Shown here: positions 1 to 64,000 of the stretch, piece after piece
How the letters are laid out: each line of letters begins with the position of its first letter
Position numbering within the stretch: position 1 is the first letter of the stretch
Assembly (NCBI RefSeq): GCF_900099835.1
Contig: NZ_FNKP01000001.1
Span: 3,100,001 to 3,164,000, forward strand
Direction: 5' to 3'
DNA: 64,000 nt
Origin: Paraburkholderia fungorum
GTDB lineage: Bacteria; Pseudomonadota; Gammaproteobacteria; Burkholderiales; Burkholderiaceae
Notes under the pieces: generated by a model
What the model was told of the DNA's origin: nothing
The model's input: only the letters and a program-made list of their open reading frames with translations
The model's database searches: none
Made by a program: the position numbers and the translations under genes

Positions 1-1659
1 GCGATGACTGACACGCTCGACCACCGCCATGTCGTGCGAAATGAACAGGTACGCGACACCGAGTTCGCGCTGCAGATCCAGCATCAGATTGACGATCTGC
101 GCCTGCACGGACACGTCGAGCGCGGACACCGATTCATCGGCGATCACGACTTTCGGATTCAATGCGAGCGCGCGTGCAATCGCGATCCGCTGCCGCTGAC
201 CGCCTGAGAATTCATGCGGATAACGACGCGCCGCTTCGCGCGGCAAGCCGACCTTTTCGAGCAGCCATTCGACGCGCGCCTGCGCTTCTTCACCTTGCGC
301 GACGCCGTGTACGAGCAGCGGCTCCATGATCGAGAAGCCGACCGTCAAACGCGGATTCAGCGACGCGAACGGGTCCTGAAAAATAAACTGGATATCGCGA
401 CGCAGCGCCTGCAACGCGGGGCCGGTCAGCGAACTGATTTCGCGGCCGTTAAATTCGATCGACCCGCTCTGACTTTCGACCAGCCGCAACAGCGAGCGGC
501 CCGTCGTCGATTTGCCGCAACCCGATTCGCCGACCAGCGCAAGCGTTTCGCCAGGCCGCAAATCGAAGCTGACTTTTTCGACTGCATGCACACGTCCCGT
601 CACGCGGCCGAGCATGCCGCTTCTGACCGGGAAACGCGTCACGAGATCACGCACGCGCAGAATCGGCGGCGTGGTGTGCAGCACCAGCGGCTGTGCTTCT
701 TTCGCCACTGCCGCGGCGGGGCGCACCGCCTGGTCGGTCGTGCCGAGGCTCGCCTGTTCGACGGTGAGAATCGGAAAACGCGCCGGCTGATCGGTGCCCT
801 GCATTGCGCCGAGGCGCGGCACCGCCGCCAGCAAAGCCTTCGTGTACGGATGCGACGGCGCGGCGAACAGCGCGTCCGACGCGCCCTCTTCCACCTTCTC
901 GCCGCGATACATCACGAGCACGCGATCCGCCACTTCGGCGACCACGCCCATGTCGTGCGTGATGAAGATCACGCCCATGTTCATCTCGTCCTGCAAGCCG
1001 CGAATCAGTTGCAGGATCTGCGCCTGAATCGTCACGTCGAGCGCGGTGGTCGGTTCATCGGCGATCAGCAACGCGGGCTTGCACGACAGCGCCATCGCGA
1101 TCATCACGCGCTGCCGCATGCCGCCCGACAGTTGATGCGGAAAGCGCGCCGCCACTCGCCGCGCTTCGGGAATCCGCACGAGTTCCAGCAGACGCAGCGT
1201 TTCTGCGTGCGCGGCGCTGCGGCTCTTGCCCTGATGCAGCGCAATCGCCTCGCTGATCTGATCGCCGACCGTGAACACCGGATTGAGCGACGTCATCGGC
1301 TCCTGGAAGATCATCGCGATGTCGGCGCCGCGAATCGAACGCATCGTACCGTTCGACGCTTTCGCGAGATCGAGCACGCTGCCGTCGCGGCGCCGGAACA
1401 TGACGCTGCCGCCGGCAAGGCGCCCACCGCCCTGCTCGATCAGCCGCATCAACGCGAGCGAAGTCACCGATTTACCCGAACCCGATTCACCGACGATCGC
1501 CAGCGTCTCGCCGCGCTCGACCGTCAGCGACAGATTGCGCACCGCATTGAAGGTCGCGTCGCCGCGGCGAAACGCGACCGACAGATCGTCGACCGCGAGC
1601 ACGCGCTGCGGCGGCATGGTGTCGATAGGCGAATGGCTGGTGGGCAATGCTGTAGGCAC
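1..1659 (-). CDS. gsiA: Fused double-ATPase subunit of a peptide/glutathione-type ABC importer (3' end cut off)
   Basis: Two ABC ATPase domains in one chain power import of small peptides or glutathione-like substrates at the inner membrane. Domain 1 has Walker A GESGSGKS at about residues 57-64 and signature LSGG near 178; domain 2 has GESGCGKS near 377 and FSGG near 485. The reading frame is open to the window edge, so 553 codons are visible and perhaps 60-70 C-terminal residues are missing compared with GsiA. A GTG start is chosen because AAGGA lies six bases before it. It follows the isoaspartyl peptidase gene by 109 bp, the usual gsi arrangement, so the substrate is probably a peptide; glutathione specificity is inference from family context only. 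Confidence 0.85.
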
Positions 1660-1768
1660 GGTGGTTCCTTGAATACGGACGCGACTGGCGTGAGCTAACG
1701 CGCACTCACGCGATGATTCGTTCGGGCGAGGTTCGATGGAAATGCAGGCAAGGACGCAGGCACGCGCC

Positions 1769-2767
1769 TCAGCGGTAAATCGCCGTCTCAGGTGTTTCGC
1801 CGAGCCGCGCGAAGCCGCGATACATGCCTTCGGTGTTGAACGGCAACGTGACGTTGCCCTGCGCGTCGACGGCGATCAGACCGCCGCGTCCGTCGATTTT
1901 CGGCAGCCGGTTCATCACCACATCATGCGCGGCGTCCTGCAACGGCACCTGGCGATACGCCATCTGCGCGGCGACGTCGTACGCGGCGACCATGCGCATG
2001 AACATTTCGCCGGAGCCGGTCGTCGATACCGCGCAGGTGGCGTCGTCCGCGTAGCAGCCTGCGCCGATCAGCGGGGTATCGCCGACCCGGCCGACCTGCT
2101 TGTTGGTCACGCCGCCCGTCGACGTCGCCGCCGCGAGGTGTCCGTGAATGTCGAGCGCCACTGCGCCCACCGTGCCGAACTTGCGGTTCGGATCGATCGG
2201 CTCGTGCGGCGTCGGTTCGTCGTTCGCTGCCGATGACGATGCGCCGGCAGCGAGCGTCGCGCCGTCGTGATCGAGCATCGCGCGTTGCTGACCGCGCGCC
2301 AGCATCCACTGACGATGTCGCGCTTCAGTATCGAAATAGGCGGGATCGACGAATTCGAGCCCTTGCGCGGCGGCGAAGGCTTCCGCGCCTTCGCCCGTGA
2401 ACATCACGTGCTCGCTGTGTTCGAGCACGCTGCGCGCTGCCAGAATTGGGTTGCGCACCCGCTTCACACAGCAGACCGCGCCGGCTTCCAGCGTGCTGCC
2501 GTCCATGATCGCGGCGTCGAGTTCGTGCGTGCCCGCTGCGGTGTACACCGCGCCGTGTCCCGCGTTGAACAGCGGACAGTCTTCGAGCAGACGCACGGCG
2601 ACGCTGACGGCGTCGAGTGCGCTGCCGCCGTCGGCGAGCACGCGTTGCCCGGCGCTCAGCACCGCATGCAGCGCGGCGTGGTAGTCAGCTTCGGCGCTGG
2701 CCGACATCGACGCGCGCAGGATCGTGCCTGCCCCGCCATGAATGGCAATGACTGCGTTGGAATTCAT
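1769..2767 (-). CDS. iaaA: Isoaspartyl peptidase / L-asparaginase (plant-type, Ntn hydrolase)
   Basis: This 332-residue protein belongs to the plant-type asparaginases, which self-cleave to expose an N-terminal threonine and then hydrolyse beta-aspartyl dipeptides and asparagine. The autoprocessing site is visible as GTVGAVALD with Thr199 as predicted nucleophile. The N-terminal IAIHGGAG, the [10 protein letters not shown] loop and the later [21 protein letters not shown] and STTGSGE stretches are family hallmarks. The linker before the processing site (about residues 165-195) is Ala/Pro rich and poorly conserved, as usual. Its ATG overlaps the upstream regulator's stop by one base (TAATG), and the transporter ATPase follows, so imported peptides are the likely substrates. 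Confidence 0.95.
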
Positions 2768-3741
2768 TATTTCTTGTGGGGAGTGCGAGTTTTACGGGGA
2801 GTGGCTTGAGGTGCTGCGATCACCGGCTTTTTGGCCGGGGCAGCCGTACCGGCTTGTGAATCGACCAGCCACGGCAGCACGAATTCGCTGACTTCGGCAG
2901 CCGCCTGGACCGAACGCGTCGCGCGATACGCCACCGCGTCGCACAGCGCTTCGATCACGGCCAACACCGCGGAATCTGCATTCGACGCAAGCCGCCGGTC
3001 CGCGCGGATGTATAGCGAAAGGCTCGCGAATTGCGCGAGCGGAGAACGCGGGCCGTCGGTGAGCGCCAGCACGCGCGCACCCCGGCTGGCTGCGCGGCGC
3101 GCGAGTTCGATGGTGTCTTCGACGTAACGGGGAAACGCAATGCCGATCACGAGATCGTCTTCGTTCGATGCAAACAGACGGCGCGCCGCATGCGTCGGAC
3201 CGCCCATCAGCGCGAGCGACTGCACGTTGTCGTGATATGGCGTCAGCCCGTGCTCCATCAGCCCGGCGAGAAACGCGCTCGCGCCGTAACCGAGCACGAA
3301 CACGCGACGAGCCGCGATGATCGCTTCGACGGCGGCATCGGCAGCGGCACGGTCGATCGCTGTGCGCGTCGCGTTCAGATTGCTGGCGGCCTGTTCGAGC
3401 GACGCGTCGACCAGATCGTCGCCGGGCGCCAGCGATTCCTGCGCGCTGCGCAAGCGCTCGACCGGTGCGAGCGTCGCTTCGAAACCGCGCACCAGCGCCT
3501 CGCGAAACTGCGGATAACCGTCGAAGCCGAGCGCGCGGGCAAAGCGGTTGGCCGTCGCCACCGACGCGCCGACCACGCTCGCCAGTTCGTCGATCCGCAT
3601 GGTGGCCGCGCGGAACAGATTGGCCAGCACGTATTCGCCCATGCGCCGGTGAATCGGCGTCAGCGTCGGCATCGCCTTCGCGATGTGCGCGGCGATGGCC
3701 TGTTCGGCGGGACTGGAAGCAGCAGACGGGCGATGGTTCAT
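2767..3741 (-). CDS. MurR/RpiR-family transcriptional regulator
   Basis: A 324-residue regulator with an N-terminal RpiR helix-turn-helix (about residues 20-95, including the ASVVGASVATANRFARALGF recognition segment) and a sugar-isomerase-fold SIS ligand domain (about 130-270). Family members sense phosphosugars or related metabolites and usually control adjacent genes. It is the first gene of a minus-strand operon with the isoaspartyl peptidase (one-base TAATG overlap) and the peptide transporter ATPase, so it probably regulates that peptide-use operon and itself. The C-terminal tail of about 25 residues is rich in Lys, Arg and Pro and lies outside the SIS fold. The actual ligand cannot be read from the sequence. 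Confidence 0.9.
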   Translation of the reverse strand: MNHRPSAASSPAEQAIAAHIAKAMPTLTPIHRRMGEYVLANLFRAATMRIDELASVVGASVATANRFARALGFDGYPQFREALVRGFEATLAPVERLRSAQESLAPGDDLVDASLEQAASNLNATRTAIDRAAADAAVEAIIAARRVFVLGYGASAFLAGLMEHGLTPYHDNVQSLALMGGPTHAARRLFASNEDDLVIGIAFPRYVEDTIELARRAASRGARVLALTDGPRSPLAQFASLSLYIRADRRLASNADSAVLAVIEALCDAVAYRATRSVQAAAEVSEFVLPWLVDSQAGTAAPAKKPVIAAPQATPRKTRTPHKK

Positions 3742-3778
3742 ACGAGCGTGGCAGAGCCGTGGCTTGATCTGAATTGAG

Positions 3779-3825
3779 TGAAATTATATTTACATAAAAA
3801 CTCGTCGGACAAAAATACATTTTCA
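3779..3825 (-). promoter_or_regulatory. Promoter of the rpiR-iaaA-gsi operon with two A/T-rich pseudo-palindromes
   Basis: On the minus strand a -10 TATAAT (3783-3788) and -35 TTGTCC (3807-3812) are separated by 18 bp, about 40 bp upstream of the regulator ATG. Two similar A/T-rich imperfect palindromes cover these elements: TGAAATTATATTTACA on the plus strand at 3779-3794 (over the -10) and CAAAAATACATTTTCA at 3810-3825 (at the -35). In such a GC-rich genome they stand out and resemble TGAAA-type RpiR operators. Autoregulation is inference. Confidence 0.55.
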
Positions 3826-3947
3826 TTTTTGAGGGTTTTCACCTAGCGATACGAGCTTGGCGAAGCGTTGTCGAAACGCTGCGGGGCGGCGCCTGGCGGT
3901 GCCTTAAGCTGCGATCGGCAACACACGCGCCGGATGAAAATCCATTT

Positions 3948-5210
3948 TCAGCAGACTGCCGCACCTTCCTCCGGGATGCTGGCAAGCCGCGCCGCCGGCG
4001 ACGTGAAGATGATCAGCGCCTGCACCAGAAATGCCGCTGCCGCCGCGACCAGACACGCGTCGACGCTCCAGCGCGCGCTGATGACTGCGCCGAGCAGCGC
4101 GCCCACCGGCCGCGCGCCGTAGGTGGCGGTGCTGATCAACGCCGACACGCGTCCCATCATCCGTTCGGGGGTGATCGCCTGGCGCAGCGTGGTGCTGCCG
4201 ACCACCCACAGAATCGGGCCCGCGCCGAGCAGGAAGAAACTCGCCGCCGCTAGCCAGAACGACGGTGCGACGAGCGTCGCCACCATCACGAGCGATGCCA
4301 GCAATCCGCACGACGGCCCGATGATCAGCACACGCCCGAACGCCAGCCGTCGCGCGATGGCGGGCGCGGCCAGCGCACCGCACACCATGCCGACACCGTA
4401 AGCGCCGAGCGTCACGCCCACCGCCGACGCCGACAGCCCCAGCCGATGCACCGCATACGGCACATACACCGCCTGCAGGATGAAGAAGCCGAGGTTGAAA
4501 AACACCGCCGTTGCGAGCATCGGACGCAGTAGTGCGTCGCGCAGCACGAAGCGCGTACCGTCGCGCAGTTCGAGCATGAAATGACGACGCGGCGCGACTG
4601 CGCGCGGCGGTTCGTGCAGCCTCACCAGCAGCGCGACGGCCGTCGCCGACATCGCCGCAGCGCAGCCGTACGCCCAACCGGCGCCGATCCAGCCGACCAG
4701 CAGTCCGCCGAGCGCCGGTCCCGCCGAATACGCAACACTGCGCGCGAGTTCAAGCCGGCCGTTCGCGCTCGCGAAGGCTTCGCGCGGCACGATCGACGGC
4801 ACCAGCGAAGGCGCCGCGACGTTGTACGCCACCGTGCCGGTCGCGGCGACAAAGCCGAGCGCGGCGAGCATCGGCAGAGACAGGGCATGGGTGAGCACGA
4901 GCAACAGCACGCAGAGCATCGCGACTACGCGCACGCTTTCGGCGAGCGTCATCAGCGTGCGGCGCGAGCGGCGGTCGGCCCATACGCCTAGCGGCAACGA
5001 GAGCAACAGGAACGGCAGCGTCTGCGCGGTTTGCAGAAGACCGGTATCGCGCGCATCGGCGCCGAGCGCGAACACGGCGACGAGCGGCGCAGCGGCGAGA
5101 CTGATCTGCTCGGCGGATTGCGCGGCCAGATTCGACCACGCGAGCCGCCGGAACGCGCGCGGCAAACGGATCCTGGGCGAAGTGGACGAAGACGGCGAAG
5201 TCACCTGCAT
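3948..5210 (-). CDS. MFS transporter of the EntS-like exporter type
   Basis: A 420-residue integral membrane protein with about 12 hydrophobic helices and the MFS loop motif GVWADRRSRRTLM after the second helix. It opens with FRRLAWSNLAAQSAEQISLAA, typical of the MFS_3/EntS subfamily, which export siderophores, drugs or other small molecules by proton antiport. The start at 5210 is preferred over an ATG 33 bases upstream because AGGA sits eight bases before it. It is transcribed divergently from the pseudouridine synthase gene at 5303. No siderophore or resistance gene lies nearby, so the substrate is unknown. Confidence 0.85.
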   Translation of the reverse strand: MQVTSPSSSTSPRIRLPRAFRRLAWSNLAAQSAEQISLAAAPLVAVFALGADARDTGLLQTAQTLPFLLLSLPLGVWADRRSRRTLMTLAESVRVVAMLCVLLLVLTHALSLPMLAALGFVAATGTVAYNVAAPSLVPSIVPREAFASANGRLELARSVAYSAGPALGGLLVGWIGAGWAYGCAAAMSATAVALLVRLHEPPRAVAPRRHFMLELRDGTRFVLRDALLRPMLATAVFFNLGFFILQAVYVPYAVHRLGLSASAVGVTLGAYGVGMVCGALAAPAIARRLAFGRVLIIGPSCGLLASLVMVATLVAPSFWLAAASFFLLGAGPILWVVGSTTLRQAITPERMMGRVSALISTATYGARPVGALLGAVISARWSVDACLVAAAAAFLVQALIIFTSPAARLASIPEEGAAVC

Positions 5211-5302
5211 GATTGAATTCCTGCGACGGGATGGAGCGACCATCGTCGTCCGTCCTGCGTCGCGGGGCGCCCCGCTTCTTGCGGTGTTATTCTTCGCTCG
5301 CC

Positions 5303-6013
5303 ATGAATCTCGAAAGTCTCCTCTTCACCCAAGGTTTCGGCTCGCGACGTCAATGCCGCGCGCTCGTCGCCGGCGCTCGCGTGAGCATCGGCGGCAGCGT
5401 CTGCACCGATGCCGACGCCGACCTCCCCACTCTCGACGACGCGTTCCGCTTCAGCGTGGACGGTGTCGAGTGGCCGTATCGCGAGCATGCGTATCTGCTG
5501 CTGAACAAGCCCGCCGGCTACGAATGTTCACGCGATCCGCAACATCATCTGAGCGTGTTCAGCCTGCTGCCGCCGCAATTCGCGGAGCGCGGCGTGCAAT
5601 GCGTCGGCCGGCTCGATCAGGACACCACCGGTCTGCTGCTGCTCTCCGACGACGGCAAGTTCGTGCACCTGTTCACGTCGCCGAAACGCAAGGTGCCGAA
5701 GGTGTACGTCGCGACCACGCGACACCCGATCGACGACGCGCAATTGCAGGCGTTGCGCGCGGGCGTGCTGCTGCACGGCGAGACCAAACCGGTCGCCGCC
5801 GTCGACGCCGAAGCACGCGACGATCACTCGCTGGCGCTCACCGTGATGGAAGGCAAATACCACCAGGTCAAGCGGATGATCGCGGCCTCGGGCAACCGCT
5901 GCGAAGCGTTGCATCGCGAGCGGGTCGGCGGACTGGCGTTGCCGTCCACATTGGCGCCTGGCGCATGGCAATGGCTCGACGAAAACGACCTCGGTTCTTT
6001 ACGGAGCGGGTAA
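5303..6013 (+). CDS. rsuA: RsuA-type rRNA pseudouridine synthase (16S U516 type)
   Basis: This 236-residue enzyme has an N-terminal S4 RNA-binding domain (NLESLLFTQGFGSRRQC onward) and an RsuA/RluB-type catalytic domain. The catalytic aspartate lies in GRLDQDTTGLLLLSDDG, and the C-terminal EGKYHQVKRMIAASGNRC motif is typical of RsuA. RsuA makes pseudouridine 516 in 16S rRNA; assignment to that position rather than another rests on overall resemblance and length. The start at MNLESLL aligns with the S4 domain; an upstream in-frame ATG at 5213 would add an unlikely Arg/Ser-rich stretch. A second pseudouridine synthase of the RluE type is encoded at 41547. Confidence 0.88.
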   Translation: MNLESLLFTQGFGSRRQCRALVAGARVSIGGSVCTDADADLPTLDDAFRFSVDGVEWPYREHAYLLLNKPAGYECSRDPQHHLSVFSLLPPQFAERGVQCVGRLDQDTTGLLLLSDDGKFVHLFTSPKRKVPKVYVATTRHPIDDAQLQALRAGVLLHGETKPVAAVDAEARDDHSLALTVMEGKYHQVKRMIAASGNRCEALHRERVGGLALPSTLAPGAWQWLDENDLGSLRSG

Positions 6014-6192
6014 ACCGGTAGGCCCGCGCCGCGACCTTCGCAACACGTTGATGTGACAGGAAAAGCTTGCTGGTGGCGGCTCTGCGGCTGTCCGCGCGAT
6101 GCGTCGACTGCTGCTTTGCAACATGCTTCTCCTTACAGCGCGCCCTATACTCATTCCATAAATGACTACAAAGGGTTTCAAGGAGGGGCGCC

Positions 6193-6381
6193 ATGCATAT
6201 CGACAGCACGACCGCGATCTCGCAGGTGATGATTGCTTTTATTTGTCTTGGCCTGCTGCTTGTCGGCGGACTGGCAGTCGTCATGCGGATGCGGCACAAA
6301 TACCATCCGAACCTGATCGGCGCGCTCATTGGCGGGATGCTGTGTTTCCTGCTGCTGGAATTTTTGCCGACGCTGACCTGA
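6193..6381 (+). CDS. Small two-helix membrane protein, function unknown
   Basis: A 62-residue protein with two predicted membrane helices (about residues 11-31 and 41-60) joined by a short basic loop MRMRHKYHPN; the charge pattern suggests the loop is cytoplasmic. The start has a strong ribosome-binding site, AAGGAGG, eight bases upstream, and a TATACT box lies at about 6145. The strong signal and balanced composition make it a credible gene despite its size. No family is recognised. It stands alone between the pseudouridine synthase and a convergent dehydrogenase gene. Confidence 0.7.
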   Translation: MHIDSTTAISQVMIAFICLGLLLVGGLAVVMRMRHKYHPNLIGALIGGMLCFLLLEFLPTLT

Positions 6382-6644
6382 GCTTGAACTGAAGTCTGAG
6401 CTTGAGTCAGAGTCGGTAGGCCGTGCGAGGCCAATGCGTTGAAGCAGTGCGACGGGGCCACCAGACGGGACCACCATTAACCGGGTATGGCTCGGGACGC
6501 CGGGTTTTGTCGCGCTGATTTGTGCTGTTTCGCGGCGCGCGGGTTCAGCGGCTTCTTTGAGGAAGCAACGCGCCGCCGACCGTCATGGCTGAGACCACGG
6601 ATATATCGCTGTCGAGCACGTCAGTCCTTGCGCCGGCCCTCGAA

Positions 6645-7685
6645 TCAGCCCTTCCCACACTCGCGCAAAAAATCCTCCACGCTCGGAAATCGCAATTGCA
6701 CACGCAATTCGTCTTTCAAACGCCGGTTCGCGAGCCGCCTCGATTCGCGCATGAAAGACAGCAGGTTCGGATCGATCTGCTCCTCGGCCTGCGCGCGCGT
6801 GATACGCGGCGGACGCGCGAGGCCGAATGCGTCGGCCACTTCATCGAAGTATTCGCCCATTTTCAGCGACGAATCGTCGGACGCGTGGATCACCCGCGAC
6901 GGCTTGCCGTGCGTGACGAGGCGCACGAGGATCGCGGCCAGATCGTCGGCATGGATGTGATTGGTGTAGACGTCGTCGGTCTCGCTCAGCGCCGGCGTGC
7001 GCTTTTCGAGCCGTGCGAGCGGCAGACGGTTGCGCGCGTAAATGCCGGGAATGCGCGCGATGCTGGCAACGATGCTCCCGCGCGAGGCCGCCCGCCGCAA
7101 TTGCCGTTCCGCCGACACCCGCCGTTTGGCGCGTCCGTTGGCCGGCTGCACCGTCCGCGTTTCGTCGATCCACGCACCGCCGCAGTCGCCATAGACGCCC
7201 GTCGTGCTCGCGTAGACCAGCCTGACCGGTGCTGGCAAAGAGGCGGTCGGATACCCCCTGTCGGGTACAATACCGGCTGTCTCAGATTCCGCCCACGAGG
7301 CGCGAAAGTGAGCACGAACATGGCGCAAACGCCCCACCGGCGTGCTCCCGGATGCCGACGAGGCCCGCAACACGCCGCCGCGACGCGCGCCGAGCGTAGC
7401 GAGCAACGCACGGGTCCGGTTGTCGTCGTCGCCGGTTTTTTGCGGTGGCGCGAGGTGCAGCACTGTCGGCGCGAGGCCCGCTAGCCGTTTGAGGCTGCGG
7501 CGCACGTCGAGATCGCCGACCAGCGGCGTCGCACCCGCCGCGCGCAATTCAGCGCAGCGTGCGGCGTGGCTGGTCAGCGCAAAAACATGCGCGTGTGGCT
7601 GGAACAGGGGCACGCAGCGCATGCCGACATCGCCGCAACCTACGATTAACACGCGCGGCCGGCGGAAGTTTCGTGTCGCTTTCAT
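6645..7685 (-). CDS. YeeZ-like NAD(P)-dependent oxidoreductase / epimerase with an atypical insert
   Basis: A 346-residue extended short-chain dehydrogenase-type protein. The nucleotide-binding motif is VLIVGCGDVGMRC (about residues 12-24) and the core strand VRLVYASTTGVYGDCGG lies near 154-170. The canonical YxxxK catalytic pair is not evident; the family has variant active sites. Between residues 100 and 150 there is a Ser/Arg-rich stretch with no obvious counterpart in the 274-residue E. coli YeeZ, which accounts for most of the extra length. The start at 7685 places the Rossmann strand at the expected distance. Substrate unknown. It is divergent from the reductase gene at 7804. Confidence 0.8.
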   Translation of the reverse strand: MKATRNFRRPRVLIVGCGDVGMRCVPLFQPHAHVFALTSHAARCAELRAAGATPLVGDLDVRRSLKRLAGLAPTVLHLAPPQKTGDDDNRTRALLATLGARRGGVLRASSASGSTPVGRLRHVRAHFRASWAESETAGIVPDRGYPTASLPAPVRLVYASTTGVYGDCGGAWIDETRTVQPANGRAKRRVSAERQLRRAASRGSIVASIARIPGIYARNRLPLARLEKRTPALSETDDVYTNHIHADDLAAILVRLVTHGKPSRVIHASDDSSLKMGEYFDEVADAFGLARPPRITRAQAEEQIDPNLLSFMRESRRLANRRLKDELRVQLRFPSVEDFLRECGKG

Positions 7686-7803
7686 GGTGGACGCATTGTA
7701 GCCGTCAGGCTCGCCAGGTATCAGCGCCCCGGGTATCGCGCGATGGATACGACGGCTGCGATGCGCCAATAACGATTCCCGACTTTACGATTTCGAACAC
7801 TCT

Positions 7804-8835
7804 ATGGCATTTAACGTCACGCTCCGGCAAAGCGGCCGGCAGTTTCAGGTAGAACAGGACGAACCGCTGCTGAGCGCCGCGTTGCGCCAGGGCATCGGCC
7901 TGCCGTACGGTTGCAAGAATGGCGCTTGCGGTTCGTGCAAGGGCGCCGTGGTCAGCGGCGAGATCGAACAGGGCGCGCATTCGTCGTCGGCATTGTCGAA
8001 CGACGAAAAGACGCGCGGCCTCGCGCTGCTGTGCTGCGCGACCGCCTGCTCCGATCTCGAAGTGGACATCCGCGAAGTGGCCGGTGTCGGCGATGTGCAG
8101 GTCAAGAAGCTGCCGTGCCGCGTGAACGCGATCGAGCGCAAAGCCGACGACGTTGTGGTCGTGAAGCTGCAACTGCCCGCCAACGAGCGTCTGCAGTATC
8201 TGGCCGGCCAGTACCTCGAATTCATCCTGAAAGACGGCAAGCGTCGCAGCTACTCGATGGCGAACGCGCCGCATACCGAAGGCCCGATCGAACTGCATAT
8301 CCGCCATATGCCGGGTGGCGCGTTCACCGACCACGTGTTCAACACGATGAAAGAACGCGACATCCTGCGCTTCGAAGCACCGCTCGGCACGTTCTTCCTG
8401 CGCGAAGATTCGGACAAGCCGATCGTGCTGCTGGCATCGGGCACGGGCTTCGCGCCGCTGAAGGCGATCGTCGAGCACGCGGTGTTCAAGAACCTGAATC
8501 GCCCGATGACGTTGTACTGGGGCGCGCGTCGCAAGAAAGACCTGTATCTGCTCGAACTCGCCGAACAATGGGCGCGTGAAATTCCGAACTTCAAGTTCGT
8601 GCCGGTGCTGTCGGAACCGGACGCGGGCGACGCATGGACCGGCCGCGTCGGCTTCGTGCATCGCGCGGTGATCGAAGATCTGCCCGATCTGTCGGCGTTT
8701 CAGGTGTACGCGTGCGGCGCGCCGGTGATGGTCGAGTCGGCGCAACGCGATTTCACGCAGCACCACCAGCTGCCGGAAGACGAGTTCTACGCGGACTCGT
8801 TCACGAGCGCAGCCGATCTCGCGAACGCGGTTTAA
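7804..8835 (+). CDS. CDP-6-deoxy-delta-3,4-glucoseen reductase-like 2Fe-2S/flavin reductase
   Basis: A 343-residue electron-transfer flavoprotein. The N-terminal plant-type ferredoxin domain has cysteines 37, 42 and 45 in GCKNGACGSC with a fourth at 77 or 78. It is followed by an FAD-binding domain (RRSYSMANAP) and an NAD(P)H domain (VLLASGTGFAPLKAIV and YACGAP). This order matches AscD/phenol hydroxylase P5-type reductases. In Burkholderiaceae the gene is usually annotated as glucoseen reductase although no dideoxysugar pathway is nearby, and none is seen here. The physiological partner is unknown. Confidence 0.88.
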   Translation: MAFNVTLRQSGRQFQVEQDEPLLSAALRQGIGLPYGCKNGACGSCKGAVVSGEIEQGAHSSSALSNDEKTRGLALLCCATACSDLEVDIREVAGVGDVQVKKLPCRVNAIERKADDVVVVKLQLPANERLQYLAGQYLEFILKDGKRRSYSMANAPHTEGPIELHIRHMPGGAFTDHVFNTMKERDILRFEAPLGTFFLREDSDKPIVLLASGTGFAPLKAIVEHAVFKNLNRPMTLYWGARRKKDLYLLELAEQWAREIPNFKFVPVLSEPDAGDAWTGRVGFVHRAVIEDLPDLSAFQVYACGAPVMVESAQRDFTQHHQLPEDEFYADSFTSAADLANAV

Positions 8836-8991
8836 GCGCACGGGTCGAGCAAAGATTGCTCGACGCATGATCTTGGCCAGAGCAAAAAACGGCCTGTTCG
8901 AAGCACCGGACAGGCCGTTCGCGCAAAACGTGTCAGCCTGACGACAGGCGCGCAAAAATCCGCCTTGTCGCGCTTTTGTGCAAATTCGTGG

Positions 8992-9021
8992 TTTACACCG
9001 GCGCTTTTCTTGTCGTATTCT
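8992..9021 (+). promoter_or_regulatory. Putative sigma-70 promoter of the argD-type gene
   Basis: A -35 TTTACA (8992-8997), an 18-bp spacer and a -10 TATTCT (9016-9021) predict a transcription start at about 9028-9029, on or next to the ATG of the short arginine-rich reading frame. Confidence 0.5.
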
Positions 9022-9028
9022 TTCGCGC

Positions 9029-9079
9029 ATGAACCGCATCCAGTCCGAACTCCGACGTCGCCGCTCGCCGCTCCCCTAG
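9029..9079 (+). CDS. Putative arginine-rich leader peptide ([16 protein letters not shown])
   Basis: A 16-residue reading frame with five arginines, four of them consecutive and written with four codons (CGA CGT CGC CGC). Its ATG falls at the predicted transcription start, so it would be translated with little or no 5' leader and has no ribosome-binding site. It ends five bases before a segment able to pair with the 5' arm of the downstream terminator. Classical amino-acid attenuators have this layout. GC-rich DNA readily encodes arginine by chance, so the peptide is a hypothesis. Confidence 0.4.
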
Positions 9080-9084
9080 GGACG

Positions 9085-9171
9085 CCGCTGGCTTCGTCAC
9101 GGATTCGCGCTACACAAGGCGCAAGCTGTTCGAATCATGAAAGCCACGGCATGCCGTGGCTTTTCTGTTTT
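9085..9171 (+). terminator. Strong intrinsic terminator with competing antiterminator pairing (candidate attenuator)
   Basis: AAGCCACGG (9141-9149), loop CATG, CCGTGGCTT (9154-9162) form a perfect 9-bp stem followed by TTCTGTTTTT, a strong intrinsic terminator about 70 bases before the aminotransferase ATG. CCGCTGGCTT at 9085-9094 can pair with the same 5' arm using one bulged C, which would prevent the terminator from forming. With no other gene between the promoter and the terminator, a regulated read-through is plausible. The pairing is visible; its use in vivo is inferred. Confidence 0.55.
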
Positions 9172-9243
9172 TCCGGCCGTTGTTTTTGTTGCAAGGCCAA
9201 CCCGTCATCTACCCTTCACCCCCGTTGTCTGGAGCTTGCCGTC

Positions 9244-10428
9244 ATGAATTTCAATGAGTATCCGATCGAGTCGCTGATGTACATCACGAACCGGCCCGAA
9301 ATCGTTTTCACGCACGGCAAGGGCTCGTGGCTTTACGACAATACCGGCAAGCGATATCTGGACTTCATTCAGGGTTGGGCGGTCAATAGCCTCGGCCATT
9401 GCAACGACGGCATGATCGAAGCACTGAACACGCAATCGAAGCTGTTGCTGAACCCGTCGCCCGCCTTCTACAACGAGCCGATGGCGAAGCTCGCCGGTCT
9501 GCTCACGCAACACAGCTGCTTCGACAAGGTGTTCTTCGCGAACAGCGGCGCTGAAGCCAACGAAGGCGCGATCAAGCTCGCGCGCAAGTGGGGCAAGAAG
9601 TTCAAGGACGGCGCGTTCGAAATCATCACGTTCGATCACAGCTTCCACGGCCGCACGATCGCGACGATGTCGGCGAGCGGCAAGCCGGGCTGGGACACGA
9701 TCTACGCACCGCAAGTGCCGGGTTTCCCGAAGGCGGATCTGAACGACATCGCGTCGGTTGAAAAGCTGATCAACGCGAAGACCGTTGCGGTGATGCTCGA
9801 GCCGATTCAGGGCGAAGGTGGCGTGATTCCCGCAACGAAAGAATTCATGCAGCAACTGCGCGAACTGACGAAGAAGCACAACCTGCTGCTGATCGTCGAC
9901 GAAGTGCAAAGCGGTTGCGGCCGCGCAGGCACCCTGTTCGCCTACGAACTGTCGGGCATCGAGCCGGACATCATGACGCTCGGCAAGGGCATCGGCGGCG
10001 GCGTGCCGCTGGCAGCCTTGTTGTCGAAGGCTGAAGTGGCGGTATTCGAAGCGGGCGATCAGGGCGGCACCTACAACGGCAATCCGCTGATGACCGCCGT
10101 CGGCTACTCGGTGATCTCGCAACTGACGGCGCCGGGCTTCCTCGAAGGCGTGCGCGCGCGTGGCGAGTATCTGCGCTCGAAGCTGCTGGAGTTGTCGGCG
10201 GAACGCGGCTTCAAGGGCGAGCGCGGCGAAGGCCTGCTGCGCGCGCTGCTGCTCGACAACGACAACGGTCCGCTGATCGTCGAGAAAGCACGCGACATGC
10301 AGCCCGACGGCCTGCTGCTGAACGCGGCGCGTCCGAACCTGCTGCGTTTCATGCCGGCGCTGAACGTCACGAACGAAGAAATCGACCAGATGATGACGAT
10401 GCTGCGGTCGATCCTCGACTCGCTGTAA
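9244..10428 (+). CDS. argD: Acetylornithine aminotransferase (class III, PLP-dependent)
   Basis: A 394-residue class III aminotransferase that in arginine synthesis converts N-acetylglutamate semialdehyde to N-acetylornithine using PLP. Visible features include the [18 protein letters not shown] phosphate-cup motif, [26 protein letters not shown] and the PLP-lysine motif TLGKGIGGG followed by GTYNGNPL. ArgD versus a succinylornithine or other omega-aminotransferase is not fully settled by sequence, but the length and the [19 protein letters not shown] start resemble the proteins named ArgD in Burkholderia. A candidate arginine attenuator precedes it, and a GNAT gene follows 18 bp downstream. 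Confidence 0.85.
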
Positions 10429-10446
10429 TCCAACAGGACCACGCGT

Positions 10447-10935
10447 ATGACGACAAACGCGACACTATCGATCCGCCGCTTCGACGCGAGCGACACCGAT
10501 GCCGTGATCGCGCTGTGGCAACAGGCGTTCCCCGAGTATCGGGACCTGACGCGGCCGCAGCGTAATCCGCATCTGTCGATTGCGAACAAGCTGGCGACCC
10601 AGCCTGAACTGTTCTTTGTCGCTGTGTTTGACGAGCGTATCGTCGGCACGGTGATGGGCGGTTACGACGGGCACCGCGGCTGGATGTATTCGCTCGCGGT
10701 CGATGAGTCGCTGCGTCGTCATGGTATCGGCACACGTCTCATTGCCCATGTCGAGAAGGCGTTGACCGGCCTTGGATGCCCGAAGTTGAACTTGCAGATT
10801 TTGTCGGCAAAAACGGATCTGCTCGCGTTCTACGAGTCGCTCGGTTATCGCGCTGATCCGGTGATCAGTCTTGGGAAACGGCTGGGTGAACTGGCCGATC
10901 CGGTGGCAATGGCAACGGCGACGACCACGGCCTGA
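10447..10935 (+). CDS. GNAT-family N-acetyltransferase
   Basis: A 162-residue protein with the GNAT fold: LSIRRFDASDTDAVIALWQQAFP at the N-terminus, the acetyl-CoA pyrophosphate-binding motif RRHGIGTRLIAHVEKAL (about residues 90-107), and the C-terminal NLQILSAKTDLLAFYESLGYR. The pattern is closest to the YpeA/RimI-like branch. Its acceptor, small molecule or protein, cannot be inferred. It lies 18 bp after the aminotransferase gene and probably shares its transcript, ending at the hairpin at 10961. Confidence 0.85.
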   Translation: MTTNATLSIRRFDASDTDAVIALWQQAFPEYRDLTRPQRNPHLSIANKLATQPELFFVAVFDERIVGTVMGGYDGHRGWMYSLAVDESLRRHGIGTRLIAHVEKALTGLGCPKLNLQILSAKTDLLAFYESLGYRADPVISLGKRLGELADPVAMATATTTA

Positions 10936-10960
10936 TAAACCGCCGCCCGTACCCAGAAAG

Positions 10961-10998
10961 AAAAAGCCGCATGCGTTTCACACGCATGCGGCTTTTTT
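10961..10998. terminator. Bidirectional intrinsic terminator between the GNAT gene and livF
   Basis: A 15-bp stem AAAAAGCCGCATGCG / CGCATGCGGCTTTTT with a 7-base loop has T-runs on both strands, serving the plus-strand GNAT gene and the minus-strand liv operon. Confidence 0.9.
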
Positions 10999-11028
10999 CG
11001 TCAGTACGTCAGTGCAGCAGGGCCCGGC

Positions 11029-11769
11029 TTACTCGCCCAGATACGCCGCGCGCACCTTCGGATCGTCGAGCATCTGCTTCGCGTCGCCCGACATCGTGAC
11101 CAGACCCGAGTCCATCACGTAGCCGCGATTCGCCGCCTGCAACGCGAGACGCGCGTTCTGCTCGACCAGCAGCACGGTCATGCCTTCAGCGGAAATCGCG
11201 CGCACCACTTCGAAGATCTTCTCGACCATGATCGGCGACAGACCCATCGACGGCTCGTCGAGCAACAACAGCTTGGGACGCGAGATGATCGCGCGCGCCA
11301 TCGCCAGCATCTGCTGTTCGCCGCCCGACAACGTGCCCGCGTATTGCGCGGCACGTTCCTTCAGACGCGGGAAGAAGCCGAACATGCGGTCGACGTCCGC
11401 CTTGATGCCGTCCGTATCCGTACGCAGATAAGCACCCATCTGCATGTTCTCGACGATCGACATCCGCGCGAAGATGCCGCGCCCTTCCGGCACCATCGCC
11501 AGACCCTTCTTCAGCAGCACATGCGGCGGAATGCCCTTGATCGACTGGCCCATGTACTCGATGTCGCCGATCGTGTACGGCTTCAGGCCCGTGATCGCCT
11601 TCATCGTCGTGGTCTTGCCCGCGCCGTTCGCGCCGATCAGCGTGACCAGTTCGCCCTGCTCCACCTGCAGATCGATCCCCTTGACGGCCTGAATGCCGCC
11701 GTAGTTGACCTGCAGCCCCTTGATCTTGAGCATCGGGGTATTTGCACTCGTTGCCATAGTCGCAGCCAT
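11029..11769 (-). CDS. livF: Branched-chain amino-acid ABC transporter ATP-binding protein
   Basis: This 246-residue ATPase energises uptake of branched-chain amino acids with LivG, LivH and LivM. Walker A is GANGAGKTT, the signature is LSGGEQQMLAMARA and Walker B is LLLLDEPSMGLSP, with the C-terminal LVEQNARLALQAANRGYVM typical of LivF. The start at 11769 overlaps the livG stop by one base (TAATG), indicating translational coupling; MATSANTPM a few codons in is an alternative start. It is the last gene before the bidirectional terminator. Confidence 0.95.
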   Translation of the reverse strand: MAATMATSANTPMLKIKGLQVNYGGIQAVKGIDLQVEQGELVTLIGANGAGKTTTMKAITGLKPYTIGDIEYMGQSIKGIPPHVLLKKGLAMVPEGRGIFARMSIVENMQMGAYLRTDTDGIKADVDRMFGFFPRLKERAAQYAGTLSGGEQQMLAMARAIISRPKLLLLDEPSMGLSPIMVEKIFEVVRAISAEGMTVLLVEQNARLALQAANRGYVMDSGLVTMSGDAKQMLDDPKVRAAYLGE

Positions 11770-12542
11770 TAATGAACTCCCGCGCCGAGGTAAGCCTCGA
11801 TCACCTTCGGATCCTTCTGCACGTCTTGCGGCAGACCTTGCGCAATCACCTTGCCGTAGTCGAGCACCGTCATCTGGTTGCACAGACCCATCACCAGCTT
11901 CACATCGTGTTCGATCAGCAGAATCGTCTTGCCGTCTGAACGGATCTTGTCGAGCAGCTTGGTCAGCTCGACTTTTTCCGTTGCGTTCATGCCGGCAGCC
12001 GGTTCGTCGAGTGCGAGCAGCTTCGGGTCCGTTGCCAGCGCACGCGCAATTTCCAGACGACGCTGATGGCCGTACGACAGGTTGCGCGACGTGTAGTCCG
12101 CGTATTGCGCGATGCCGACGTAGTCGAGCAGTTCGATTGCGCGTTCCTTGATCTCGCGTTCTTCCTTGCGCTCGGCTGGCGTCTGGAACACCGCGCCGAT
12201 CAGGCCGTGCTTCGTGCGCACGTGACGGCCGACCATCACGTTTTCCAGCGCAGTCATGCCGCCGAACAGACGGATGTTCTGGAACGTCCGCGCAATGCCC
12301 GCCTGCGCCACCTGATAAACGGCAGTCGGCGTGTACGGCGTGCCGTCGAGTTTGAACTCGCCCGAATCCGGTACGTACAAGCCGGTAATCACGTTGAAGA
12401 AGGTCGTCTTGCCTGCGCCGTTCGGACCGATCAGGCCGTAAATCTGGCCCGACTTGATCTCAAGCCCAACGTCGGACAAAGCCTGCAGACCGCCGAAGCG
12501 TTTGTTGACGCCTTTCACCGAAAGTCGAATGTTGTCGCTCAT
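11769..12542 (-). CDS. livG: Branched-chain amino-acid ABC transporter ATP-binding protein
   Basis: A 257-residue ATPase, partner of LivF. It shows Walker A GPNGAGKTT, the signature LSYGHQRRLEIARALATDPKLLALDEPAAGMN and the LIEHDVKLVMGLCNQMTVLDYGKVIAQG end typical of LivG. The start is set by an AAAGGAG ribosome-binding site seven bases before the ATG at 12542. It lies 20 bp downstream of livM and overlaps livF. Confidence 0.95.
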   Translation of the reverse strand: MSDNIRLSVKGVNKRFGGLQALSDVGLEIKSGQIYGLIGPNGAGKTTFFNVITGLYVPDSGEFKLDGTPYTPTAVYQVAQAGIARTFQNIRLFGGMTALENVMVGRHVRTKHGLIGAVFQTPAERKEEREIKERAIELLDYVGIAQYADYTSRNLSYGHQRRLEIARALATDPKLLALDEPAAGMNATEKVELTKLLDKIRSDGKTILLIEHDVKLVMGLCNQMTVLDYGKVIAQGLPQDVQKDPKVIEAYLGAGVH

Positions 12543-12562
12543 AGTTATTCTCCTTTGGTGCC

Positions 12563-13732
12563 TTACGCGCGCACCGGCTTCTTGCCGCTGCGCTTCGACA
12601 GTTTCGCGATCTTGTCTTCGTGCTTCGGCGACGGCCACAAGCCTTCCGAGCGGTACAGCATGATCAGCACCATCGCGAGTGCGTAGACCAGCTGACGGAT
12701 CACTTCCGTATCGACGATTTCATGGCCGAAGATCATGTTCTGCAGCGGACCCATGGTCGAGCGCAGGAATTCCGGCAGCACCGCGAGCAGCACCGCGCCG
12801 AGAATCACGCCCGGGATGTGACCCATGCCGCCTAGCACCACGCAGGCCAGCACCACGATCGATTCCGGCAGCGTGAACGATTCCGGCGACACGAAGCCCT
12901 GGAACGAACCGAACATCGCGCCCGACAGACCGCCGAACGACGCGCCCATCGCGAACGCCAGCAACTTCACGTTGCGGGTGTTGATGCCCATCGCCTTCGC
13001 AGCGATTTCGTCTTCGCGGATCGCGGCCCATGCACGGCCGATACGCGAGTGCTGCAAACGCGTACAGATCCAGATCACCAGCAACGCGGCGATCACGAAC
13101 AGGTAGTAGTACGAGTACACCGACGGGAACTGCATGCCGAACAGCGAGTGCGTCTGCGCGAGGCTGAAGTCGCCGACATGCACCGGGTCGATCGCGGTGA
13201 TCCCCTTCGGGCCGTTGGTGATGTTCACCGGACGGTCGAGGTTGTTCATGAAAATCCGCACGATTTCCCCGAAGCCCAACGTCACGATGGCGAGGTAGTC
13301 GCCCCGCAGACGCAGCGTCGGTGCGCCGAGCAGCACGCCGAACAGCGCGGCCACCGCCATCGCGCACGGCACGATGATCAGGAACGGCACATGCAGCCCG
13401 TTCGGCGCGAGATGCGCGATCCACTCGAATTGCGTCGACAGATGCGGCGAGCTGAGCAACGCGGCAACGTAAGCGCCGACCGCGTAGAACGCGATGTAGC
13501 CCAGGTCCAGCAGGCCGGCGAAGCCGACCACCACGTTCAGGCCGAGCGCGAGCATCACGTACAGCATCGCGAAGTCGAGCACGCGGACCCAGTAGTTGCC
13601 GCCTGCCGTGCCGATGATCATCGGCGCCGCGATCACGAAGATCGCGGTGATGATGCCGACGGTCCACGTCTTCGTGCGGTTCTTTTCAGGGATGAGCGTC
13701 GTGGACGGCTCGATGGGTTGAATCGAAGTCAT
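12563..13732 (-). CDS. livM: Branched-chain amino-acid ABC transporter permease
   Basis: A 389-residue inner-membrane permease with about nine or ten hydrophobic helices, including the segments NVVVGFAGLLDLGYIAFYAV and TLRLRGDYLAIVTLGFGEI that define LivM. The coupling segment LLAFAMGASFGGLSGAMFG would contact the ATPases. The C-terminal tail is strongly basic (SPKHEDKIAKLSKRSGKK). It lies 17 bp after livH and 20 bp before livG. Confidence 0.95.
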   Translation of the reverse strand: MTSIQPIEPSTTLIPEKNRTKTWTVGIITAIFVIAAPMIIGTAGGNYWVRVLDFAMLYVMLALGLNVVVGFAGLLDLGYIAFYAVGAYVAALLSSPHLSTQFEWIAHLAPNGLHVPFLIIVPCAMAVAALFGVLLGAPTLRLRGDYLAIVTLGFGEIVRIFMNNLDRPVNITNGPKGITAIDPVHVGDFSLAQTHSLFGMQFPSVYSYYYLFVIAALLVIWICTRLQHSRIGRAWAAIREDEIAAKAMGINTRNVKLLAFAMGASFGGLSGAMFGSFQGFVSPESFTLPESIVVLACVVLGGMGHIPGVILGAVLLAVLPEFLRSTMGPLQNMIFGHEIVDTEVIRQLVYALAMVLIMLYRSEGLWPSPKHEDKIAKLSKRSGKKPVRA

Positions 13733-13749
13733 GTTTTTTTCTCCCTGGA

Positions 13750-14700
13750 TCAGGCGCGATCCGCCACACGTTCGCCGAGCAGACCCGACGGACGGAACAC
13801 CAGCACGATGATCAGCACGATGAACGCGAACACGTCCTGATAGTTACTGCCGAACACACCACCCGTCAGATTTCCGATGTAACCCGCGCCGAGCTGTTCG
13901 ATCAGGCCGAGCAGCACGCCGCCGACCATCGCGCCGCCGAGGTTGCCGATGCCGCCGAGCACCGCCGCGGTAAAGGCCTTCAGACCGGGGATGAAGCCCA
14001 TGTAGAAGTGTGCGTTGCCGTATTCGGACGCGATCATTACACCGGCGAGAGCGGCGAGCGCCGAGCCGATCATGAAGGTGGCCGAGATCACGAAGTTCGG
14101 GTTCACGCCCATCAGCGACGCATTGCCCGGGTTCTCGGCGATGGCACGCATCGCGCGGCCGAGCTTGGTCTTGTGCACGAGCAGCAGCAGACCGCCCATC
14201 ACGAGGAACGCGACCACGATGATGACGATTTCAGTCATCGAGATCACGGCGCCGGGTGTGGTGTCAGTGGCCTTGATCACGTTCAGCGGATCGGTCGGCA
14301 GAAGCTGCGGGAACGGCAGCGGGTTGCGCGACCAGATCATCATGGCCAGCGTCTGCAGCAGGATCGACACACCGATTGCGGTAATCAGCGGCGCGAGACG
14401 CGGCGCTTTACGCAACGGCCGGTAGGCCACGCGCTCGATCGTATAGCCGACCGCCGCGCAGACAACCGCCGCGATGATCAGTGCAATGATCAGCGTCGGC
14501 ACGTTGCCGAGGCCGGGGAAGTGGTTCTGCAGCACGCCTATGGCTGACAGCGCGACCATCGCGCCGACCATCAACACGTCGCCGTGAGCGAAGTTGATGA
14601 TGCCCAGAATGCCGTAAACCATCGTATAGCCCAGTGCGATGATGGCATAGACGCTGCCTAGCACCAGCCCGTTGAGGACCTGCTGGATGAAGATATCCAT
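13750..14700 (-). CDS. livH: Branched-chain amino-acid ABC transporter permease
   Basis: A 316-residue permease with about eight hydrophobic helices. MDIFIQQVLNGLVLGSVYAI, GILGIINFAHGDVLMVGA and the coupling helix RAIAENPGNASLMGVN are LivH hallmarks. It pairs with LivM to form the membrane channel. The ATG follows AAGGAG by six bases. It is separated from the upstream binding-protein gene by 228 bp containing a terminator hairpin, so the permease/ATPase genes may be read through from it or have their own promoter. Confidence 0.95.
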   Translation of the reverse strand: MDIFIQQVLNGLVLGSVYAIIALGYTMVYGILGIINFAHGDVLMVGAMVALSAIGVLQNHFPGLGNVPTLIIALIIAAVVCAAVGYTIERVAYRPLRKAPRLAPLITAIGVSILLQTLAMMIWSRNPLPFPQLLPTDPLNVIKATDTTPGAVISMTEIVIIVVAFLVMGGLLLLVHKTKLGRAMRAIAENPGNASLMGVNPNFVISATFMIGSALAALAGVMIASEYGNAHFYMGFIPGLKAFTAAVLGGIGNLGGAMVGGVLLGLIEQLGAGYIGNLTGGVFGSNYQDVFAFIVLIIVLVFRPSGLLGERVADRA

Positions 14701-14875
14701 TTAATGCTCCTTAGCCCGTGCGACTGGATTCGCGTTCTTCATCAGCCGGTGGGCGGTGATGCTGCACGGAAACTCAATGGCACTGCGGGTACTGATGTAA
14801 AAGACCGGTAAGGGTTATCTGCTGCCGGTTTGCCCTGCAACCGTGATGCGATTGCCGGCTCGCCTTAAGCGGATG

Positions 14876-14909
14876 CAAAAACGGCACCGTTGGGTGGTTT
14901 CGGTGCCGT
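14876..14909 (-). terminator. Intrinsic terminator after the livK-like gene
   Basis: On the minus strand ACGGCACCG (14909-14901) pairs with CGGTGCCGT (14889-14881) and is followed by TTTTGC. It would raise binding-protein mRNA relative to livHMGF, a common arrangement for binding-protein-dependent transporters. Confidence 0.75.
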
Positions 14910-14928
14910 CAGGCTGAACGTTCCGTCA

Positions 14929-16134
14929 TCACATCTTCACCACGTCGAGAACGGATTTCTTGCCGTCCTTGAAGTCGTAAAGCGTAATGGCGCCCTCTTT
15001 CAAATCACCCTTGTCGTCGAACGCGATGTGACCGATTACCCCGTTGTAGTCGGTCGACGGCATCGCAGCCAGCACCTTGGGCGCCTCGATCGAATTAGCG
15101 CGCTTCATTGCATCGACGATCACGTACACAGCGTCATACGTGAACGGCGCGTAAATCTGCACCGGCGTGTGGAAGCGGTCCTCGTACTTCTTCTCGAAGT
15201 CCGCTCCCCGGTCCATTTTCGAAAGCGCAAGTCCTGCCTCCGAACAGACCAGGTTTTGCACGGCGGTTCCCGCCAGCTCACCCACCTTGTCGGTACACAC
15301 GCCGTCGCCGCCAAGGATTTTTGCCCTGATACCGAGCGCCGCCGCCTGTTTGGTGAACGGCCCGCCCGTCGCGTCCATGCCGCCGAACATGATCACGTCC
15401 GGCTGAACACTCTTGATCTTCGTGAGGATGGCCCGGAAATCCGTGGCCTTGTCGTTCGTCGCTTCCCGTGCGACGACTTTCGCTCCGCTCGCTTCTACGG
15501 TCTTCGCGAATTCGTCCGCGAGCCCCTTACCGTAGGCGGTTGCATCGTCGACTATCGCGATGCGTTTGGCGCCCAACGCCTTCGTGGCGTAATTGGCGAG
15601 CGCCGGTCCCTGTTGCGCGTCGGTCGCGACGACCCGGTAGGTCGTCTTGAATCCCTGTTGTGTATACGCGGGGTTCGTCGACGACGGCGAGATCTGCACG
15701 ATGCTCGCGTCGCTATAAATCTTCGACGCCGGAATCGACACGCCCGAGTTCAGATGCCCAACTACGGCGACTACGTGATCGTCAACGAGCTTCTGCGCAA
15801 CCGCGGTGCCCGTTTTCGGGTCCGCCGCGTCGTCCTGCGCGTCGAGCTCCAGTTGAATCTTGTGGCCGTCGATCGTCAAACCCTGTTTGTTGATTTCCTC
15901 GACCGCGAGACGCGCGCCGTTTTCGTTGTCCTTGCCCAGATGCGCGATACCGCCCGTCAAAGGGGCAGCATGGCCGATCTTCACGATGGTCGCTTCACTC
16001 ACGGGCGCCGGAGCCGATGCCGCCACCGCCGCCGATGCTCCCGCTCCCGCCTCGCCGTCCTGCTTCTTGCCGCACGCGGTCAACATCGCAACTGCGGCCG
16101 CGATCGACACGGCGTAAGCAAATTTGACTCGCAT
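14929..16134 (-). CDS. livK: Branched-chain amino-acid ABC transporter substrate-binding lipoprotein
   Basis: A 401-residue periplasmic binding protein of the Leu/Ile/Val family. It opens with a signal peptide ending in the lipobox LTAC (Cys21), so it should be anchored as a lipoprotein, followed by a 30-residue Ala-rich linker. The mature domain has IGHAAPLTGGIAHLGKDNENGARLAVEEIN, VVGHLNSGVSIPASKIY and ISPSSTNPAYT, which line the ligand site in LivJ/LivK. The start at 16134 has GGGAGA ten bases upstream and gives a proper signal peptide. It leads the liv cluster. Exact amino-acid preference is not determinable. Confidence 0.92.
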   Translation of the reverse strand: MRVKFAYAVSIAAAVAMLTACGKKQDGEAGAGASAAVAASAPAPVSEATIVKIGHAAPLTGGIAHLGKDNENGARLAVEEINKQGLTIDGHKIQLELDAQDDAADPKTGTAVAQKLVDDHVVAVVGHLNSGVSIPASKIYSDASIVQISPSSTNPAYTQQGFKTTYRVVATDAQQGPALANYATKALGAKRIAIVDDATAYGKGLADEFAKTVEASGAKVVAREATNDKATDFRAILTKIKSVQPDVIMFGGMDATGGPFTKQAAALGIRAKILGGDGVCTDKVGELAGTAVQNLVCSEAGLALSKMDRGADFEKKYEDRFHTPVQIYAPFTYDAVYVIVDAMKRANSIEAPKVLAAMPSTDYNGVIGHIAFDDKGDLKEGAITLYDFKDGKKSVLDVVKM

Positions 16135-16199
16135 TAAGTAGGTCTCCCGCGCCTTGCAAAATCCATTGTTCGGGACCTTAAGGCCTTGAGAACGCGCGC

Positions 16200-16227
16200 A
16201 TTGTAACTCCAATTTTGCGATGGGCAA
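16200..16227 (-). promoter_or_regulatory. Possible sigma-70 promoter of livK
   Basis: Minus-strand -35 TTGCCC (16222-16227), 16-bp spacer and -10 TACAAT (16200-16205) lie about 65 bp before the ATG. Confidence 0.45.
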
Positions 16228-16319
16228 TATTGTTGAAACGACAGGGTTTTCCTGCATTGCAACCTTATTTTGGAAGCTAATTTCTCAAAAAGGCGCAACC
16301 GGGTTGCGACTGTTTTTCG

Positions 16320-16335
16320 TGCATCAGTTGCACCA
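16320..16335 (-). promoter_or_regulatory. Possible sigma-54 promoter element upstream of livK
   Basis: Minus-strand TGGTGCAACTGATGCA has the GG-N10-GC spacing of -24/-12 promoters and the TGCA end, but only a partial match at -24. Its position, about 110 bp downstream of an NtrC-like dyad, supports the reading. Confidence 0.3.
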
Positions 16336-16437
16336 TGGTTGAACCCCGTCACATCAAGTGTTGCAGCGAATTCGCCCAATGCCCGATAACTGCGCGCTTT
16401 TTGTTAAGTAATACGTTTGCGGAATTATCGAAGACTA

Positions 16438-16454
16438 CGCACTATCTTAGTGCA
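16438..16454. promoter_or_regulatory. NtrC-like enhancer dyad
   Basis: CGCACTATCTTAGTGCA matches the NtrC consensus TGCACY-N5-RGTGCA at all but the first position. It would couple transporter expression to nitrogen limitation if NtrC binds. Confidence 0.4.
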
Positions 16455-16626
16455 TCAAAAATCGGTGCGACTTGTTTAGCTTGAATTAAACGGGGACCGA
16501 CCAATAGAGATTTGATAAAAAGTTGAATGTCGATTCAAAATAATTTGTGCGCAAAGACACCAAAATCGGCACTCCGCCATGATCTGGCACTTTATTTATT
16601 ATGCTTTTGCCAAATTGCGGACATAA

Positions 16627-16652
16627 AAAAGCGCACCCTCAGGTGCGCTTTT
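16627..16652. terminator. Intrinsic terminator downstream of ispH
   Basis: AAAAGCGCACC / GGTGCGCTTTT with loop ctca; on the minus strand the stem is followed by TTTTTTATG. It also has a T-run on the plus strand. Confidence 0.88.
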
Positions 16653-16689
16653 CTTTCAGTTACGTTAGCTGATTGTCAGGCAATCAGAC

Positions 16690-17649
16690 TCAGGCTGGCA
16701 GACCCAACCCGCGCGGCAGCGGAAACGCGATGTTTTCCTCGATGCCTTCGAGCGCGCGAACATTACGCACGCCAAGCTCACGCAAACGGGCGATCACCGC
16801 CTGGGCCAGCACCTCCGGCGCCGAAGCGCCAGCAGTAACGCCAATACGCCGCTTACCCTCGACCCAGACCGGATCGATCTGATCGGGCGAATCCACCATA
16901 TAGGCAGGCACGCCGAGTTTTTCAGCGAGTTCGCGCAGACGGTTAGAGTTCGAGCTGTTCGGGCTTCCGACCACGATTACCACATCGCACTGCGGCGCCA
17001 TGAACTTGACAGCGTCCTGGCGGTTTTGCGTCGCGTAGCAGATGTCCTGCTTTTTCGGCTCGCGGATGGACGGGTACTTGGCCTTCAACGCGCCGATGAT
17101 CTGCGCGGCGTCGTCGACCGACAGCGTGGTTTGCGTGACGAACGCGATGCGCTCCGGATCGGCCAACTGCAAAGCCTGCACGTCTTCGATGTCTTCGACC
17201 AGGTGCATGCCCTCGCCCGCCTGACCCATCGTGCCTTCGACTTCAGGGTGCCCCTTGTGGCCAATCATGACGATGTCGAAACCGTCCTGACGCATCTTGG
17301 CGACTTCGATATGGACCTTGGTCACCAGCGGACACGTGGCGTCGTACACACGCAAACCGCGCGATTCCGCCTCCGAACGCACGGCCTTCGACACGCCGTG
17401 CGCACTGAAAATCACCGTATTGCCGGGCGGCACTTCTTCGAGCCGCTCGATAAAAATCGCCCCCTTCTTGCGCAAGTCTTCGACCACATACGCGTTATGG
17501 ACGATTTCGTGACGCACGTAGATAGGGGAACCGTGCAGCTTGATGGCGCGCTCGACGATCTCGATAGCCCGATCGACACCGGCGCAGAACCCGCGCGGCT
17601 GTGCCAGCAGGATCTCGGTTTCGGCAAGAGTCGTGTCCGTGATGCTCAT
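16690..17649 (-). CDS. ispH: 4-hydroxy-3-methylbut-2-enyl diphosphate reductase
   Basis: This 319-residue iron-sulfur enzyme catalyses the last step of the MEP isoprenoid pathway, reducing HMBPP to IPP and DMAPP. The three cluster cysteines are visible: Cys22 in [11 protein letters not shown], Cys106 in [12 protein letters not shown] and Cys204 in [20 protein letters not shown] near residue 229 binds the diphosphate in the family. It lies two bases after fkpB on the minus strand, matching the fkpB-ispH pair of E. coli, and ends at a clear terminator. Confidence 0.97.
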
Positions 17650-17651
17650 GT

Positions 17652-18107
17652 TTACAGAATCCCGATGATTTTCACTTCAAACGCCAGCGCCTGGCCGGCA
17701 AGCGGATGGTTGAAATCGAACAGGGCCGACGTCTCGCCGACTTCTTTCAGCACGCCGGCGTAACGGCCGCCACCTGGCGCGTTGAATTCGACCAGATCAC
17801 CCGGCGAAAAATCCTCACCGATCATGCTGTTTTCACGCAGCGTAGCCAGCGACACGCGCTGGATCAGCTCCGGATTACGCGGACCGAACGCCTGACCCGG
17901 CTCTAGCTGAAAGGTCGAATGGTGGCCGACCTTCAAACCCAGCAAAATGTCTTCCAGCGGCGGCGCCAGTTGACCGGCGCCGAGCAGCAGCGTGGCCGGC
18001 TTGTCGGTGAAAGTGTTGATGACTTCGGCGCCATCGGCAAGGGAAAGCCGGTAGTGAAGCGTCACGTGTGAACCCGGTTTCACTTCGGAAATGTCGATGA
18101 TGCTCAT
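17652..18107 (-). CDS. fkpB: FKBP-type peptidyl-prolyl cis-trans isomerase (SlpA/FkpB type)
   Basis: A 151-residue isomerase and chaperone with a two-part FKBP domain ([45 protein letters not shown]) interrupted by an insert-in-flap segment, characteristic of SlyD/SlpA proteins. It lacks the long His/Cys-rich metal tail of SlyD, favouring FkpB. The ATG at 18107 matches the family N-terminus; the frame is open upstream but that part is Arg/Ala-rich and unlike the family. It is followed after two bases by ispH. Confidence 0.92.
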
Positions 18108-18307
18108 GCAATGCTCGCTCAGTCGAAGCGCGCTGCACGCGTGCGCCGCTGGCGCAGTCGACGCGTGTGGCAAACCGTCGGGGGTGCCGTGCGCAAAGCG
18201 CCTATTGTAAGCCACATAGCGGGCGACGGCTTGGCTCCGTCGCGCGCGTAGGGGCATGTCCGCGGCATTGCGCTGCAGCCATGCCCACAGCGGAGGACTC
18301 TATATAT

Positions 18308-19093
18308 ATGCACGATCACAGCAGTACGATCGACCAGGCGCCAGCAGATACGGTGTTGCAGCAAGCGTTGCCGCCACAACCGCCGCCGCCCCACACGCGG
18401 GCACAGACGAAGACATCCCTGCTACGCGGGAAATGGCATAAAAACGACATGCCGCGCGAACGGCTGATCAACCAAGGGGCGGGCGTGCTATCGGACACCG
18501 AGCTGATCGTGCTGGTCCTTGGCTCGGGGCTGCCCGATCACGACGTTTTCAGCATCGCGCAGGTTTTGCTCGACCGTTTTGGCTCGCTGCGCGCCATGCT
18601 CGACGCGACTTACACGGATTTCGACGGGATTCGTGGCATGGGCCCGGCGAAAAAGGCGCAACTGCTCGCGATCATGGAAATGGCTCGCCGCTCGCTAGTC
18701 GATAAAATGCGCAAACGCGAGTTGATGAATTCGCCTGAAGACGTGGAAAACTACCTGCGCCTGCTGATCGGCGGACGTCCGCAGGAGGTTTTCGTGTCGC
18801 TATTTCTCGACGCCCGGCATCGGCTGATCCGGTGCGAGGAAAGCGCACAAGGCTCGCTGACGCGCATGGCGGTGTATCCGCGCGAAATTGTGCGGCGCGC
18901 GTTGAGCCTTAATGCGGCCAGCCTGATCGTTGCGCATAATCACCCTTCCGGCGCCGTGCAGCCAAGCGCAAGCGATTGCCGCCTGACGCATACGCTGCGC
19001 GACGCGCTTGCTTTGATCGACGTGCAACTGGTCGATCATCTCGTGATCGGAGCCGACGACGTTTACTCGTTCGCCCGCGCCGGCTGGCCTTGA
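18308..19093 (+). CDS. radC: RadC-family JAB/MPN protein
   Basis: A 261-residue protein with an N-terminal helix-hairpin-helix-like region ([26 protein letters not shown] and [13 protein letters not shown]) and a C-terminal JAMM metalloprotease-like domain with [14 protein letters not shown]. The metal-binding HxH...D motif is intact. Despite the name, a DNA-repair role is doubtful and the family function is unsettled. The start at 18308 follows GGAGGA by about ten bases, with an unusual TATATATA run between them. The first 35 residues are Pro/Gln-rich and may be disordered. It precedes rpmB and rpmG, as in many proteobacteria. Confidence 0.9.
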
Positions 19094-19151
19094 CGGGGAC
19101 AGAACCGGGACCTCGGCTGCGTATCGTCGTATCCGGCATCGCAAATAAGGT

Positions 19152-19181
19152 TTGATTTTGCGGCTTTTTTTCCGCTATAAT
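19152..19181 (+). promoter_or_regulatory. Promoter of rpmB-rpmG
   Basis: -35 TTGATT (19152-19157), 18-bp spacer, perfect -10 TATAAT (19176-19181), giving a leader of about 140 nt before rpmB. Confidence 0.75.
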
Positions 19182-19331
19182 TCCGGTTTGCCTATTTCCA
19201 ACCCCCTGTTCCGAAGCCATTAAGGCGTTCCGGAAAGGTCAAGCGTCTCTAGTTCTCACACTTAAGCGCGGCTCTTTTCGGGAAACTTTCACGGCGTTCG
19301 AACTCAGAATTAGCGTATTAGGAGTGCTCTC

Positions 19332-19565
19332 ATGGCACGCGTATGCCAAGTAACTGGGAAAGCGCCGATGAGCGGCAACAACGTTTCCCACGCGAACAAC
19401 AAAACCAAGCGCCGGTTCCTTCCGAACCTGCAAAGCCGCCGTATTTGGGTGGAAAGCGAAAACCGTTTCGTGCGTCTGCGCATTTCGAACGCCGGTCTGC
19501 GCTTGATCGACAAGAACGGTATCGACGCTGTGCTCGCAGATCTGCGCGCACGCGGTGAAGCCTAA
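19332..19565 (+). CDS. rpmB: 50S ribosomal protein L28
   Basis: A 77-residue basic protein matching L28: [33 protein letters not shown], then [30 protein letters not shown]. It sits on the large subunit near the E site. The zinc-ribbon cysteines of some L28 proteins are absent apart from Cys5. AGGAG lies seven bases before the ATG, and rpmG follows ten bases downstream. Confidence 0.98.
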
Positions 19566-19575
19566 GGAGTAAATC

Positions 19576-19743
19576 ATGGCGAAAGGCGCACGCGACAAGA
19601 TCAAGTTGGAATCGACCGCAGGTACGGGTCACTTCTACACGACGACGAAGAACAAACGCAACATGCCGGAAAAGATGCTGATCAAGAAATTTGATCCGGT
19701 CGTCCGTAAGCACGTTGACTACAAGGAAACCAAGATTAAATAA
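19576..19743 (+). CDS. rpmG: 50S ribosomal protein L33
   Basis: A 55-residue basic protein beginning [20 protein letters not shown] and ending in a Lys-rich tail, the usual L33 length in beta-proteobacteria. The cysteine pairs of zinc-type L33 are absent, so this is the zinc-independent form. AAGGAG lies seven bases before the ATG. It is co-transcribed with rpmB and ends at the terminator at 19782. Confidence 0.97.
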
Positions 19744-19781
19744 TCTTGGCTCCAGCCAGACGAAGGCAAAAGACAACAGAG

Positions 19782-19809
19782 AAGCCTCGCATTTATGCGA
19801 GGCTTTTTT
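19782..19809 (+). terminator. Intrinsic terminator after rpmG
   Basis: AAGCCTCGCA-ttta-TGCGAGGCTT followed by TTTT. Confidence 0.92.
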
Positions 19810-19974
19810 GTTTTCTGCCGGTGTTTGCGTTTCGGCCTCCCCCTTTGCTCTCGCGAATAGTCTTATGCCGTTCGGCCAGCTTTCGCTCGGACCTTGCGAC
19901 GCGTATCCTTTCTCGTTTTAGCGGCGAGCGCATAGCGCGCCGTCATGGAAAAACGATAGACGGAGATGTGAGTA

Positions 19975-21573
19975 ATGGAATTCGATGTGGCGATTGTCGG
20001 AAGCGGTCTGGCTGGCCTGAGCGTCGCGCTCAACCTGGCGGAGACGCGGCGGGTTGCGGTGGTCGCCAAGCGATCGATGACCGAAGGCGCGAGCGACTGG
20101 GCGCAAGGCGGCATCGCTGCGGTGCTGGACTCGGCAGACAGCATCGAAAATCACGTTCGCGATACGCTGATTGCCGGTGGCGGCCTGTGCGACGAAGCGG
20201 CAACGCGCTTTATCGTCGAGCACGGGCGTGCCGCGATCGAATGGCTGATCGGGCAAGGCGTGCCCTTTACCAAAGACGATGCCGCCGAACTCGGCTTTCA
20301 TCTGACGCGTGAAGGCGGTCATAGTCATCGCCGGATCATTCATGCCGCGGACGCAACTGGCCACGCCGTGGTCGCCACGCTCAGTGAGCGCGTGCGCCGC
20401 CATCCGAACATCACACTCCTCGAAGATCACTACGCGATCGACCTGATCACGTCAGACCGCCTCGGTCTGCCGGGCCGTCGTTGCCATGGGCTTTACGCAC
20501 TTGACCTGCAAAGCGGCCGCACTGTGACCATCGAAGCGCCACACACCGTGCTCGCCACTGGCGGTGCGGGCAAGGTCTACCTCTACACCACCAATCCCGA
20601 CACCGCGACCGGCGACGGCATCGCGATGGCCTGGCGGGCGGGCTGTCGCGTGTCGAATATGGAATTCATCCAGTTCCACCCGACCTGCCTGTTCCATCCG
20701 TATGCAGGTTCGTTCCTGATTTCGGAAGCGGTGCGCGGTGAAGGCGGCATCCTGAAGCTGCCCGACGGCACGCGTTTCATGCCGCAGCACGACGAACGCG
20801 CCGAGCTGGCACCACGCGACATCGTCGCGCGTGCGATCGATTTCGAGATCAAGAAGCGCGGTATCGATTGCGTGTATCTCGACATCAGTCATCAATCGCC
20901 GGAATTTTTGCACGAGCACTTCCCGACGATTCTGGCGCGCTGCCTGGAATTCGGCATCGACATCACCAAAGAGCCCATCCCGGTTGTGCCGGCTGCGCAC
21001 TACACGTGCGGCGGCGTCGTCACCGATCTGGCTGGTCGCACCGATCTCGCGGGCTTGTATGCCGTCGGCGAAACTTCGTGCACGGGCTTGCATGGCGCGA
21101 ACCGGCTCGCCAGCAACTCACTGCTCGAATGCCTGGTGATTGGCCGCTCCGCCGCGCAGGCCATCGAGCAGGAAGGCTTCAGCGCCGCCGTCCACGCGCC
21201 GCTGCCGGACTGGGACGAAAGCCGCGTGTCCGACCCAGATGAAGAAGTCGTGGTCGCGCACAATTGGGACGAATTGCGCCGGCTCATGTGGAATTACGTC
21301 GGCATCGTGCGTACCGACAAGCGGCTGGCGCGCGCAAAACACCGGCTGGCTCTGCTGCGCGACGAGATCCACGAGTATTACGCAAACTTCAAGGTGAGTC
21401 GCGACCTGCTTGAATTGCGTAACCTGGTCGATGTAGCGTCGCTGATTGTCGAAAGCGCGCGCTCACGGCGCGAAAGCCGCGGCCTGCACTTTAGCCGTGA
21501 CTGGCCAGCCACCTTGCCTAAGGCGCTGCCGACGGTTCTATCACCCGAGTACGTACGCAATCGGAACGTGTGA
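19975..21573 (+). CDS. nadB: L-aspartate oxidase
   Basis: A 532-residue FAD enzyme that oxidises L-aspartate to iminoaspartate, the first step of de novo NAD synthesis. The N-terminal dinucleotide motif is [19 protein letters not shown], followed by the substrate-domain signatures [16 protein letters not shown] and [16 protein letters not shown], and late FAD contacts [28 protein letters not shown]. These distinguish NadB from the related succinate dehydrogenase flavoproteins. It runs convergently toward nadC-nadA with a shared terminator, so all three genes of the quinolinate branch are clustered. Confidence 0.97.
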
Positions 21574-21591
21574 GGCCGGTGAGCTAAAACG

Positions 21592-21629
21592 AAAAGGCCG
21601 TCGCCGAATGGATTCGGCGACGGCCTTTT
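21592..21629. terminator. Bidirectional terminator between nadB and nadC
   Basis: An almost fully paired 18-bp stem (AAAAGGCCGTCGCCGAAT with its complement) lies between convergent genes and has T-runs on both sides. Confidence 0.9.
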
Positions 21630-21665
21630 GATTAACGTTAATCGCGGCCACCTACGGCCTACGGA

Positions 21666-22574
21666 TCAAACGATCCGCATCGAGTAATCCGTAGCTCGCA
21701 CGTCTTTGGTCAACGCGCCAATCGACACGCGATCGACCCCCGTTTCCGCGATCGTCCGGACCGTGTCGAAATTCACGCCGCCAGACACCTCCAGCACCGC
21801 CCGCCCTGCTGTGATGCGAACCGCGTCGCGCATGGCGTCGAACGAAAAATTGTCCAGCAGGATGGATTGCGCGCGATGCGCCAGCGCGATCTCCAGTTGC
21901 TCGAGCGTCTCGACTTCGATCTGGATAGACACGCCGGCATTCAACGCCAGCGCCGCGTCCATCGCCGCGCCCGCGCCGCCGGCCGCCGCGATATGGTTTT
22001 CCTTGATCAGAATCCCGTCGTACAACGCGAGCCGCTGATTCGCCCCGCCGCCCACGCGAACCGCGTATTTCTGCGCGAGCCGCAAACCCGGCAAAGTCTT
22101 GCGCGTATCGAGAACGCGCGTTTGCGTATGCGCGATTGCATCGACGTACCGGCGCGTTGCGCTCGCGACGCCCGACAGCAATTGCATGAAATTCAGCGCA
22201 TTACGTTCAGCGGTCAGCAGCGCGCGCACCGGTCCGCGAAGTTCGCAGACGGGCGTATCGGCCGTCATCAGGTCGCCTTCGCGATAACGCCACTGCACGT
22301 CGATACGCGGATCGACCTCACGCATTACCGCATTGAACCAGGGCACGCCGCACAACACGGCATCCTCACGCACGATGATGCGCGCGTCGCGCACGTCATC
22401 GGCGGGAACGAGGCGGCCAGTCTGGTCGCCTGCGCCGACGTCTTCGGCCAATGCGTCGGCGACGTTGCGCGCCAGAGCCGCGTCGAAGGCCGCGCCATAC
22501 TGCGCGTGAATTTCAGCGAACAACGGCGAAACCGCGTCGAACTTATCCTGCACTACTGCGTCTATCGCCCCCAT
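21666..22574 (-). CDS. nadC: Nicotinate-nucleotide pyrophosphorylase (quinolinate phosphoribosyltransferase)
   Basis: A 302-residue enzyme converting quinolinate and PRPP to nicotinate mononucleotide. Motifs include DVGAGDQTGRLVP, the arginine-bearing RVLDTRKTLPGLRLAQKYAVRVGGGANQRLALYDGILIKENH and the C-terminal LEVSGGVNFDTVRTIAETGVDRVSIGALTKDV. The ATG at 22574 shares one base with the nadA stop (TGATG); a GTG three bases upstream is the alternative start. It is translated downstream of nadA in one operon. Confidence 0.95.
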   Translation of the reverse strand: MGAIDAVVQDKFDAVSPLFAEIHAQYGAAFDAALARNVADALAEDVGAGDQTGRLVPADDVRDARIIVREDAVLCGVPWFNAVMREVDPRIDVQWRYREGDLMTADTPVCELRGPVRALLTAERNALNFMQLLSGVASATRRYVDAIAHTQTRVLDTRKTLPGLRLAQKYAVRVGGGANQRLALYDGILIKENHIAAAGGAGAAMDAALALNAGVSIQIEVETLEQLEIALAHRAQSILLDNFSFDAMRDAVRITAGRAVLEVSGGVNFDTVRTIAETGVDRVSIGALTKDVRATDYSMRIV

Positions 22575-23713
22575 CACGCTGCTCCCACGTTCGAATACAG
22601 TTGCGCGTCGCGTGCGAGGTCACCGCTTGCCTGCACACGTTTCTTATGACGTGCGGCAAAATCCAGCATCCGGTCAATCGGCAGACGCGCTCGCTCGCCA
22701 ATCGCGCGATCGACGAAAATCTCGTTGTGGCCTCGTTCGAGCACATCGGCCAGATTCGCGAGGCCGTTCATCGCCATCCACGGACAATGCGCGCAACTCT
22801 TGCACGTCGCGCTGTTGCCGGCCGTGGGCGCGGCGATCAGCGTCTTGCCCGGCGCGGCAAGCTGCATTTTGTGGAGAATGCCGAGATCGGTTGCCACAAT
22901 GAAATGCGTGGCGTCGAGTTTTTGAGCGGCGTCAATCAGTTGCGTGGTCGAGCCGACCACGTCCGCCTGCTCAACCACATTGGCCGGCGACTCCGGATGC
23001 ACCAGCACTTTCGCGCCGGGATATTCGGCGCGCAGCAGATCGAGTTCGATGCCTTTGAATTCGTCATGAACGAGACATGAGCCCTGCCACAGCAGCATGT
23101 CTGCGCCGGTCTTGTTCTGGATATAGCTGCCAAGGTGCCGATCCGGCGCCCAGATGATTTTCTCGCCGCGAGCATGCAGGTCGGCAACGATTTCCAGTCC
23201 GATCGACGACGTCACCATCCAGTCCGCGCGCGCCTTCACCGCGGCGCTCGTGTTCGCGTAGACGACCACCGTGCGGTCCGGGTGTGCGTCGCAGAAAGCC
23301 GAAAATTCATCGACTGGGCAGCCGAGATCGAGCGAACAGGTCGCATCGAGATCCGGCATCAGAATGCGCTTATTCGGACTGAGAATTTTCGCGGTCTCGC
23401 CCATGAAACGTACACCGGCAACGACCAGCGTTTGCGCCGAATGATCGCGCCCGAAACGCGCCATTTCCAGCGAGTCGGCTACACAGCCGCCGGTTTCGTC
23501 GGCAAGTTCCTGCAATTCTGCGTCGACATAATAGTGAGCGACAAGCACCGCCTTCTCGCGCTCGAGCAATGCGCGAATACGCGCCTTCAACGCCTGCTTT
23601 TCCTCCGCCGACGGCATGTCGGGCACCTTCGCCCACGCCTGCCCGATCCCACAGGACGTGCCCTGCGCTTGCGGCCGGTCGTATTCGACGGTCCTGATCG
23701 CCTGCTGATCCAT
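22574..23713 (-). CDS. nadA: Quinolinate synthase
   Basis: A 379-residue [4Fe-4S] enzyme that condenses iminoaspartate from NadB with dihydroxyacetone phosphate to quinolinate. Cluster and active-site motifs seen include [24 protein letters not shown] and [13 protein letters not shown], plus the [14 protein letters not shown] substrate loop. The start at 23713 is preferred, with GAGGAGA upstream; the frame stays open further upstream through the promoter and the neighbouring gene's terminator and is not coding there. It leads the nadA-nadC operon. Confidence 0.95.
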
Positions 23714-23787
23714 GATCTCCTCTGCCTTCGCTCTGCCGCCGCGGACTGTCAATCGAAAGATGTTGCAGTTTCCGCGGCCCAAAAAAG

Positions 23788-23813
23788 CAAAACCCCGCCA
23801 ACGCGGGGTTTTG
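23788..23813 (-). terminator. Intrinsic terminator after the desaturase gene
   Basis: AAAACCCCGC / GCGGGGTTTT with a short loop; on the minus strand it is followed by GCTTTTTT. It lies between the desaturase stop and the nadA start. Confidence 0.88.
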
Positions 23814-23844
23814 TGACGTAACGAAATTTTAATAGATTTCGCGA

Positions 23845-25041
23845 TCAAGCATAACGGCGCAGGCGCGTCGCAAAGTCTTGAAGTGCCTTGATACCGCTCT
23901 GTTCAGCGCGGTGACACCAGTCTTGCAACTGCACCAGCAGCTGGTCGCGCGATGCATTCGAGCGCTCCCACATTGCCGCGAGTTCATTGCGCATGTCGAT
24001 GTACGTTTTCAGCTTCTGGCTGTTCGCAAAGATCTGCGGCAACTGACGCTTCTGCGGCTCGTCGAGGCCCGCTTCTTCCTTGTGGAACCAGCTACGGGCG
24101 CCGCGCATGACCAGATACTTTTCGCGCGCGCCGACTTCCTTCAAATGAGCCAATTCCTGACGATAAGCGCGCTTGAGCGCCTTGCCGTAACGGGCCATGA
24201 CTTCGTAACGGTTAGCCAGCACGGCTTGCAGCGTGTCCTGATCGAGCACCAGCTTGCCGGTAGTCAGACGCGGCGTAGGTGCAACCTTCTTGACCTTGGC
24301 CAGACGGAACGCCGACATGATGCGGATATACATCCAGCCGATATCGAACTCGTACCACTTGTTCGACAGCTTGGCCGACGTCGCATACGTGTGGTGATTG
24401 TTATGCAGTTCTTCACCGCCGATGATGATGCCCCACGGGAAGATGTTGGTGCTCGCATCTGTCGAATTGAAGTTGCGATAACCCCAGAAGTGCGCCAGAC
24501 CGTTGACCACACCCGCTGCCCAGAAGGGAATCCACACCATCTGCACGGCCCAGATCGTCAAGCCCACAACGCCGAACAGTGCGACGTTCAGCACCATCAT
24601 CAGGCTCACGCCGAGAATCGGGTACTTGGTGTACACGTTGCGTTCCATCCAGTCGTTCGGCGTGCCGTGACTGAACTTGCGCATCGTTTCTTCGTTTTTC
24701 GCTTCAGCGCGATACAGTTCCGCGCCTTCGAGCAGCACCTTCCAGATGCCGCGCGTCTGCGGGCTGTGCGGATCTTCCTCTGTCTCGCACTTGGCGTGAT
24801 GCTTACGGTGAATCGCAGCCCATTGGCCGGTCAGCATGCCCGTGGTCATCCACAGCCAGAAACGGAAAAAATGACTGACGACAGGGTGCAGTTCCAGCGC
24901 GCGGTGCGCCTGGCAGCGATGCAGATACACCGTGACGCCAATAATCGTAATGTGTGTCACGACCAGCGTGTACACGACGAGTTGCCACCACGAGAAGTGC
25001 AACAGACCGTGGGCAAGGAAATCGAGCAAAGAATTCAACAA
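23845..25041 (-). CDS. Membrane acyl-CoA/fatty-acid delta-9 desaturase
   Basis: A 398-residue membrane di-iron desaturase that introduces a cis double bond into fatty acyl chains and helps adjust membrane fluidity. The three histidine boxes are intact: HRCQAH (41-46), HRKHH (78-82) and HNNHH (213-217). About four hydrophobic helices surround them. The C-terminal 130 residues form a charged helical extension ([21 protein letters not shown]...) beyond the catalytic core. A palindrome resembling regulators of unsaturated fatty-acid synthesis lies upstream. Confidence 0.93.
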
Positions 25042-25133
25042 GGCAATTTACCTGTGGAACGAGAGACACGAGGCACGCGCAAAATACGCGTGTCAAGAAA
25101 GTGAAAGCATACAGCGGGATTGGACGATATTCT

Positions 25134-25151
25134 ACTTGAAGCGTTCCAAGT
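25134..25151. promoter_or_regulatory. Candidate operator of the desaturase gene
   Basis: ACTTGAAGCGTTCCAAGT is an 18-bp imperfect palindrome with perfect ACTTG/CAAGT ends, about 95 bp upstream of the ATG. On the minus strand it abuts TAGAAT, a possible -10. It resembles in size and position FabR/DesT-type operators; the match is by shape only. A minus-strand TTGACA also lies closer to the gene. Confidence 0.35.
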
Positions 25152-25244
25152 GTTTGTAACAAATAGGGATTTTTTGTTCGGTATCAAGAGGATAGAGGTC
25201 GGCGGCGACAAATAAAGTGTCCGCCGCCGCTCTCCGGACGCCTG

Positions 25245-26600
25245 TCAGTGGGCGCTGTCCGCCTGATTGGCTGCTGGAGCGGTCATTGTTACCGGCTGTG
25301 GCATTGCGTCACGGATGTTGCCGACAATCCGCACTTCGCGTTGCGCGAACGGGATGGCGATGTCGTGTTCCGAGAACAGCCGCCAGATATTTCGGTTCAC
25401 GGCCGAGCGCACGCCCGACGTTCCGGTGGCCGCGTCCTCGATCCAGAAGCCGAGTTCAAGGTTGACGCCGTCCGGCCCGAAGCTCGCCAGATAAGGCGTC
25501 GGCGCCGGTTCACGCAACACACGCGGTACGCCTTCGGTGGCGCGCGCCAGCAAGGCCATCGCCTGCTCGACATTGCACGAATAGGCGACCTGCACCGCCA
25601 GTTTCGCGTAGCCCCGCGTCAGGTAGGACGACTGGTTCTGCACGACATCCGTGATCAGCTTTTCGTTCGGAATCAGCGTTTCGATGCCGTCCAGTCCGCG
25701 CACCACCGTGTAGCGCGTGCGGATCTGCGTGACCATGCCTTGCAGGCCGCTCACGTTGATCGTGTCGCCGATCCGCAGCGAGCGGTCGAGCAGAATGATG
25801 AAGCCCGACACGTAGTTGCTCGCGATTTTCTGCATGCCGAACCCGAGCCCAACGCCCAGCGCACCGCCAAAAACGCCCAGCACGGTAATGTCGATGCCGA
25901 CCAGCGACAGGCTGATCAGCACCGCCGCCAGCACGAACGCCGCCCGGCCGACACGCGCCACGACCACCTTCAGATTGGCGTCGAGCGTGGTCGCGCGCAT
26001 CAGGCGGTCTTCGAAGGTCGAGCCGAGCCACATCGCGACGATCATCGTGATCGCCACCCACAGCAGGCCCGTGGTCAGCGACAGCAGCGTCAGGCGCGCG
26101 TTGGCGATCCGGAAATGGACGCTGCCCATCCACGCGATCACGTCGTCCTGAATGCCCATCACGGTAAGCACCATGGCGACCCAGACGACCAGCGAAACGA
26201 CCTTCTCGACGAGGAAGAGCCACGGGTGCACCTCTCCGTCGCGGCTGAAAACTCGTCGCGCGAAGAAAAATACGATGTAAATCAATGCGATGCCGAACAA
26301 CGGCACGAGTGCCAGGTTCAGCAGCGCGGTATGCATGAACTGGCCGGTGATGGCTCGGGCGAGCCACACGAGCAGCGCGCCCAGCAGCGGAAACCAAGCG
26401 CGATTCAGGCTTTCCGCGCCGAAGCGCAAAGTCTGGTAACGCGTCTCACGGCGCGCGTCCAGCGTACGGCGCACCGCACGCGCAAGCAGCCACGCGATGC
26501 CGAGCGTCGCGAGCAGGATGCCGACCTGCCACAACATCACGGGCTGGCCGAAGTCGTGCACAAGGTCGCCGAACATGTGAGAAAAGATGCGTTCTTCCAT
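25245..26600 (-). CDS. MscS-type mechanosensitive ion channel
   Basis: A 451-residue inner-membrane channel that opens under tension to release solutes on hypo-osmotic shock. Five or so hydrophobic helices precede the pore-lining segment LGVFGGALGVGLGFGMQKIASNYVSGFIILLDRSLRIGDTINV, the Gly/Ala-rich TM3 signature of MscS, followed by the beta domain (RTRYTVVRGLDGIETLIPNEKLI) and the alpha/beta vestibule. The extra N-terminal helices make it larger than E. coli MscS (286 residues), resembling YbdG/YnaI-sized paralogs. It lies 78 bp downstream of rsmB on the same strand. Confidence 0.92.
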   Translation of the reverse strand: MEERIFSHMFGDLVHDFGQPVMLWQVGILLATLGIAWLLARAVRRTLDARRETRYQTLRFGAESLNRAWFPLLGALLVWLARAITGQFMHTALLNLALVPLFGIALIYIVFFFARRVFSRDGEVHPWLFLVEKVVSLVVWVAMVLTVMGIQDDVIAWMGSVHFRIANARLTLLSLTTGLLWVAITMIVAMWLGSTFEDRLMRATTLDANLKVVVARVGRAAFVLAAVLISLSLVGIDITVLGVFGGALGVGLGFGMQKIASNYVSGFIILLDRSLRIGDTINVSGLQGMVTQIRTRYTVVRGLDGIETLIPNEKLITDVVQNQSSYLTRGYAKLAVQVAYSCNVEQAMALLARATEGVPRVLREPAPTPYLASFGPDGVNLELGFWIEDAATGTSGVRSAVNRNIWRLFSEHDIAIPFAQREVRIVGNIRDAMPQPVTMTAPAANQADSAH

Positions 26601-26678
26601 GATGTTGCCGAAATCGCCGGCCCGCGCTGGTTCAACGAATGAACCCGGCGCGAGCCGGCAAACAGCCAGACGTGATGC

Positions 26679-27938
26679 TTAGCTCTGACGCTCGAGCACG
26701 GCGGCGAAGAAGCCGTCCGTGGCGTGGCGGTGCGGCCACAGCGACAGGTAGTCGCCCATTTCCAGTTCGATCCGCTGCTCGGCCAGCACGTCGCGCGCGG
26801 GCACCAGAGCGAAATCCGGGTGATCGGCGAGGAATTTCTGCACGACGCCTTCGTTTTCGGCTTCCAGAATCGAACAGGTCGCATAGACCAGACGGCCGCC
26901 CTTCTTCACGAGACGCGCCGCGCTCGCCAGAATCGACGACTGCTTCGGCGCCAGTTCCGCAACCGATTCCGGCGACTGACGCCACTTCAGGTCAGGATTG
27001 CGGCGCAGCGTGCCCAAGCCGCTGCAGGGCGCGTCGACCAGCACGCGGTCGATCTTGCCCGCAAGGCGCTTGATCTTCGCGTCATGTTCGCTGTCGATCA
27101 GCACCGGATTCACGTTCGACAGCCCGCTGCGCGCGAGGCGCGGCTTGAGCTTGGCGAGACGGCGCTCGGAGATATCGAATGCGTAAAGACGGCCCGTGGA
27201 ACGCATTGCCGCGCCCAGTGCCAGCGTTTTGCCGCCCGCGCCCGCGCAGAAATCGACGATCATCTCGCCGCGCTTCGGCGCGACCAGCGAGCACAGCAAC
27301 TGGCTGCCTTCGTCCTGCACTTCGAGCCAGCCGTGCTGGAACGCGTCGAGCTTGGTGAGCGGCGGCTTGCCGACCACACGCACGCCGAACGGCGCGAACG
27401 GCGTTGCGCCCGCCTCGATACCGGCCTTCGACAGCGCGTTCAGCACGTCGTCGCGGCTCGCCTTGATCGGGTTTGCGCGCAAATCCAGCGGCGCCGGGTA
27501 GTTCAGCGCGGCCGCCAGTTGCGCGAGTTCTGCAGGTTCGAAACGCTGACTCAGCGCCTCGCTGATCCAGCCCGGCAGATTCAGGCGAATCCGCAACGGC
27601 AGGCTTTCCGGGTCGATCATCGCGACGTGTTCGAGCCACTTCGATTCCGCTTCCGTCACGAACGGCTTGAGCGCCGAACGCCCTGCCGTCTGCATCAGAC
27701 CCAGCAAAGCCATCCGGCGCGCCGGGCTGCCCGCGCCGCTTTCGGCGAGGTGAGCGAATTCCATCCGGCGACGCAGCACGGCGAAAACCGCCTCGGCGAT
27801 CACGCCACGCTCGCCGTGCCCGAGCTTCGGATGCGCGCGGAAAAAGCGGCTGGTCGTCGCGTCGGCGGGACCGTTCAGTTTCAGGACTTCAGCCAGCAAA
27901 GTCTCAGTTTGTCCAATCAAAAAACCATGTAATCTCAT
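26679..27938 (-). CDS. rsmB: 16S rRNA (cytosine-967-C5)-methyltransferase family protein
   Basis: A 419-residue RsmB/NOP2-type SAM-dependent m5C methyltransferase. The N-terminal third is a NusB-like domain, followed by SAM motif I VDFCAGAGGKTLALGA (about 228-243) and the two catalytic cysteines, Cys305 in DAPCSGLGTLRRNPD and Cys355 in ATCSILEAEN. Position 967 specificity is inferred from family resemblance; the NusB region fits RsmB. The ATG overlaps the purN stop by four bases (ATGA), indicating translational coupling. Confidence 0.88.
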   Translation of the reverse strand: MRLHGFLIGQTETLLAEVLKLNGPADATTSRFFRAHPKLGHGERGVIAEAVFAVLRRRMEFAHLAESGAGSPARRMALLGLMQTAGRSALKPFVTEAESKWLEHVAMIDPESLPLRIRLNLPGWISEALSQRFEPAELAQLAAALNYPAPLDLRANPIKASRDDVLNALSKAGIEAGATPFAPFGVRVVGKPPLTKLDAFQHGWLEVQDEGSQLLCSLVAPKRGEMIVDFCAGAGGKTLALGAAMRSTGRLYAFDISERRLAKLKPRLARSGLSNVNPVLIDSEHDAKIKRLAGKIDRVLVDAPCSGLGTLRRNPDLKWRQSPESVAELAPKQSSILASAARLVKKGGRLVYATCSILEAENEGVVQKFLADHPDFALVPARDVLAEQRIELEMGDYLSLWPHRHATDGFFAAVLERQS

Positions 27939-28588
27939 GCGCCCTCTCCGGCGGTGTGACCGGCAAAGAGCCATTGCGGCTCTGACGGCGTAAGCGTGAC
28001 ACGCAGGCCATCAAGGGCAAGACGCCCTTCGACGAACCAGCGCACCGCGCGTGGATAAATAATATGTTCGGTTGCCAGCACGCGTTCAGCGAGCGTGGCG
28101 GGGGTGTCGCCCGCGATCACAGGAACCGCCGATTGCGCGACGATCGGCCCGTGATCCAGTTGCGACGTGACAAAATGCACGGACGCGCCATGCAGCCGCA
28201 CGCCCGCGTCGAGCGCCTGCTGGTGGGTTTTCAGGCCCGGAAAGCTCGGCAGCAGCGACGGATGCACGTTCAGCATGCGCCCGGCGTAGTGATCGACGAA
28301 ACCGGCCGTGAGCACGCGCATGAAGCCCGCGAGCACGACCAGATCCGGCGCAAAACCATCGATTTGTTCCGCCAGCGCAGCGTCGAAGCTGTCGCGGTCG
28401 GCGAACTGGCGGTGATCGACCACCGCCGTCGCAATACCGTGCGACGCCGCGAACGCAAGGCCCGCGGCATCAGGACGGTTGGCAATCACGGCGGCGATTT
28501 GCGCCGGCCAGCCTTCGTTCGAGCAGGCCCGAACGATCGCTTCCATGTTGCTTCCCCGCCCGGAAATCAGGATGACGAGTTTTTTCAT
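27935..28588 (-). CDS. purN: Phosphoribosylglycinamide formyltransferase
   Basis: A 217-residue folate enzyme that formylates GAR in purine synthesis. It shows the phosphate-binding ISGRGSNMEAI, the catalytic Asn/His stretch MLNVHPSLLPSFPGLKTH and the LDHGPIV loop with the catalytic Asp. The gene starts at 28588, divergent from ribF, and overlaps rsmB by four bases, an arrangement seen in Burkholderiaceae. Confidence 0.96.
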   Translation of the reverse strand: MKKLVILISGRGSNMEAIVRACSNEGWPAQIAAVIANRPDAAGLAFAASHGIATAVVDHRQFADRDSFDAALAEQIDGFAPDLVVLAGFMRVLTAGFVDHYAGRMLNVHPSLLPSFPGLKTHQQALDAGVRLHGASVHFVTSQLDHGPIVAQSAVPVIAGDTPATLAERVLATEHIIYPRAVRWFVEGRLALDGLRVTLTPSEPQWLFAGHTAGEGA

Positions 28589-28654
28589 TTGCGGATTTTA
28601 TCATTCGGCAACACCTGAATCGCGACGCGCGAGCCGTCTGTTGCGCTGAGCGTT

Positions 28655-28660
28655 TATAAT
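28655..28660 (+). promoter_or_regulatory. -10 element of the ribF promoter
   Basis: A perfect TATAAT lies 46 bp before the ribF GTG; the -35 region is weak. It also argues against an upstream TTG start for ribF, which would begin at the -10 itself. Confidence 0.55.
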
Positions 28661-28705
28661 CGTTTGTTTTGCGGCACCTCAGCCGCCCTACTCCAACCCG
28701 CTATC

Positions 28706-29701
28706 GTGAGAGTCTTCCGCGGTCTTCCCAATGCCGAAAGCCGTGCGCCCTGCGCACTGACCATCGGCAACTTCGACGGTGTCCACCGCGGCCATCAGGC
28801 TCTGCTCGCCCATGTGCGCGCAGCAGCGGATGCGCGCGGCCTGCCCGTCTGCGTGATGACCTTCGAGCCGCACCCGCGCGAGTTCTTCAATCCGGCCGGC
28901 GCGCCGCCCCGCATCGCGTTGCTGCGCGACAAGCTGGAAGCGTTGCGCGCCAATGGTGTCGATCGGGTGGTGGTCGAGCATTTCAATCACACTTTTGCCA
29001 GCCAGTCGCCGGATGCGTTCGTCGAACGGATCATCGTCAACGGGCTGCATGCACGCTGGGTGATGATCGGCGACGATTTCCGCTACGGCGCGAAGCGCGC
29101 GGGCGATTTTGCGTCGCTGAAGGCAGCGGGCCAGCAATACGGCTTCGAAGTCGAGCAGATGGCGACGGTTGCCGATCCGACGGGTGCGCGCATTTCCAGC
29201 TCCGGCGTACGCGCGGCCCTGGTAGCGGGCGACCTCGATGCGGCCCGCTCTGCGCTGGGCCGCGATTATCTGATCAGCGGCCATGTCGTGCACGGCATGA
29301 AACTCGGCCGCGATCTCGGTTTCCCCACGCTCAACCTGCCGATCGCGCACAAGCGCCCGGCGCTCGCCGGCATTTTCGTCGTGCGCGTGCACGGTGTCGC
29401 CGCCGAACCGTTGCCGGGTGTCGCAAGCCTCGGCCTGCGTCCCACCGTCGACGATTCCGGCCGCGTGCTGCTCGAAGTGCACCTGCTCGACTGGCACGGC
29501 GACGCGTATGGCAAACTCGTGCGCGTCGAATTCCTGAAGAAGCTGCGTGACGAGGAAAAGTATGTCGACCTCGAAACGCTGACCAAAGCGATCGCGCGCG
29601 ACGTCGTCAATGCGCGCGCGTGGTTCGCGGCCGCCGGCGCGGGTGCGCCGGGTAGCCGCTCCACCGGTTTCGCCACCTCGGCCACCGACCGAATTAGATA
29701 G
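28706..29701 (+). CDS. ribF: Bifunctional riboflavin kinase / FAD synthetase
   Basis: A 331-residue two-domain enzyme making FMN and FAD. The N-terminal nucleotidyltransferase domain has [14 protein letters not shown] and [14 protein letters not shown]; the C-terminal riboflavin kinase domain has [21 protein letters not shown] and the catalytic LLEVHLLDW region. The GTG at 28706 gives the usual VRVFRGLP N-terminus and clears the promoter; no good ribosome-binding site is seen. It heads the conserved ribF-ileS-lspA cluster. Confidence 0.94.
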
Positions 29702-29871
29702 CCGCCGCGGACGAGGTGTGCGTGCCGAACGCCGCCTCGTCCGTCGCTGCGCGCATCGAAAGGCGTCCGTGGATCACGACATGCCTGCCGGGCGCGCCCA
29801 ACAACGCCCTCGCGCATCGTGCGCGACCCCGCGCCCTGCTGCGCATAGAACGAATTCACCGCGACCACATC

Positions 29872-32709
29872 ATGAGCAACAAGAAAGCCGATTCGAAACC
29901 GCAGTCACGCTACCCGGTGAACCTGCTCGACACGCCGTTCCCCATGCGCGGCGATCTGCCCAAGCGCGAGCCGCAATGGGTCAAGGAATGGCAGGAACGC
30001 AAGATCTACGAAAAGATCCGCGCCGCCAGCAAAGGCCGCAAGAAGTTCATCCTGCACGACGGCCCTCCGTATGCCAACGGTGACATCCACCTCGGCCACG
30101 CGGTGAACAAGATTCTGAAGGACATGATCGTCAAGGCGCGCAACCTGGCGGGCTTCGACGCGGTCTACGTGCCGGGCTGGGACTGCCACGGCATGCCGAT
30201 CGAAATCCAGATCGAAAAGCAGTTCGGCAAGTCGTTGCCGGCCGCCGAAGTGATGCAGAAGGCGCGCGCCTACGCGACCGAGCAGATCGAGAAGCAGAAG
30301 GTCGGCTTCCGCCGTCTCGGCGTGCTCGGCGACTGGGACAATCCGTACAAGACGATGAACTTCACGAACGAAGCCGGCGAAATCCGCGCGCTCGCGAAGA
30401 TCATGGAAAAGGGCTATGTGTTCCGCGGCCTGAAGCCGGTCAACTGGTGTTTCGACTGCGGCTCGGCCTTGGCTGAAGCGGAAGTCGAGTACAAGGACAA
30501 GACCGATCCGACCATCGACGTGCTGTTCAGCTTCGCCGAACCGGAAAAGACCGCGCAGGCGTTCGGCCTCGCTGCCTTGCCGCGCAATGAAGGCGGCATC
30601 GTCATCTGGACCACCACGCCGTGGACCATTCCCGCGAACCAGGCACTGAACCTGCACCCGGAAATCGTCTACGCGCTGGTCGACACGCCGCGTGGCCTGC
30701 TGATTCTCGCCCAGGAGCGCGTCGAAGCCTGCCTGAAGCAGTACAAGCTCGAAGGCACGATCATCGCGACCACCACGGGCGAGAAGCTCGTGAATCTGCG
30801 CTTCAACCACCCGCTGGCATCCGCGCATCCGTCGTACAAGCGCACGGCGCCGGTCTATCTCGGCGACTACGTGACGACCGAATCCGGCACGGGTGTCGTG
30901 CACTCGTCGCCCGCGTACGGCGTGGAAGACTTCGTGTCGTGCAAGGCGCACGGCATGTCCGACTCCGACATCATCAACCCGGTGATGGGCGACGGCCGCT
31001 ACATCGAATCGCTCGCGCTGTTCGGCGGACTGTCGATCTGGGCGGCGAATCCGCAGATCGTCGAAGCGCTGCAAAGCGCCGGCTCGCTGCTGCACACCGA
31101 GAAGTATTTGCACAGCTACATGCACTGCTGGCGCCACAAGACGCCGATCATCTATCGCGCGACGTCGCAGTGGTTCGCCGGCATGGACGTGAAGCCGAAC
31201 GACACCGACAAGACCCTGCGCGAAACCGCGCTCGAAGGTATCGAAAACACCGCGTTCTATCCGGCGTGGGGCAAGCAGCGTCTGTTCAGCATGATCGCCA
31301 ACCGCCCGGACTGGACGCTGTCGCGTCAGCGTCAATGGGGCGTGCCGATGGCGTTCTTCGTGCACAAGGAAACCGGCGAACTGCATCCGCGTACGCTGGA
31401 ATTGCTCGAAGAGGTCGCGCAACGTGTCGAGAAGGCCGGTATCGAAGCATGGCAATCGCTCGATCCGCGTGAACTGCTCGGCGACGACGCGAACATGTAC
31501 GAAAAGAACCGCGACACGCTCGACGTGTGGTTCGATTCGGGCACCACGCACTGGCATGTGCTGCGCGGCTCGCACAAAGACGAGCTGCAATTCCCGGCCG
31601 ACCTGTATCTGGAAGGTTCGGACCAGCATCGCGGCTGGTTCCATTCGTCGCTCTTGACCGCGTCGATGATCGACGGCCGTCCGCCGTACAACGCGCTGCT
31701 GACGCACGGCTTCACCGTCGACGGCGAAGGCCGCAAGATGAGCAAGTCGCTCGGCAACGGTATCGATCCGCATGAAGTGGCGAACCGGCTCGGCGCGGAA
31801 ATCATCCGTTTGTGGATTGCGTCGACCGACTACTCGGGCGAACTCGCGATCTCCGAAGAAATCCTGAAGCGCGTGACGGAAGGCTATCGCCGGATTCGCA
31901 ATACGCTGCGCTTCCTGATGGCGAACCTGTCGGACTTCGACTTCGCGCAGCACGCGCGTCCGGTCGAAGACTGGCTCGAGATCGATCGCTATGCAGTCGC
32001 GTTGTCGGCGAATCTGCAGAACGACATCCTCACGCACTACGACAAGTACGAGTTCCACCCGGTGGTCGCGAAGCTGCAGACGTTCTGCTCGGAAGACCTC
32101 GGCGGTTTCTACCTCGACGTGCTGAAAGACCGCCTGTACACCACGGCGGCCGACTCGGTCGCACGCCGTTCGGCACAGACCGCGCTGTACCACATCGCGC
32201 ACGGCCTGCTGCGTCTGATGGCGCCGTTCCTGTCGTTCACCGCCGAAGAAGCGTGGAAGGTGTTCCAGCCGAACAGCGAAACCATCTTCACCGAGACGTA
32301 TCACGCATTCCCGGCCGTACCGGACGCAGGCGAACTGCTCGACAAGTGGACGCTCCTGCGCGCGGCACGCAGCGACGTGACGAAGGCGCTGGAAGAAGCG
32401 CGCGTCGCGAACCTGATCGGCTCGTCGTTGCAGGCCGAAGTCGAAATCCGCGCGAGCGGCGCGCGTTACGACGCGCTCGCGAGCCTCGCCGACGACCTGA
32501 AGTTCGTGCTGATCACGTCGGCGGCTAACGTCGTCAAGGTCGATAGCGAAGCGGACGAAGGCGTCGAAGTGATCGCGTCGAAGTATCTGAAGTGCGAGCG
32601 CTGCTGGCACTATCGCGCGGATGTCGGCGCGAACGCGGAACACCCCACGTTGTGCGGCCGCTGCTTCAGCAATCTGTTCGGAAATGGTGAAACGAGGAGC
32701 GCGGCATAA
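29872..32709 (+). CDS. ileS: Isoleucyl-tRNA synthetase
   Basis: A 945-residue class I synthetase charging tRNA-Ile. The HIGH motif is [13 protein letters not shown], the KMSKS loop is [11 protein letters not shown], the editing domain includes [13 protein letters not shown], and a C-terminal zinc finger is visible as [12 protein letters not shown]...CGRC. This is the bacterial IleS1-type architecture with the zinc motif at the end. The ATG at 29872 is preceded by 170 bp of non-coding spacer after ribF. The stop overlaps lspA by one base (TAATG), so the two are translationally coupled. Confidence 0.98.
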
Positions 32710-33230
32710 TGGCGAGAACCATGTCGAAAAGCCCGTCGAAAACGTCTGCAGCAAGCAGTTCGCTGGCACCCTGGCTGGGCATCGCGCTCATCGTCATCCT
32801 GTTCGATCAGTTGACGAAAATCGCGGTCCAGAAGGTGTTCGCGTACGGTGTTCCGCACGAGGTCACGCCGTTTTTCAACCTGATCCTCGTCTACAACCGC
32901 GGCGCGGCGTTCAGCTTCCTCGCGATGGCGGGCGGCTGGCAGCGCTGGGCGTTCACCGCGCTCGGCGTGGTGGCCGCTATCGTGATCTGTTATCTGCTCA
33001 AGCGGCATAGCGGGCAGAAAATGTTCTGCACGGCGCTCTCGCTGATTCTCGGCGGCGCGCTCGGCAATGTGATCGACCGGCTCGCGTACGGCCACGTCAT
33101 CGACTTTCTCGATTTCCACCTGCGCGGTTCGCACTGGCCGGCGTTCAATCTCGCCGACAGCGCGATCACGATCGGCGCGATCCTGCTCGTGCTCGACGAA
33201 TTGCGGCGCGTACGCGGCTCATCACGCTGA
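32709..33230 (+). CDS. lspA: Signal peptidase II (prolipoprotein signal peptidase)
   Basis: A 173-residue inner-membrane aspartyl protease that cleaves lipoprotein signal peptides after lipidation. Four hydrophobic helices are present; the catalytic aspartates lie in [23 protein letters not shown] and [17 protein letters not shown] and [12 protein letters not shown] are family motifs. The N-terminal 20 residues are a hydrophilic Ser/Lys-rich extension. Its start overlaps the ileS stop by one base. Confidence 0.96.
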
Positions 33231-33299
33231 CACCGTTGGCTTGAGGCGGTGCGGTGCCTTTTCGGGTCCGACCGCGCTTACGCCCTGGTTTGAAACACG

Positions 33300-33338
33300 C
33301 AGCGGGGCGGGGTGCATCATCGATACCCCGCCCCGCTG
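33300..33338 (+). repeat. 14-bp perfect GC-rich inverted repeat upstream of coaBC
   Basis: CAGCGGGGCGGGGT (33300-33313) and its exact complement (33325-33338) flank an 11-base loop. No T-run follows, so it is not a standard terminator. It ends 20 bases before the coaBC ribosome-binding site. Confidence 0.8.
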
Positions 33339-33368
33339 CCCGCCACCACGCTTTGTCGGAGGCTTTCG

Positions 33369-34583
33369 TTGGCAACCGCAGAACTCGCAGGAAAACACCT
33401 CGTCCTCGGCATGTCGGGCGGGATTGCCTGCTACAAGATCGCCGAACTCACGCGCCTCCTGACCAAGGCGGGCGCAACGGTCCAGGTCGTCATGACCGAA
33501 GCGGCCACGCAGTTCATCACCCCCGTCACCATGCAGGCGCTCTCGGGCCGTCCGGTCTACACGAGCCAGTGGGACGGACGCGTGCCGAACAACATGGCGC
33601 ATATCGATCTGTCGCGTGAAGCCGACGCAATCGTGATCGCGCCCGCCTCCACCGATTTCCTCGCCAAACTTGCGCACGGCATGGCCGACGATCTGCTGTC
33701 GACGATGTGCGTCGCGCGCGATTGCCCACTGCTCGTCGTTCCGGCGATGAACCGTCAAATGTGGCAGAACCCGGCGACCCAGCGCAACGTCACGCAATTG
33801 CGCGCGGATGGCGTCGAAGTGCTCGGTCCCGATTCGGGCCCGCAGGCGTGCGGCGAAATCGGCGATGGCCGTATGCTCGAAGCAGCGGCGACGTACGAAG
33901 CGATCGCGTCGTTCTTCTCGCCGAAGATTCTGTCGGGCAAGCGTGTGTTGTTGACCGCCGGCCCGACTTTCGAGCCGCTCGATCCGGTGCGCGGCATCAC
34001 CAATCGTTCGAGCGGGAAGATGGGGTTCGCGTTGGCGCGCGCCGCGCAACAGGCAGGCGCGGACGTGCATCTGATCGCTGGTCCCGTCGCGCTCGACACG
34101 CCATGGGGCGTGTTCCGCGAAAACGTGCAAACCGCGCAGCAGATGCACGACGCGGTAATGCGCTCGGTGTCCGACGCCGACATCTTCATTGGCGTGGCCG
34201 CGGTGGCTGACTGGCGCGTCGATCACGTCAGCGAGCACAAGATCAAGAAGGCCGCCGACCGCGCGTTGCCGACCTTCTCGTTCGTCGAGAACCCGGATAT
34301 TTTGGCCTCGGTCGCGAGGTTGCCGCATCCGCCGTTCGCGGTGGGTTTTGCAGCAGAAAGCGGCGACCTCGAAGTCCACGGCGAAGAAAAGCGTGTCCGG
34401 AAAAACGTGCCGCTGCTAATCGGCAACCTCGGCCCACTGACATTCGGCCTCGACGATAACGAAGTGATTCTGTTCGAAGCAGCCGGTGCCACCAAGCTGC
34501 CACGCGCCGACAAGCAGACGCTCGCGCGCGCACTGATCGCGGAAATTGCGAAGCGTCTGCCCGATACGAGTCTGATTCGCTAA
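33369..34583 (+). CDS. coaBC: Bifunctional phosphopantothenoylcysteine decarboxylase / synthetase
   Basis: A 404-residue enzyme catalysing two coenzyme A steps. The N-terminal FMN-dependent CoaC domain has VLGMSGGIACYKIAELTRLL, APASTDFLAKLAHGMADDLLS and PAMNRQMWQNPATQRN (with the PXMNXXMW motif); the C-terminal CoaB domain has TAGPTFEPLDPVRGITNRSSGKMG and the KIKK substrate lysine motif. A TTG start is chosen because GGAGG lies six bases upstream and it gives LATAELAGKH at the expected N-terminus. It follows lspA by 138 bp. Confidence 0.92.
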   Translation: MATAELAGKHLVLGMSGGIACYKIAELTRLLTKAGATVQVVMTEAATQFITPVTMQALSGRPVYTSQWDGRVPNNMAHIDLSREADAIVIAPASTDFLAKLAHGMADDLLSTMCVARDCPLLVVPAMNRQMWQNPATQRNVTQLRADGVEVLGPDSGPQACGEIGDGRMLEAAATYEAIASFFSPKILSGKRVLLTAGPTFEPLDPVRGITNRSSGKMGFALARAAQQAGADVHLIAGPVALDTPWGVFRENVQTAQQMHDAVMRSVSDADIFIGVAAVADWRVDHVSEHKIKKAADRALPTFSFVENPDILASVARLPHPPFAVGFAAESGDLEVHGEEKRVRKNVPLLIGNLGPLTFGLDDNEVILFEAAGATKLPRADKQTLARALIAEIAKRLPDTSLIR

Positions 34584-34659
34584 AGCCGCCGCTACGTGAA
34601 AAGCGTGTGCGTCAGTCCGCGCACGCTCAGCGAATTGAATCCTCAGGAGCAGTACTGAC

Positions 34660-35679
34660 ATGACGCTACTTTCCGTGCTCGATCAAACGCCCGTGATCGC
34701 CGGGCACTCGGTGGCGGACGCCATCGCCGCCACCGTCGAACTCGCACAACTCGCCGACAACCTCGGCTACACCCGCTACTGGTGCGCCGAACATCACGGC
34801 TTGCGCGGGGTCTCGAACCCATGTCCCGAAGTGATGCTCGCGCGCCTGGGCAGCGTGACCCGGCGCATCCGACTCGGCTCCGGCGGCGTGATGCTGCCGT
34901 ACTACAGCCCGTTCAAGGTCGCCGAGCAATTCATGATGCTCGAGGCGCTGTTCCCGAATCGCATCGATCTCGGCGTGGGACGCGCGCCGGGCGGCGACAT
35001 CCGCACGGCCCAAGCGGTTGCGGCCGGCGACTACAATCGCGGCGACATTTTTCCGCAGCAAGTGGCCGATCTGGTCGGCCTCATGCACGGCACGTTGCCG
35101 CCCGATCACATCGCGCAAGGCGTTTTGCTGCAGCCACAAATCGAAACGCGTCCGCAATTGTGGATGCTCGGTTCCAGCGAATTCGGCGGCTTGCTCGCCG
35201 CGCAACTCGGTATTCGCTTCGCGTTCGCGCATTTCATCAATGCGCATTTCGGGCACCAGGTGGCGCTCGCTTATCGCGAGCGCTTCAAGGCGAGCCAGGA
35301 ATCGCAGCAGCCGTATCTGGCCGCCGCTGTTTTCGTCATTTGCGCGGACACGGAACAGGAAGCCGCCGACCTGGAAAAAGCCGTCGATCTGCGTCGTGTG
35401 CAAATGGCATATGGACTCAACGAGCCGATTCCGTCGATTGAACAAGGCGTTGCGCAGGAATACGGCGAGCGAGAAAAACTCGTGATCGCGCGCGAGAAAC
35501 CGCGCAGCATCGTCGGCACGCCTGAAACGGTCACCGAACGGCTACATGCTTTGCAGGAACAGTTCCAGGCCGACGAATTGATGGTGCTGACGGTTGCCGG
35601 CAGCTACCGCGCGCGCTTGCGCTCCTACGAACTTCTCGCCGACGCGTTCCAGCTCGGCTCGAACACCACTCAGCCCTAA
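34660..35679 (+). CDS. LLM-class flavin-dependent oxidoreductase (luciferase-like)
   Basis: A 339-residue luciferase-fold monooxygenase-like protein using reduced flavin. Characteristic segments are YWCAEHHGLRGVSNPCPEVMLARLG, IRLGSGGVMLPYYSPFKVAEQF and RIDLGVGRAPGGD, and the late IVGTPETVTERLHALQEQF. It fits the single-component YhbW/MsnO8 subgroup. The substrate is unknown. CAGGAG lies nine bases before the ATG. Its position between coaBC and dut separates two genes that are adjacent in E. coli. Confidence 0.88.
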   Translation: MTLLSVLDQTPVIAGHSVADAIAATVELAQLADNLGYTRYWCAEHHGLRGVSNPCPEVMLARLGSVTRRIRLGSGGVMLPYYSPFKVAEQFMMLEALFPNRIDLGVGRAPGGDIRTAQAVAAGDYNRGDIFPQQVADLVGLMHGTLPPDHIAQGVLLQPQIETRPQLWMLGSSEFGGLLAAQLGIRFAFAHFINAHFGHQVALAYRERFKASQESQQPYLAAAVFVICADTEQEAADLEKAVDLRRVQMAYGLNEPIPSIEQGVAQEYGEREKLVIAREKPRSIVGTPETVTERLHALQEQFQADELMVLTVAGSYRARLRSYELLADAFQLGSNTTQP

Positions 35680-35703
35680 CCCTCAAAAACATTTCCAATC
35701 TGC

Positions 35704-36150
35704 ATGAAACTCGACCTGAAGATTCTCGATGCGCGCATGCGCGATCAGCTCCCCGCCTACGCGACGACCGGCAGCGCGGGCCTCGACCTGCGCGCGTGTC
35801 TCGACGAACCGCTGACGCTGAAACCCGGCGAAACCGCATTGGTGCCGACGGGTCTCGCGATTCACGTCGGCGATCCGGGTTATGCGGCGCTGATCCTGCC
35901 GCGTTCGGGTTTGGGCCATAAGCACGGGATCGTGCTCGGTAACCTGGTCGGCCTGATCGACTCGGACTACCAGGGTCAACTGATGATCTCGACCTGGAAT
36001 CGCGGTGAAACGACGTTCGTGCTGAATCCGATGGAGCGTCTCGCTCAACTGGTTATCGTGCCGGTCGTGCAGGCCGAGTTCAATATCGTCGACGACTTCG
36101 AGCAGAGCGAGCGCGGCGTGGGCGGTTTTGGCAGCACGGGCAAGCACTAA
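35704..36150 (+). CDS. dut: dUTP diphosphatase
   Basis: A 148-residue trimeric dUTPase that hydrolyses dUTP to dUMP and pyrophosphate. All five motifs are visible: [43 protein letters not shown] and the C-terminal [10 protein letters not shown]. It keeps uracil out of DNA and supplies dUMP for thymidylate. It lies 24 bp after the luciferase-like gene and ends at the shared terminator facing clpA. Confidence 0.97.
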
Positions 36151-36215
36151 GCTATTGCTGCTTCGGCATCGTTCTTTCGAATGACGCCGAAACTTGCCAA
36201 CCGGAGCGCCAAAAG

Positions 36216-36249
36216 AAAACGGCGCGGGTTTTTCAACCCGCGCCGTTTT
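36216..36249. terminator. Bidirectional terminator between dut and clpA
   Basis: AAAACGGCGCGGGTT-tttc-AACCCGCGCCGTTTT between convergent genes, with A/T runs on both sides. Confidence 0.9.
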
Positions 36250-36281
36250 GCTTTCTGGCGCAACTTGGGACGGCTTAAGCC

Positions 36282-38575
<2,294 letters not shown>

Positions 38576-38579
<4 letters not shown>

Positions 38580-38890
38580 GCTTCCTCCATCACACACTGC
38601 AGCGGATGCCCGGCCTGCCGTGCGTGGGTAACGACTTGCTCGACTTTGGTCGACGCGATGTCCCGCGTATAGACCCCACAAACTCCCCTGCCCTCGCGAT
38701 GCACCTTCAACATTACCTGTGTTGCGGTTTCACGATCTTTATTGAAGTATTCCTGCACGATCATCACGACAAATTCCATTGGCGTGAAGTCGTCGTTCAA
38801 CAGCACCACCTTGTACATGGCTGGCGGCTTGAGCTTCTTCTCCTGCCGCTCCAGTACGGTGCCGTCCTGCTTGTCCGGGATAATCGCCAT
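38576..38890 (-). CDS. clpS: ClpS adaptor protein
   Basis: A 104-residue adaptor that delivers N-end-rule substrates to ClpA. The flexible N-terminus is followed by [24 protein letters not shown], whose DDFTPM segment forms the N-degron pocket, then the conserved [24 protein letters not shown]. It lies directly upstream of clpA with a four-base overlap. Confidence 0.97.
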
Positions 38891-39434
38891 ACACCCATTC
38901 TAAACAACTAGGACAGGCCCGCAATCCTGTCAAAACCCGGCCAACCGGCCGATGAGCCCGTTCGCTACCGCCTGATGGGTGAAACTCCGTCATGCGTGCG
39001 ATTCGACGAGCCGATTGCGGAGCCGGCCCCTATCCTGATGCAGCGCGGCCGTGTTGCACCGCAGTCGGATCGAGTATCGCACAACCTGCCGGAGCCGGTT
39101 GGGACGCTCGTCAAAGCCAGACCAGCCCGGCGACCCTTAGCACAGCATGTGAGTCGATTATGCGACTTTTCAAGCGGTCCCGCTTGCGCAACCGCACATA
39201 ACGGAAGCGGTAAAAACCCTGGAAACTGGCCTGTTTGCAACGCGACAACGGCATCTCAAAATTTTCTTGACACTCGAATAAAGAGCCTCAACAATCAAGC
39301 TGGCACTTTTTTCACTGAGCCATAATTCGAAAAAATGCCGATGGTGAGCTTGTGAGGAGGGAGTGGCTGCATAACGCGGTCACGGAGCTTTTCGAGGGCT
39401 CGTGGTAGTGACATGAGTTACAGGGGAAGTTGGA
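38891..39434. other. 544-bp intergenic region between clpS and the cold-shock gene
   Basis: It carries the clpS-clpA promoter region on the minus strand and the promoter plus long 5' leader of the cold-shock gene. Open frames in it have poor codon bias and no ribosome-binding site, and no other gene is supported. Confidence 0.6.
39267..39295 (+). promoter_or_regulatory. Promoter and start of the long leader of the cold-shock gene
   Basis: A perfect -35 TTGACA (39267-39272), 17-bp spacer and AACAAT (39290-39295) predict a start near 39302 and a 5' leader of about 130 nt, the length typical of temperature-responsive csp leaders. Confidence 0.65.
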
Positions 39435-39641
39435 ATGGCAACTGGTACGGTCAAATGGTTCAATGACGCAAAAGGTTTCGGATTTATCACGCCTGATGAA
39501 GGCGGCGAAGATCTGTTTGCACACTTCTCGGCCATCCAGATGAATGGGTTCAAAACCCTCAAGGAAGGCCAAAAGGTAACCTTCGAGGTCGTGCAAGGCC
39601 CGAAAGGCAAGCAGGCATCGAACATTCAGGCTCCCGCCTAA
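39435..39641 (+). CDS. Cold-shock protein (CspA family)
   Basis: A 68-residue single cold-shock domain that binds single-stranded RNA and DNA. RNP1 is KGFGFITPD and RNP2 is DLFAHFS, with the opening [17 protein letters not shown]. It may act as an RNA chaperone at low temperature or constitutively; many bacteria hold several paralogs. GGGAAG lies about eight bases before the ATG. A strong terminator follows within 25 bp. Confidence 0.95.
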
Positions 39642-39663
39642 AACTGTTCGTTACCTGTCCTTT

Positions 39664-39694
39664 GAAACCCGGCTTCGTGCCGGGTTTCTTTTTT
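39664..39694 (+). terminator. Intrinsic terminator after the cold-shock gene
   Basis: GAAACCCGGC-ttcgt-GCCGGGTTTC followed by TTTTTT. Confidence 0.92.
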
Positions 39695-39872
39695 GGAGAA
39701 ACGTTTCTAATTGCCGCCGATTTTTATCGACCGAACGCGACTCCCAATTATTGGGCACAGCTACGTCTAATACTCATTGCGCGATTTAAAATCGGTCGTG
39801 GAAATTACTACGGCGCGCAAACAGCATCTGCATTAAAGACGGGTAAATACGTAGGCAAATCGGCGGACAAAA

Positions 39873-39908
39873 AAATAACCCCGCCGCCTTCCGACGCCGG
39901 GGTTATTT
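39873..39908 (-). terminator. Intrinsic terminator after icd
   Basis: AAATAACCCC (39873-39882) pairs with GGGGTTATTT (39899-39908); on the minus strand the stem is followed by a T-run. The 180 bases between this and the cold-shock terminator are A/T-rich and appear non-coding. Confidence 0.8.
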
Positions 39909-39939
39909 ATGCGCAATAGATTAATTCAGCGCGCAAGCC

Positions 39940-41196
39940 TTACATGTTTTCAATCATGACCTGACCGAATGCCGAACACGACACCTGAGTGGCGCCTTCC
40001 ATCAGGCGCGCAAAGTCGTATGTGACACGTTTTTGCAGAATCGATTTTTCCATCGACTCGATGATCAGGTCGGCCGCCTCGAACCAGCCGAGGTGGCGCA
40101 GCATCATTTCCGCCGACAGAATCTCCGAACCCGGATTCACATAGTCCTTGCCCGCGTACTTCGGCGCGGTGCCGTGCGTGGCTTCGAACATCGCGACCGA
40201 ATCCGACAGATTCGCACCCGGCGCAATCCCGATCCCGCCGACCTGTGCCGCCAGCGCGTCCGAAACGTAGTCGCCGTTCAGGTTCAGCGTCGCGATCACG
40301 TCGTATTCGGCCGGGCGCAACAGGATCTGCTGCAGGAACGCATCGGCAATCACGTCTTTCACGACCACGTCGCCGCCCGTCCGCGGATTCTTGACCTTCA
40401 TCCACGGACCGCCGTCGATCAGCTCCGCGTTGAATTCCTTCTGCGCCAGCGCATAACCGTAGTCGCGGAACGCGCCTTCGGTGTACTTCATGATGTTGCC
40501 CTTGTGCACCAGCGTGACCGAGCGGCGATCATTGTCGATCGCATATTGAATCGCCTTGCGCACCAGCCGCTCCGTGCCTTCGCGCGACACCGGCTTGACC
40601 CCGATCCCCGACGAGTCCGGAAAGCGGATCTTCTTCACGCCCATCTCGTCCTGCAGGAACTTGATGATTTTCTTCGCCTGCTCGGATCCGGCCGGCCATT
40701 CGATACCCGCGTAGATGTCTTCCGAGTTCTCGCGGAAAATCACCATGTCGGTCTTCTCGGGTTCGCGCATCGGCGACGGCACGCCTTTGAAATAGCGCAC
40801 CGGCCGCAGGCATACATACAGATCGAGTTCCTGGCGCAACGCGACGTTCAGTGAACGGATACCGCCGCCGACCGGCGTCGTAAGCGGTCCCTTGATCGAC
40901 ACGATGTATTCCTTGACCACCTGCAGCGTTTCTTCCGGGAGCCACACGTCCGGCCCATACACCCTGGTCGCCTTCTCGCCCGCGTAGATTTCCATCCAGT
41001 GGATTTTCTTCTTGCCCGCGTAGGCTTTCTCGACCGCGGCGTCCACCACCTTGATCATCACGGGCGTGATGTCGATACCCGTGCCGTCGCCTTCGATGAA
41101 CGGAATGATCGGCTGGTCGGAAACGTTGAGCGAGAAATCGGCGTTGACAGTGATCTTGTCACCACCGGTCGGAACCTTGATGTGCTGATACGACAT
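39940..41196 (-). CDS. icd: NADP-dependent isocitrate dehydrogenase
   Basis: A 418-residue TCA-cycle enzyme oxidising isocitrate to 2-oxoglutarate with NADP. It is the homodimeric E. coli-type form: [17 protein letters not shown], the isocitrate-binding [24 protein letters not shown] with the phosphorylatable-serine region [20 protein letters not shown], and [26 protein letters not shown]. The start at 41196 gives the usual [10 protein letters not shown]-terminus. The divergent rluE-like gene beside it echoes the icd-rluE neighbourhood of E. coli. Confidence 0.97.
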
Positions 41197-41546
41197 GATC
41201 GGACTCCAGTGAAGGCTATGCAGAAAGCTGATGGAAGACTGCGAAAATGGGTGCTCCTCGCTAAGCGCAATGCCGGACTGCCGCAAGCAGCTTGGCCGCT
41301 ATTCTAGCCCACGCTCCCGTAGCGACGCGGCCACGGCGGCTCGGGGTTTTCCAACATGGACAGGGGTCGGCGGAGGCGCGGCTCGCATCTTATGTTCTAT
41401 ATAAGAGTCAGGATTGGCCCGATTCGCGAATGCTTTATGATTCCGGCGTCCGCTTTTCGCTCAGCAGACGGCGCGGCACGTTCTGAGCGACATCGGAACG
41501 CTGCGCGCCGCGAGCGTTTTTCGCATCACTTCTATCCGTTTCTCTT
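41197..41546. other. 350-bp divergent promoter region between icd and the rluE-like gene
   Basis: On the plus strand TTGGCC (41414-41419), a 16-bp spacer and TATGAT (41436-41441) form a plausible promoter for the pseudouridine synthase. On the minus strand TAGAAT (41301-41306) is a possible icd -10 without a good -35. No gene is seen. Confidence 0.5.
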
Positions 41547-42116
41547 ATGCGCCTTCTCGCTCTGAACAAACCGTTCGGCACCATCTGCCAATTCTCGCCG
41601 CACGAGACGCGCGCGTCGCTGGCCGACTGGGTCAAGGTGCCGGATGTTTATCCTGCGGGCCGGCTCGATTCCGACAGCGAAGGCCTGCTCCTTCTCACCG
41701 ACGACGGCGCACTGCAAGCGCGCATCGCCGAGCCGCGTCACAAACTGGTCAAACGTTATTGGGCACAAGTCGAAGGCGCGGTCGATCACGCCACGCTGAA
41801 AAAACTCGCGCGCGGTGTCGATCTCGGCGACTACGTGACACGACCGTGTCGCGCGGAATTTGTCGAGCCGGGCGAATCGCTGTGGGCCCGCACACCGCCC
41901 ATCCGTTTTCGCGCCGCGATACCGACGACGTGGATCGAACTGTCGATCACCGAGGGCAAGAATCGCCAGGTGCGTCGCATGACGGCAGCAGTCGGCTTTC
42001 CGACGCTGCGGCTCGTGCGTGTCGGCGTGGGCGCGCTCGATATTTTTTCGCTTGGACTTCAGCCTGGAGAAAGCGTCGAGTTGTCGTCGAAAGCACCTTG
42101 GGAAGGTGTCGTCTAA
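41547..42116 (+). CDS. rluE: RluE-type 23S rRNA pseudouridine synthase
   Basis: A 189-residue RsuA/RluE-family synthase without an S4 domain. The catalytic aspartate is in GRLDSDSEGLLLLTDDG, and ITEGKNRQVRRMTAAVGFPTLRLVRVGVG is the RluE-type C-terminal motif. In E. coli RluE modifies U2457 of 23S rRNA; the compact length without S4 and the icd neighbourhood favour this assignment. It starts at 41547 with no strong ribosome-binding site. Confidence 0.88.
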   Translation: MRLLALNKPFGTICQFSPHETRASLADWVKVPDVYPAGRLDSDSEGLLLLTDDGALQARIAEPRHKLVKRYWAQVEGAVDHATLKKLARGVDLGDYVTRPCRAEFVEPGESLWARTPPIRFRAAIPTTWIELSITEGKNRQVRRMTAAVGFPTLRLVRVGVGALDIFSLGLQPGESVELSSKAPWEGVV

Positions 42117-42591
42117 CACTCCCTTACATTTAAAAACAATGCGGCGGCCGCCGGGCCCGTCACGCACGAATCGTCACTACGTGTACGCGTTTTCTCTTCG
42201 CGACACGACCTAACCCGTTGTATCCGCAAATAAAAACGCGCGTGAAACGAAGGTAAAAAAACGTGAAACACGAGCGCGCGAGATAAGCCTCAGCGCGCTC
42301 ATTCGCAGCGCATCATCGTCTTATAAATTTTCCACAAAAATTACGTCAACCGCCGCGCAAGCTCACGCGTTATTCGACGCAGATGCCGCCCGAAGCTATC
42401 CGGCATTCAGCCTTAAGGGCCTTTGCACAAGCCGTTCTTGCGGTACGAGCAGGGAGTCTGAGCGCTAAACAGACGCACCGAAAATTTGTTCGATGCGGCT
42501 GTCAACCGAAAGGTGGATGGCACGTTTACCGACATGACTCTACATATAACCGGGTCATTTGGTTAATCAACTAAAGCTGAGGATTTACAAA
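42117..42591. other. 475-bp A/T-rich spacer before a small exported protein gene
   Basis: No gene is supported. The last 60 bases contain TTTACC and TATAAC boxes with poor spacing, followed by the ribosome-binding site of the downstream gene. The region is A/T richer than the flanks. Confidence 0.5.
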
Positions 42592-42786
42592 ATGAACAAA
42601 CTGATCGCCGCTCTGGTCGCTGGCCTCTTCGCAACGGCAGCATTCGCACAAGCTTCGGCACCGGAAGCAGCTTCGGCAGCTCCGGCTGCAGCAGCTTCGT
42701 CGGCAAAGAAGACCACGAAGAAGGCTCACAAGAAGTCGCACAAGAAGGCAGCAGCTGCTGCAGCAGCTTCGGCAGCTTCGGAATAA
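42592..42786 (+). CDS. Exported Ala/Lys-rich 64-residue peptide
   Basis: The first 19 residues (MNKLIAALVAGLFATAAFA) form a Sec signal peptide with an AFA cleavage site. The mature 45 residues are almost entirely Ala, Ser and Lys, with KKTTKKAHKKSHKK in the middle flanked by Ala-rich helices. The composition recalls acid-shock (Asr-like) or histone-H1-like peptides but no family is firmly recognised. GAGG lies nine bases upstream and a strong terminator follows, so it is an independent, probably well-expressed unit. It may bind a polyanion in the periplasm; that is inference from charge. Confidence 0.78.
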   Translation: MNKLIAALVAGLFATAAFAQASAPEAASAAPAAAASSAKKTTKKAHKKSHKKAAAAAAASAASE

Positions 42787-42838
42787 GTTTGTAAAAACGC
42801 AGTCAAGAACTAGCTTCATTGCCGTTCTTACGGCGTTG

Positions 42839-42874
42839 AAAGGCAGATCACCGAAAGGCGATCTGCCTTTTTGT
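42839..42874 (+). terminator. Intrinsic terminator after the Ala/Lys-rich gene
   Basis: AAAGGCAGATC (42839-42849) pairs with GATCTGCCTTT (42860-42870), followed by TTG and more T. Confidence 0.88.
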
Positions 42875-42929
42875 TTTTGACGCGCTCGCGTAACATTCGC
42901 TGATTAAATTCCAAGCAAGGAGTCTTGCC

Positions 42930-43442
42930 GTGCGATTTCCCCTGCGCTCGTTGATTGCGCGTTTCGCTGTTGCCGTTGCATTGCCGCTCGCTGCGTTGTC
43001 GTTCGTTGCAACTACTGCTGCTCCCGCTCACGCGCAGCAGATGCCGCCTGGCGCGAAGCAGCCCAGCGAATTCCCGCGCGTGAAGCTGACCGCCGGCATG
43101 TTCGTGATCGACGCCGCCGTTGCCGCGAACGATGCGGATCGCGAACAAGGTTTGATGTATCGCACGAATCTCGGTCCGAACGAAGGCATGCTGTTCGTGT
43201 TCAACGAACATGCCGTGCATTGCTTCTGGATGAAAAACACGTTGATCCCGCTGTCCATCGCGTTCATGCGCGCGGACGGCACGATCACCGACATCGACGA
43301 GATGCAGGCCGAGACCACCGACAATCACTGCCCGAAGAACAACGGCGAGTTTGCGCTGGAAATGCCGAAGGGCTGGTTCACGTCGAAGGGCATCAAACCG
43401 GGCATGAAGATTCAGGGTCTGCCGCCGCTGCAACAGCAATAA
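42930..43442 (+). CDS. Exported DUF192-domain protein
   Basis: A 170-residue protein with a signal peptide (about residues 1-36, ending AHAQ) and a DUF192 domain. The domain is recognised from the segments ADREQGLMYRTNLGPNEGMLFVF, HCFWMKNTLIPLSIAFM and a C-terminal GIKPGMKIQ. The family is widespread and exported but its function is not established. The GTG start at 42930 follows CAAGGAG by eight bases and gives a complete signal peptide. Confidence 0.88.
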   Translation: MRFPLRSLIARFAVAVALPLAALSFVATTAAPAHAQQMPPGAKQPSEFPRVKLTAGMFVIDAAVAANDADREQGLMYRTNLGPNEGMLFVFNEHAVHCFWMKNTLIPLSIAFMRADGTITDIDEMQAETTDNHCPKNNGEFALEMPKGWFTSKGIKPGMKIQGLPPLQQQ

Positions 43443-43763
43443 GCCGATCCGGTTTCAGCGGTCACGGAAAAAGCCGGTGCCTTTTGCGAGGCGCCGGCTT
43501 TTTTGCATTCGCGCGCCGCGGCAACGCGTGTTGCGGGATCAGGCGAAGTGCGCGCATCGCGTCATCGCGCGCCAGGTCAGCCCAACGCGGTCGCGTAGGC
43601 AAACGCCCGCCAGCAGGCGCTTGCGCCCCGCTGGCAAGATTCCTGCAAAAGACTAGCCGACGCGCTATCCTAGTAATCTTAGTAAAGCAGCACCCAGGCT
43701 CGCCGGGTAGCACAAACTGCCGTCCGGCCAGCGTTTCAGGCGCGCCATTCCAAGGAGGTTCAC
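43443..43763. other. 321-bp spacer between the DUF192 gene and the EF-G gene
   Basis: Beyond the terminator it holds the leader of the EF-G gene, with a possible -10 TATCCT near 43668 but no convincing -35, and ends in CAAGGAGG eight bases before the GTG. No ribosomal-protein or tuf gene is present. Confidence 0.5.
43469..43504 (+). terminator. Intrinsic terminator after the DUF192 gene
   Basis: AAAGCCGGTGCC and GGCGCCGGCTTTTTT form a stem with one mismatch and an eight-base loop. Confidence 0.85.
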
Positions 43764-45869
43764 GTGCCCCGCAAGACTCCCATCGAGCGCTACCGGAATA
43801 TCGGCATCAGCGCTCACATCGATGCCGGCAAAACCACCACCACTGAACGCATCCTGTTCTACACCGGCGTGACCCACAAGATCGGCGAGGTTCACGACGG
43901 TGCGGCGACGATGGACTGGATGGAACAGGAGCAGGAGCGCGGCATCACCATCACGTCGGCGGCGACTACCGCCTTCTGGAAGGGCATGGCCGGCAACTAC
44001 CCCGAACATCGGATCAACATCATCGACACTCCGGGCCACGTCGACTTCACGATTGAAGTCGAGCGCTCGATGCGCGTGCTCGACGGCGCGTGCATGGTGT
44101 ACGACTCGGTCGGCGGCGTGCAGCCGCAATCCGAAACCGTGTGGCGTCAGGCGAACAAGTACAAGGTGCCGCGCATTGCGTTCGTCAACAAGATGGACCG
44201 CGTAGGCGCCGACTTTTTCCGCGTGCAGCGGCAGATCGGCGATCGTCTGAAAGGTGTCGCGGTGCCGATCCAGATTCCAATCGGCGCGGAAGAACACTTC
44301 CAGGGCGTGGTCGATCTGGTCAAGATGAAGGCGATCTACTGGGAAGAAGAGAACCAGGGCATCAAGTTCGAATACCGCGATATTCCGGCGGAACTCGCGG
44401 CCACCGCGAAGGAATGGCACGACAAGATGGTCGAAGCCGCCGCCGAAGCGAATGAGGAACTGCTCGACAAATACCTCGGCGGCGAAGCGCTGAGCGAAGA
44501 AGAGATCAAGCACGGCATTCGCGCGCGCTGCATTGCGAACGAAATCGTGCCGATGCTGTGCGGCAGCGCGTTCAAGAACAAGGGCGTGCAGGCGATGCTC
44601 GACGCGGTGATCGACTATCTGCCGTCGCCGGTGGACGTGCCCGCGATTACCGGTCACGACGAGCACGACAAGGAGATCGAGCGTCATCCGAACGACACCG
44701 ATCCGTTCTCCGCGCTCGCGTTCAAGATCATGACCGACCCGTTCGTCGGCCAGCTGATTTTCTTCCGCGTCTATTCGGGCGTGGTGAATTCGGGCGACAC
44801 GGTCTACAACGCGATCAAGGAAAAGAAGGAGCGCCTTGGCCGCATCCTGCAGATGCACGCGAACGAGCGCAAGGAAATCAAGGAAGTCTATGCGGGCGAT
44901 ATCGCCGCAGCAGTCGGCCTGAAAGAAGCGACGACCGGCGACACGCTGTGCGATCCGAACAACGTGATCATCCTCGAAAAGATGATCTTCCCGGAGCCGG
45001 TCATTTCGCAGGCCGTCGAGCCGAAGACCAAGGTCGACCAGGAAAAGATGGGCATCGCGCTGAACCGCCTTGCTCAGGAAGACCCGTCGTTCCGCGTGCA
45101 GACCGATGAAGAATCCGGCCAGACGATCATCTCCGGGATGGGCGAGCTCCACCTGGAAATTCTGGTCGACCGGATGAAGCGCGAATTCGGCGTCGAGGCC
45201 ACGGTCGGCAAGCCGCAGGTCGCATATCGCGAAACGGTGCGCAACAAGGTCGAGGACGTCGAAGGCAAGTTCGTCAAGCAGTCGGGCGGTCGCGGTCAGT
45301 ACGGTCACGCGGTCATTACGCTCGAACCGGCAGCGCAGGGCAAGGGCTACGAATTCGTCGACGCGATCAAGGGCGGCGTAATTCCGCGCGAATACATTCC
45401 GGCGGTGGACAAGGGCATCGTGGAAACGCTGAAGGCCGGCGTGCTCGCGGGCTATCCGGTGGTCGACGTGAAGGTGACGCTGACCTTCGGTTCGTACCAC
45501 GACGTGGACTCGAACGAAAACGCGTTCCGCATGGCCGGTTCGATGGCGTTCAAGGAAGCGATGCGCAAGGCCAAGCCGGTACTGCTCGAACCGATGATGG
45601 CCGTCGAAGTGGAAACGCCGGAAGACTTCATGGGCAACGTGATGGGCGATCTGTCGAGCCGTCGCGGGCTCGTGCAGGGCATGGAAGACATCGCCGGCGG
45701 TGGCGGCAAGCTGGTGCGCGCCGAAGTGCCGCTCGCGGAGATGTTCGGCTACTCGACATCGCTGCGCTCGGCCACGCAGGGCCGCGCCACGTACACGATG
45801 GAGTTCAAGCACTACGCTGAAACGCCGAACAACGTCGCCGAAGCCGTGATCAACGCGAAGCAGAAGTAA
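43764..45869 (+). CDS. fusA: Elongation factor G (stand-alone copy)
   Basis: A 701-residue translational GTPase. G1 is [13 protein letters not shown], the switch region has [15 protein letters not shown]3 is DTPGHVDF, G4 NKMD, and domains II-V are complete, including the tip region [15 protein letters not shown]. It is close to canonical EF-G throughout, so it should be a true translocase and/or recycling factor. It is not next to rpsL, rpsG or tuf, so this is probably a second EF-G gene; Burkholderia genomes often have one in the str operon as well. The GTG start has CAAGGAGG upstream. Confidence 0.95.
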
Positions 45870-45878
45870 GCTGCGGTC

Positions 45879-45918
45879 GAAGCATCGACGTTGCAATGCA
45901 GCGCAACGTCGATGCTTC
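45879..45918. repeat. 16-bp perfect inverted repeat just after the EF-G gene
   Basis: GAAGCATCGACGTTGC (45879-45894) and its exact complement (45903-45918) flank an eight-base loop, ten bases after the stop. No T-run follows; the true terminator is the next hairpin. It may stabilise the mRNA 3' end. Confidence 0.85.
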
Positions 45919-45932
45919 AGCACGGCGACCCC

Positions 45933-45963
45933 AAGCCCGTTCCTTGCGAACGGGCTTTTTTTC
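45933..45963 (+). terminator. Intrinsic terminator after the EF-G gene
   Basis: AAGCCCGTTC-cttgc-GAACGGGCTT followed by TTTTT. Confidence 0.92.
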
Positions 45964-46099
45964 GTCCATACGACCGCCGCCGCGCCTGATCCACACAGCA
46001 CTTTTTGAACATGCAAAAATGCCAGACGGCGCCGACCTGAACACAGGAAGCGCCGGACAACGCCGGGACCGCCGGGAACCATGCTTGGGAGGAGACACC

Positions 46100-46615
46100 A
46101 TGAGCCAGGATCACGAACACCCGCATTACCGCGACGATCAGCCCGCAGCGCCGGTCGATTGGCGCGAGCACGGCGTGAAGGTCATCAAGGGCGATCAGCT
46201 CGACAGCAATACCGCGCAGACGCCGGGCATGAACCGCGCGGCCGCGATCAACGCCGCGCGGGTCGGCGCGCAGAAAATCTGGGCCGGTACCGTGACGATC
46301 CACCCGAACGCGAAGACCGGCGCGCATCATCACGGCGCGCTCGAAAGCGTGATCTACGTGGTGCGCGGCCAGGCGCGCATGCGCTGGGGCGAGCATCTGG
46401 AATTCACCGCAGAAGCCGGTCCGGGCGACTTTATTTTCGTGCCGCCGTATGTGCCGCATCAGGAGATCAATGCCAGCACCGACGACCCGCTCGAATGCGT
46501 GCTGGTGCGCAGCGACAACGAAGCGGTGGTGGTCAACCTGAACATCGACGCGGTGGAAGCGCCCGAAACCGTGTTCTGGGTCGATCCGATTCACAAGCAT
46601 CCGCACGACCATTAA
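46100..46615 (+). CDS. Cupin-domain protein with His-rich ends
   Basis: A 171-residue protein with one cupin barrel. The metal-binding motif is GAHHHGALESVIYVVRG (His76-78 and Glu82), completed by His120 in PPYVPHQE. Both termini are unusually His-rich (MSQDHEHPHYRDD at the start, IHKHPHDH at the end), outside the barrel. Many cupins use Fe, Ni or Mn; the reaction cannot be named. GGGAGGAG lies about seven bases before the ATG. The Ni/Co permease gene starts 18 bp downstream, so the two are probably co-transcribed and metal-linked. Confidence 0.88.
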   Translation: MSQDHEHPHYRDDQPAAPVDWREHGVKVIKGDQLDSNTAQTPGMNRAAAINAARVGAQKIWAGTVTIHPNAKTGAHHHGALESVIYVVRGQARMRWGEHLEFTAEAGPGDFIFVPPYVPHQEINASTDDPLECVLVRSDNEAVVVNLNIDAVEAPETVFWVDPIHKHPHDH

Positions 46616-46633
46616 CTCCTTGCCACGCGACTC

Positions 46634-47656
46634 ATGACGCCAACCGCTTCGCTGCGCCCTCGCCTGTTCACGCTGTATGCCGTGCTGATCGCCGCCAATC
46701 TCGGTGCCTGGGCATGGGCGTTGATCGCGTTTCGCCATTACCCGCTGCTGCTCGGCACCGCGCTGCTCGCTTATGGTTTCGGCCTGCGCCATGCCGTCGA
46801 CGCGGATCACATCGCGGCTATCGACGCCGTCACGCGCAAACTGATGCAAACCGGCAAGAAGCCGCTCGGCGTGGGGCTGTCGTTTTCGCTGGGGCATTCG
46901 ACCATCGTGATTCTCGCGACGATCGGCATTGCGTGGACCACGCATTCGCTGCACGGCCGCTTCGAGACTTTCAAGGCCGTGGGTGGCACGATCGGCACGC
47001 TGGTGTCGGCCACGTTTCTGCTGGTGCTGGCGGCCGTCAATCTGGTGATTCTGCGTGACGTGTGGCGTCGTTATCGCCATGTTCAACATGACGTCGAAAC
47101 CGCTGTTCAGGCACCGGACGATGCGATTGCGCCCGCTGGCCTGCTGTCGCGTGCATTGCGTCCACTGTTCCGGCTCGTGACGAAAAGCTGGCACATGTAC
47201 CCGGTTGGCGTGCTGTTCGGCCTCGGCTTCGACACCGCCACCGAAATCGGCTTGCTGGCGATCGCCGCGTCGCAGGCGGGCACGGGTCTGCCGCTGTATT
47301 CGATCCTCGTATTTCCCGCCCTCTTCACGGCAGGCATGACGCTGGTCGATTCGACCGATAACGTGCTGATGGTCCACGCGTACGGCTGGGCCATGGACGA
47401 CCCGAAACGCAAGCTGTACTACAACGCGAGCATCACGTTCGTGTCGGCGGTGGTGGCAATCGTGATCGGCGGCGTCGAGGCATTGGGATTGCTGTCGGAC
47501 AAATTCGGCCTGAACGGCGGCCTCTGGGATGCGGTCGCCAGCGTCAACGACCGCTTCGGCGCACTCGGTTACGGCATTGTTGCGGCGTTCATGGCGTGCT
47601 GGATCGGCTCGGTGCTGTTCCATCGCTGGCGTCGTCCGGATGCGCTCGTGCGGTAA
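46634..47656 (+). CDS. Nickel/cobalt permease (NiCoT, HoxN/NixA type)
   Basis: A 340-residue inner-membrane transporter with eight predicted helices. The signature RHAVDADHIAAID (His53-x4-Asp58-His59) in helix II is essential in this family, and LGHSTIVI and GFDTATEIGLLAI are the other NiCoT motifs. It imports Ni2+ and/or Co2+; selectivity is not predictable by eye. Urease or hydrogenase genes, the usual nickel users, are not in the window. It follows the His-rich cupin gene by 18 bp. Confidence 0.94.
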   Translation: MTPTASLRPRLFTLYAVLIAANLGAWAWALIAFRHYPLLLGTALLAYGFGLRHAVDADHIAAIDAVTRKLMQTGKKPLGVGLSFSLGHSTIVILATIGIAWTTHSLHGRFETFKAVGGTIGTLVSATFLLVLAAVNLVILRDVWRRYRHVQHDVETAVQAPDDAIAPAGLLSRALRPLFRLVTKSWHMYPVGVLFGLGFDTATEIGLLAIAASQAGTGLPLYSILVFPALFTAGMTLVDSTDNVLMVHAYGWAMDDPKRKLYYNASITFVSAVVAIVIGGVEALGLLSDKFGLNGGLWDAVASVNDRFGALGYGIVAAFMACWIGSVLFHRWRRPDALVR

Positions 47657-48001
47657 TTTCAACGCGTGATCATGCGGTGCCGCGCGGCGTAACCGGTAAG
47701 GATGCCAGCGGCGCGTGCGTGCAGTCGTCATGACCGTAAGACTCGCGTGGATCATCGAGCCGCGACCGTTGTGATGGCGATACACAGCGGCTCTTTTATC
47801 CGCCAATCGACAATCGGTCGACGCTGCGAGCGTGCCGCATCGCAAGGCAATCGCTTACACTGAAGCGGCTTTGCGCAGGCTTTGATTTTTCGATGTCGCA
47901 TGCCGACGTCGCCATTGCACTCGCGTTCGTCGCATGGCGTATTTTGCGTCGGCGGCGCGACGCTTCAGAACCGGCAACAGAACGGACTGGACACTCCATC
48001 G
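47657..48001. other. 345-bp spacer before the second peptide-transport operon
   Basis: No gene, terminator or convincing promoter is recognised. It holds the untranslated leader of the binding-protein gene. An open frame extending 40 codons upstream of the chosen ATG lacks a ribosome-binding site and would put a Cys/Ser-rich stretch before the signal peptide. Confidence 0.45.
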
Positions 48002-49675
48002 ATGAAAACTCCCGCGGACCGACTTCTCGCACTCGACGCAGCCCGCCTTGCTGCCGATGCTCACGGCACCCACGGCCACCACGCCATCGACGAATTCCTT
48101 GCCGGCCGCATCACGCGCCGCGAGTTGCTGCGCTATGCGAGCGTGATCGGTTTGTCGCTAGCGGGCGGCGGTTTGCTGAACCTGCCGCGCGCGCAGGCTC
48201 AGGCCGCGGCGGGTGCAGGCAACCAGACGATCCGCGTAGCTCATCTGACGCCTGCGGGCGCTGTCGATCCCCTCACCGTGACAGACGCCGCGAGTCTCGC
48301 GCTGCTGAATCAGACCGGCGAGTTCCTGATCGACGACGACGGAGAAAAGCTGATGCTGAAGCCCGCGCTCGCGTTGTCCTGGAAGCCGAACGACAAAGGC
48401 GACGTGTGGACCTTCACGCTGCGCCAGAACGTCAAGTTTCACGACGGCCAGCCGTTCGGCGCGAAGGATGTGGTCGCCACCTTCGACCGCCTCGCCGATC
48501 CCGCGAGCGGCTCGGCGGCGCTCTCCGTGCTCAAGGGCGTGCTGTCCAAAGGCGGCGCGAAAGTCGTGGACGAGCACACGGTCGCCTTCCATCTGGATGC
48601 GCCGAACGGCAACTTCCCGTACTACGTTTCCTCGGACAATTACAACGCCGTGATCCTGCCCGCGAACTACGCGGGCGGTTATGAGAAGACCTTCATCGGC
48701 ACCGGTCCGTTCAGGTTCGAGAAGTATCAGCCGAAGGTCGGCGCGTCGTTCGTGCGCAATCCCGATTACTGGGGCGAGAAAGCGTTACCGCAACGCGTAC
48801 AGTTCTCGTTCTACGCCGACGAACAGGCGCAATTGCTCGCGCTGCAGGGCCACCAGGCCGACGTGATGGGCACCTTCACCGTGCAGGGCGGCGCAGGCAT
48901 TCTGAACAACCCGGAATACAAGGCCGTGGGAGTGAAGTCGAGCGCGCACCGGCAGATTCATATGCGCAACGACAATCCGCTGTTCAAGGACAAACGCGTA
49001 CGCCAGGCGCTGGCGTTGTCGATCGATCGCGATGTGCTGGTGCGCGGCCTCTTCAAAGGCCGCGCGCAACTCGGCAACGACAGTCCGTTTGCACCGGTGT
49101 TTCCGTCATCCGATGCAGGCGTCGCTCAGCGCAAGATCGATATCGCGAAGGCGAAGCAACTGCTCGCGCAAGCCGGCGTGCCGAATGGTTTCGACGTTAC
49201 GCTGACCACCGAGAAGTACATGGAGATTCCCGATCTCGCGGTGGTCGTGCAGAACGCGGCGAAAGCCATTGGCGTGCGCATCAATCTGAAAATCGAGAGT
49301 CAGTCGCTGTATTACGGCGCGGGCACGCCGGGCAAATCCGACTGGCTCGACTCTCCGCTCGGCATTACCGATTACGGTCATCGCGGCGTGCCGAACGTGT
49401 TCCTGAACGCGCCGCTCACCAGCACCGGCACATGGAACGCCGCGCACTTCAAGAATCCGCAATACGATCAACTGGTCGCGCAATTCGTTGCGGCAATCGA
49501 TCTGCCCTCGCAGAAGAAAATCTCCGGGCAAATTCAAACGCTGTTGCTCGACGAGACGCCCGTCATCATTCCGTTCTTCTACGATCAACTGATCGCGATG
49601 CGTAAAGGCGTGAACGGCGTGCGCTTCACCGCGCTCGCGCAACTGTATTTCGACCGCGCGGTGCTCAGCGCGTAA
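48002..49675 (+). CDS. Peptide-type ABC transporter substrate-binding protein (SBP family 5), Tat-type signal
   Basis: A 557-residue periplasmic binding protein of the DppA/OppA family. Residues 38-70 contain ITRRELLRYASVIGLSLAGGG, a twin-arginine signal, preceded by an unusually long hydrophilic n-region that is seen in Tat precursors; cleavage is likely after RAQAQ. The mature protein has TFTLRQNVKFHDGQPFGAKDVVATFDRL and IGTGPFRFEKY, which are family 5 landmarks. It begins an operon with two permeases and a double ATPase. The ligand could be peptide, opine or another compound. Confidence 0.9.
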   Translation: MKTPADRLLALDAARLAADAHGTHGHHAIDEFLAGRITRRELLRYASVIGLSLAGGGLLNLPRAQAQAAAGAGNQTIRVAHLTPAGAVDPLTVTDAASLALLNQTGEFLIDDDGEKLMLKPALALSWKPNDKGDVWTFTLRQNVKFHDGQPFGAKDVVATFDRLADPASGSAALSVLKGVLSKGGAKVVDEHTVAFHLDAPNGNFPYYVSSDNYNAVILPANYAGGYEKTFIGTGPFRFEKYQPKVGASFVRNPDYWGEKALPQRVQFSFYADEQAQLLALQGHQADVMGTFTVQGGAGILNNPEYKAVGVKSSAHRQIHMRNDNPLFKDKRVRQALALSIDRDVLVRGLFKGRAQLGNDSPFAPVFPSSDAGVAQRKIDIAKAKQLLAQAGVPNGFDVTLTTEKYMEIPDLAVVVQNAAKAIGVRINLKIESQSLYYGAGTPGKSDWLDSPLGITDYGHRGVPNVFLNAPLTSTGTWNAAHFKNPQYDQLVAQFVAAIDLPSQKKISGQIQTLLLDETPVIIPFFYDQLIAMRKGVNGVRFTALAQLYFDRAVLSA

Positions 49676-49704
49676 GCGCAGGCGATGCCTGGCAGGAGAT
49701 CACG

Positions 49705-50715
49705 ATGTCGTCCACGGTGACCCCTTCCGCTTCCCGTCCGTCGAATGGCCATGCGGGCCGCGCCGTGCGTTTTCTGGCGACGCGCGTCGGACTGTCGTTG
49801 ATCACGTTGTGGCTACTGTCGGTGATCGTGTTCGCGGGCGGTCAGCTGCTGCCTGGCGATATCGGCCGCGCGGTACTCGGTCCGCTCGCCGATGCGCGCG
49901 CGGTCGCCGCGCTCAATCATCAACTCGGCGCGGATCGTCCGTTGCTCACGCAGTACGTCGACTGGATTTCGCATTTCTTGCGCGGCGATATGGGGCTTTC
50001 GTATGCGTACCGCGAACCGGTTGGGCCGTTTATTGCCGCCGCGCTTGGCGCTTCGGCGAAGCTCGGCCTGCTCGCGTTTATCGTCGTGGTGCCGCTTGGG
50101 ATTGCGGGCGGCGTGTGGTCGGCGATGCACGCGGGACGCTGGCTCGATCGCACGATCAGCATTGCCGGATTGTCGGCCACGGTGGTGCCGGAATTCGTGT
50201 CGTCGATCGTGCTGATTCTGGTGTTCGGCGTGTGGCTGCAATGGCTGCCGATCGAAGCGTCGTATCCACCCGAAGCCAGCGTGTTCGAACAACTCAGGCA
50301 TCTGATTCTGCCGATACTGCCGCTGGTGTTCGTCTTCTTCGGCTATATCGCGCGGATGGCGCGGGCGGGCACCGTCGAGGCGCTCGATGCCGACTACACG
50401 CGCACCGCGATCCTCAAAGGCCTGCCGCGGCACATCGTGATCTGGCGACACGTACTGCGTAATGCGTTGCTGCCGACCATCACGGTCGCCGCAACTCAAC
50501 TCGGCTATATGATCGGCGGACTCGTGGTGGTGGAGACGCTGTTCCACTATCAGGGCATCGGCTCGCTGATCTACAACGCCGCGAAGGCCAAGGATTTCCC
50601 GATGCTCGAAGCGGGCGTGCTGACTATCGGCGTGGTCTACACCGTCGCCAATCTCGTGGCCGATGCGCTGCATGTGCTGCTCAATCCGCGTCTGCGTGTG
50701 AGGAGCGCCGAATGA
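49705..50715 (+). CDS. ABC transporter permease, DppB type
   Basis: A 336-residue permease with about six membrane helices. The opening FLATRVGLSLITLWLLSVIVFAGGQLLPGD and the EAA loop (EALDADYTRTAILKGLPRHIVIWRHVLRNALLP), which docks on the ATPase, are diagnostic. It pairs with the downstream DppC-like protein. It starts 29 bp after the binding-protein gene and overlaps the next gene by four bases (ATGA). Confidence 0.93.
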   Translation: MSSTVTPSASRPSNGHAGRAVRFLATRVGLSLITLWLLSVIVFAGGQLLPGDIGRAVLGPLADARAVAALNHQLGADRPLLTQYVDWISHFLRGDMGLSYAYREPVGPFIAAALGASAKLGLLAFIVVVPLGIAGGVWSAMHAGRWLDRTISIAGLSATVVPEFVSSIVLILVFGVWLQWLPIEASYPPEASVFEQLRHLILPILPLVFVFFGYIARMARAGTVEALDADYTRTAILKGLPRHIVIWRHVLRNALLPTITVAATQLGYMIGGLVVVETLFHYQGIGSLIYNAAKAKDFPMLEAGVLTIGVVYTVANLVADALHVLLNPRLRVRSAE

Positions 50716-51590
50716 GTGCGACCGCTCCGCAAGCCACGCCGCCTGTCCAGACTGCTTCGAAAGAACCGCGCTTCGACTCGTTGCGCGAGTTGCTGCGCTC
50801 GCCCACATTCGTCGTGGGCGCGCTCATCGTGTTGTGGTGGATCGTGTGCGCGCTTGGCGGTCAATGGATCGTGCGCATCGATCCGTACGCATCCGATCCG
50901 CTCAACTCGTTGACGCCGCCCGATCACACACACTGGTTCGGCACAGACCAATTGGGCCGCGACGTGTTCTCGCGCGTGATCGTCGGCGCGCGCGACATCC
51001 TGACCATTGCACCGCTGGCGACCGTGCTCGGCACGGCGGCGGGCACCGCCCTCGGGTTGATCGTCGGCTACTTCGAAGGCTGGGTCGACAGCATCGTGGG
51101 GCGCGTGATCGACGCCGTGCTTGCACTGCCGCTCGTGATCGTCGCGCTGCTCGCGCTGGCGGCGGTCGGTGCGTCGAACCTCACGGTGATTCTCGTAATC
51201 GGCATCACGTTCACGCCGATCACCGCGCGCACCGTGCGTGCCGCCGTGTTCGCCGAACGGCATCTGGACTACGTCGCCGCTGCGCAACTGCGCGGTGAGC
51301 ACGCGCTGTACATCATGTTCGTCGAGATTCTGCCGAACGTATTGCCGCCGATCGTCGTCGAAGCCACCGTGCGGCTCGGCTACGCGATCTTCGCGGTCGC
51401 CACGTTGTCGTTTCTCGGCTTCGGCATTCAACCGCCGTCCGCCGACTGGGGACTCGCGTTATCCGAGTCGTACACGCTGATGGCGGGCGGCGCATGGTGG
51501 ACCGTGGTGTTCTCGGCGGCCGCAATTGCGTCGCTGGTGGTCGGCGTGAATCTGATCGCCGACAGCGTGCAAGGCGTACTCGACCGATGA
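50712..51590 (+). CDS. ABC transporter permease, DppC type
   Basis: A 292-residue permease with about six helices; HWFGTDQLGRDVFSRVIVGARDIL near residue 77 and the coupling loop VFAERHLDYVAAAQLRGEHALYIMFVEILPNVLP are the DppC/OppC hallmarks. Together with the preceding permease it forms the membrane channel. Both its start and its stop are ATGA overlaps with neighbours, so the three genes are tightly coupled. Confidence 0.94.
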   Translation: MSATAPQATPPVQTASKEPRFDSLRELLRSPTFVVGALIVLWWIVCALGGQWIVRIDPYASDPLNSLTPPDHTHWFGTDQLGRDVFSRVIVGARDILTIAPLATVLGTAAGTALGLIVGYFEGWVDSIVGRVIDAVLALPLVIVALLALAAVGASNLTVILVIGITFTPITARTVRAAVFAERHLDYVAAAQLRGEHALYIMFVEILPNVLPPIVVEATVRLGYAIFAVATLSFLGFGIQPPSADWGLALSESYTLMAGGAWWTVVFSAAAIASLVVGVNLIADSVQGVLDR

Positions 51591-53785
51591 GCCAACCGAC
51601 GCCCTCCTCTTCAGCCGCGTTCGCCGCCTTCGACGTATCGAAGAGCGACCGCACGGACGCACTGACCGTCGTCGGCCTGACCGTCACGTACCGGATTCGC
51701 GGACGCGACCGCGAAGTGCTTCAGGACATCTCGTTTCGCGTCCGACGCGGCGAAGCGTACGGGCTGGTCGGCGAATCGGGTTGCGGCAAATCGACCGTCG
51801 CGATGGCGGCTGTGCGCTATCTGCCGCGCAACGGCAAGGTGAAGGCGGGCAAGATCCTCATCGCTGGCGACGACGTGCAGAAGCTCGATGCCGACGCGCT
51901 GCGCCATATGCGCGCGAATACGACGTCGATGGTCTATCAGGACCCGGGGCGCGCGCTGAATCCATCGCTGACTGTCGCGCGGCAGGTTTCCGAGGCGTTC
52001 GAAGCGACCGGCATGGCGCACGACGAAGCGTTGCAGCGCTCGCTCGACATGCTCAAGCGGGTTCGCATCGCCGCGCCCGAGCGCGTGATGGACAGCTATC
52101 CTCATCAACTATCGGGCGGCATGCAGCAACGCGTGGTGATCGCGATGGCGCTGGCATCGAACCCCGCGCTGCTGATTCTCGACGAGCCGACGACCGGGCT
52201 CGACGCGACCGTCGAAGCGGAAGTGCTCGATCTGGTGGCGCAGTTGCGCGAGGAACTCGGCACCGCCGTGCTGTTCATCAGCCATAACCTTGCGGTGATC
52301 GGGCGAATGTGCGAGCGCGTCGGCGTGCTTTACGCCGGCAAGCTGGTCGAAGAAGGCGCGACTGAAGATGTGTTCGCGCGGCCGCGTCATCCATACACGG
52401 TTGGGCTGTTGCGCTGTTTGCCGACCACCGGGCGCAGCAAGGACAGCGAGCGGCTCGACACGATTGCGGGCAGCCTGCCGTTGCCGGGTTCGGTCACGCA
52501 AGGCTGCATTTACGCGGACCGCTGCCGTCTCGCCGACGACCGGTGCCGTCGCGACGCGCCGCCGCCGCATCGGCTGAGTGCGGCGCATGGCGATCAGATG
52601 TCGCGCTGCCACTACCACGAACGCGCGATCGAATTACCGCGCGCGACGCCGCAAGCGTTGCCTGTCCATGACGCTGCGGCTTTTGCTGCGGGCAAACCTG
52701 GCGAGCCGTTACGCCCCGTGCTGCGCGCGCAGAAACTCTCGAAGACATTCCACGTAGGCGGCACACCGCTCCTCGCCCTCGACGACATTTCGCTCGATCT
52801 TGTCAGCGGCGAGACGCTCGGCCTCGTCGGCGAATCGGGCAGCGGCAAGACGACGCTCGCGAAGCTGATGCTCGGCCTGCTCACGCCCGACGCGGGCAGC
52901 GTGCTCGAACTCGATGGCGCGCCGCTCGCCGCGCGCGTCACGCGACGCAACGACGAACAGATCAAGTCGATGCAGATCGTGTTCCAGAATCCCGACTCGG
53001 CGCTCAATCGCGCGCATTCGGTGAAGCGCCTGATTGGCCGCGCGTTGAAGCGGCTCACGCCGTTGCGCGGCGCCGCCGTCGACGAACGGCTCGACACGTT
53101 GACCGAAGCCGTGCGTTTGCCCGAACGTTATCTCGACTCGCGCACGCGGCAGTTGTCCGGCGGACTCAAGCAGCGCGTCGCGATTGCGCGCGCGTTTGCG
53201 GGCGAGCCGCGCGTGGTGGTATGCGACGAGCCGACTTCCGCGCTCGACGTCTCCGTGCAGGCCGCGATCCTCAATCTACTCGCCGATCTGCAACGAGAAC
53301 GCGGCGTCAGTTACGTGTTCATCTCGCACGATCTGCATGTGGTGCGCTATCTGTCGGACCGGATCGCGGTGCTCTATCTCGGCAGATTGCTGGAAATCGG
53401 CCCGGCGGCAGCGGTGTTCGACGGGCCGCATCATCCTTATACCGAGGCGCTGCTGTCGTCGGCTCCGGCGCTCGACGGCGAGAACAGGCAGGCGCGCATC
53501 CGTCTGTCCGGCGACCTGCCGAGCGCGGTCTCGCCGCCTTCCGGCTGCGTCTTTCATACGCGCTGTCCGCGCAAGATCGGCGCGATCTGCGAGCAGGAGC
53601 CCCCGCCTTTCGTCGATGCCGATGGCGATGGCGATGCCGTGCATCGAATCCGCTGCCATATTCCGGTGGAAGAATTGCGCGCGCTTCAGCGTGTCTCGCG
53701 TGAAGGCGCGAGTGGCGATGCGTCCGGCGATGCGTCCGGGATCGTGTCCACGATGGCATCCAGGGCCGGCAAGGGTAACGAGTAG
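51587..53785 (+). CDS. Fused double-ATPase of the second peptide-type ABC transporter
   Basis: A 732-residue protein with two peptide-transporter ATPase domains in tandem, replacing separate DppD and DppF. Domain 1 has Walker [10 protein letters not shown], signature LSGGMQQR and the C-terminal oligopeptide/dipeptide cysteine region (GCIYADRCRLADDRCRRD...CHY). Domain 2 has GESGSGKTT, signature LSGGLKQR and a second Cys-rich tail (GCVFHTRCPRKIGAICEQE). The last 40 residues repeat Gly/Asp/Ala. It overlaps the permease gene by four bases. A paralogous fused ATPase is at 1-1659, but the two systems differ in gene order and sequence. Confidence 0.94.
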   Translation: MSQPTPSSSAAFAAFDVSKSDRTDALTVVGLTVTYRIRGRDREVLQDISFRVRRGEAYGLVGESGCGKSTVAMAAVRYLPRNGKVKAGKILIAGDDVQKLDADALRHMRANTTSMVYQDPGRALNPSLTVARQVSEAFEATGMAHDEALQRSLDMLKRVRIAAPERVMDSYPHQLSGGMQQRVVIAMALASNPALLILDEPTTGLDATVEAEVLDLVAQLREELGTAVLFISHNLAVIGRMCERVGVLYAGKLVEEGATEDVFARPRHPYTVGLLRCLPTTGRSKDSERLDTIAGSLPLPGSVTQGCIYADRCRLADDRCRRDAPPPHRLSAAHGDQMSRCHYHERAIELPRATPQALPVHDAAAFAAGKPGEPLRPVLRAQKLSKTFHVGGTPLLALDDISLDLVSGETLGLVGESGSGKTTLAKLMLGLLTPDAGSVLELDGAPLAARVTRRNDEQIKSMQIVFQNPDSALNRAHSVKRLIGRALKRLTPLRGAAVDERLDTLTEAVRLPERYLDSRTRQLSGGLKQRVAIARAFAGEPRVVVCDEPTSALDVSVQAAILNLLADLQRERGVSYVFISHDLHVVRYLSDRIAVLYLGRLLEIGPAAAVFDGPHHPYTEALLSSAPALDGENRQARIRLSGDLPSAVSPPSGCVFHTRCPRKIGAICEQEPPPFVDADGDGDAVHRIRCHIPVEELRALQRVSREGASGDASGDASGIVSTMASRAGKGNE

Positions 53786-54255
53786 CGCGGTTCGTCCCAG
53801 CCCCGCGCCAGGCGATTCACGCGGCTTTCTGGCCGCGCGTTTCATCGCCGAAACGTTTTCATGCGTTTTTTCATCGTGCGCATCGCACATGCTCATCCGG
53901 TACCTGTCGCCGCAAGGCTTTGCGGCCAGTGGCATGGTTATCGCTAAGTATCGTCCAGACATTTGAAGCCGGACAGCGCGGAAGATCGGCGGCGGCATGC
54001 GTTTGTGCGCGTGCCGTTCAGCGCCACGCGATGCGGTAAAAGAGTCGGAAATCGTAGCGGTAAAAGAGGTAACGCAGGACTGACGCGCCGGGGCGCGCGT
54101 CGGCGAATCAGGCACCGTTTGGGTTGGCAGCAGTGAGTGAACAGGCCCAAACGACCCGGGGGCGGCGAGGTCCGCAGTCAGACAGGTCCGCCGCTGCGGA
54201 ATCAGCGTGAGAGAGGACGGTAACGAGGCACCGTTGTTCCCTCGGGAGAGACGTG
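53786..54255. other. 470-bp spacer upstream of the Gly/Ser-rich gene
   Basis: It contains a hairpin GCCGCAA-ggct-TTGCGGC (53909-53926) after the ATPase gene without a T-run, a repeated GCGGTAAAAGAG, and a repeated AGGCACCGTT in the last 150 bases. No promoter is confidently recognised and no gene is supported. Confidence 0.5.
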
Positions 54256-55092
54256 ATGAAGACCAGAAAATCCAATCGATATTATTTCGGGATCCTTCGG
54301 AGTACAGCTGTCGCGGCTGGCGTGATTGCGCTGGCGACGGGCGTGGCGTATCCCGCATCGACGGAGGTGATCCCCGAGTGGATGCTGCTCGCCGACACGC
54401 CGTTGCCTGGCGGCAGCCAGCAGGGCTCGACGCAAGCCGCACCGGACAACGGCGCCGCGCCCGACGCGGTGGCCACGGGCGCGGCGCCCGGCGACACCAC
54501 CGCCGCCGACGATGCCGCTGCACTATTCGCGCCGCGCGACTGCAATAGCGTCAACATCGGCGGATGCGCTCACCATGGCGGCGGCAGCGGCAGTAACGGC
54601 GCGGCGAGCGCGGGCGCGAGCGGCAACAGCGGCGGCGGAGCGGGTGCCGGGAACGGCGGCGGCAGCTCCGGTGCGGGAGCAGGCGCAGGCGCAGGCGGGA
54701 AAGGAAATAGCGGTGGCGGTAATGGGGGGAGTAGTGGAAGTAGTGGAAGTAGTGGAAGTAGCGGAAGTAGCGGAAGTAGCGGAAGCAGTGGCAGTAGCGG
54801 CAGTAGCGGCAGCAGTGGAAGTAGCGGAAGCAGCGGAAGCAGCGGAAGCAGCGGAAGCAGCAGTGGTAGCGCAGGCTGCGGTTGTGGCTCCAGCGGCGGC
54901 CCAGGCGGTGGCAAGAGCGGTGGCTTCGGTGGCGGTTTTGGCAGTGGCAAAGGCGGTGGTTTTGGCGGTGGTTTTGGCGGAGGCTTCGGTGGCGGCTTCG
55001 GCGGTGGCTTTGGCGGAGGCTTCGGCGGCGGTCACGGAGGTAAGGGTGGCGGCGGTAACGGCAGTGGCAATGGCGGAGGAAACGGGCACTAA
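54256..55092 (+). CDS. Exported glycine/serine-rich tandem-repeat protein
   Basis: A 278-residue low-complexity protein. Residues 1-34 form a signal peptide (KTRKSNRYYFG..., hydrophobic AVAAGVIALATGVAYPAS). After an Ala/Asp-rich acidic section with two cysteines (RDCNSVNIGGCAHH, about 95-106), the rest is repeat: Gly-Ser-Ser units at about 157-203, a short GCGCG motif, then Gly-Gly-Phe-Gly repeats at about 222-255 and a Gly/Asn/His tail. The pattern suggests a surface, matrix or fibre-forming polypeptide, but no family is recognised. The ATG with GGGAGAG upstream is preferred to the adjacent GTG. Confidence 0.75.
   Translation: MKTRKSNRYYFGILRSTAVAAGVIALATGVAYPASTEVIPEWMLLADTPLPGGSQQGSTQAAPDNGAAPDAVATGAAPGDTTAADDAAALFAPRDCNSVNIGGCAHHGGGSGSNGAASAGASGNSGGGAGAGNGGGSSGAGAGAGAGGKGNSGGGNGGSSGSSGSSGSSGSSGSSGSSGSSGSSGSSGSSGSSGSSGSSGSSSGSAGCGCGSSGGPGGGKSGGFGGGFGSGKGGGFGGGFGGGFGGGFGGGFGGGFGGGHGGKGGGGNGSGNGGGNGH
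54724..54864 (+). repeat. 9-bp in-frame tandem repeat array encoding Gly-Ser-Ser
   Basis: About 15 copies of GGAAGTAGC and close variants. Because the unit is a multiple of three, slippage would change protein length without a frameshift. Third-base variants (AGT/AGC, GGA/GGC) show the array is partly diverged. Confidence 0.9.
54919..55035 (+). repeat. 12-bp-type repeats encoding Gly-Gly-Phe-Gly
   Basis: Imperfect tandem copies such as GGCGGTGGCTTT and GGCGGAGGCTTC, in frame with the coding sequence. Confidence 0.85.
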
Positions 55093-55474
55093 CAGTTGCC
55101 CGGTCTCCTGGCAGGGTGCCCCCGCGCCCTGCTCTCGCCGGCAACATGCCCGGCACTACCGTTCGCGATCCGCTGGCATCGGCGGTGATGTCTCGATCCC
55201 CCGGTCGAGCATCACCGCCCGAGGCCGGTCCGAGGTCCAGCGAGCATCCCGATTCGGGAATCCCCTTAAGCGCGCGGCAGCCGGCCTCCGGTAAGCTGTC
55301 GAACAGGCAATACGCGCAGGCGAAGCGGGCTCTCCAGCACTCACAAAACCGTCACATACCCCCGCTCGCGAACAGCTGGAATACAAATCAACCGGTCGCG
55401 CACAACTGTTGTGGAACCAATCTGAGGCGACGAGCCTCATATCACATTCAACGTTCGATATGAGGGCCCACCAC
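55093..55474. other. 382-bp spacer between the two exported-protein genes
   Basis: It holds a hairpin TGAGGC-gacga-GCCTCA (55423-55439) 36 bp before the next ATG and other short dyads, but no T-run terminator or clear promoter. No gene is supported. Confidence 0.5.
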
Positions 55475-55948
55475 ATGCAACGAAATGTCTCCCCGTCCGC
55501 AGCACGCGTGGCCAGCGGCCTGTTCATGACTGCCGCGCTGGGCCTGACCTTGGGCCTGACTTCGCTGGCTCAGGCGCAAACCCCGGCGCAACCTATGCAG
55601 CCCACCATGTCGCAAGCGGCTCCGCCCGTCGACCCCACCTTCTCCGCTTACTGGCTCGCCCAGACCTGTCAGAAGAAAAACGACAACGTCGCGCAAGGCC
55701 AATGTGTCGGCGCGATTCGCGGCATCATCCACGGTTATCAGTATGGGGTGCTGTTCCTCGGTCAGCGCGGCACGCTGCCGCCCAATGAAACACAGCGCGT
55801 GTCGCTGTGCCTGCCCAACACGCAAGTCTCGTCGATCGTCGACGACTTCCTCGCAGACGCTGCCCAGGTCGACCCCGACGCACTCAAGCACACCTCGGCG
55901 GAAGTCGCGCTGCTCGGTTCCGTGCACCTCCACCACGCCTGCACCTGA
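55475..55948 (+). CDS. Exported Rap1a/Tai-family-like protein
   Basis: A 157-residue protein with a signal peptide (about 1-35, ending LAQAQ). The mature part resembles Rap1a/Tai proteins: AYWLAQTCQ, QCVGAIRGIIHGYQYGVLF, SLCLPNTQVSSIVDDFLA and the C-terminal HLHHACT, with four cysteines (65, 77, 112, 156) able to form two disulfides. Known members are periplasmic immunity proteins against type VI amidase effectors, but many are orphans. No effector gene is seen nearby. The ATG at 55475 follows GAGGG by nine bases. Confidence 0.68.
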   Translation: MQRNVSPSAARVASGLFMTAALGLTLGLTSLAQAQTPAQPMQPTMSQAAPPVDPTFSAYWLAQTCQKKNDNVAQGQCVGAIRGIIHGYQYGVLFLGQRGTLPPNETQRVSLCLPNTQVSSIVDDFLADAAQVDPDALKHTSAEVALLGSVHLHHACT

Positions 55949-56013
55949 TCACGTCGCGGCACAGCGAATCGCTGTGCCGTCGCTGTGCCTTCAACCCGCA
56001 GCTAACGCGGCGC

Positions 56014-56859
56014 TTACAGCATTTCGAGCGCCCGCTTGCTGCGCGGCGGCTTGAAGTATGTGTCGAGAGCCGCCAGTTCATCAGCCTGCAGCCGCAATTG
56101 CAACGCGCGATGGTTGTCGCGCACATGCTCGACGCTCCCCGCCTTCGGAATCGCGCACACGCCGGGTCTGAGCAACACCCACGCAAGCGCCACCTGAAAC
56201 ACGGACACTCCGCGTGCATCGGCGATATCGTCGAGCGGCGAGCGTTTCGGCAAACGGGCGTGGTCGACCGGGCTGTAGGCCATGGCCGGCATCTTGCGCC
56301 CGGCCATCCACGGCAGCAGATCGAACTCCGGGCCGCGACGTGCGACGTTATAAAGAATCTGGTTGGTCGCGCACGCTTCGCCGCCGGGCATCGCGACGAG
56401 TTCTTCCATGTCGCCGGTGTCGAAATTGCTGACGCCCCAATGCCGGATCTTGCCCGCGTCGCGTAACGCTTCAAAAGCTTCGACGGTTTCCGCGAGCGAC
56501 ACCGAGCCTGGCCAATGCAGCAAATAGAGGTCGAGCCGATCCGTCTTCAGACGCTTCAGGCTGCGTTCACACGCCGCGATCGCGCCGCGCCGGCTGGCGT
56601 TATGCGGATACACCTTGCTCACGAGAAAGACCTGATCGCGCAAACCGGCGAGCGCTTCGCCGAGCAGCGATTCGGTCGCGCCGTCGCCGTACATTTCCGC
56701 CGTGTCGATCAGCGTCATGCCGAGTTCGATACCGCAGCGCAGTGCGTCGATTTCGGCCGCGCGCCGCGCCGGGTTTTCGCCCATCTCCCACGTGCCCTGC
56801 CCCAATGCCGGAACGCGCTCGCCGTCGGGCAGGCTCACGCCTGCGATATCGCTTGTCAT
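56014..56859 (-). CDS. Aldo/keto reductase
   Basis: A 281-residue NADPH-dependent TIM-barrel reductase of the bacterial AKR5-like group. The catalytic tetrad is visible: Asp52 and Tyr57 in IDTAEMYG, Lys82 in VSKVYP and His115 in LLHWPG. The cofactor motif IPKAG lies near residue 240. Substrate is probably a small aldehyde or keto compound but not determinable. A divergent GntR regulator gene lies 211 bp away. Confidence 0.92.
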   Translation of the reverse strand: MTSDIAGVSLPDGERVPALGQGTWEMGENPARRAAEIDALRCGIELGMTLIDTAEMYGDGATESLLGEALAGLRDQVFLVSKVYPHNASRRGAIAACERSLKRLKTDRLDLYLLHWPGSVSLAETVEAFEALRDAGKIRHWGVSNFDTGDMEELVAMPGGEACATNQILYNVARRGPEFDLLPWMAGRKMPAMAYSPVDHARLPKRSPLDDIADARGVSVFQVALAWVLLRPGVCAIPKAGSVEHVRDNHRALQLRLQADELAALDTYFKPPRSKRALEML

Positions 56860-56908
56860 GCTGACTCCTCGAAATGGCTCGATGCAAAACGATGCCGCGC
56901 GGACCCTG

Positions 56909-56923
56909 TCCAGATGTTCTGGA
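56909..56923. promoter_or_regulatory. Perfect dyad between the aldo/keto reductase and gntR genes
   Basis: TCCAGA-TGT-TCTGGA lies 50 bp upstream of the reductase ATG. A second dyad, GCTCGACGAGC, is at 56974-56984. Either could be the GntR operator. Confidence 0.35.
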
Positions 56924-57070
56924 ACGTCCCGACAACCCGTCGCGCGGCGAAAATCATCACGAGGAGTTTAGTCGCTCGACGAGCATTCGACGGGGCACCT
57001 GGCAAAAGCCCGCTATAACGTGGCACGCCGATGTCATAGAATTGCCGCTTGCCCATCTTGCGTGAGCCCC

Positions 57071-57817
57071 ATGACCTCTGCCTCGGAAGACCGTTGGCGC
57101 GATCTGCGCCCGGACCCGGAAAACGACACGCCGCTTTACCTGCAACTTGCTCGCAAGCTCGGCTCCGCCATCCACGAAAACCGCTGGAATGCCGGCGAAG
57201 CGCTGCCCTCGGAACGCGTGCTGTCCGAAGCGCTCGGCGTTTCGCGGATCACCTCGCGCAAGGCAATCGCATTGCTCGTCGAGCAAGGTTTGATCCGGCG
57301 CACCCAGGGCGCAGGCAGTTTCATCACGCCGCGTTATGAAGACCCGCTGTCGCGTCTGTCGAGCTTCAGCGAAATGCTGCGGCGGCGTGGCTTCACGCCG
57401 AGTTCGAAGTGGTTGTCGCGCGAGATTTCGCCGGCCAATCGCGACGAGGTGATCCAGCTGGGCTTGTCGCCCGCGGCGGCGGTGACGCGGCTGCGTCGCT
57501 TGCGGCTGGCCGACGGCATCGTGATGGCGGTGGAAAATTCCACGTTTCCGTCTGCGGTGATTCCCGATCCGCAGGCCATCGGCGATTCGCTTTATACGTA
57601 TCTGGAGAATCGCGGTCTTTCGATTGTTCGCGCGTTGCAGCATTTTCGCGCGGTCAACGCGAACGAGGAAATCGCGCAGCAGATGAGCATTGCGCCGAAC
57701 GAAGCGCTGCTGCTGATCACGCGCGTCGGCTACACCGCCGATCAGCGGGCGATCGAATTGACGGATACATACTGCCGCAATGATTACTACGATTTTGTGG
57801 CGGAGTTGAGGAAGTAG
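57071..57817 (+). CDS. GntR-family regulator with UTRA ligand domain
   Basis: A 248-residue HutC-type regulator. The N-terminal winged helix-turn-helix has PLYLQLARKLGSAIHENRWNAGEALPSERVLSEALGVSRITSRKAI (about 22-67); the C-terminal UTRA domain follows (LRLADGIVMAVENSTFPSAVIPD...). It resembles NagR/YvoA-type sensors of amino-sugar phosphates, but no nag genes are nearby. ATG at 57071 or a GTG three codons upstream may start it. It is divergent from the aldo/keto reductase gene. Confidence 0.9.
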   Translation: MTSASEDRWRDLRPDPENDTPLYLQLARKLGSAIHENRWNAGEALPSERVLSEALGVSRITSRKAIALLVEQGLIRRTQGAGSFITPRYEDPLSRLSSFSEMLRRRGFTPSSKWLSREISPANRDEVIQLGLSPAAAVTRLRRLRLADGIVMAVENSTFPSAVIPDPQAIGDSLYTYLENRGLSIVRALQHFRAVNANEEIAQQMSIAPNEALLLITRVGYTADQRAIELTDTYCRNDYYDFVAELRK

Positions 57818-57949
57818 CAGCGGTTGGCGCTGGCGACGCGGATGCAGGCGCGCAGAGGTTTGCGGAGGATGCGCGGCCTGCTTACGCGCGCTGGCGCATC
57901 CTGTCTCCGCTCAACAGCTAACGTGTAAGAGCCGCGCCGCCTCGAATCG

Positions 57950-59341
57950 TCACCACCACCTGGCCTCGTGCGCCCCCACCCTCGCCGGCGGCAACGAAAA
58001 GTACGCAGGCGTCTCACTGAGCTCCTCCGCAGGCTTCACCCCTGACACGCGCCCGAATTCGGAATCGACGGTCATGAGACAGTCACGCACGTCGTCGAGG
58101 GTGACATCCGGAGTTTGCCAGCCGTCAGGCATCGTTCCAAAAGACTGCAACCAGCGCCCGGTCTGCGCAAGCGACACGCGCACATGCCAGCTTCCGCCCT
58201 CGGTCGCGCGTCGCGCCAATGCGGCCATTGCGCCGAAAGCGGCCAGATAGCCGGTCGCGTGATCCAGCGCCTGACACGGTAAATGCCTCGGCGCGTCGCC
58301 GCCCGCCGCCTGCCGTTCGGTGAAAGCAATCCCGCTCGCCGACTGCACGAGGCTGTCGAATCCGCGCCGCTGCGCCCACGGCCCCTCGTATCCATACGCG
58401 CAGACCGACACATACACGATCCCCGGCCTGATCCGCGCAAGTTCCTCGGGACCCAAGCCGCGCGCCGCCAGCGCGCCTGGCCGATAAGCCTGCAAGAACA
58501 CGTCGGCGTGTTCGGCCAGCCCGCGCAACGTCTCGCGCCCGGCTGCATCGCGCAGATCGACCACCGCCGAGCGCTTGCCGCGCCCGTTATCGATCACCAG
58601 CGGCGCAATGTTCGGCAGATGCGGACCGTTGATCATCAACACGTCCGCGCCATGCTGGGCGAGCGCACGTCCGGCCACCGGCCCCGCGATGATGCGGGAC
58701 AGATCGAGCACGTGCACGCCTTCGAGCGGCCGTTCTGCACCTGTCTGGCGCGGCGCCTCCGGCGGCGCATCGCCGATGCGTTCGATTTCGAACAGCGGCA
58801 AGCCCGCAATCGCCTTCGCCTGATCCAGCGCGGCCCATTCGTCGGGCGTGCGAATCAGCGCCGCGCAGAGGCCCGCATCGGCCAGCGTCTGGTCAAGCGT
58901 CGCGCCGTCCCATCCGCGAATGGCTTGGGCTACCGCAGCAGGATCGTTGTTGCAGCCGAGCACCTGCAGAACCCCGTGCAGATGATGCGCAAAATTCGTA
59001 TGCAATTGAATCCAGCGGCCGTCGCGCGTCTCGTAAAAGCCAGTCACCGGATCGCGCAACACAGGCGGCGGCCCACCGTCGATCCGCAGATAACGCTCGC
59101 TGCGAAACGACGCCAGCGCGCGCCGCATCTGCACCGTGACGTGTTGCCGGCGACCCGTGCGCAAGCGATGAAATTCGGCGGCCGCCAGCCCGGTCGCGGC
59201 GATCGTCGCCGAGGCCAGGTTGCCGACCTGATAGACCGAGGGCAAGCCCGGATCGGCACCGGAGAGCGTGACGGATCTCAGCGTAGTCGGGTCGCATCCG
59301 GCGACAGTCCAGATATGTTTGAGGGCAAGTTCAGGCGTCAT
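57950..59341 (-). CDS. Family III CoA-transferase (CaiB/BaiF) with swapped halves
   Basis: A 463-residue protein. The usual N-terminal motif of family III enzymes, PLEGVHVLDLSRIIAGPVAG, occurs only at about residue 205, followed by GRGKRSAVVDL, FLQAYRPGALAARGLG and CAYGYEGPWAQRRGFDSLVQ; the expected catalytic aspartate is Asp360 in CQALDHATGY. The first 195 residues instead resemble the back half (FYETRDGRWIQLHTN, DEWAALDQAKAIAGLPLFEIERIGDAPP). The gene therefore looks circularly permuted. It is divergent from the HTH-citrate-synthase gene. Substrates unknown. Confidence 0.82.
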   Translation of the reverse strand: MTPELALKHIWTVAGCDPTTLRSVTLSGADPGLPSVYQVGNLASATIAATGLAAAEFHRLRTGRRQHVTVQMRRALASFRSERYLRIDGGPPPVLRDPVTGFYETRDGRWIQLHTNFAHHLHGVLQVLGCNNDPAAVAQAIRGWDGATLDQTLADAGLCAALIRTPDEWAALDQAKAIAGLPLFEIERIGDAPPEAPRQTGAERPLEGVHVLDLSRIIAGPVAGRALAQHGADVLMINGPHLPNIAPLVIDNGRGKRSAVVDLRDAAGRETLRGLAEHADVFLQAYRPGALAARGLGPEELARIRPGIVYVSVCAYGYEGPWAQRRGFDSLVQSASGIAFTERQAAGGDAPRHLPCQALDHATGYLAAFGAMAALARRATEGGSWHVRVSLAQTGRWLQSFGTMPDGWQTPDVTLDDVRDCLMTVDSEFGRVSGVKPAEELSETPAYFSLPPARVGAHEARWW

Positions 59342-59399
59342 GGCGATGATGTCGGCACAGGAGGAAAGTGAACCGAGTCTAGAATTCCGCTCAGCGCCA

Positions 59400-59434
59400 A
59401 TCAATCTTGATTATGATAATCAACATATATTGAT
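59400..59434. promoter_or_regulatory. Clustered TTGAT/ATCAA dyads between divergent genes
   Basis: In 35 bp there are three overlapping inverted repeats: ATCAA-tc-TTGAT (59400-59411), the perfect TTGATTAT-g-ATAATCAA (59407-59423) and ATCAA-catata-TTGAT (59419-59434). They lie between start codons of divergent genes and are strikingly A/T-rich. A regulator, probably the adjacent HTH-citrate-synthase fusion, may bind here; the regulator identity is inferred. Confidence 0.6.
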
Positions 59435-59457
59435 TTCTTCGGTTCTTAAGCGTTTTC

Positions 59458-60699
59458 ATGCCAACTGCAAACTTCATGAACGCCACTGAAGCTGCCGCCG
59501 CGCTCGGCATCAGCCTGCCGACTCTGTACGCGTACGTGAGTCGCGGCATGCTGAGTTCGTCGGCGGATAGTCAGGGCAAGCACCGGCTCTACGATGCCGC
59601 CGAAGTGCGGCGTCTCGCGCGACGCAAGCAGGACGGCAAGCGCGCCGGCAAGGTCGCGCAAAAGGTGCTGGACTGGGGCGTGCCCGTGCTCGAATCGTCG
59701 ATCACGCTGGTGGCGAAGGGGCGTCTGCTGTATCGCGGGCACGACGCGATGACGTTGGCGCGCACGGCTTCGCTGGAAGAGATCGCCGCGTTGCTGTGGG
59801 ATTGCAGCGCGCGCCGGATCGCCGATGCGCCCGCCGCGCCGCTCGCCGCCACGCAATGGACGGCGTGGCTCAAGCTCTGGAGCGACAGCACGCCGCTCGA
59901 TCGCGCGCTCGTGCTGTTGCCTGCCGCGGCGGCGCACATGCCGCGGGTCTGGGCGCTCGGCCGCGATGCGCAACTCGATACCGCTTGCGCCGTCATGCGG
60001 CTGCTGGCGGCGGCGATGATCTCGGCGGCGCCGTCGAACGAACCGCTGCATCGGCAACTGGCTGCGGCGTGGAATGTGCGCAACCGCCAGCAAATCAGCC
60101 TGTTGCGCGCGGCGCTGGTCGCGTGCGCGGATCACGAACTGAACGCATCAACCTTTACGGTTCGCTGCATTACGTCGACGGGAACGCACCTGTTCGGCGC
60201 GGTGGCGGGAGGGCTGGCCGCATTGGCCGGTCCGAAACACGGCGGCGAGACAACGCGCATTGCCGCGCTGTTCGACGAAGCGTCACGCGCGCCCGATCTC
60301 GACCGCTATCTGGCAAACCGTCTCGCGCTGCACGAACAGGGTTCTTATGGACCTGGCCTGTCGGGATTCGGCCATCCGCTTTATCCGGACGGCGACCCGC
60401 GCGCGCGGCTCCTGCTCGACATGCTCGCGGACTGTGCGCCCGCGCGCTCGCCGATGGGCGAAGTCACGAAGCTCGCGCGCGCCGTGCACGACACGACCGG
60501 CGCGGAGCCGACCGTCGATTACGCGCTGGCGGCGATCGAACGCGTGCTCGGGTTGCCGACCGGAGCCGCCTTCACACTGTTCGCGGTGGGACGGGTGGTC
60601 GGCTGGATTGCGCATGCGATGGAACAGGCGCGCGATGGACGTTTGATCCGGCCGCGCGCGAGGTACATCGGGGAATACGAAGCGGACACCGAAGGCTGA
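59458..60699 (+). CDS. Helix-turn-helix / citrate synthase fusion protein
   Basis: A 413-residue protein with an N-terminal MerR/excisionase-like helix-turn-helix (NATEAAAALGISLPTLYAYVSRGML...HRLYDAAEVRRLARRK, about 7-57) fused to a citrate-synthase domain. The enzyme residues appear intact: ADHELNASTFTVR near 224, His261 in GPKHGG, His306 in GFGHPLYPDGDPRA and Asp354 in TVDYALAA, plus a late Arg-rich RPRARYIGE. It could be a true enzyme that also binds DNA, or a sensor using the fold to bind acyl-CoA or an oxo-acid. It is divergent from the CoA-transferase gene, with a dyad cluster between. Confidence 0.85.
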   Translation: MPTANFMNATEAAAALGISLPTLYAYVSRGMLSSSADSQGKHRLYDAAEVRRLARRKQDGKRAGKVAQKVLDWGVPVLESSITLVAKGRLLYRGHDAMTLARTASLEEIAALLWDCSARRIADAPAAPLAATQWTAWLKLWSDSTPLDRALVLLPAAAAHMPRVWALGRDAQLDTACAVMRLLAAAMISAAPSNEPLHRQLAAAWNVRNRQQISLLRAALVACADHELNASTFTVRCITSTGTHLFGAVAGGLAALAGPKHGGETTRIAALFDEASRAPDLDRYLANRLALHEQGSYGPGLSGFGHPLYPDGDPRARLLLDMLADCAPARSPMGEVTKLARAVHDTTGAEPTVDYALAAIERVLGLPTGAAFTLFAVGRVVGWIAHAMEQARDGRLIRPRARYIGEYEADTEG

Positions 60700-60732
60700 C
60701 GGCGTGCTGCGCTTTAGCGTTATCTGGTCAGG

Positions 60733-61038
60733 TCAGGCGACGCCGAGCCAGCGCGGCAGCCGGCTCAGCGCCGACAACCCGAACATCGGCTTCGGCATCG
60801 CGCGCTCGGAACCGCTCGCCAACGCAAACCGCGCGCCGCATTGACTCGCGCTGATCCACGCAACCGATCCGCGCGGCAACTCGATCGATTCACCGGTACG
60901 CAGCCAGTGATCCTCGCTGCCACCCTCGACGGTCAGCCAGATCTCGCCCGAGATCACCTTGAAGGTCGACGGACGCGCGACACGCCAGGCCGCCACCGGC
61001 TCACCCTGTTCCAATTCGAAAATCCGGACTTCACGCAT
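60733..61038 (-). CDS. DUF2917 protein
   Basis: A 101-residue protein with the DUF2917 pattern: VARPSTFKVISGEIWLTVEGGSEDHWLRTGESIELPRGSVAWIS, predicted all-beta and cupin-like. No function is established. It is divergent from the MocR-type regulator gene, with 172 bp between starts, an arrangement I recall as recurrent in Burkholderiaceae and suggesting control by that regulator. AAGGAGAAC lies near its start. Confidence 0.82.
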   Translation of the reverse strand: MREVRIFELEQGEPVAAWRVARPSTFKVISGEIWLTVEGGSEDHWLRTGESIELPRGSVAWISASQCGARFALASGSERAMPKPMFGLSALSRLPRWLGVA

Positions 61039-61131
61039 CGCTGTTCTCCTTCAAGGAATTTTCTTCTGTTGCAGGAATTATTGACGTGCGATGATCGGAT
61101 ACCCATGCACACTTCCGAACACTTTCATCGG

Positions 61132-61159
61132 AACTGTTCAGTCAAAAAAACGGACAGTT
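61132..61159. promoter_or_regulatory. Inverted repeat between DUF2917 and the MocR-type gene
   Basis: AACTGT (61132-61137) and ACAGTT (61154-61159) are separated by 16 bp containing an A-run, upstream of the regulator ATG. MocR proteins often bind widely spaced repeats; this is a candidate site. Confidence 0.3.
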
Positions 61160-61210
61160 GGCGTGGGCAGGCGTCGTTGGGTGAAGGAAGGACAGGAAGG
61201 AAGCAGCAGC

Positions 61211-62626
61211 ATGAAACTCGAAATCCAGCTTGATCGTGAAAACGGCGTACCGCTGACCGAGCAGATCGTCACAGGCGTCATGGGCTGGATCCGGTCTCGC
61301 GCGACACATCCGGGTTCGAAGCTGCCGTCCATTCGCCAGTTCGCCGCCGATTTCAACGTGAGCCGTTTCCCCGTGATCGAGGCTTATGACCGGCTCGTGT
61401 CGCTGGGTTATGTCGATTCGCGCCACGGTTCGGGCTTCTATGTCGCCGACCGTCAGCCGGTTGGCCCGCACTGTCAGGGCACCTCGGACCCGCGCCGCGC
61501 CGAGGACGAATCGGGACATCTGCTGCAGCAGTTCAACCATCCGGGCGAGACGCTCAAGCTGTGCAGCGGGTTTATCCCCGAAGGCTGGCGCGACATGGAG
61601 AGCATTGCGCAGGCCATTCGTCACGTGTCGCGCACCGATCCGGCGAGCATGGTCGATTACGCCACGCCGCTGGGCAATCTGACGTTGCGCGAACACCTGC
61701 AAAGCCGCATCGGCCTGCTGGGAATTCAGGCCGACACCTCGCAGATTCTGATCACCAACGGCGCAAGCCAGGCGTTCGATCTGCTGATGCGCTACATGCT
61801 CAAGGCCGGCGACACGATCTTTGTCGAAGACCCCGGTTACTACAATCTGTACGGGCTGTTCAAGCTGCACGGCGTGAATCTGATCGGCATTCCGCGCACA
61901 CGGAACGGTCCCGATCTCGATGTGCTGCAGACGCAACTCAAGCTGCACCGGCCCAAGCTACTGTTCATCAACACGGTGTTCCACAATCCGACCGGCACGA
62001 CGGTCGCTCCGCAGGTGGCGTTCCGCATCCTGCAACTGGCGCGCGAGCATGGTTTCGCGATCATCGAAGACGATATCTACGCCGATTTCCAGACCGAACT
62101 CACCGACCGGCTCGCGACGCTCGACCAGCTCGAGCATGTGATTTACGTGGGCGGGTTGTCGAAGACGCTGTCGTCGTCGCTGCGAATCGGCTGCGTGGTC
62201 GCGAGCCACGCGATCATCAAGGATCTGGTCGACATCAAGATGCTGACCAGCATTGGCGGCTCGCGCTTTGCCGAAGCAGTGGCCGTGGCGATGCTGGAGC
62301 GCGGCGCCTATCGCAAATATCTGGAGCGCCTGCGACGCCGGATGCGCGACGCGCTGGGCTCGACCATCCGCACGCTCGAAGATGCCGGCTGGGAGATTTT
62401 CGACAAGCCGGTGGGCGGCAAGTTTGTGTGGGCGCGGGTGCCCCATGTCGGCAATGCTGAGCGGCTGGTGGAATGCGGTGCCCCCATGGGCGTGACCGTG
62501 GTGCCGGGCAGCCACTTTCGGCCGAACATGGAAGTTAGCCCCTGGATCAGGATTCATGTGGCGTTTGGGAATGATCCCAAGGCGCAAGCGTTTTTTCGTG
62601 CGGCGGCGGAGTTGGACGGCGATTGA
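61211..62626 (+). CDS. MocR-type transcriptional regulator (GntR HTH fused to aminotransferase fold)
   Basis: A 471-residue protein. The N-terminal winged helix-turn-helix (VPLTEQIVTGVMGWIRSRATHPGSKLPSIRQFAADFNVSRFPVIEAYDRL, about 13-62) is joined to a fold type I aminotransferase domain with a PLP lysine at Lys318 in VGGLSKTLSSSLRIGCVV and the FHNPTGTT, DDIYADF motifs. Such proteins use PLP or a PLP-amino-acid adduct as a signal. The ATG at 61211 is chosen by AGGAAGG spacing; the frame is open upstream. It likely regulates the divergent DUF2917 gene or the MFS gene downstream. Confidence 0.92.
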   Translation: MKLEIQLDRENGVPLTEQIVTGVMGWIRSRATHPGSKLPSIRQFAADFNVSRFPVIEAYDRLVSLGYVDSRHGSGFYVADRQPVGPHCQGTSDPRRAEDESGHLLQQFNHPGETLKLCSGFIPEGWRDMESIAQAIRHVSRTDPASMVDYATPLGNLTLREHLQSRIGLLGIQADTSQILITNGASQAFDLLMRYMLKAGDTIFVEDPGYYNLYGLFKLHGVNLIGIPRTRNGPDLDVLQTQLKLHRPKLLFINTVFHNPTGTTVAPQVAFRILQLAREHGFAIIEDDIYADFQTELTDRLATLDQLEHVIYVGGLSKTLSSSLRIGCVVASHAIIKDLVDIKMLTSIGGSRFAEAVAVAMLERGAYRKYLERLRRRMRDALGSTIRTLEDAGWEIFDKPVGGKFVWARVPHVGNAERLVECGAPMGVTVVPGSHFRPNMEVSPWIRIHVAFGNDPKAQAFFRAAAELDGD

Positions 62627-62811
62627 CGCCAGTACTTAACGTGGCTTGATTGGGCCGCAAGTCGGGCAAGCGGCCGAACCTGATCTGATGCGCGGGTTGT
62701 GTGGCCGGAGATTGATCCGGTTGGCATGGAATACCCTCCCCACGCTGCGCGGCACCGCGCTTTTCCCTAGAATACGAATCCCAGCCCGCCCGCACGCGCC
62801 CCGCGCCCTCC

Positions 62812-64000
62812 ATGTCCACGCCGACTCCGCCTGCCGCCGCTTCCTCCGCCCCTCCGGCCCGCTCGCTCAGCGTGATGCTGTGGGTTGTCGCCACGGGCTT
62901 CTTCATGCAGACGCTCGATTCGACCATCGTCAACACCGCGCTGCCCGCGATGGCGACGAGCCTCGGCGAATTGCCGCTGCGTATGCAATCGGTGGTGATC
63001 GCCTATTCGCTGACGATGGCGGTCATGATTCCGGTGTCTGGCTGGCTCGCCGACAAACTCGGCACCCGGCGCGTATTCATGAGCGCGATCCTCGTGTTCA
63101 CGATCGGTTCGCTGCTGTGCGCGAACGCGCACACGCTGAACCAGCTGGTCATTTTCCGCATCGCGCAAGGCGTGGGAGGCGCGATGCTGTTGCCAGTGGG
63201 ACGGCTCGCGGTGCTGCGCACCTTTCCGGCCGAACGCTATTTGCCCGCGTTGTCGTTCGTTGCGATACCTGGTTTGATCGGACCACTGATTGGCCCGACG
63301 CTCGGCGGCTGGCTGGTGAAAATCGCATCGTGGCACTGGATTTTTCTGATCAACGTGCCGGTGGGCATTATCGGCTGCATTGCGACGTTTATTTTTATGC
63401 CGGACAGCCGCAACGAGGACACCGGCAAGTTCGACCTGAAGGGTTACCTGCTGCTGATTGTCGGCATGATCGCGATCTCGTTTGCGCTCGACGGCCGCAC
63501 GGAATTCGGTATTCAACACGCCACCGTGCTGGTACTGCTGATTCTGAGTCTCGGCTGCTTCGTCGCGTACGGTCTGCATGCGCAACGCGAACCCTCTCCG
63601 ATTTTCTCGCTGGATCTCTTCAAGATTCACACGTTCAGCGTCGGGCTGCTGGGCAATCTGTTCGCGCGAATCGGCAGCGGCTCGATGCCTTATCTGATTC
63701 CTCTGCTATTGCAGGTGAGTCTCGGCTATAGCGCGTTCGAAGCCGGCCTGATGATGCTACCGGTCGCCGCCGCCGGCATGGCGTCCAAACGACTCGTGAC
63801 GAAGTTGATCATTAAGTACAGCTACCGCAGCGTGTTGATCGTCAACACGGTACTGGTCGGCGTCGCCATGGCGAGTTTCGCGCTCACGAGCGCAAATCAG
63901 CCGCTGTGGCTGCGGCTGGTGCAACTCGCGCTGTTCGGCGCCGTCAACTCGATCCAGTTCACCGCGATGAACACGTTGACGCTCAAAGACCTGGGCACCG
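62812..64000 (+). CDS. DHA2-type MFS multidrug exporter (3' end cut off)
   Basis: The first 396 codons of a drug:H+ antiporter of the 14-helix DHA2 family (MdtD/EmrB-like). MLWVVATGFFMQTLDSTIVNTALPAMA contains the family motif D1, and VSGWLADKLGTRRVFM the loop motif. A Pro/Ala/Ser-rich 18-residue N-terminal tail precedes helix 1. The reading frame remains open at the window edge. It follows the MocR-type regulator by 185 bp. Substrate unknown. Confidence 0.9.
   Translation, partial: MSTPTPPAAASSAPPARSLSVMLWVVATGFFMQTLDSTIVNTALPAMATSLGELPLRMQSVVIAYSLTMAVMIPVSGWLADKLGTRRVFMSAILVFTIGSLLCANAHTLNQLVIFRIAQGVGGAMLLPVGRLAVLRTFPAERYLPALSFVAIPGLIGPLIGPTLGGWLVKIASWHWIFLINVPVGIIGCIATFIFMPDSRNEDTGKFDLKGYLLLIVGMIAISFALDGRTEFGIQHATVLVLLILSLGCFVAYGLHAQREPSPIFSLDLFKIHTFSVGLLGNLFARIGSGSMPYLIPLLLQVSLGYSAFEAGLMMLPVAAAGMASKRLVTKLIIKYSYRSVLIVNTVLVGVAMASFALTSANQPLWLRLVQLALFGAVNSIQFTAMNTLTLKDLGT

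Follow-up and report, generated by a model that had tools for sequence, protein, structure and literature searches.

A probable leaderless arginine attenuator ahead of argD in Paraburkholderia fungorum and other Burkholderiales

Described leader systems and the argD leader

Classical amino-acid attenuators control the trp, his, leu, ilv, thr and phe operons. The leader of argD, the acetylornithine transaminase gene, in Paraburkholderia fungorum has the same general plan, with a codon-rich leader peptide, three predicted alternative pairings and a terminator before a biosynthetic gene for the same amino acid. It differs from these attenuators in that the amino acid is arginine, the ATG lies at the inferred transcript start and the run of Arg codons begins with CGA. 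A precedent for a leaderless attenuator is rnTrpL of Sinorhizobium meliloti (trpLE(G)), in which a leaderless ORF is located at the 5' end and termination releases an RNA that is itself a known sRNA (PMC7298713). That system responds to Trp and belongs to an alphaproteobacterium, and roles in trans have been shown for rnTrpL but not for the argD leader. In Salmonella, consecutive Arg codons in the leader ORF orf34 sense arginine and alter RNA folding ahead of speF. The orf34-speF leader differs in having a Shine-Dalgarno sequence and in acting through RNase G sensitivity and Rho-dependent termination on a decarboxylase gene, and it is no intrinsic-terminator switch at a biosynthetic gene (PMC6386406). 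The Pseudomonas carA leader also combines a leader peptide, suspected attenuation, a downstream gene that serves both arginine and pyrimidine synthesis and a short RNA, but its regulation is attributed there to pyrimidines, and both the gene and the class of bacteria are different (PMC4997734).

The argD leader is the same RNA as Rfam RF02884 (BcKCsr7, 'Burkholderia sRNA 7'; Rfam type 'Gene; sRNA'), which is listed as an sRNA or short 5'UTR with no function given in the entries consulted. Its counterpart in J2315, named RIT34, nc5U30 or Bc_KC_sr7, is 147 nt long and expressed, and its level changes under some conditions; the available part of the review states no function for it (PMC10987360). 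By its name nc5U30, the counterpart belongs to a class of short 5'UTRs that its authors ascribed to processing or attenuation, and nc5U30 is not discussed individually in the examined portion of that text (PMC5688073). No function for BcKCsr7 was found in the open-licence literature. Likewise, no arginine attenuator at argD was found in the article texts of the open-licence literature, and argD and acetylornithine are absent from the main text of a broad attenuator survey (PMC2965389). The transcript is already catalogued and therefore the RNA itself is not new; its reading as a widespread, apparently leaderless arginine attenuator is.

In the reading that we consider likely, this leader attenuates argD transcription by way of a translating ribosome and so senses the supply of charged arginyl-tRNA. 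The basis of this proposal is sequence and computation, namely the parts, their order and conservation, the reading frame, the promoter spacing and a predicted switch; from these we infer translation, stalling, a response to arginine and the exact start site. On this proposal, arginine would join the amino acids whose biosynthetic genes are under classical attenuation, here in an apparently leaderless form, and a catalogued orphan RNA family would be assigned a function. What is added to RF02884 is this proposed function, its spread over several families, a codon signature and partial covariation between families.

Parts of the leader and their conservation in the family

The window is a stretch of 64,000 nt from P. 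fungorum (NZ_FNKP01000001.1, 3,100,001-3,164,000), and all coordinates are positions within it. An earlier note on this DNA had read the region as a candidate arginine attenuator. The features are as follows.

8992-9021, + strand: sigma-70-type promoter TTTACA-18-TATTCT (promoter scan; kept in relatives)
9029-9079, + strand: leader peptide frame of 16 codons, with its ATG at or adjoining the inferred transcription start (conserved in relatives)
9053-9064, + strand: Arg run CGA CGT CGC CGC, with its flanks segment 1 (CGACG invariant in the family alignment; predicted partner of segment 2 on RNA free of ribosomes)
9084-9095, + strand: segment 2, 5' strand of the predicted antiterminator, including CCGCTGGCTT at 9085-9094 (folding, family alignment)
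9139-9149, + strand: segment 3, 5' arm of the terminator (terminator scan, folding)
9154-9171, + strand: segment 4, 3' arm of the terminator and U-rich tail (terminator scan; stem 9139-9164)
9015-9166, + strand: match to Rfam RF02884 BcKCsr7 (covariance model, 143 bits against a cut-off of 59)
9244-10428, + strand: argD, acetylornithine transaminase, the proposed controlled gene (NF002985, 803 bits against a cut-off of 568)
10447-10935, + strand: GNAT acetyltransferase gene, starting 18 nt past argD (NF002959, 194 bits)

The promoter, with TTTACA at 8992-8997, a spacer of 18 nt and TATTCT at 9016-9021, was found where the earlier note had placed it, and it was the only one in a scan of 1.2 kb (one found against 0.3 expected). 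The 16-codon frame was also as described: its ATG at 9029 is 7 nt past the -10 box, its stop codon is at 9077-9079, and it contains the four Arg codons that had been reported. The segment said to pair with the 5' arm of the terminator lies within segment 2, and the gene after the leader is argD, as had been stated. A terminator is present; its stem was computed at 9139-9164, and the coordinates given previously (9141-9171) include the tail. The score of argD against TIGR00707 (407.2) is slightly under the cut-off for that family (410.05), and the nearest argD paralogue in the same genome is 43% identical. The GNAT acetyltransferase gene and argD possibly form one operon. Two results go beyond the earlier reading at the level of the catalogue and the order: the transcript is already in Rfam, and the same arrangement occurs in several other families of the order. 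A third is a further arm, predicted by folding: on ribosome-free RNA the Arg codons themselves pair with segment 2.

In the 1.2-kb scan, terminator-like sites were not enriched over shuffles (two found against 1.8 expected), and therefore the hairpin by itself proves nothing. It is the whole arrangement that stands above chance, that is, the Rfam match, the linkage to argD and the Arg-run leaders across the order. An inverted repeat, AACGGCCTGT...ACAGGCCGTT, was spotted by eye at 8888-8919, directly past the upstream gene. This repeat is probably the terminator of the upstream gene itself, so the hairpin at 9139 is not needed for that gene.

Families and genera of the relatives are given here as numbers (f1, f8, g12 and so on) and loci as L-numbers; f1 is the family to which the window belongs. 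A search of 200 genomes of the family with the RF02884 model gave matches in 121 at E<=0.001, of which 82 were over the cut-off. In 67 of 71 records, which include five second copies of a locus, argD lies on the same strand 33-128 nt downstream of the match; the other four are three terminator-only matches and one contig end. Among 80 named loci fetched by argD, 78 have ATG...RRRR, so that the frame and the Arg run, the loss of which in relatives had been named as a possible refutation, are retained. L122 has RRR through the loss of one whole codon. In L144 a contig end leaves only 119 nt upstream of argD; its Arg frame is unscorable and the locus was excluded from the alignment. This alignment, A1, consists of 41 leaders, the set left when 116 distinct leaders and that of the window were thinned at 90% identity, and L148 and L149 were also excluded, their terminators being missed by the terminator pattern used.

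The distance from the ATG to the Arg run in the 41 aligned leaders is 24 nt in 35, 18 nt in two, 21 nt in two and 27 nt in one, and it varies by whole codons only (40 of 41 rows with an ATG). The row without an ATG is L051. Two loci of genus g10, L051 and L068, have a broken frame; both come from members with small genomes, and relaxed selection would lead one to expect this. Pairing in the terminator stem is kept in all 41 rows, at the eighth of its eight columns through a change from A-U to G-C. None of the 41 rows departs from CGACG. In L058 and L063 (f1, g3) the Arg run is broken up as RRSFR with CGACG still present, and two genomes labelled g3 have RRR instead (L161, RRRSFR; L162, RRRAR).

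Of 53 upstream regions scored, 39 have the start codon 6-8 nt past a -10-like box. Another six were measured at 12 nt because a second in-frame ATG was counted, the first ATG being 6 nt nearer; the remaining eight are three without a leader (L225, L228, L240) and five that fit neither class. The spacing behind the claim that the ATG sits at the transcription start is thus kept in most leaders scored, the start itself being predicted. From the ATG to the end of the U-run there are 146-155 nt in 20 loci of genus g12 (presumably Burkholderia), and this span is close to the reported length of 147 nt in J2315.

Predicted switch and its partners

In the proposed mechanism, transcription would start at or beside the A of the leader ATG, and so the ribosome would initiate on a leaderless message. 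When Arg-tRNA is ample, the ribosome would reach or pass the stop codon and cover segment 2, and the terminator would form; the released terminated RNA, about 140-150 nt long, would be the catalogued sRNA BcKCsr7. When Arg-tRNA is scarce, the ribosome would stall in CGA CGT CGC CGC, covering segment 1 and leaving segment 2 open. Segment 2 would then pair with segment 3 and pre-empt the terminator, and argD would be transcribed. In the absence of a ribosome, segments 1 and 2 would pair and the terminator would form.

The leader was folded as transcribed up to just short of the second arm of the terminator, with a ribosome placed at set positions and its 3' edge assumed, as a rule of thumb, to lie some 13 nt downstream of where the A-site codon begins. 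Without a ribosome, the window leader gave 10.1 pairs between segments 1 and 2 and 1.3 between segments 2 and 3. The untranslated fold is stable (z -3.1). With a ribosome placed at the start or the end of the Arg run, on its first or its last codon, pairing between segments 2 and 3 rose to 11.6 or 11.7 pairs; at the stop codon it was 6.6 pairs, and 4 nt further 0.1. In a full-length equilibrium fold the terminator wins at all ribosome positions tested, so the switch must be kinetic. Known attenuators also choose kinetically. An ORF rich in Arg codons before argD and an intrinsic terminator between this ORF and the gene are observed, and an antiterminator that depends on ribosome position and is exclusive with the terminator is predicted by folding.

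A leader was counted as showing a three-state pattern if its stall state had over 3 pairs more than either of the other two. With shuffled middle segments as the expectation, this pattern was found in 33 of 41 leaders of f1 (4.5 expected), 22 of 25 of f8 (5.5 expected) and 5 of 12 of other families (0.9 expected); it is absent in 8 of 41 f1 leaders and 7 of 12 leaders of other families. Within f1, 91.6% of cells pair in the helix between segments 2 and 3, slid registers give 19.5-46.1%, and no pair changed on both sides. Within f1 the helix is therefore conserved, not covarying. The loss of this pairing in close relatives, which the earlier note had named as a refutation, was not seen, and the compensatory changes it had proposed to look for did not appear in this helix within the family. 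Taken alone, the strength of the duplex is weak within f1 (13 of 41 at P<0.05, with L140 worse than shuffles at z +1.09), and among f8 leaders it does not rise above chance (median z 0.19; 1 of 26 at P<0.05).

Between families, partners were swapped among leaders. With one sequence from each of eight families, own partners paired better than swapped ones (P 0.014, 0.011 and 0.005 for three choices), but without family f24, which carries much of the signal, P was 0.09. Twenty representatives, including several close relatives, gave P 5e-5, and 11 leaders of f1 gave P 0.012. In L211 of f24, TTCGTGCGGCC occurs in segment 2 and again in the second arm of the terminator, and its congener L216 has a different terminator and a different segment 2 that fits it. 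These data indicate that segment 2 follows the terminator moderately between families.

A mainly trans-acting sRNA that is merely located upstream of argD, with an incidental peptide frame, would agree with the Rfam type and with the expression of the short J2315 transcript, which varies in some conditions according to the available part of the review (PMC10987360). It would leave unexplained the presence of argD downstream in nearly all records, and neither the whole-codon spacing changes of the Arg frame nor the three-state pattern is expected for a plain sRNA; we regard it as improbable. The leader RNA may nevertheless have a second role in trans alongside attenuation. The earlier reading as an arginine attenuator is correct on the sequence and probably correct on the mechanism, being supported by the frame, the spacing and the predicted switch in relatives, with the arginine response following by inference.

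Spread across the order, codon choice and regulatory context

Across the order, a model search at E<=0.001 gave matches in 31 of 399 genomes, and bare terminators make up many of these. Among the 30 order-level matches listed, 12 adjoin argD; the 18 that do not, mostly bare terminators, were dropped. A mini-ORF with an Arg run and a terminator before argD was found in families f3, f8, f15, f24 and f35 and at one f21 locus (L167), and also, with two Arg codons, in f39. By a fixed leader criterion, the order-wide sample of 55 argD loci gave 35 positives, against 2.2 expected from shuffles. The positives were 23 of 30 in f8, which thus supplies 23 of the 35, 4 of 4 in f3, 3 of 4 in f24, 2 of 5 in f1, and 1 of 1 each in f15, f35 and f30. 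The f30 locus (L206) is doubtful, having no clear leader terminator, and may be due to chance. The criterion gave no positive in f4 (0 of 6), f21 (0 of 2) or f39 (0 of 1), and the 20 loci that fail it include L211 and L221 (both RRH), L239 (RRC) and L215 (RR), which fall short of RRR. The 55 loci are 29 from a search for argD (E<=1e-120; 38 of 250 genomes, among the matches listed) and 26 from further searches.

Leaders of f8 (for example L229, L234 and L237) have a conserved peptide end, G[KM]PC[AV] before the stop (DNA GCCGTGC), which may reflect segment 2 or a constraint on the peptide. In L230 (f8) the Arg run is gone and the peptide tail and terminator are still there; this natural variant should not sense arginine any more. 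In L225 and L228 (f8) no Arg leader precedes argD; a long region of inverted repeats, unlike the other leaders, stands there.

At speF, leader peptides that contain Arg are already known to act as sensors (PMC6386406), and together with the tail G[KM]PC conserved within f8 this raises the question whether the argD leader encodes a SpeFL-like arrest peptide, in which free arginine or ornithine would be sensed in the ribosome tunnel rather than tRNA charging. Outside the Arg run, however, lineages differ in how long the peptide is, in its sequence and in where it stops. Metabolite-binding arrest sequences are not known to vary in this manner. The geometry of the segments also suits stalling at the Arg codons, and we give the arrest-peptide explanation little credence.

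The Arg runs of the 35 positive leaders differ in codon choice from the genes that follow them. CGA is the first codon of the run in 32 of 35, against 14 of 684 Arg codons of the same argD genes, and CGG, AGA and AGG are missing from the runs (0 of 109 codons), although 102 of the 684 Arg codons of these genes are of these three kinds. The runs were found by peptide, not by CGACG; the rows share descent, and so the counts are not independent. One tRNA-Arg(ICG) reads CGA, CGC and CGT, and under attenuation the CGA-first signature leads to a specific prediction on which tRNA is read. The data are compatible with CGACG being held by an RNA constraint. That CGACG and its surroundings are conserved as an RNA structure or protein-binding site, with translation uninvolved, is nonetheless very improbable: the motif is invariant as DNA and the untranslated fold is stable, but the ATG spacing changes by whole codons only, the ATG keeps its 6-8 nt from the -10 box in most regions scored, and RF02884 at its cut-off recognises 0 of 8 loci from other families or distant genera, all eight of which have an Arg-containing frame.

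ArgR over the Pfam cut-off was found in none of 250 genomes of the order, four of which have partial, sub-threshold matches inside long frames; the same search gave 8 over the cut-off among 14 control genomes. None of 21 relatives has ArgR, and membership of an ArgR regulon presupposes ArgR in the genome. A regulon survey describes ArgR as a conserved feature of gammaproteobacterial groups that is lacking in the other classes it covered (PMC5343134). Attenuation at argD would offer a means, open to testing, by which bacteria of an order with no detected ArgR control their arginine synthesis. A broader version of the proposal is speculative, and we would not expect all of it to hold: Burkholderiales without ArgR might control arginine synthesis via one widespread leaderless argD attenuator that senses the tRNA-Arg(ICG) pool, through a near-obligatory slow CGA followed only by codons of the same tRNA, and the released BcKCsr7 might have a second role in trans. 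No convincing leader was found before argG and argC in the genome of the window, where argC was assigned from a match under the family cut-off. GTG frames with RRR occur upstream of both genes, and that of argG falls inside the preceding gene.

Some matches to the model lie before another gene. In L180 and L184 (f15) and in L181 (f50), an Arg mini-ORF and a terminator precede an EamA-family transporter gene instead of argD, the EamA assignment being made by Pfam for L184 and L181. These are possibly a second arginine-linked leader.
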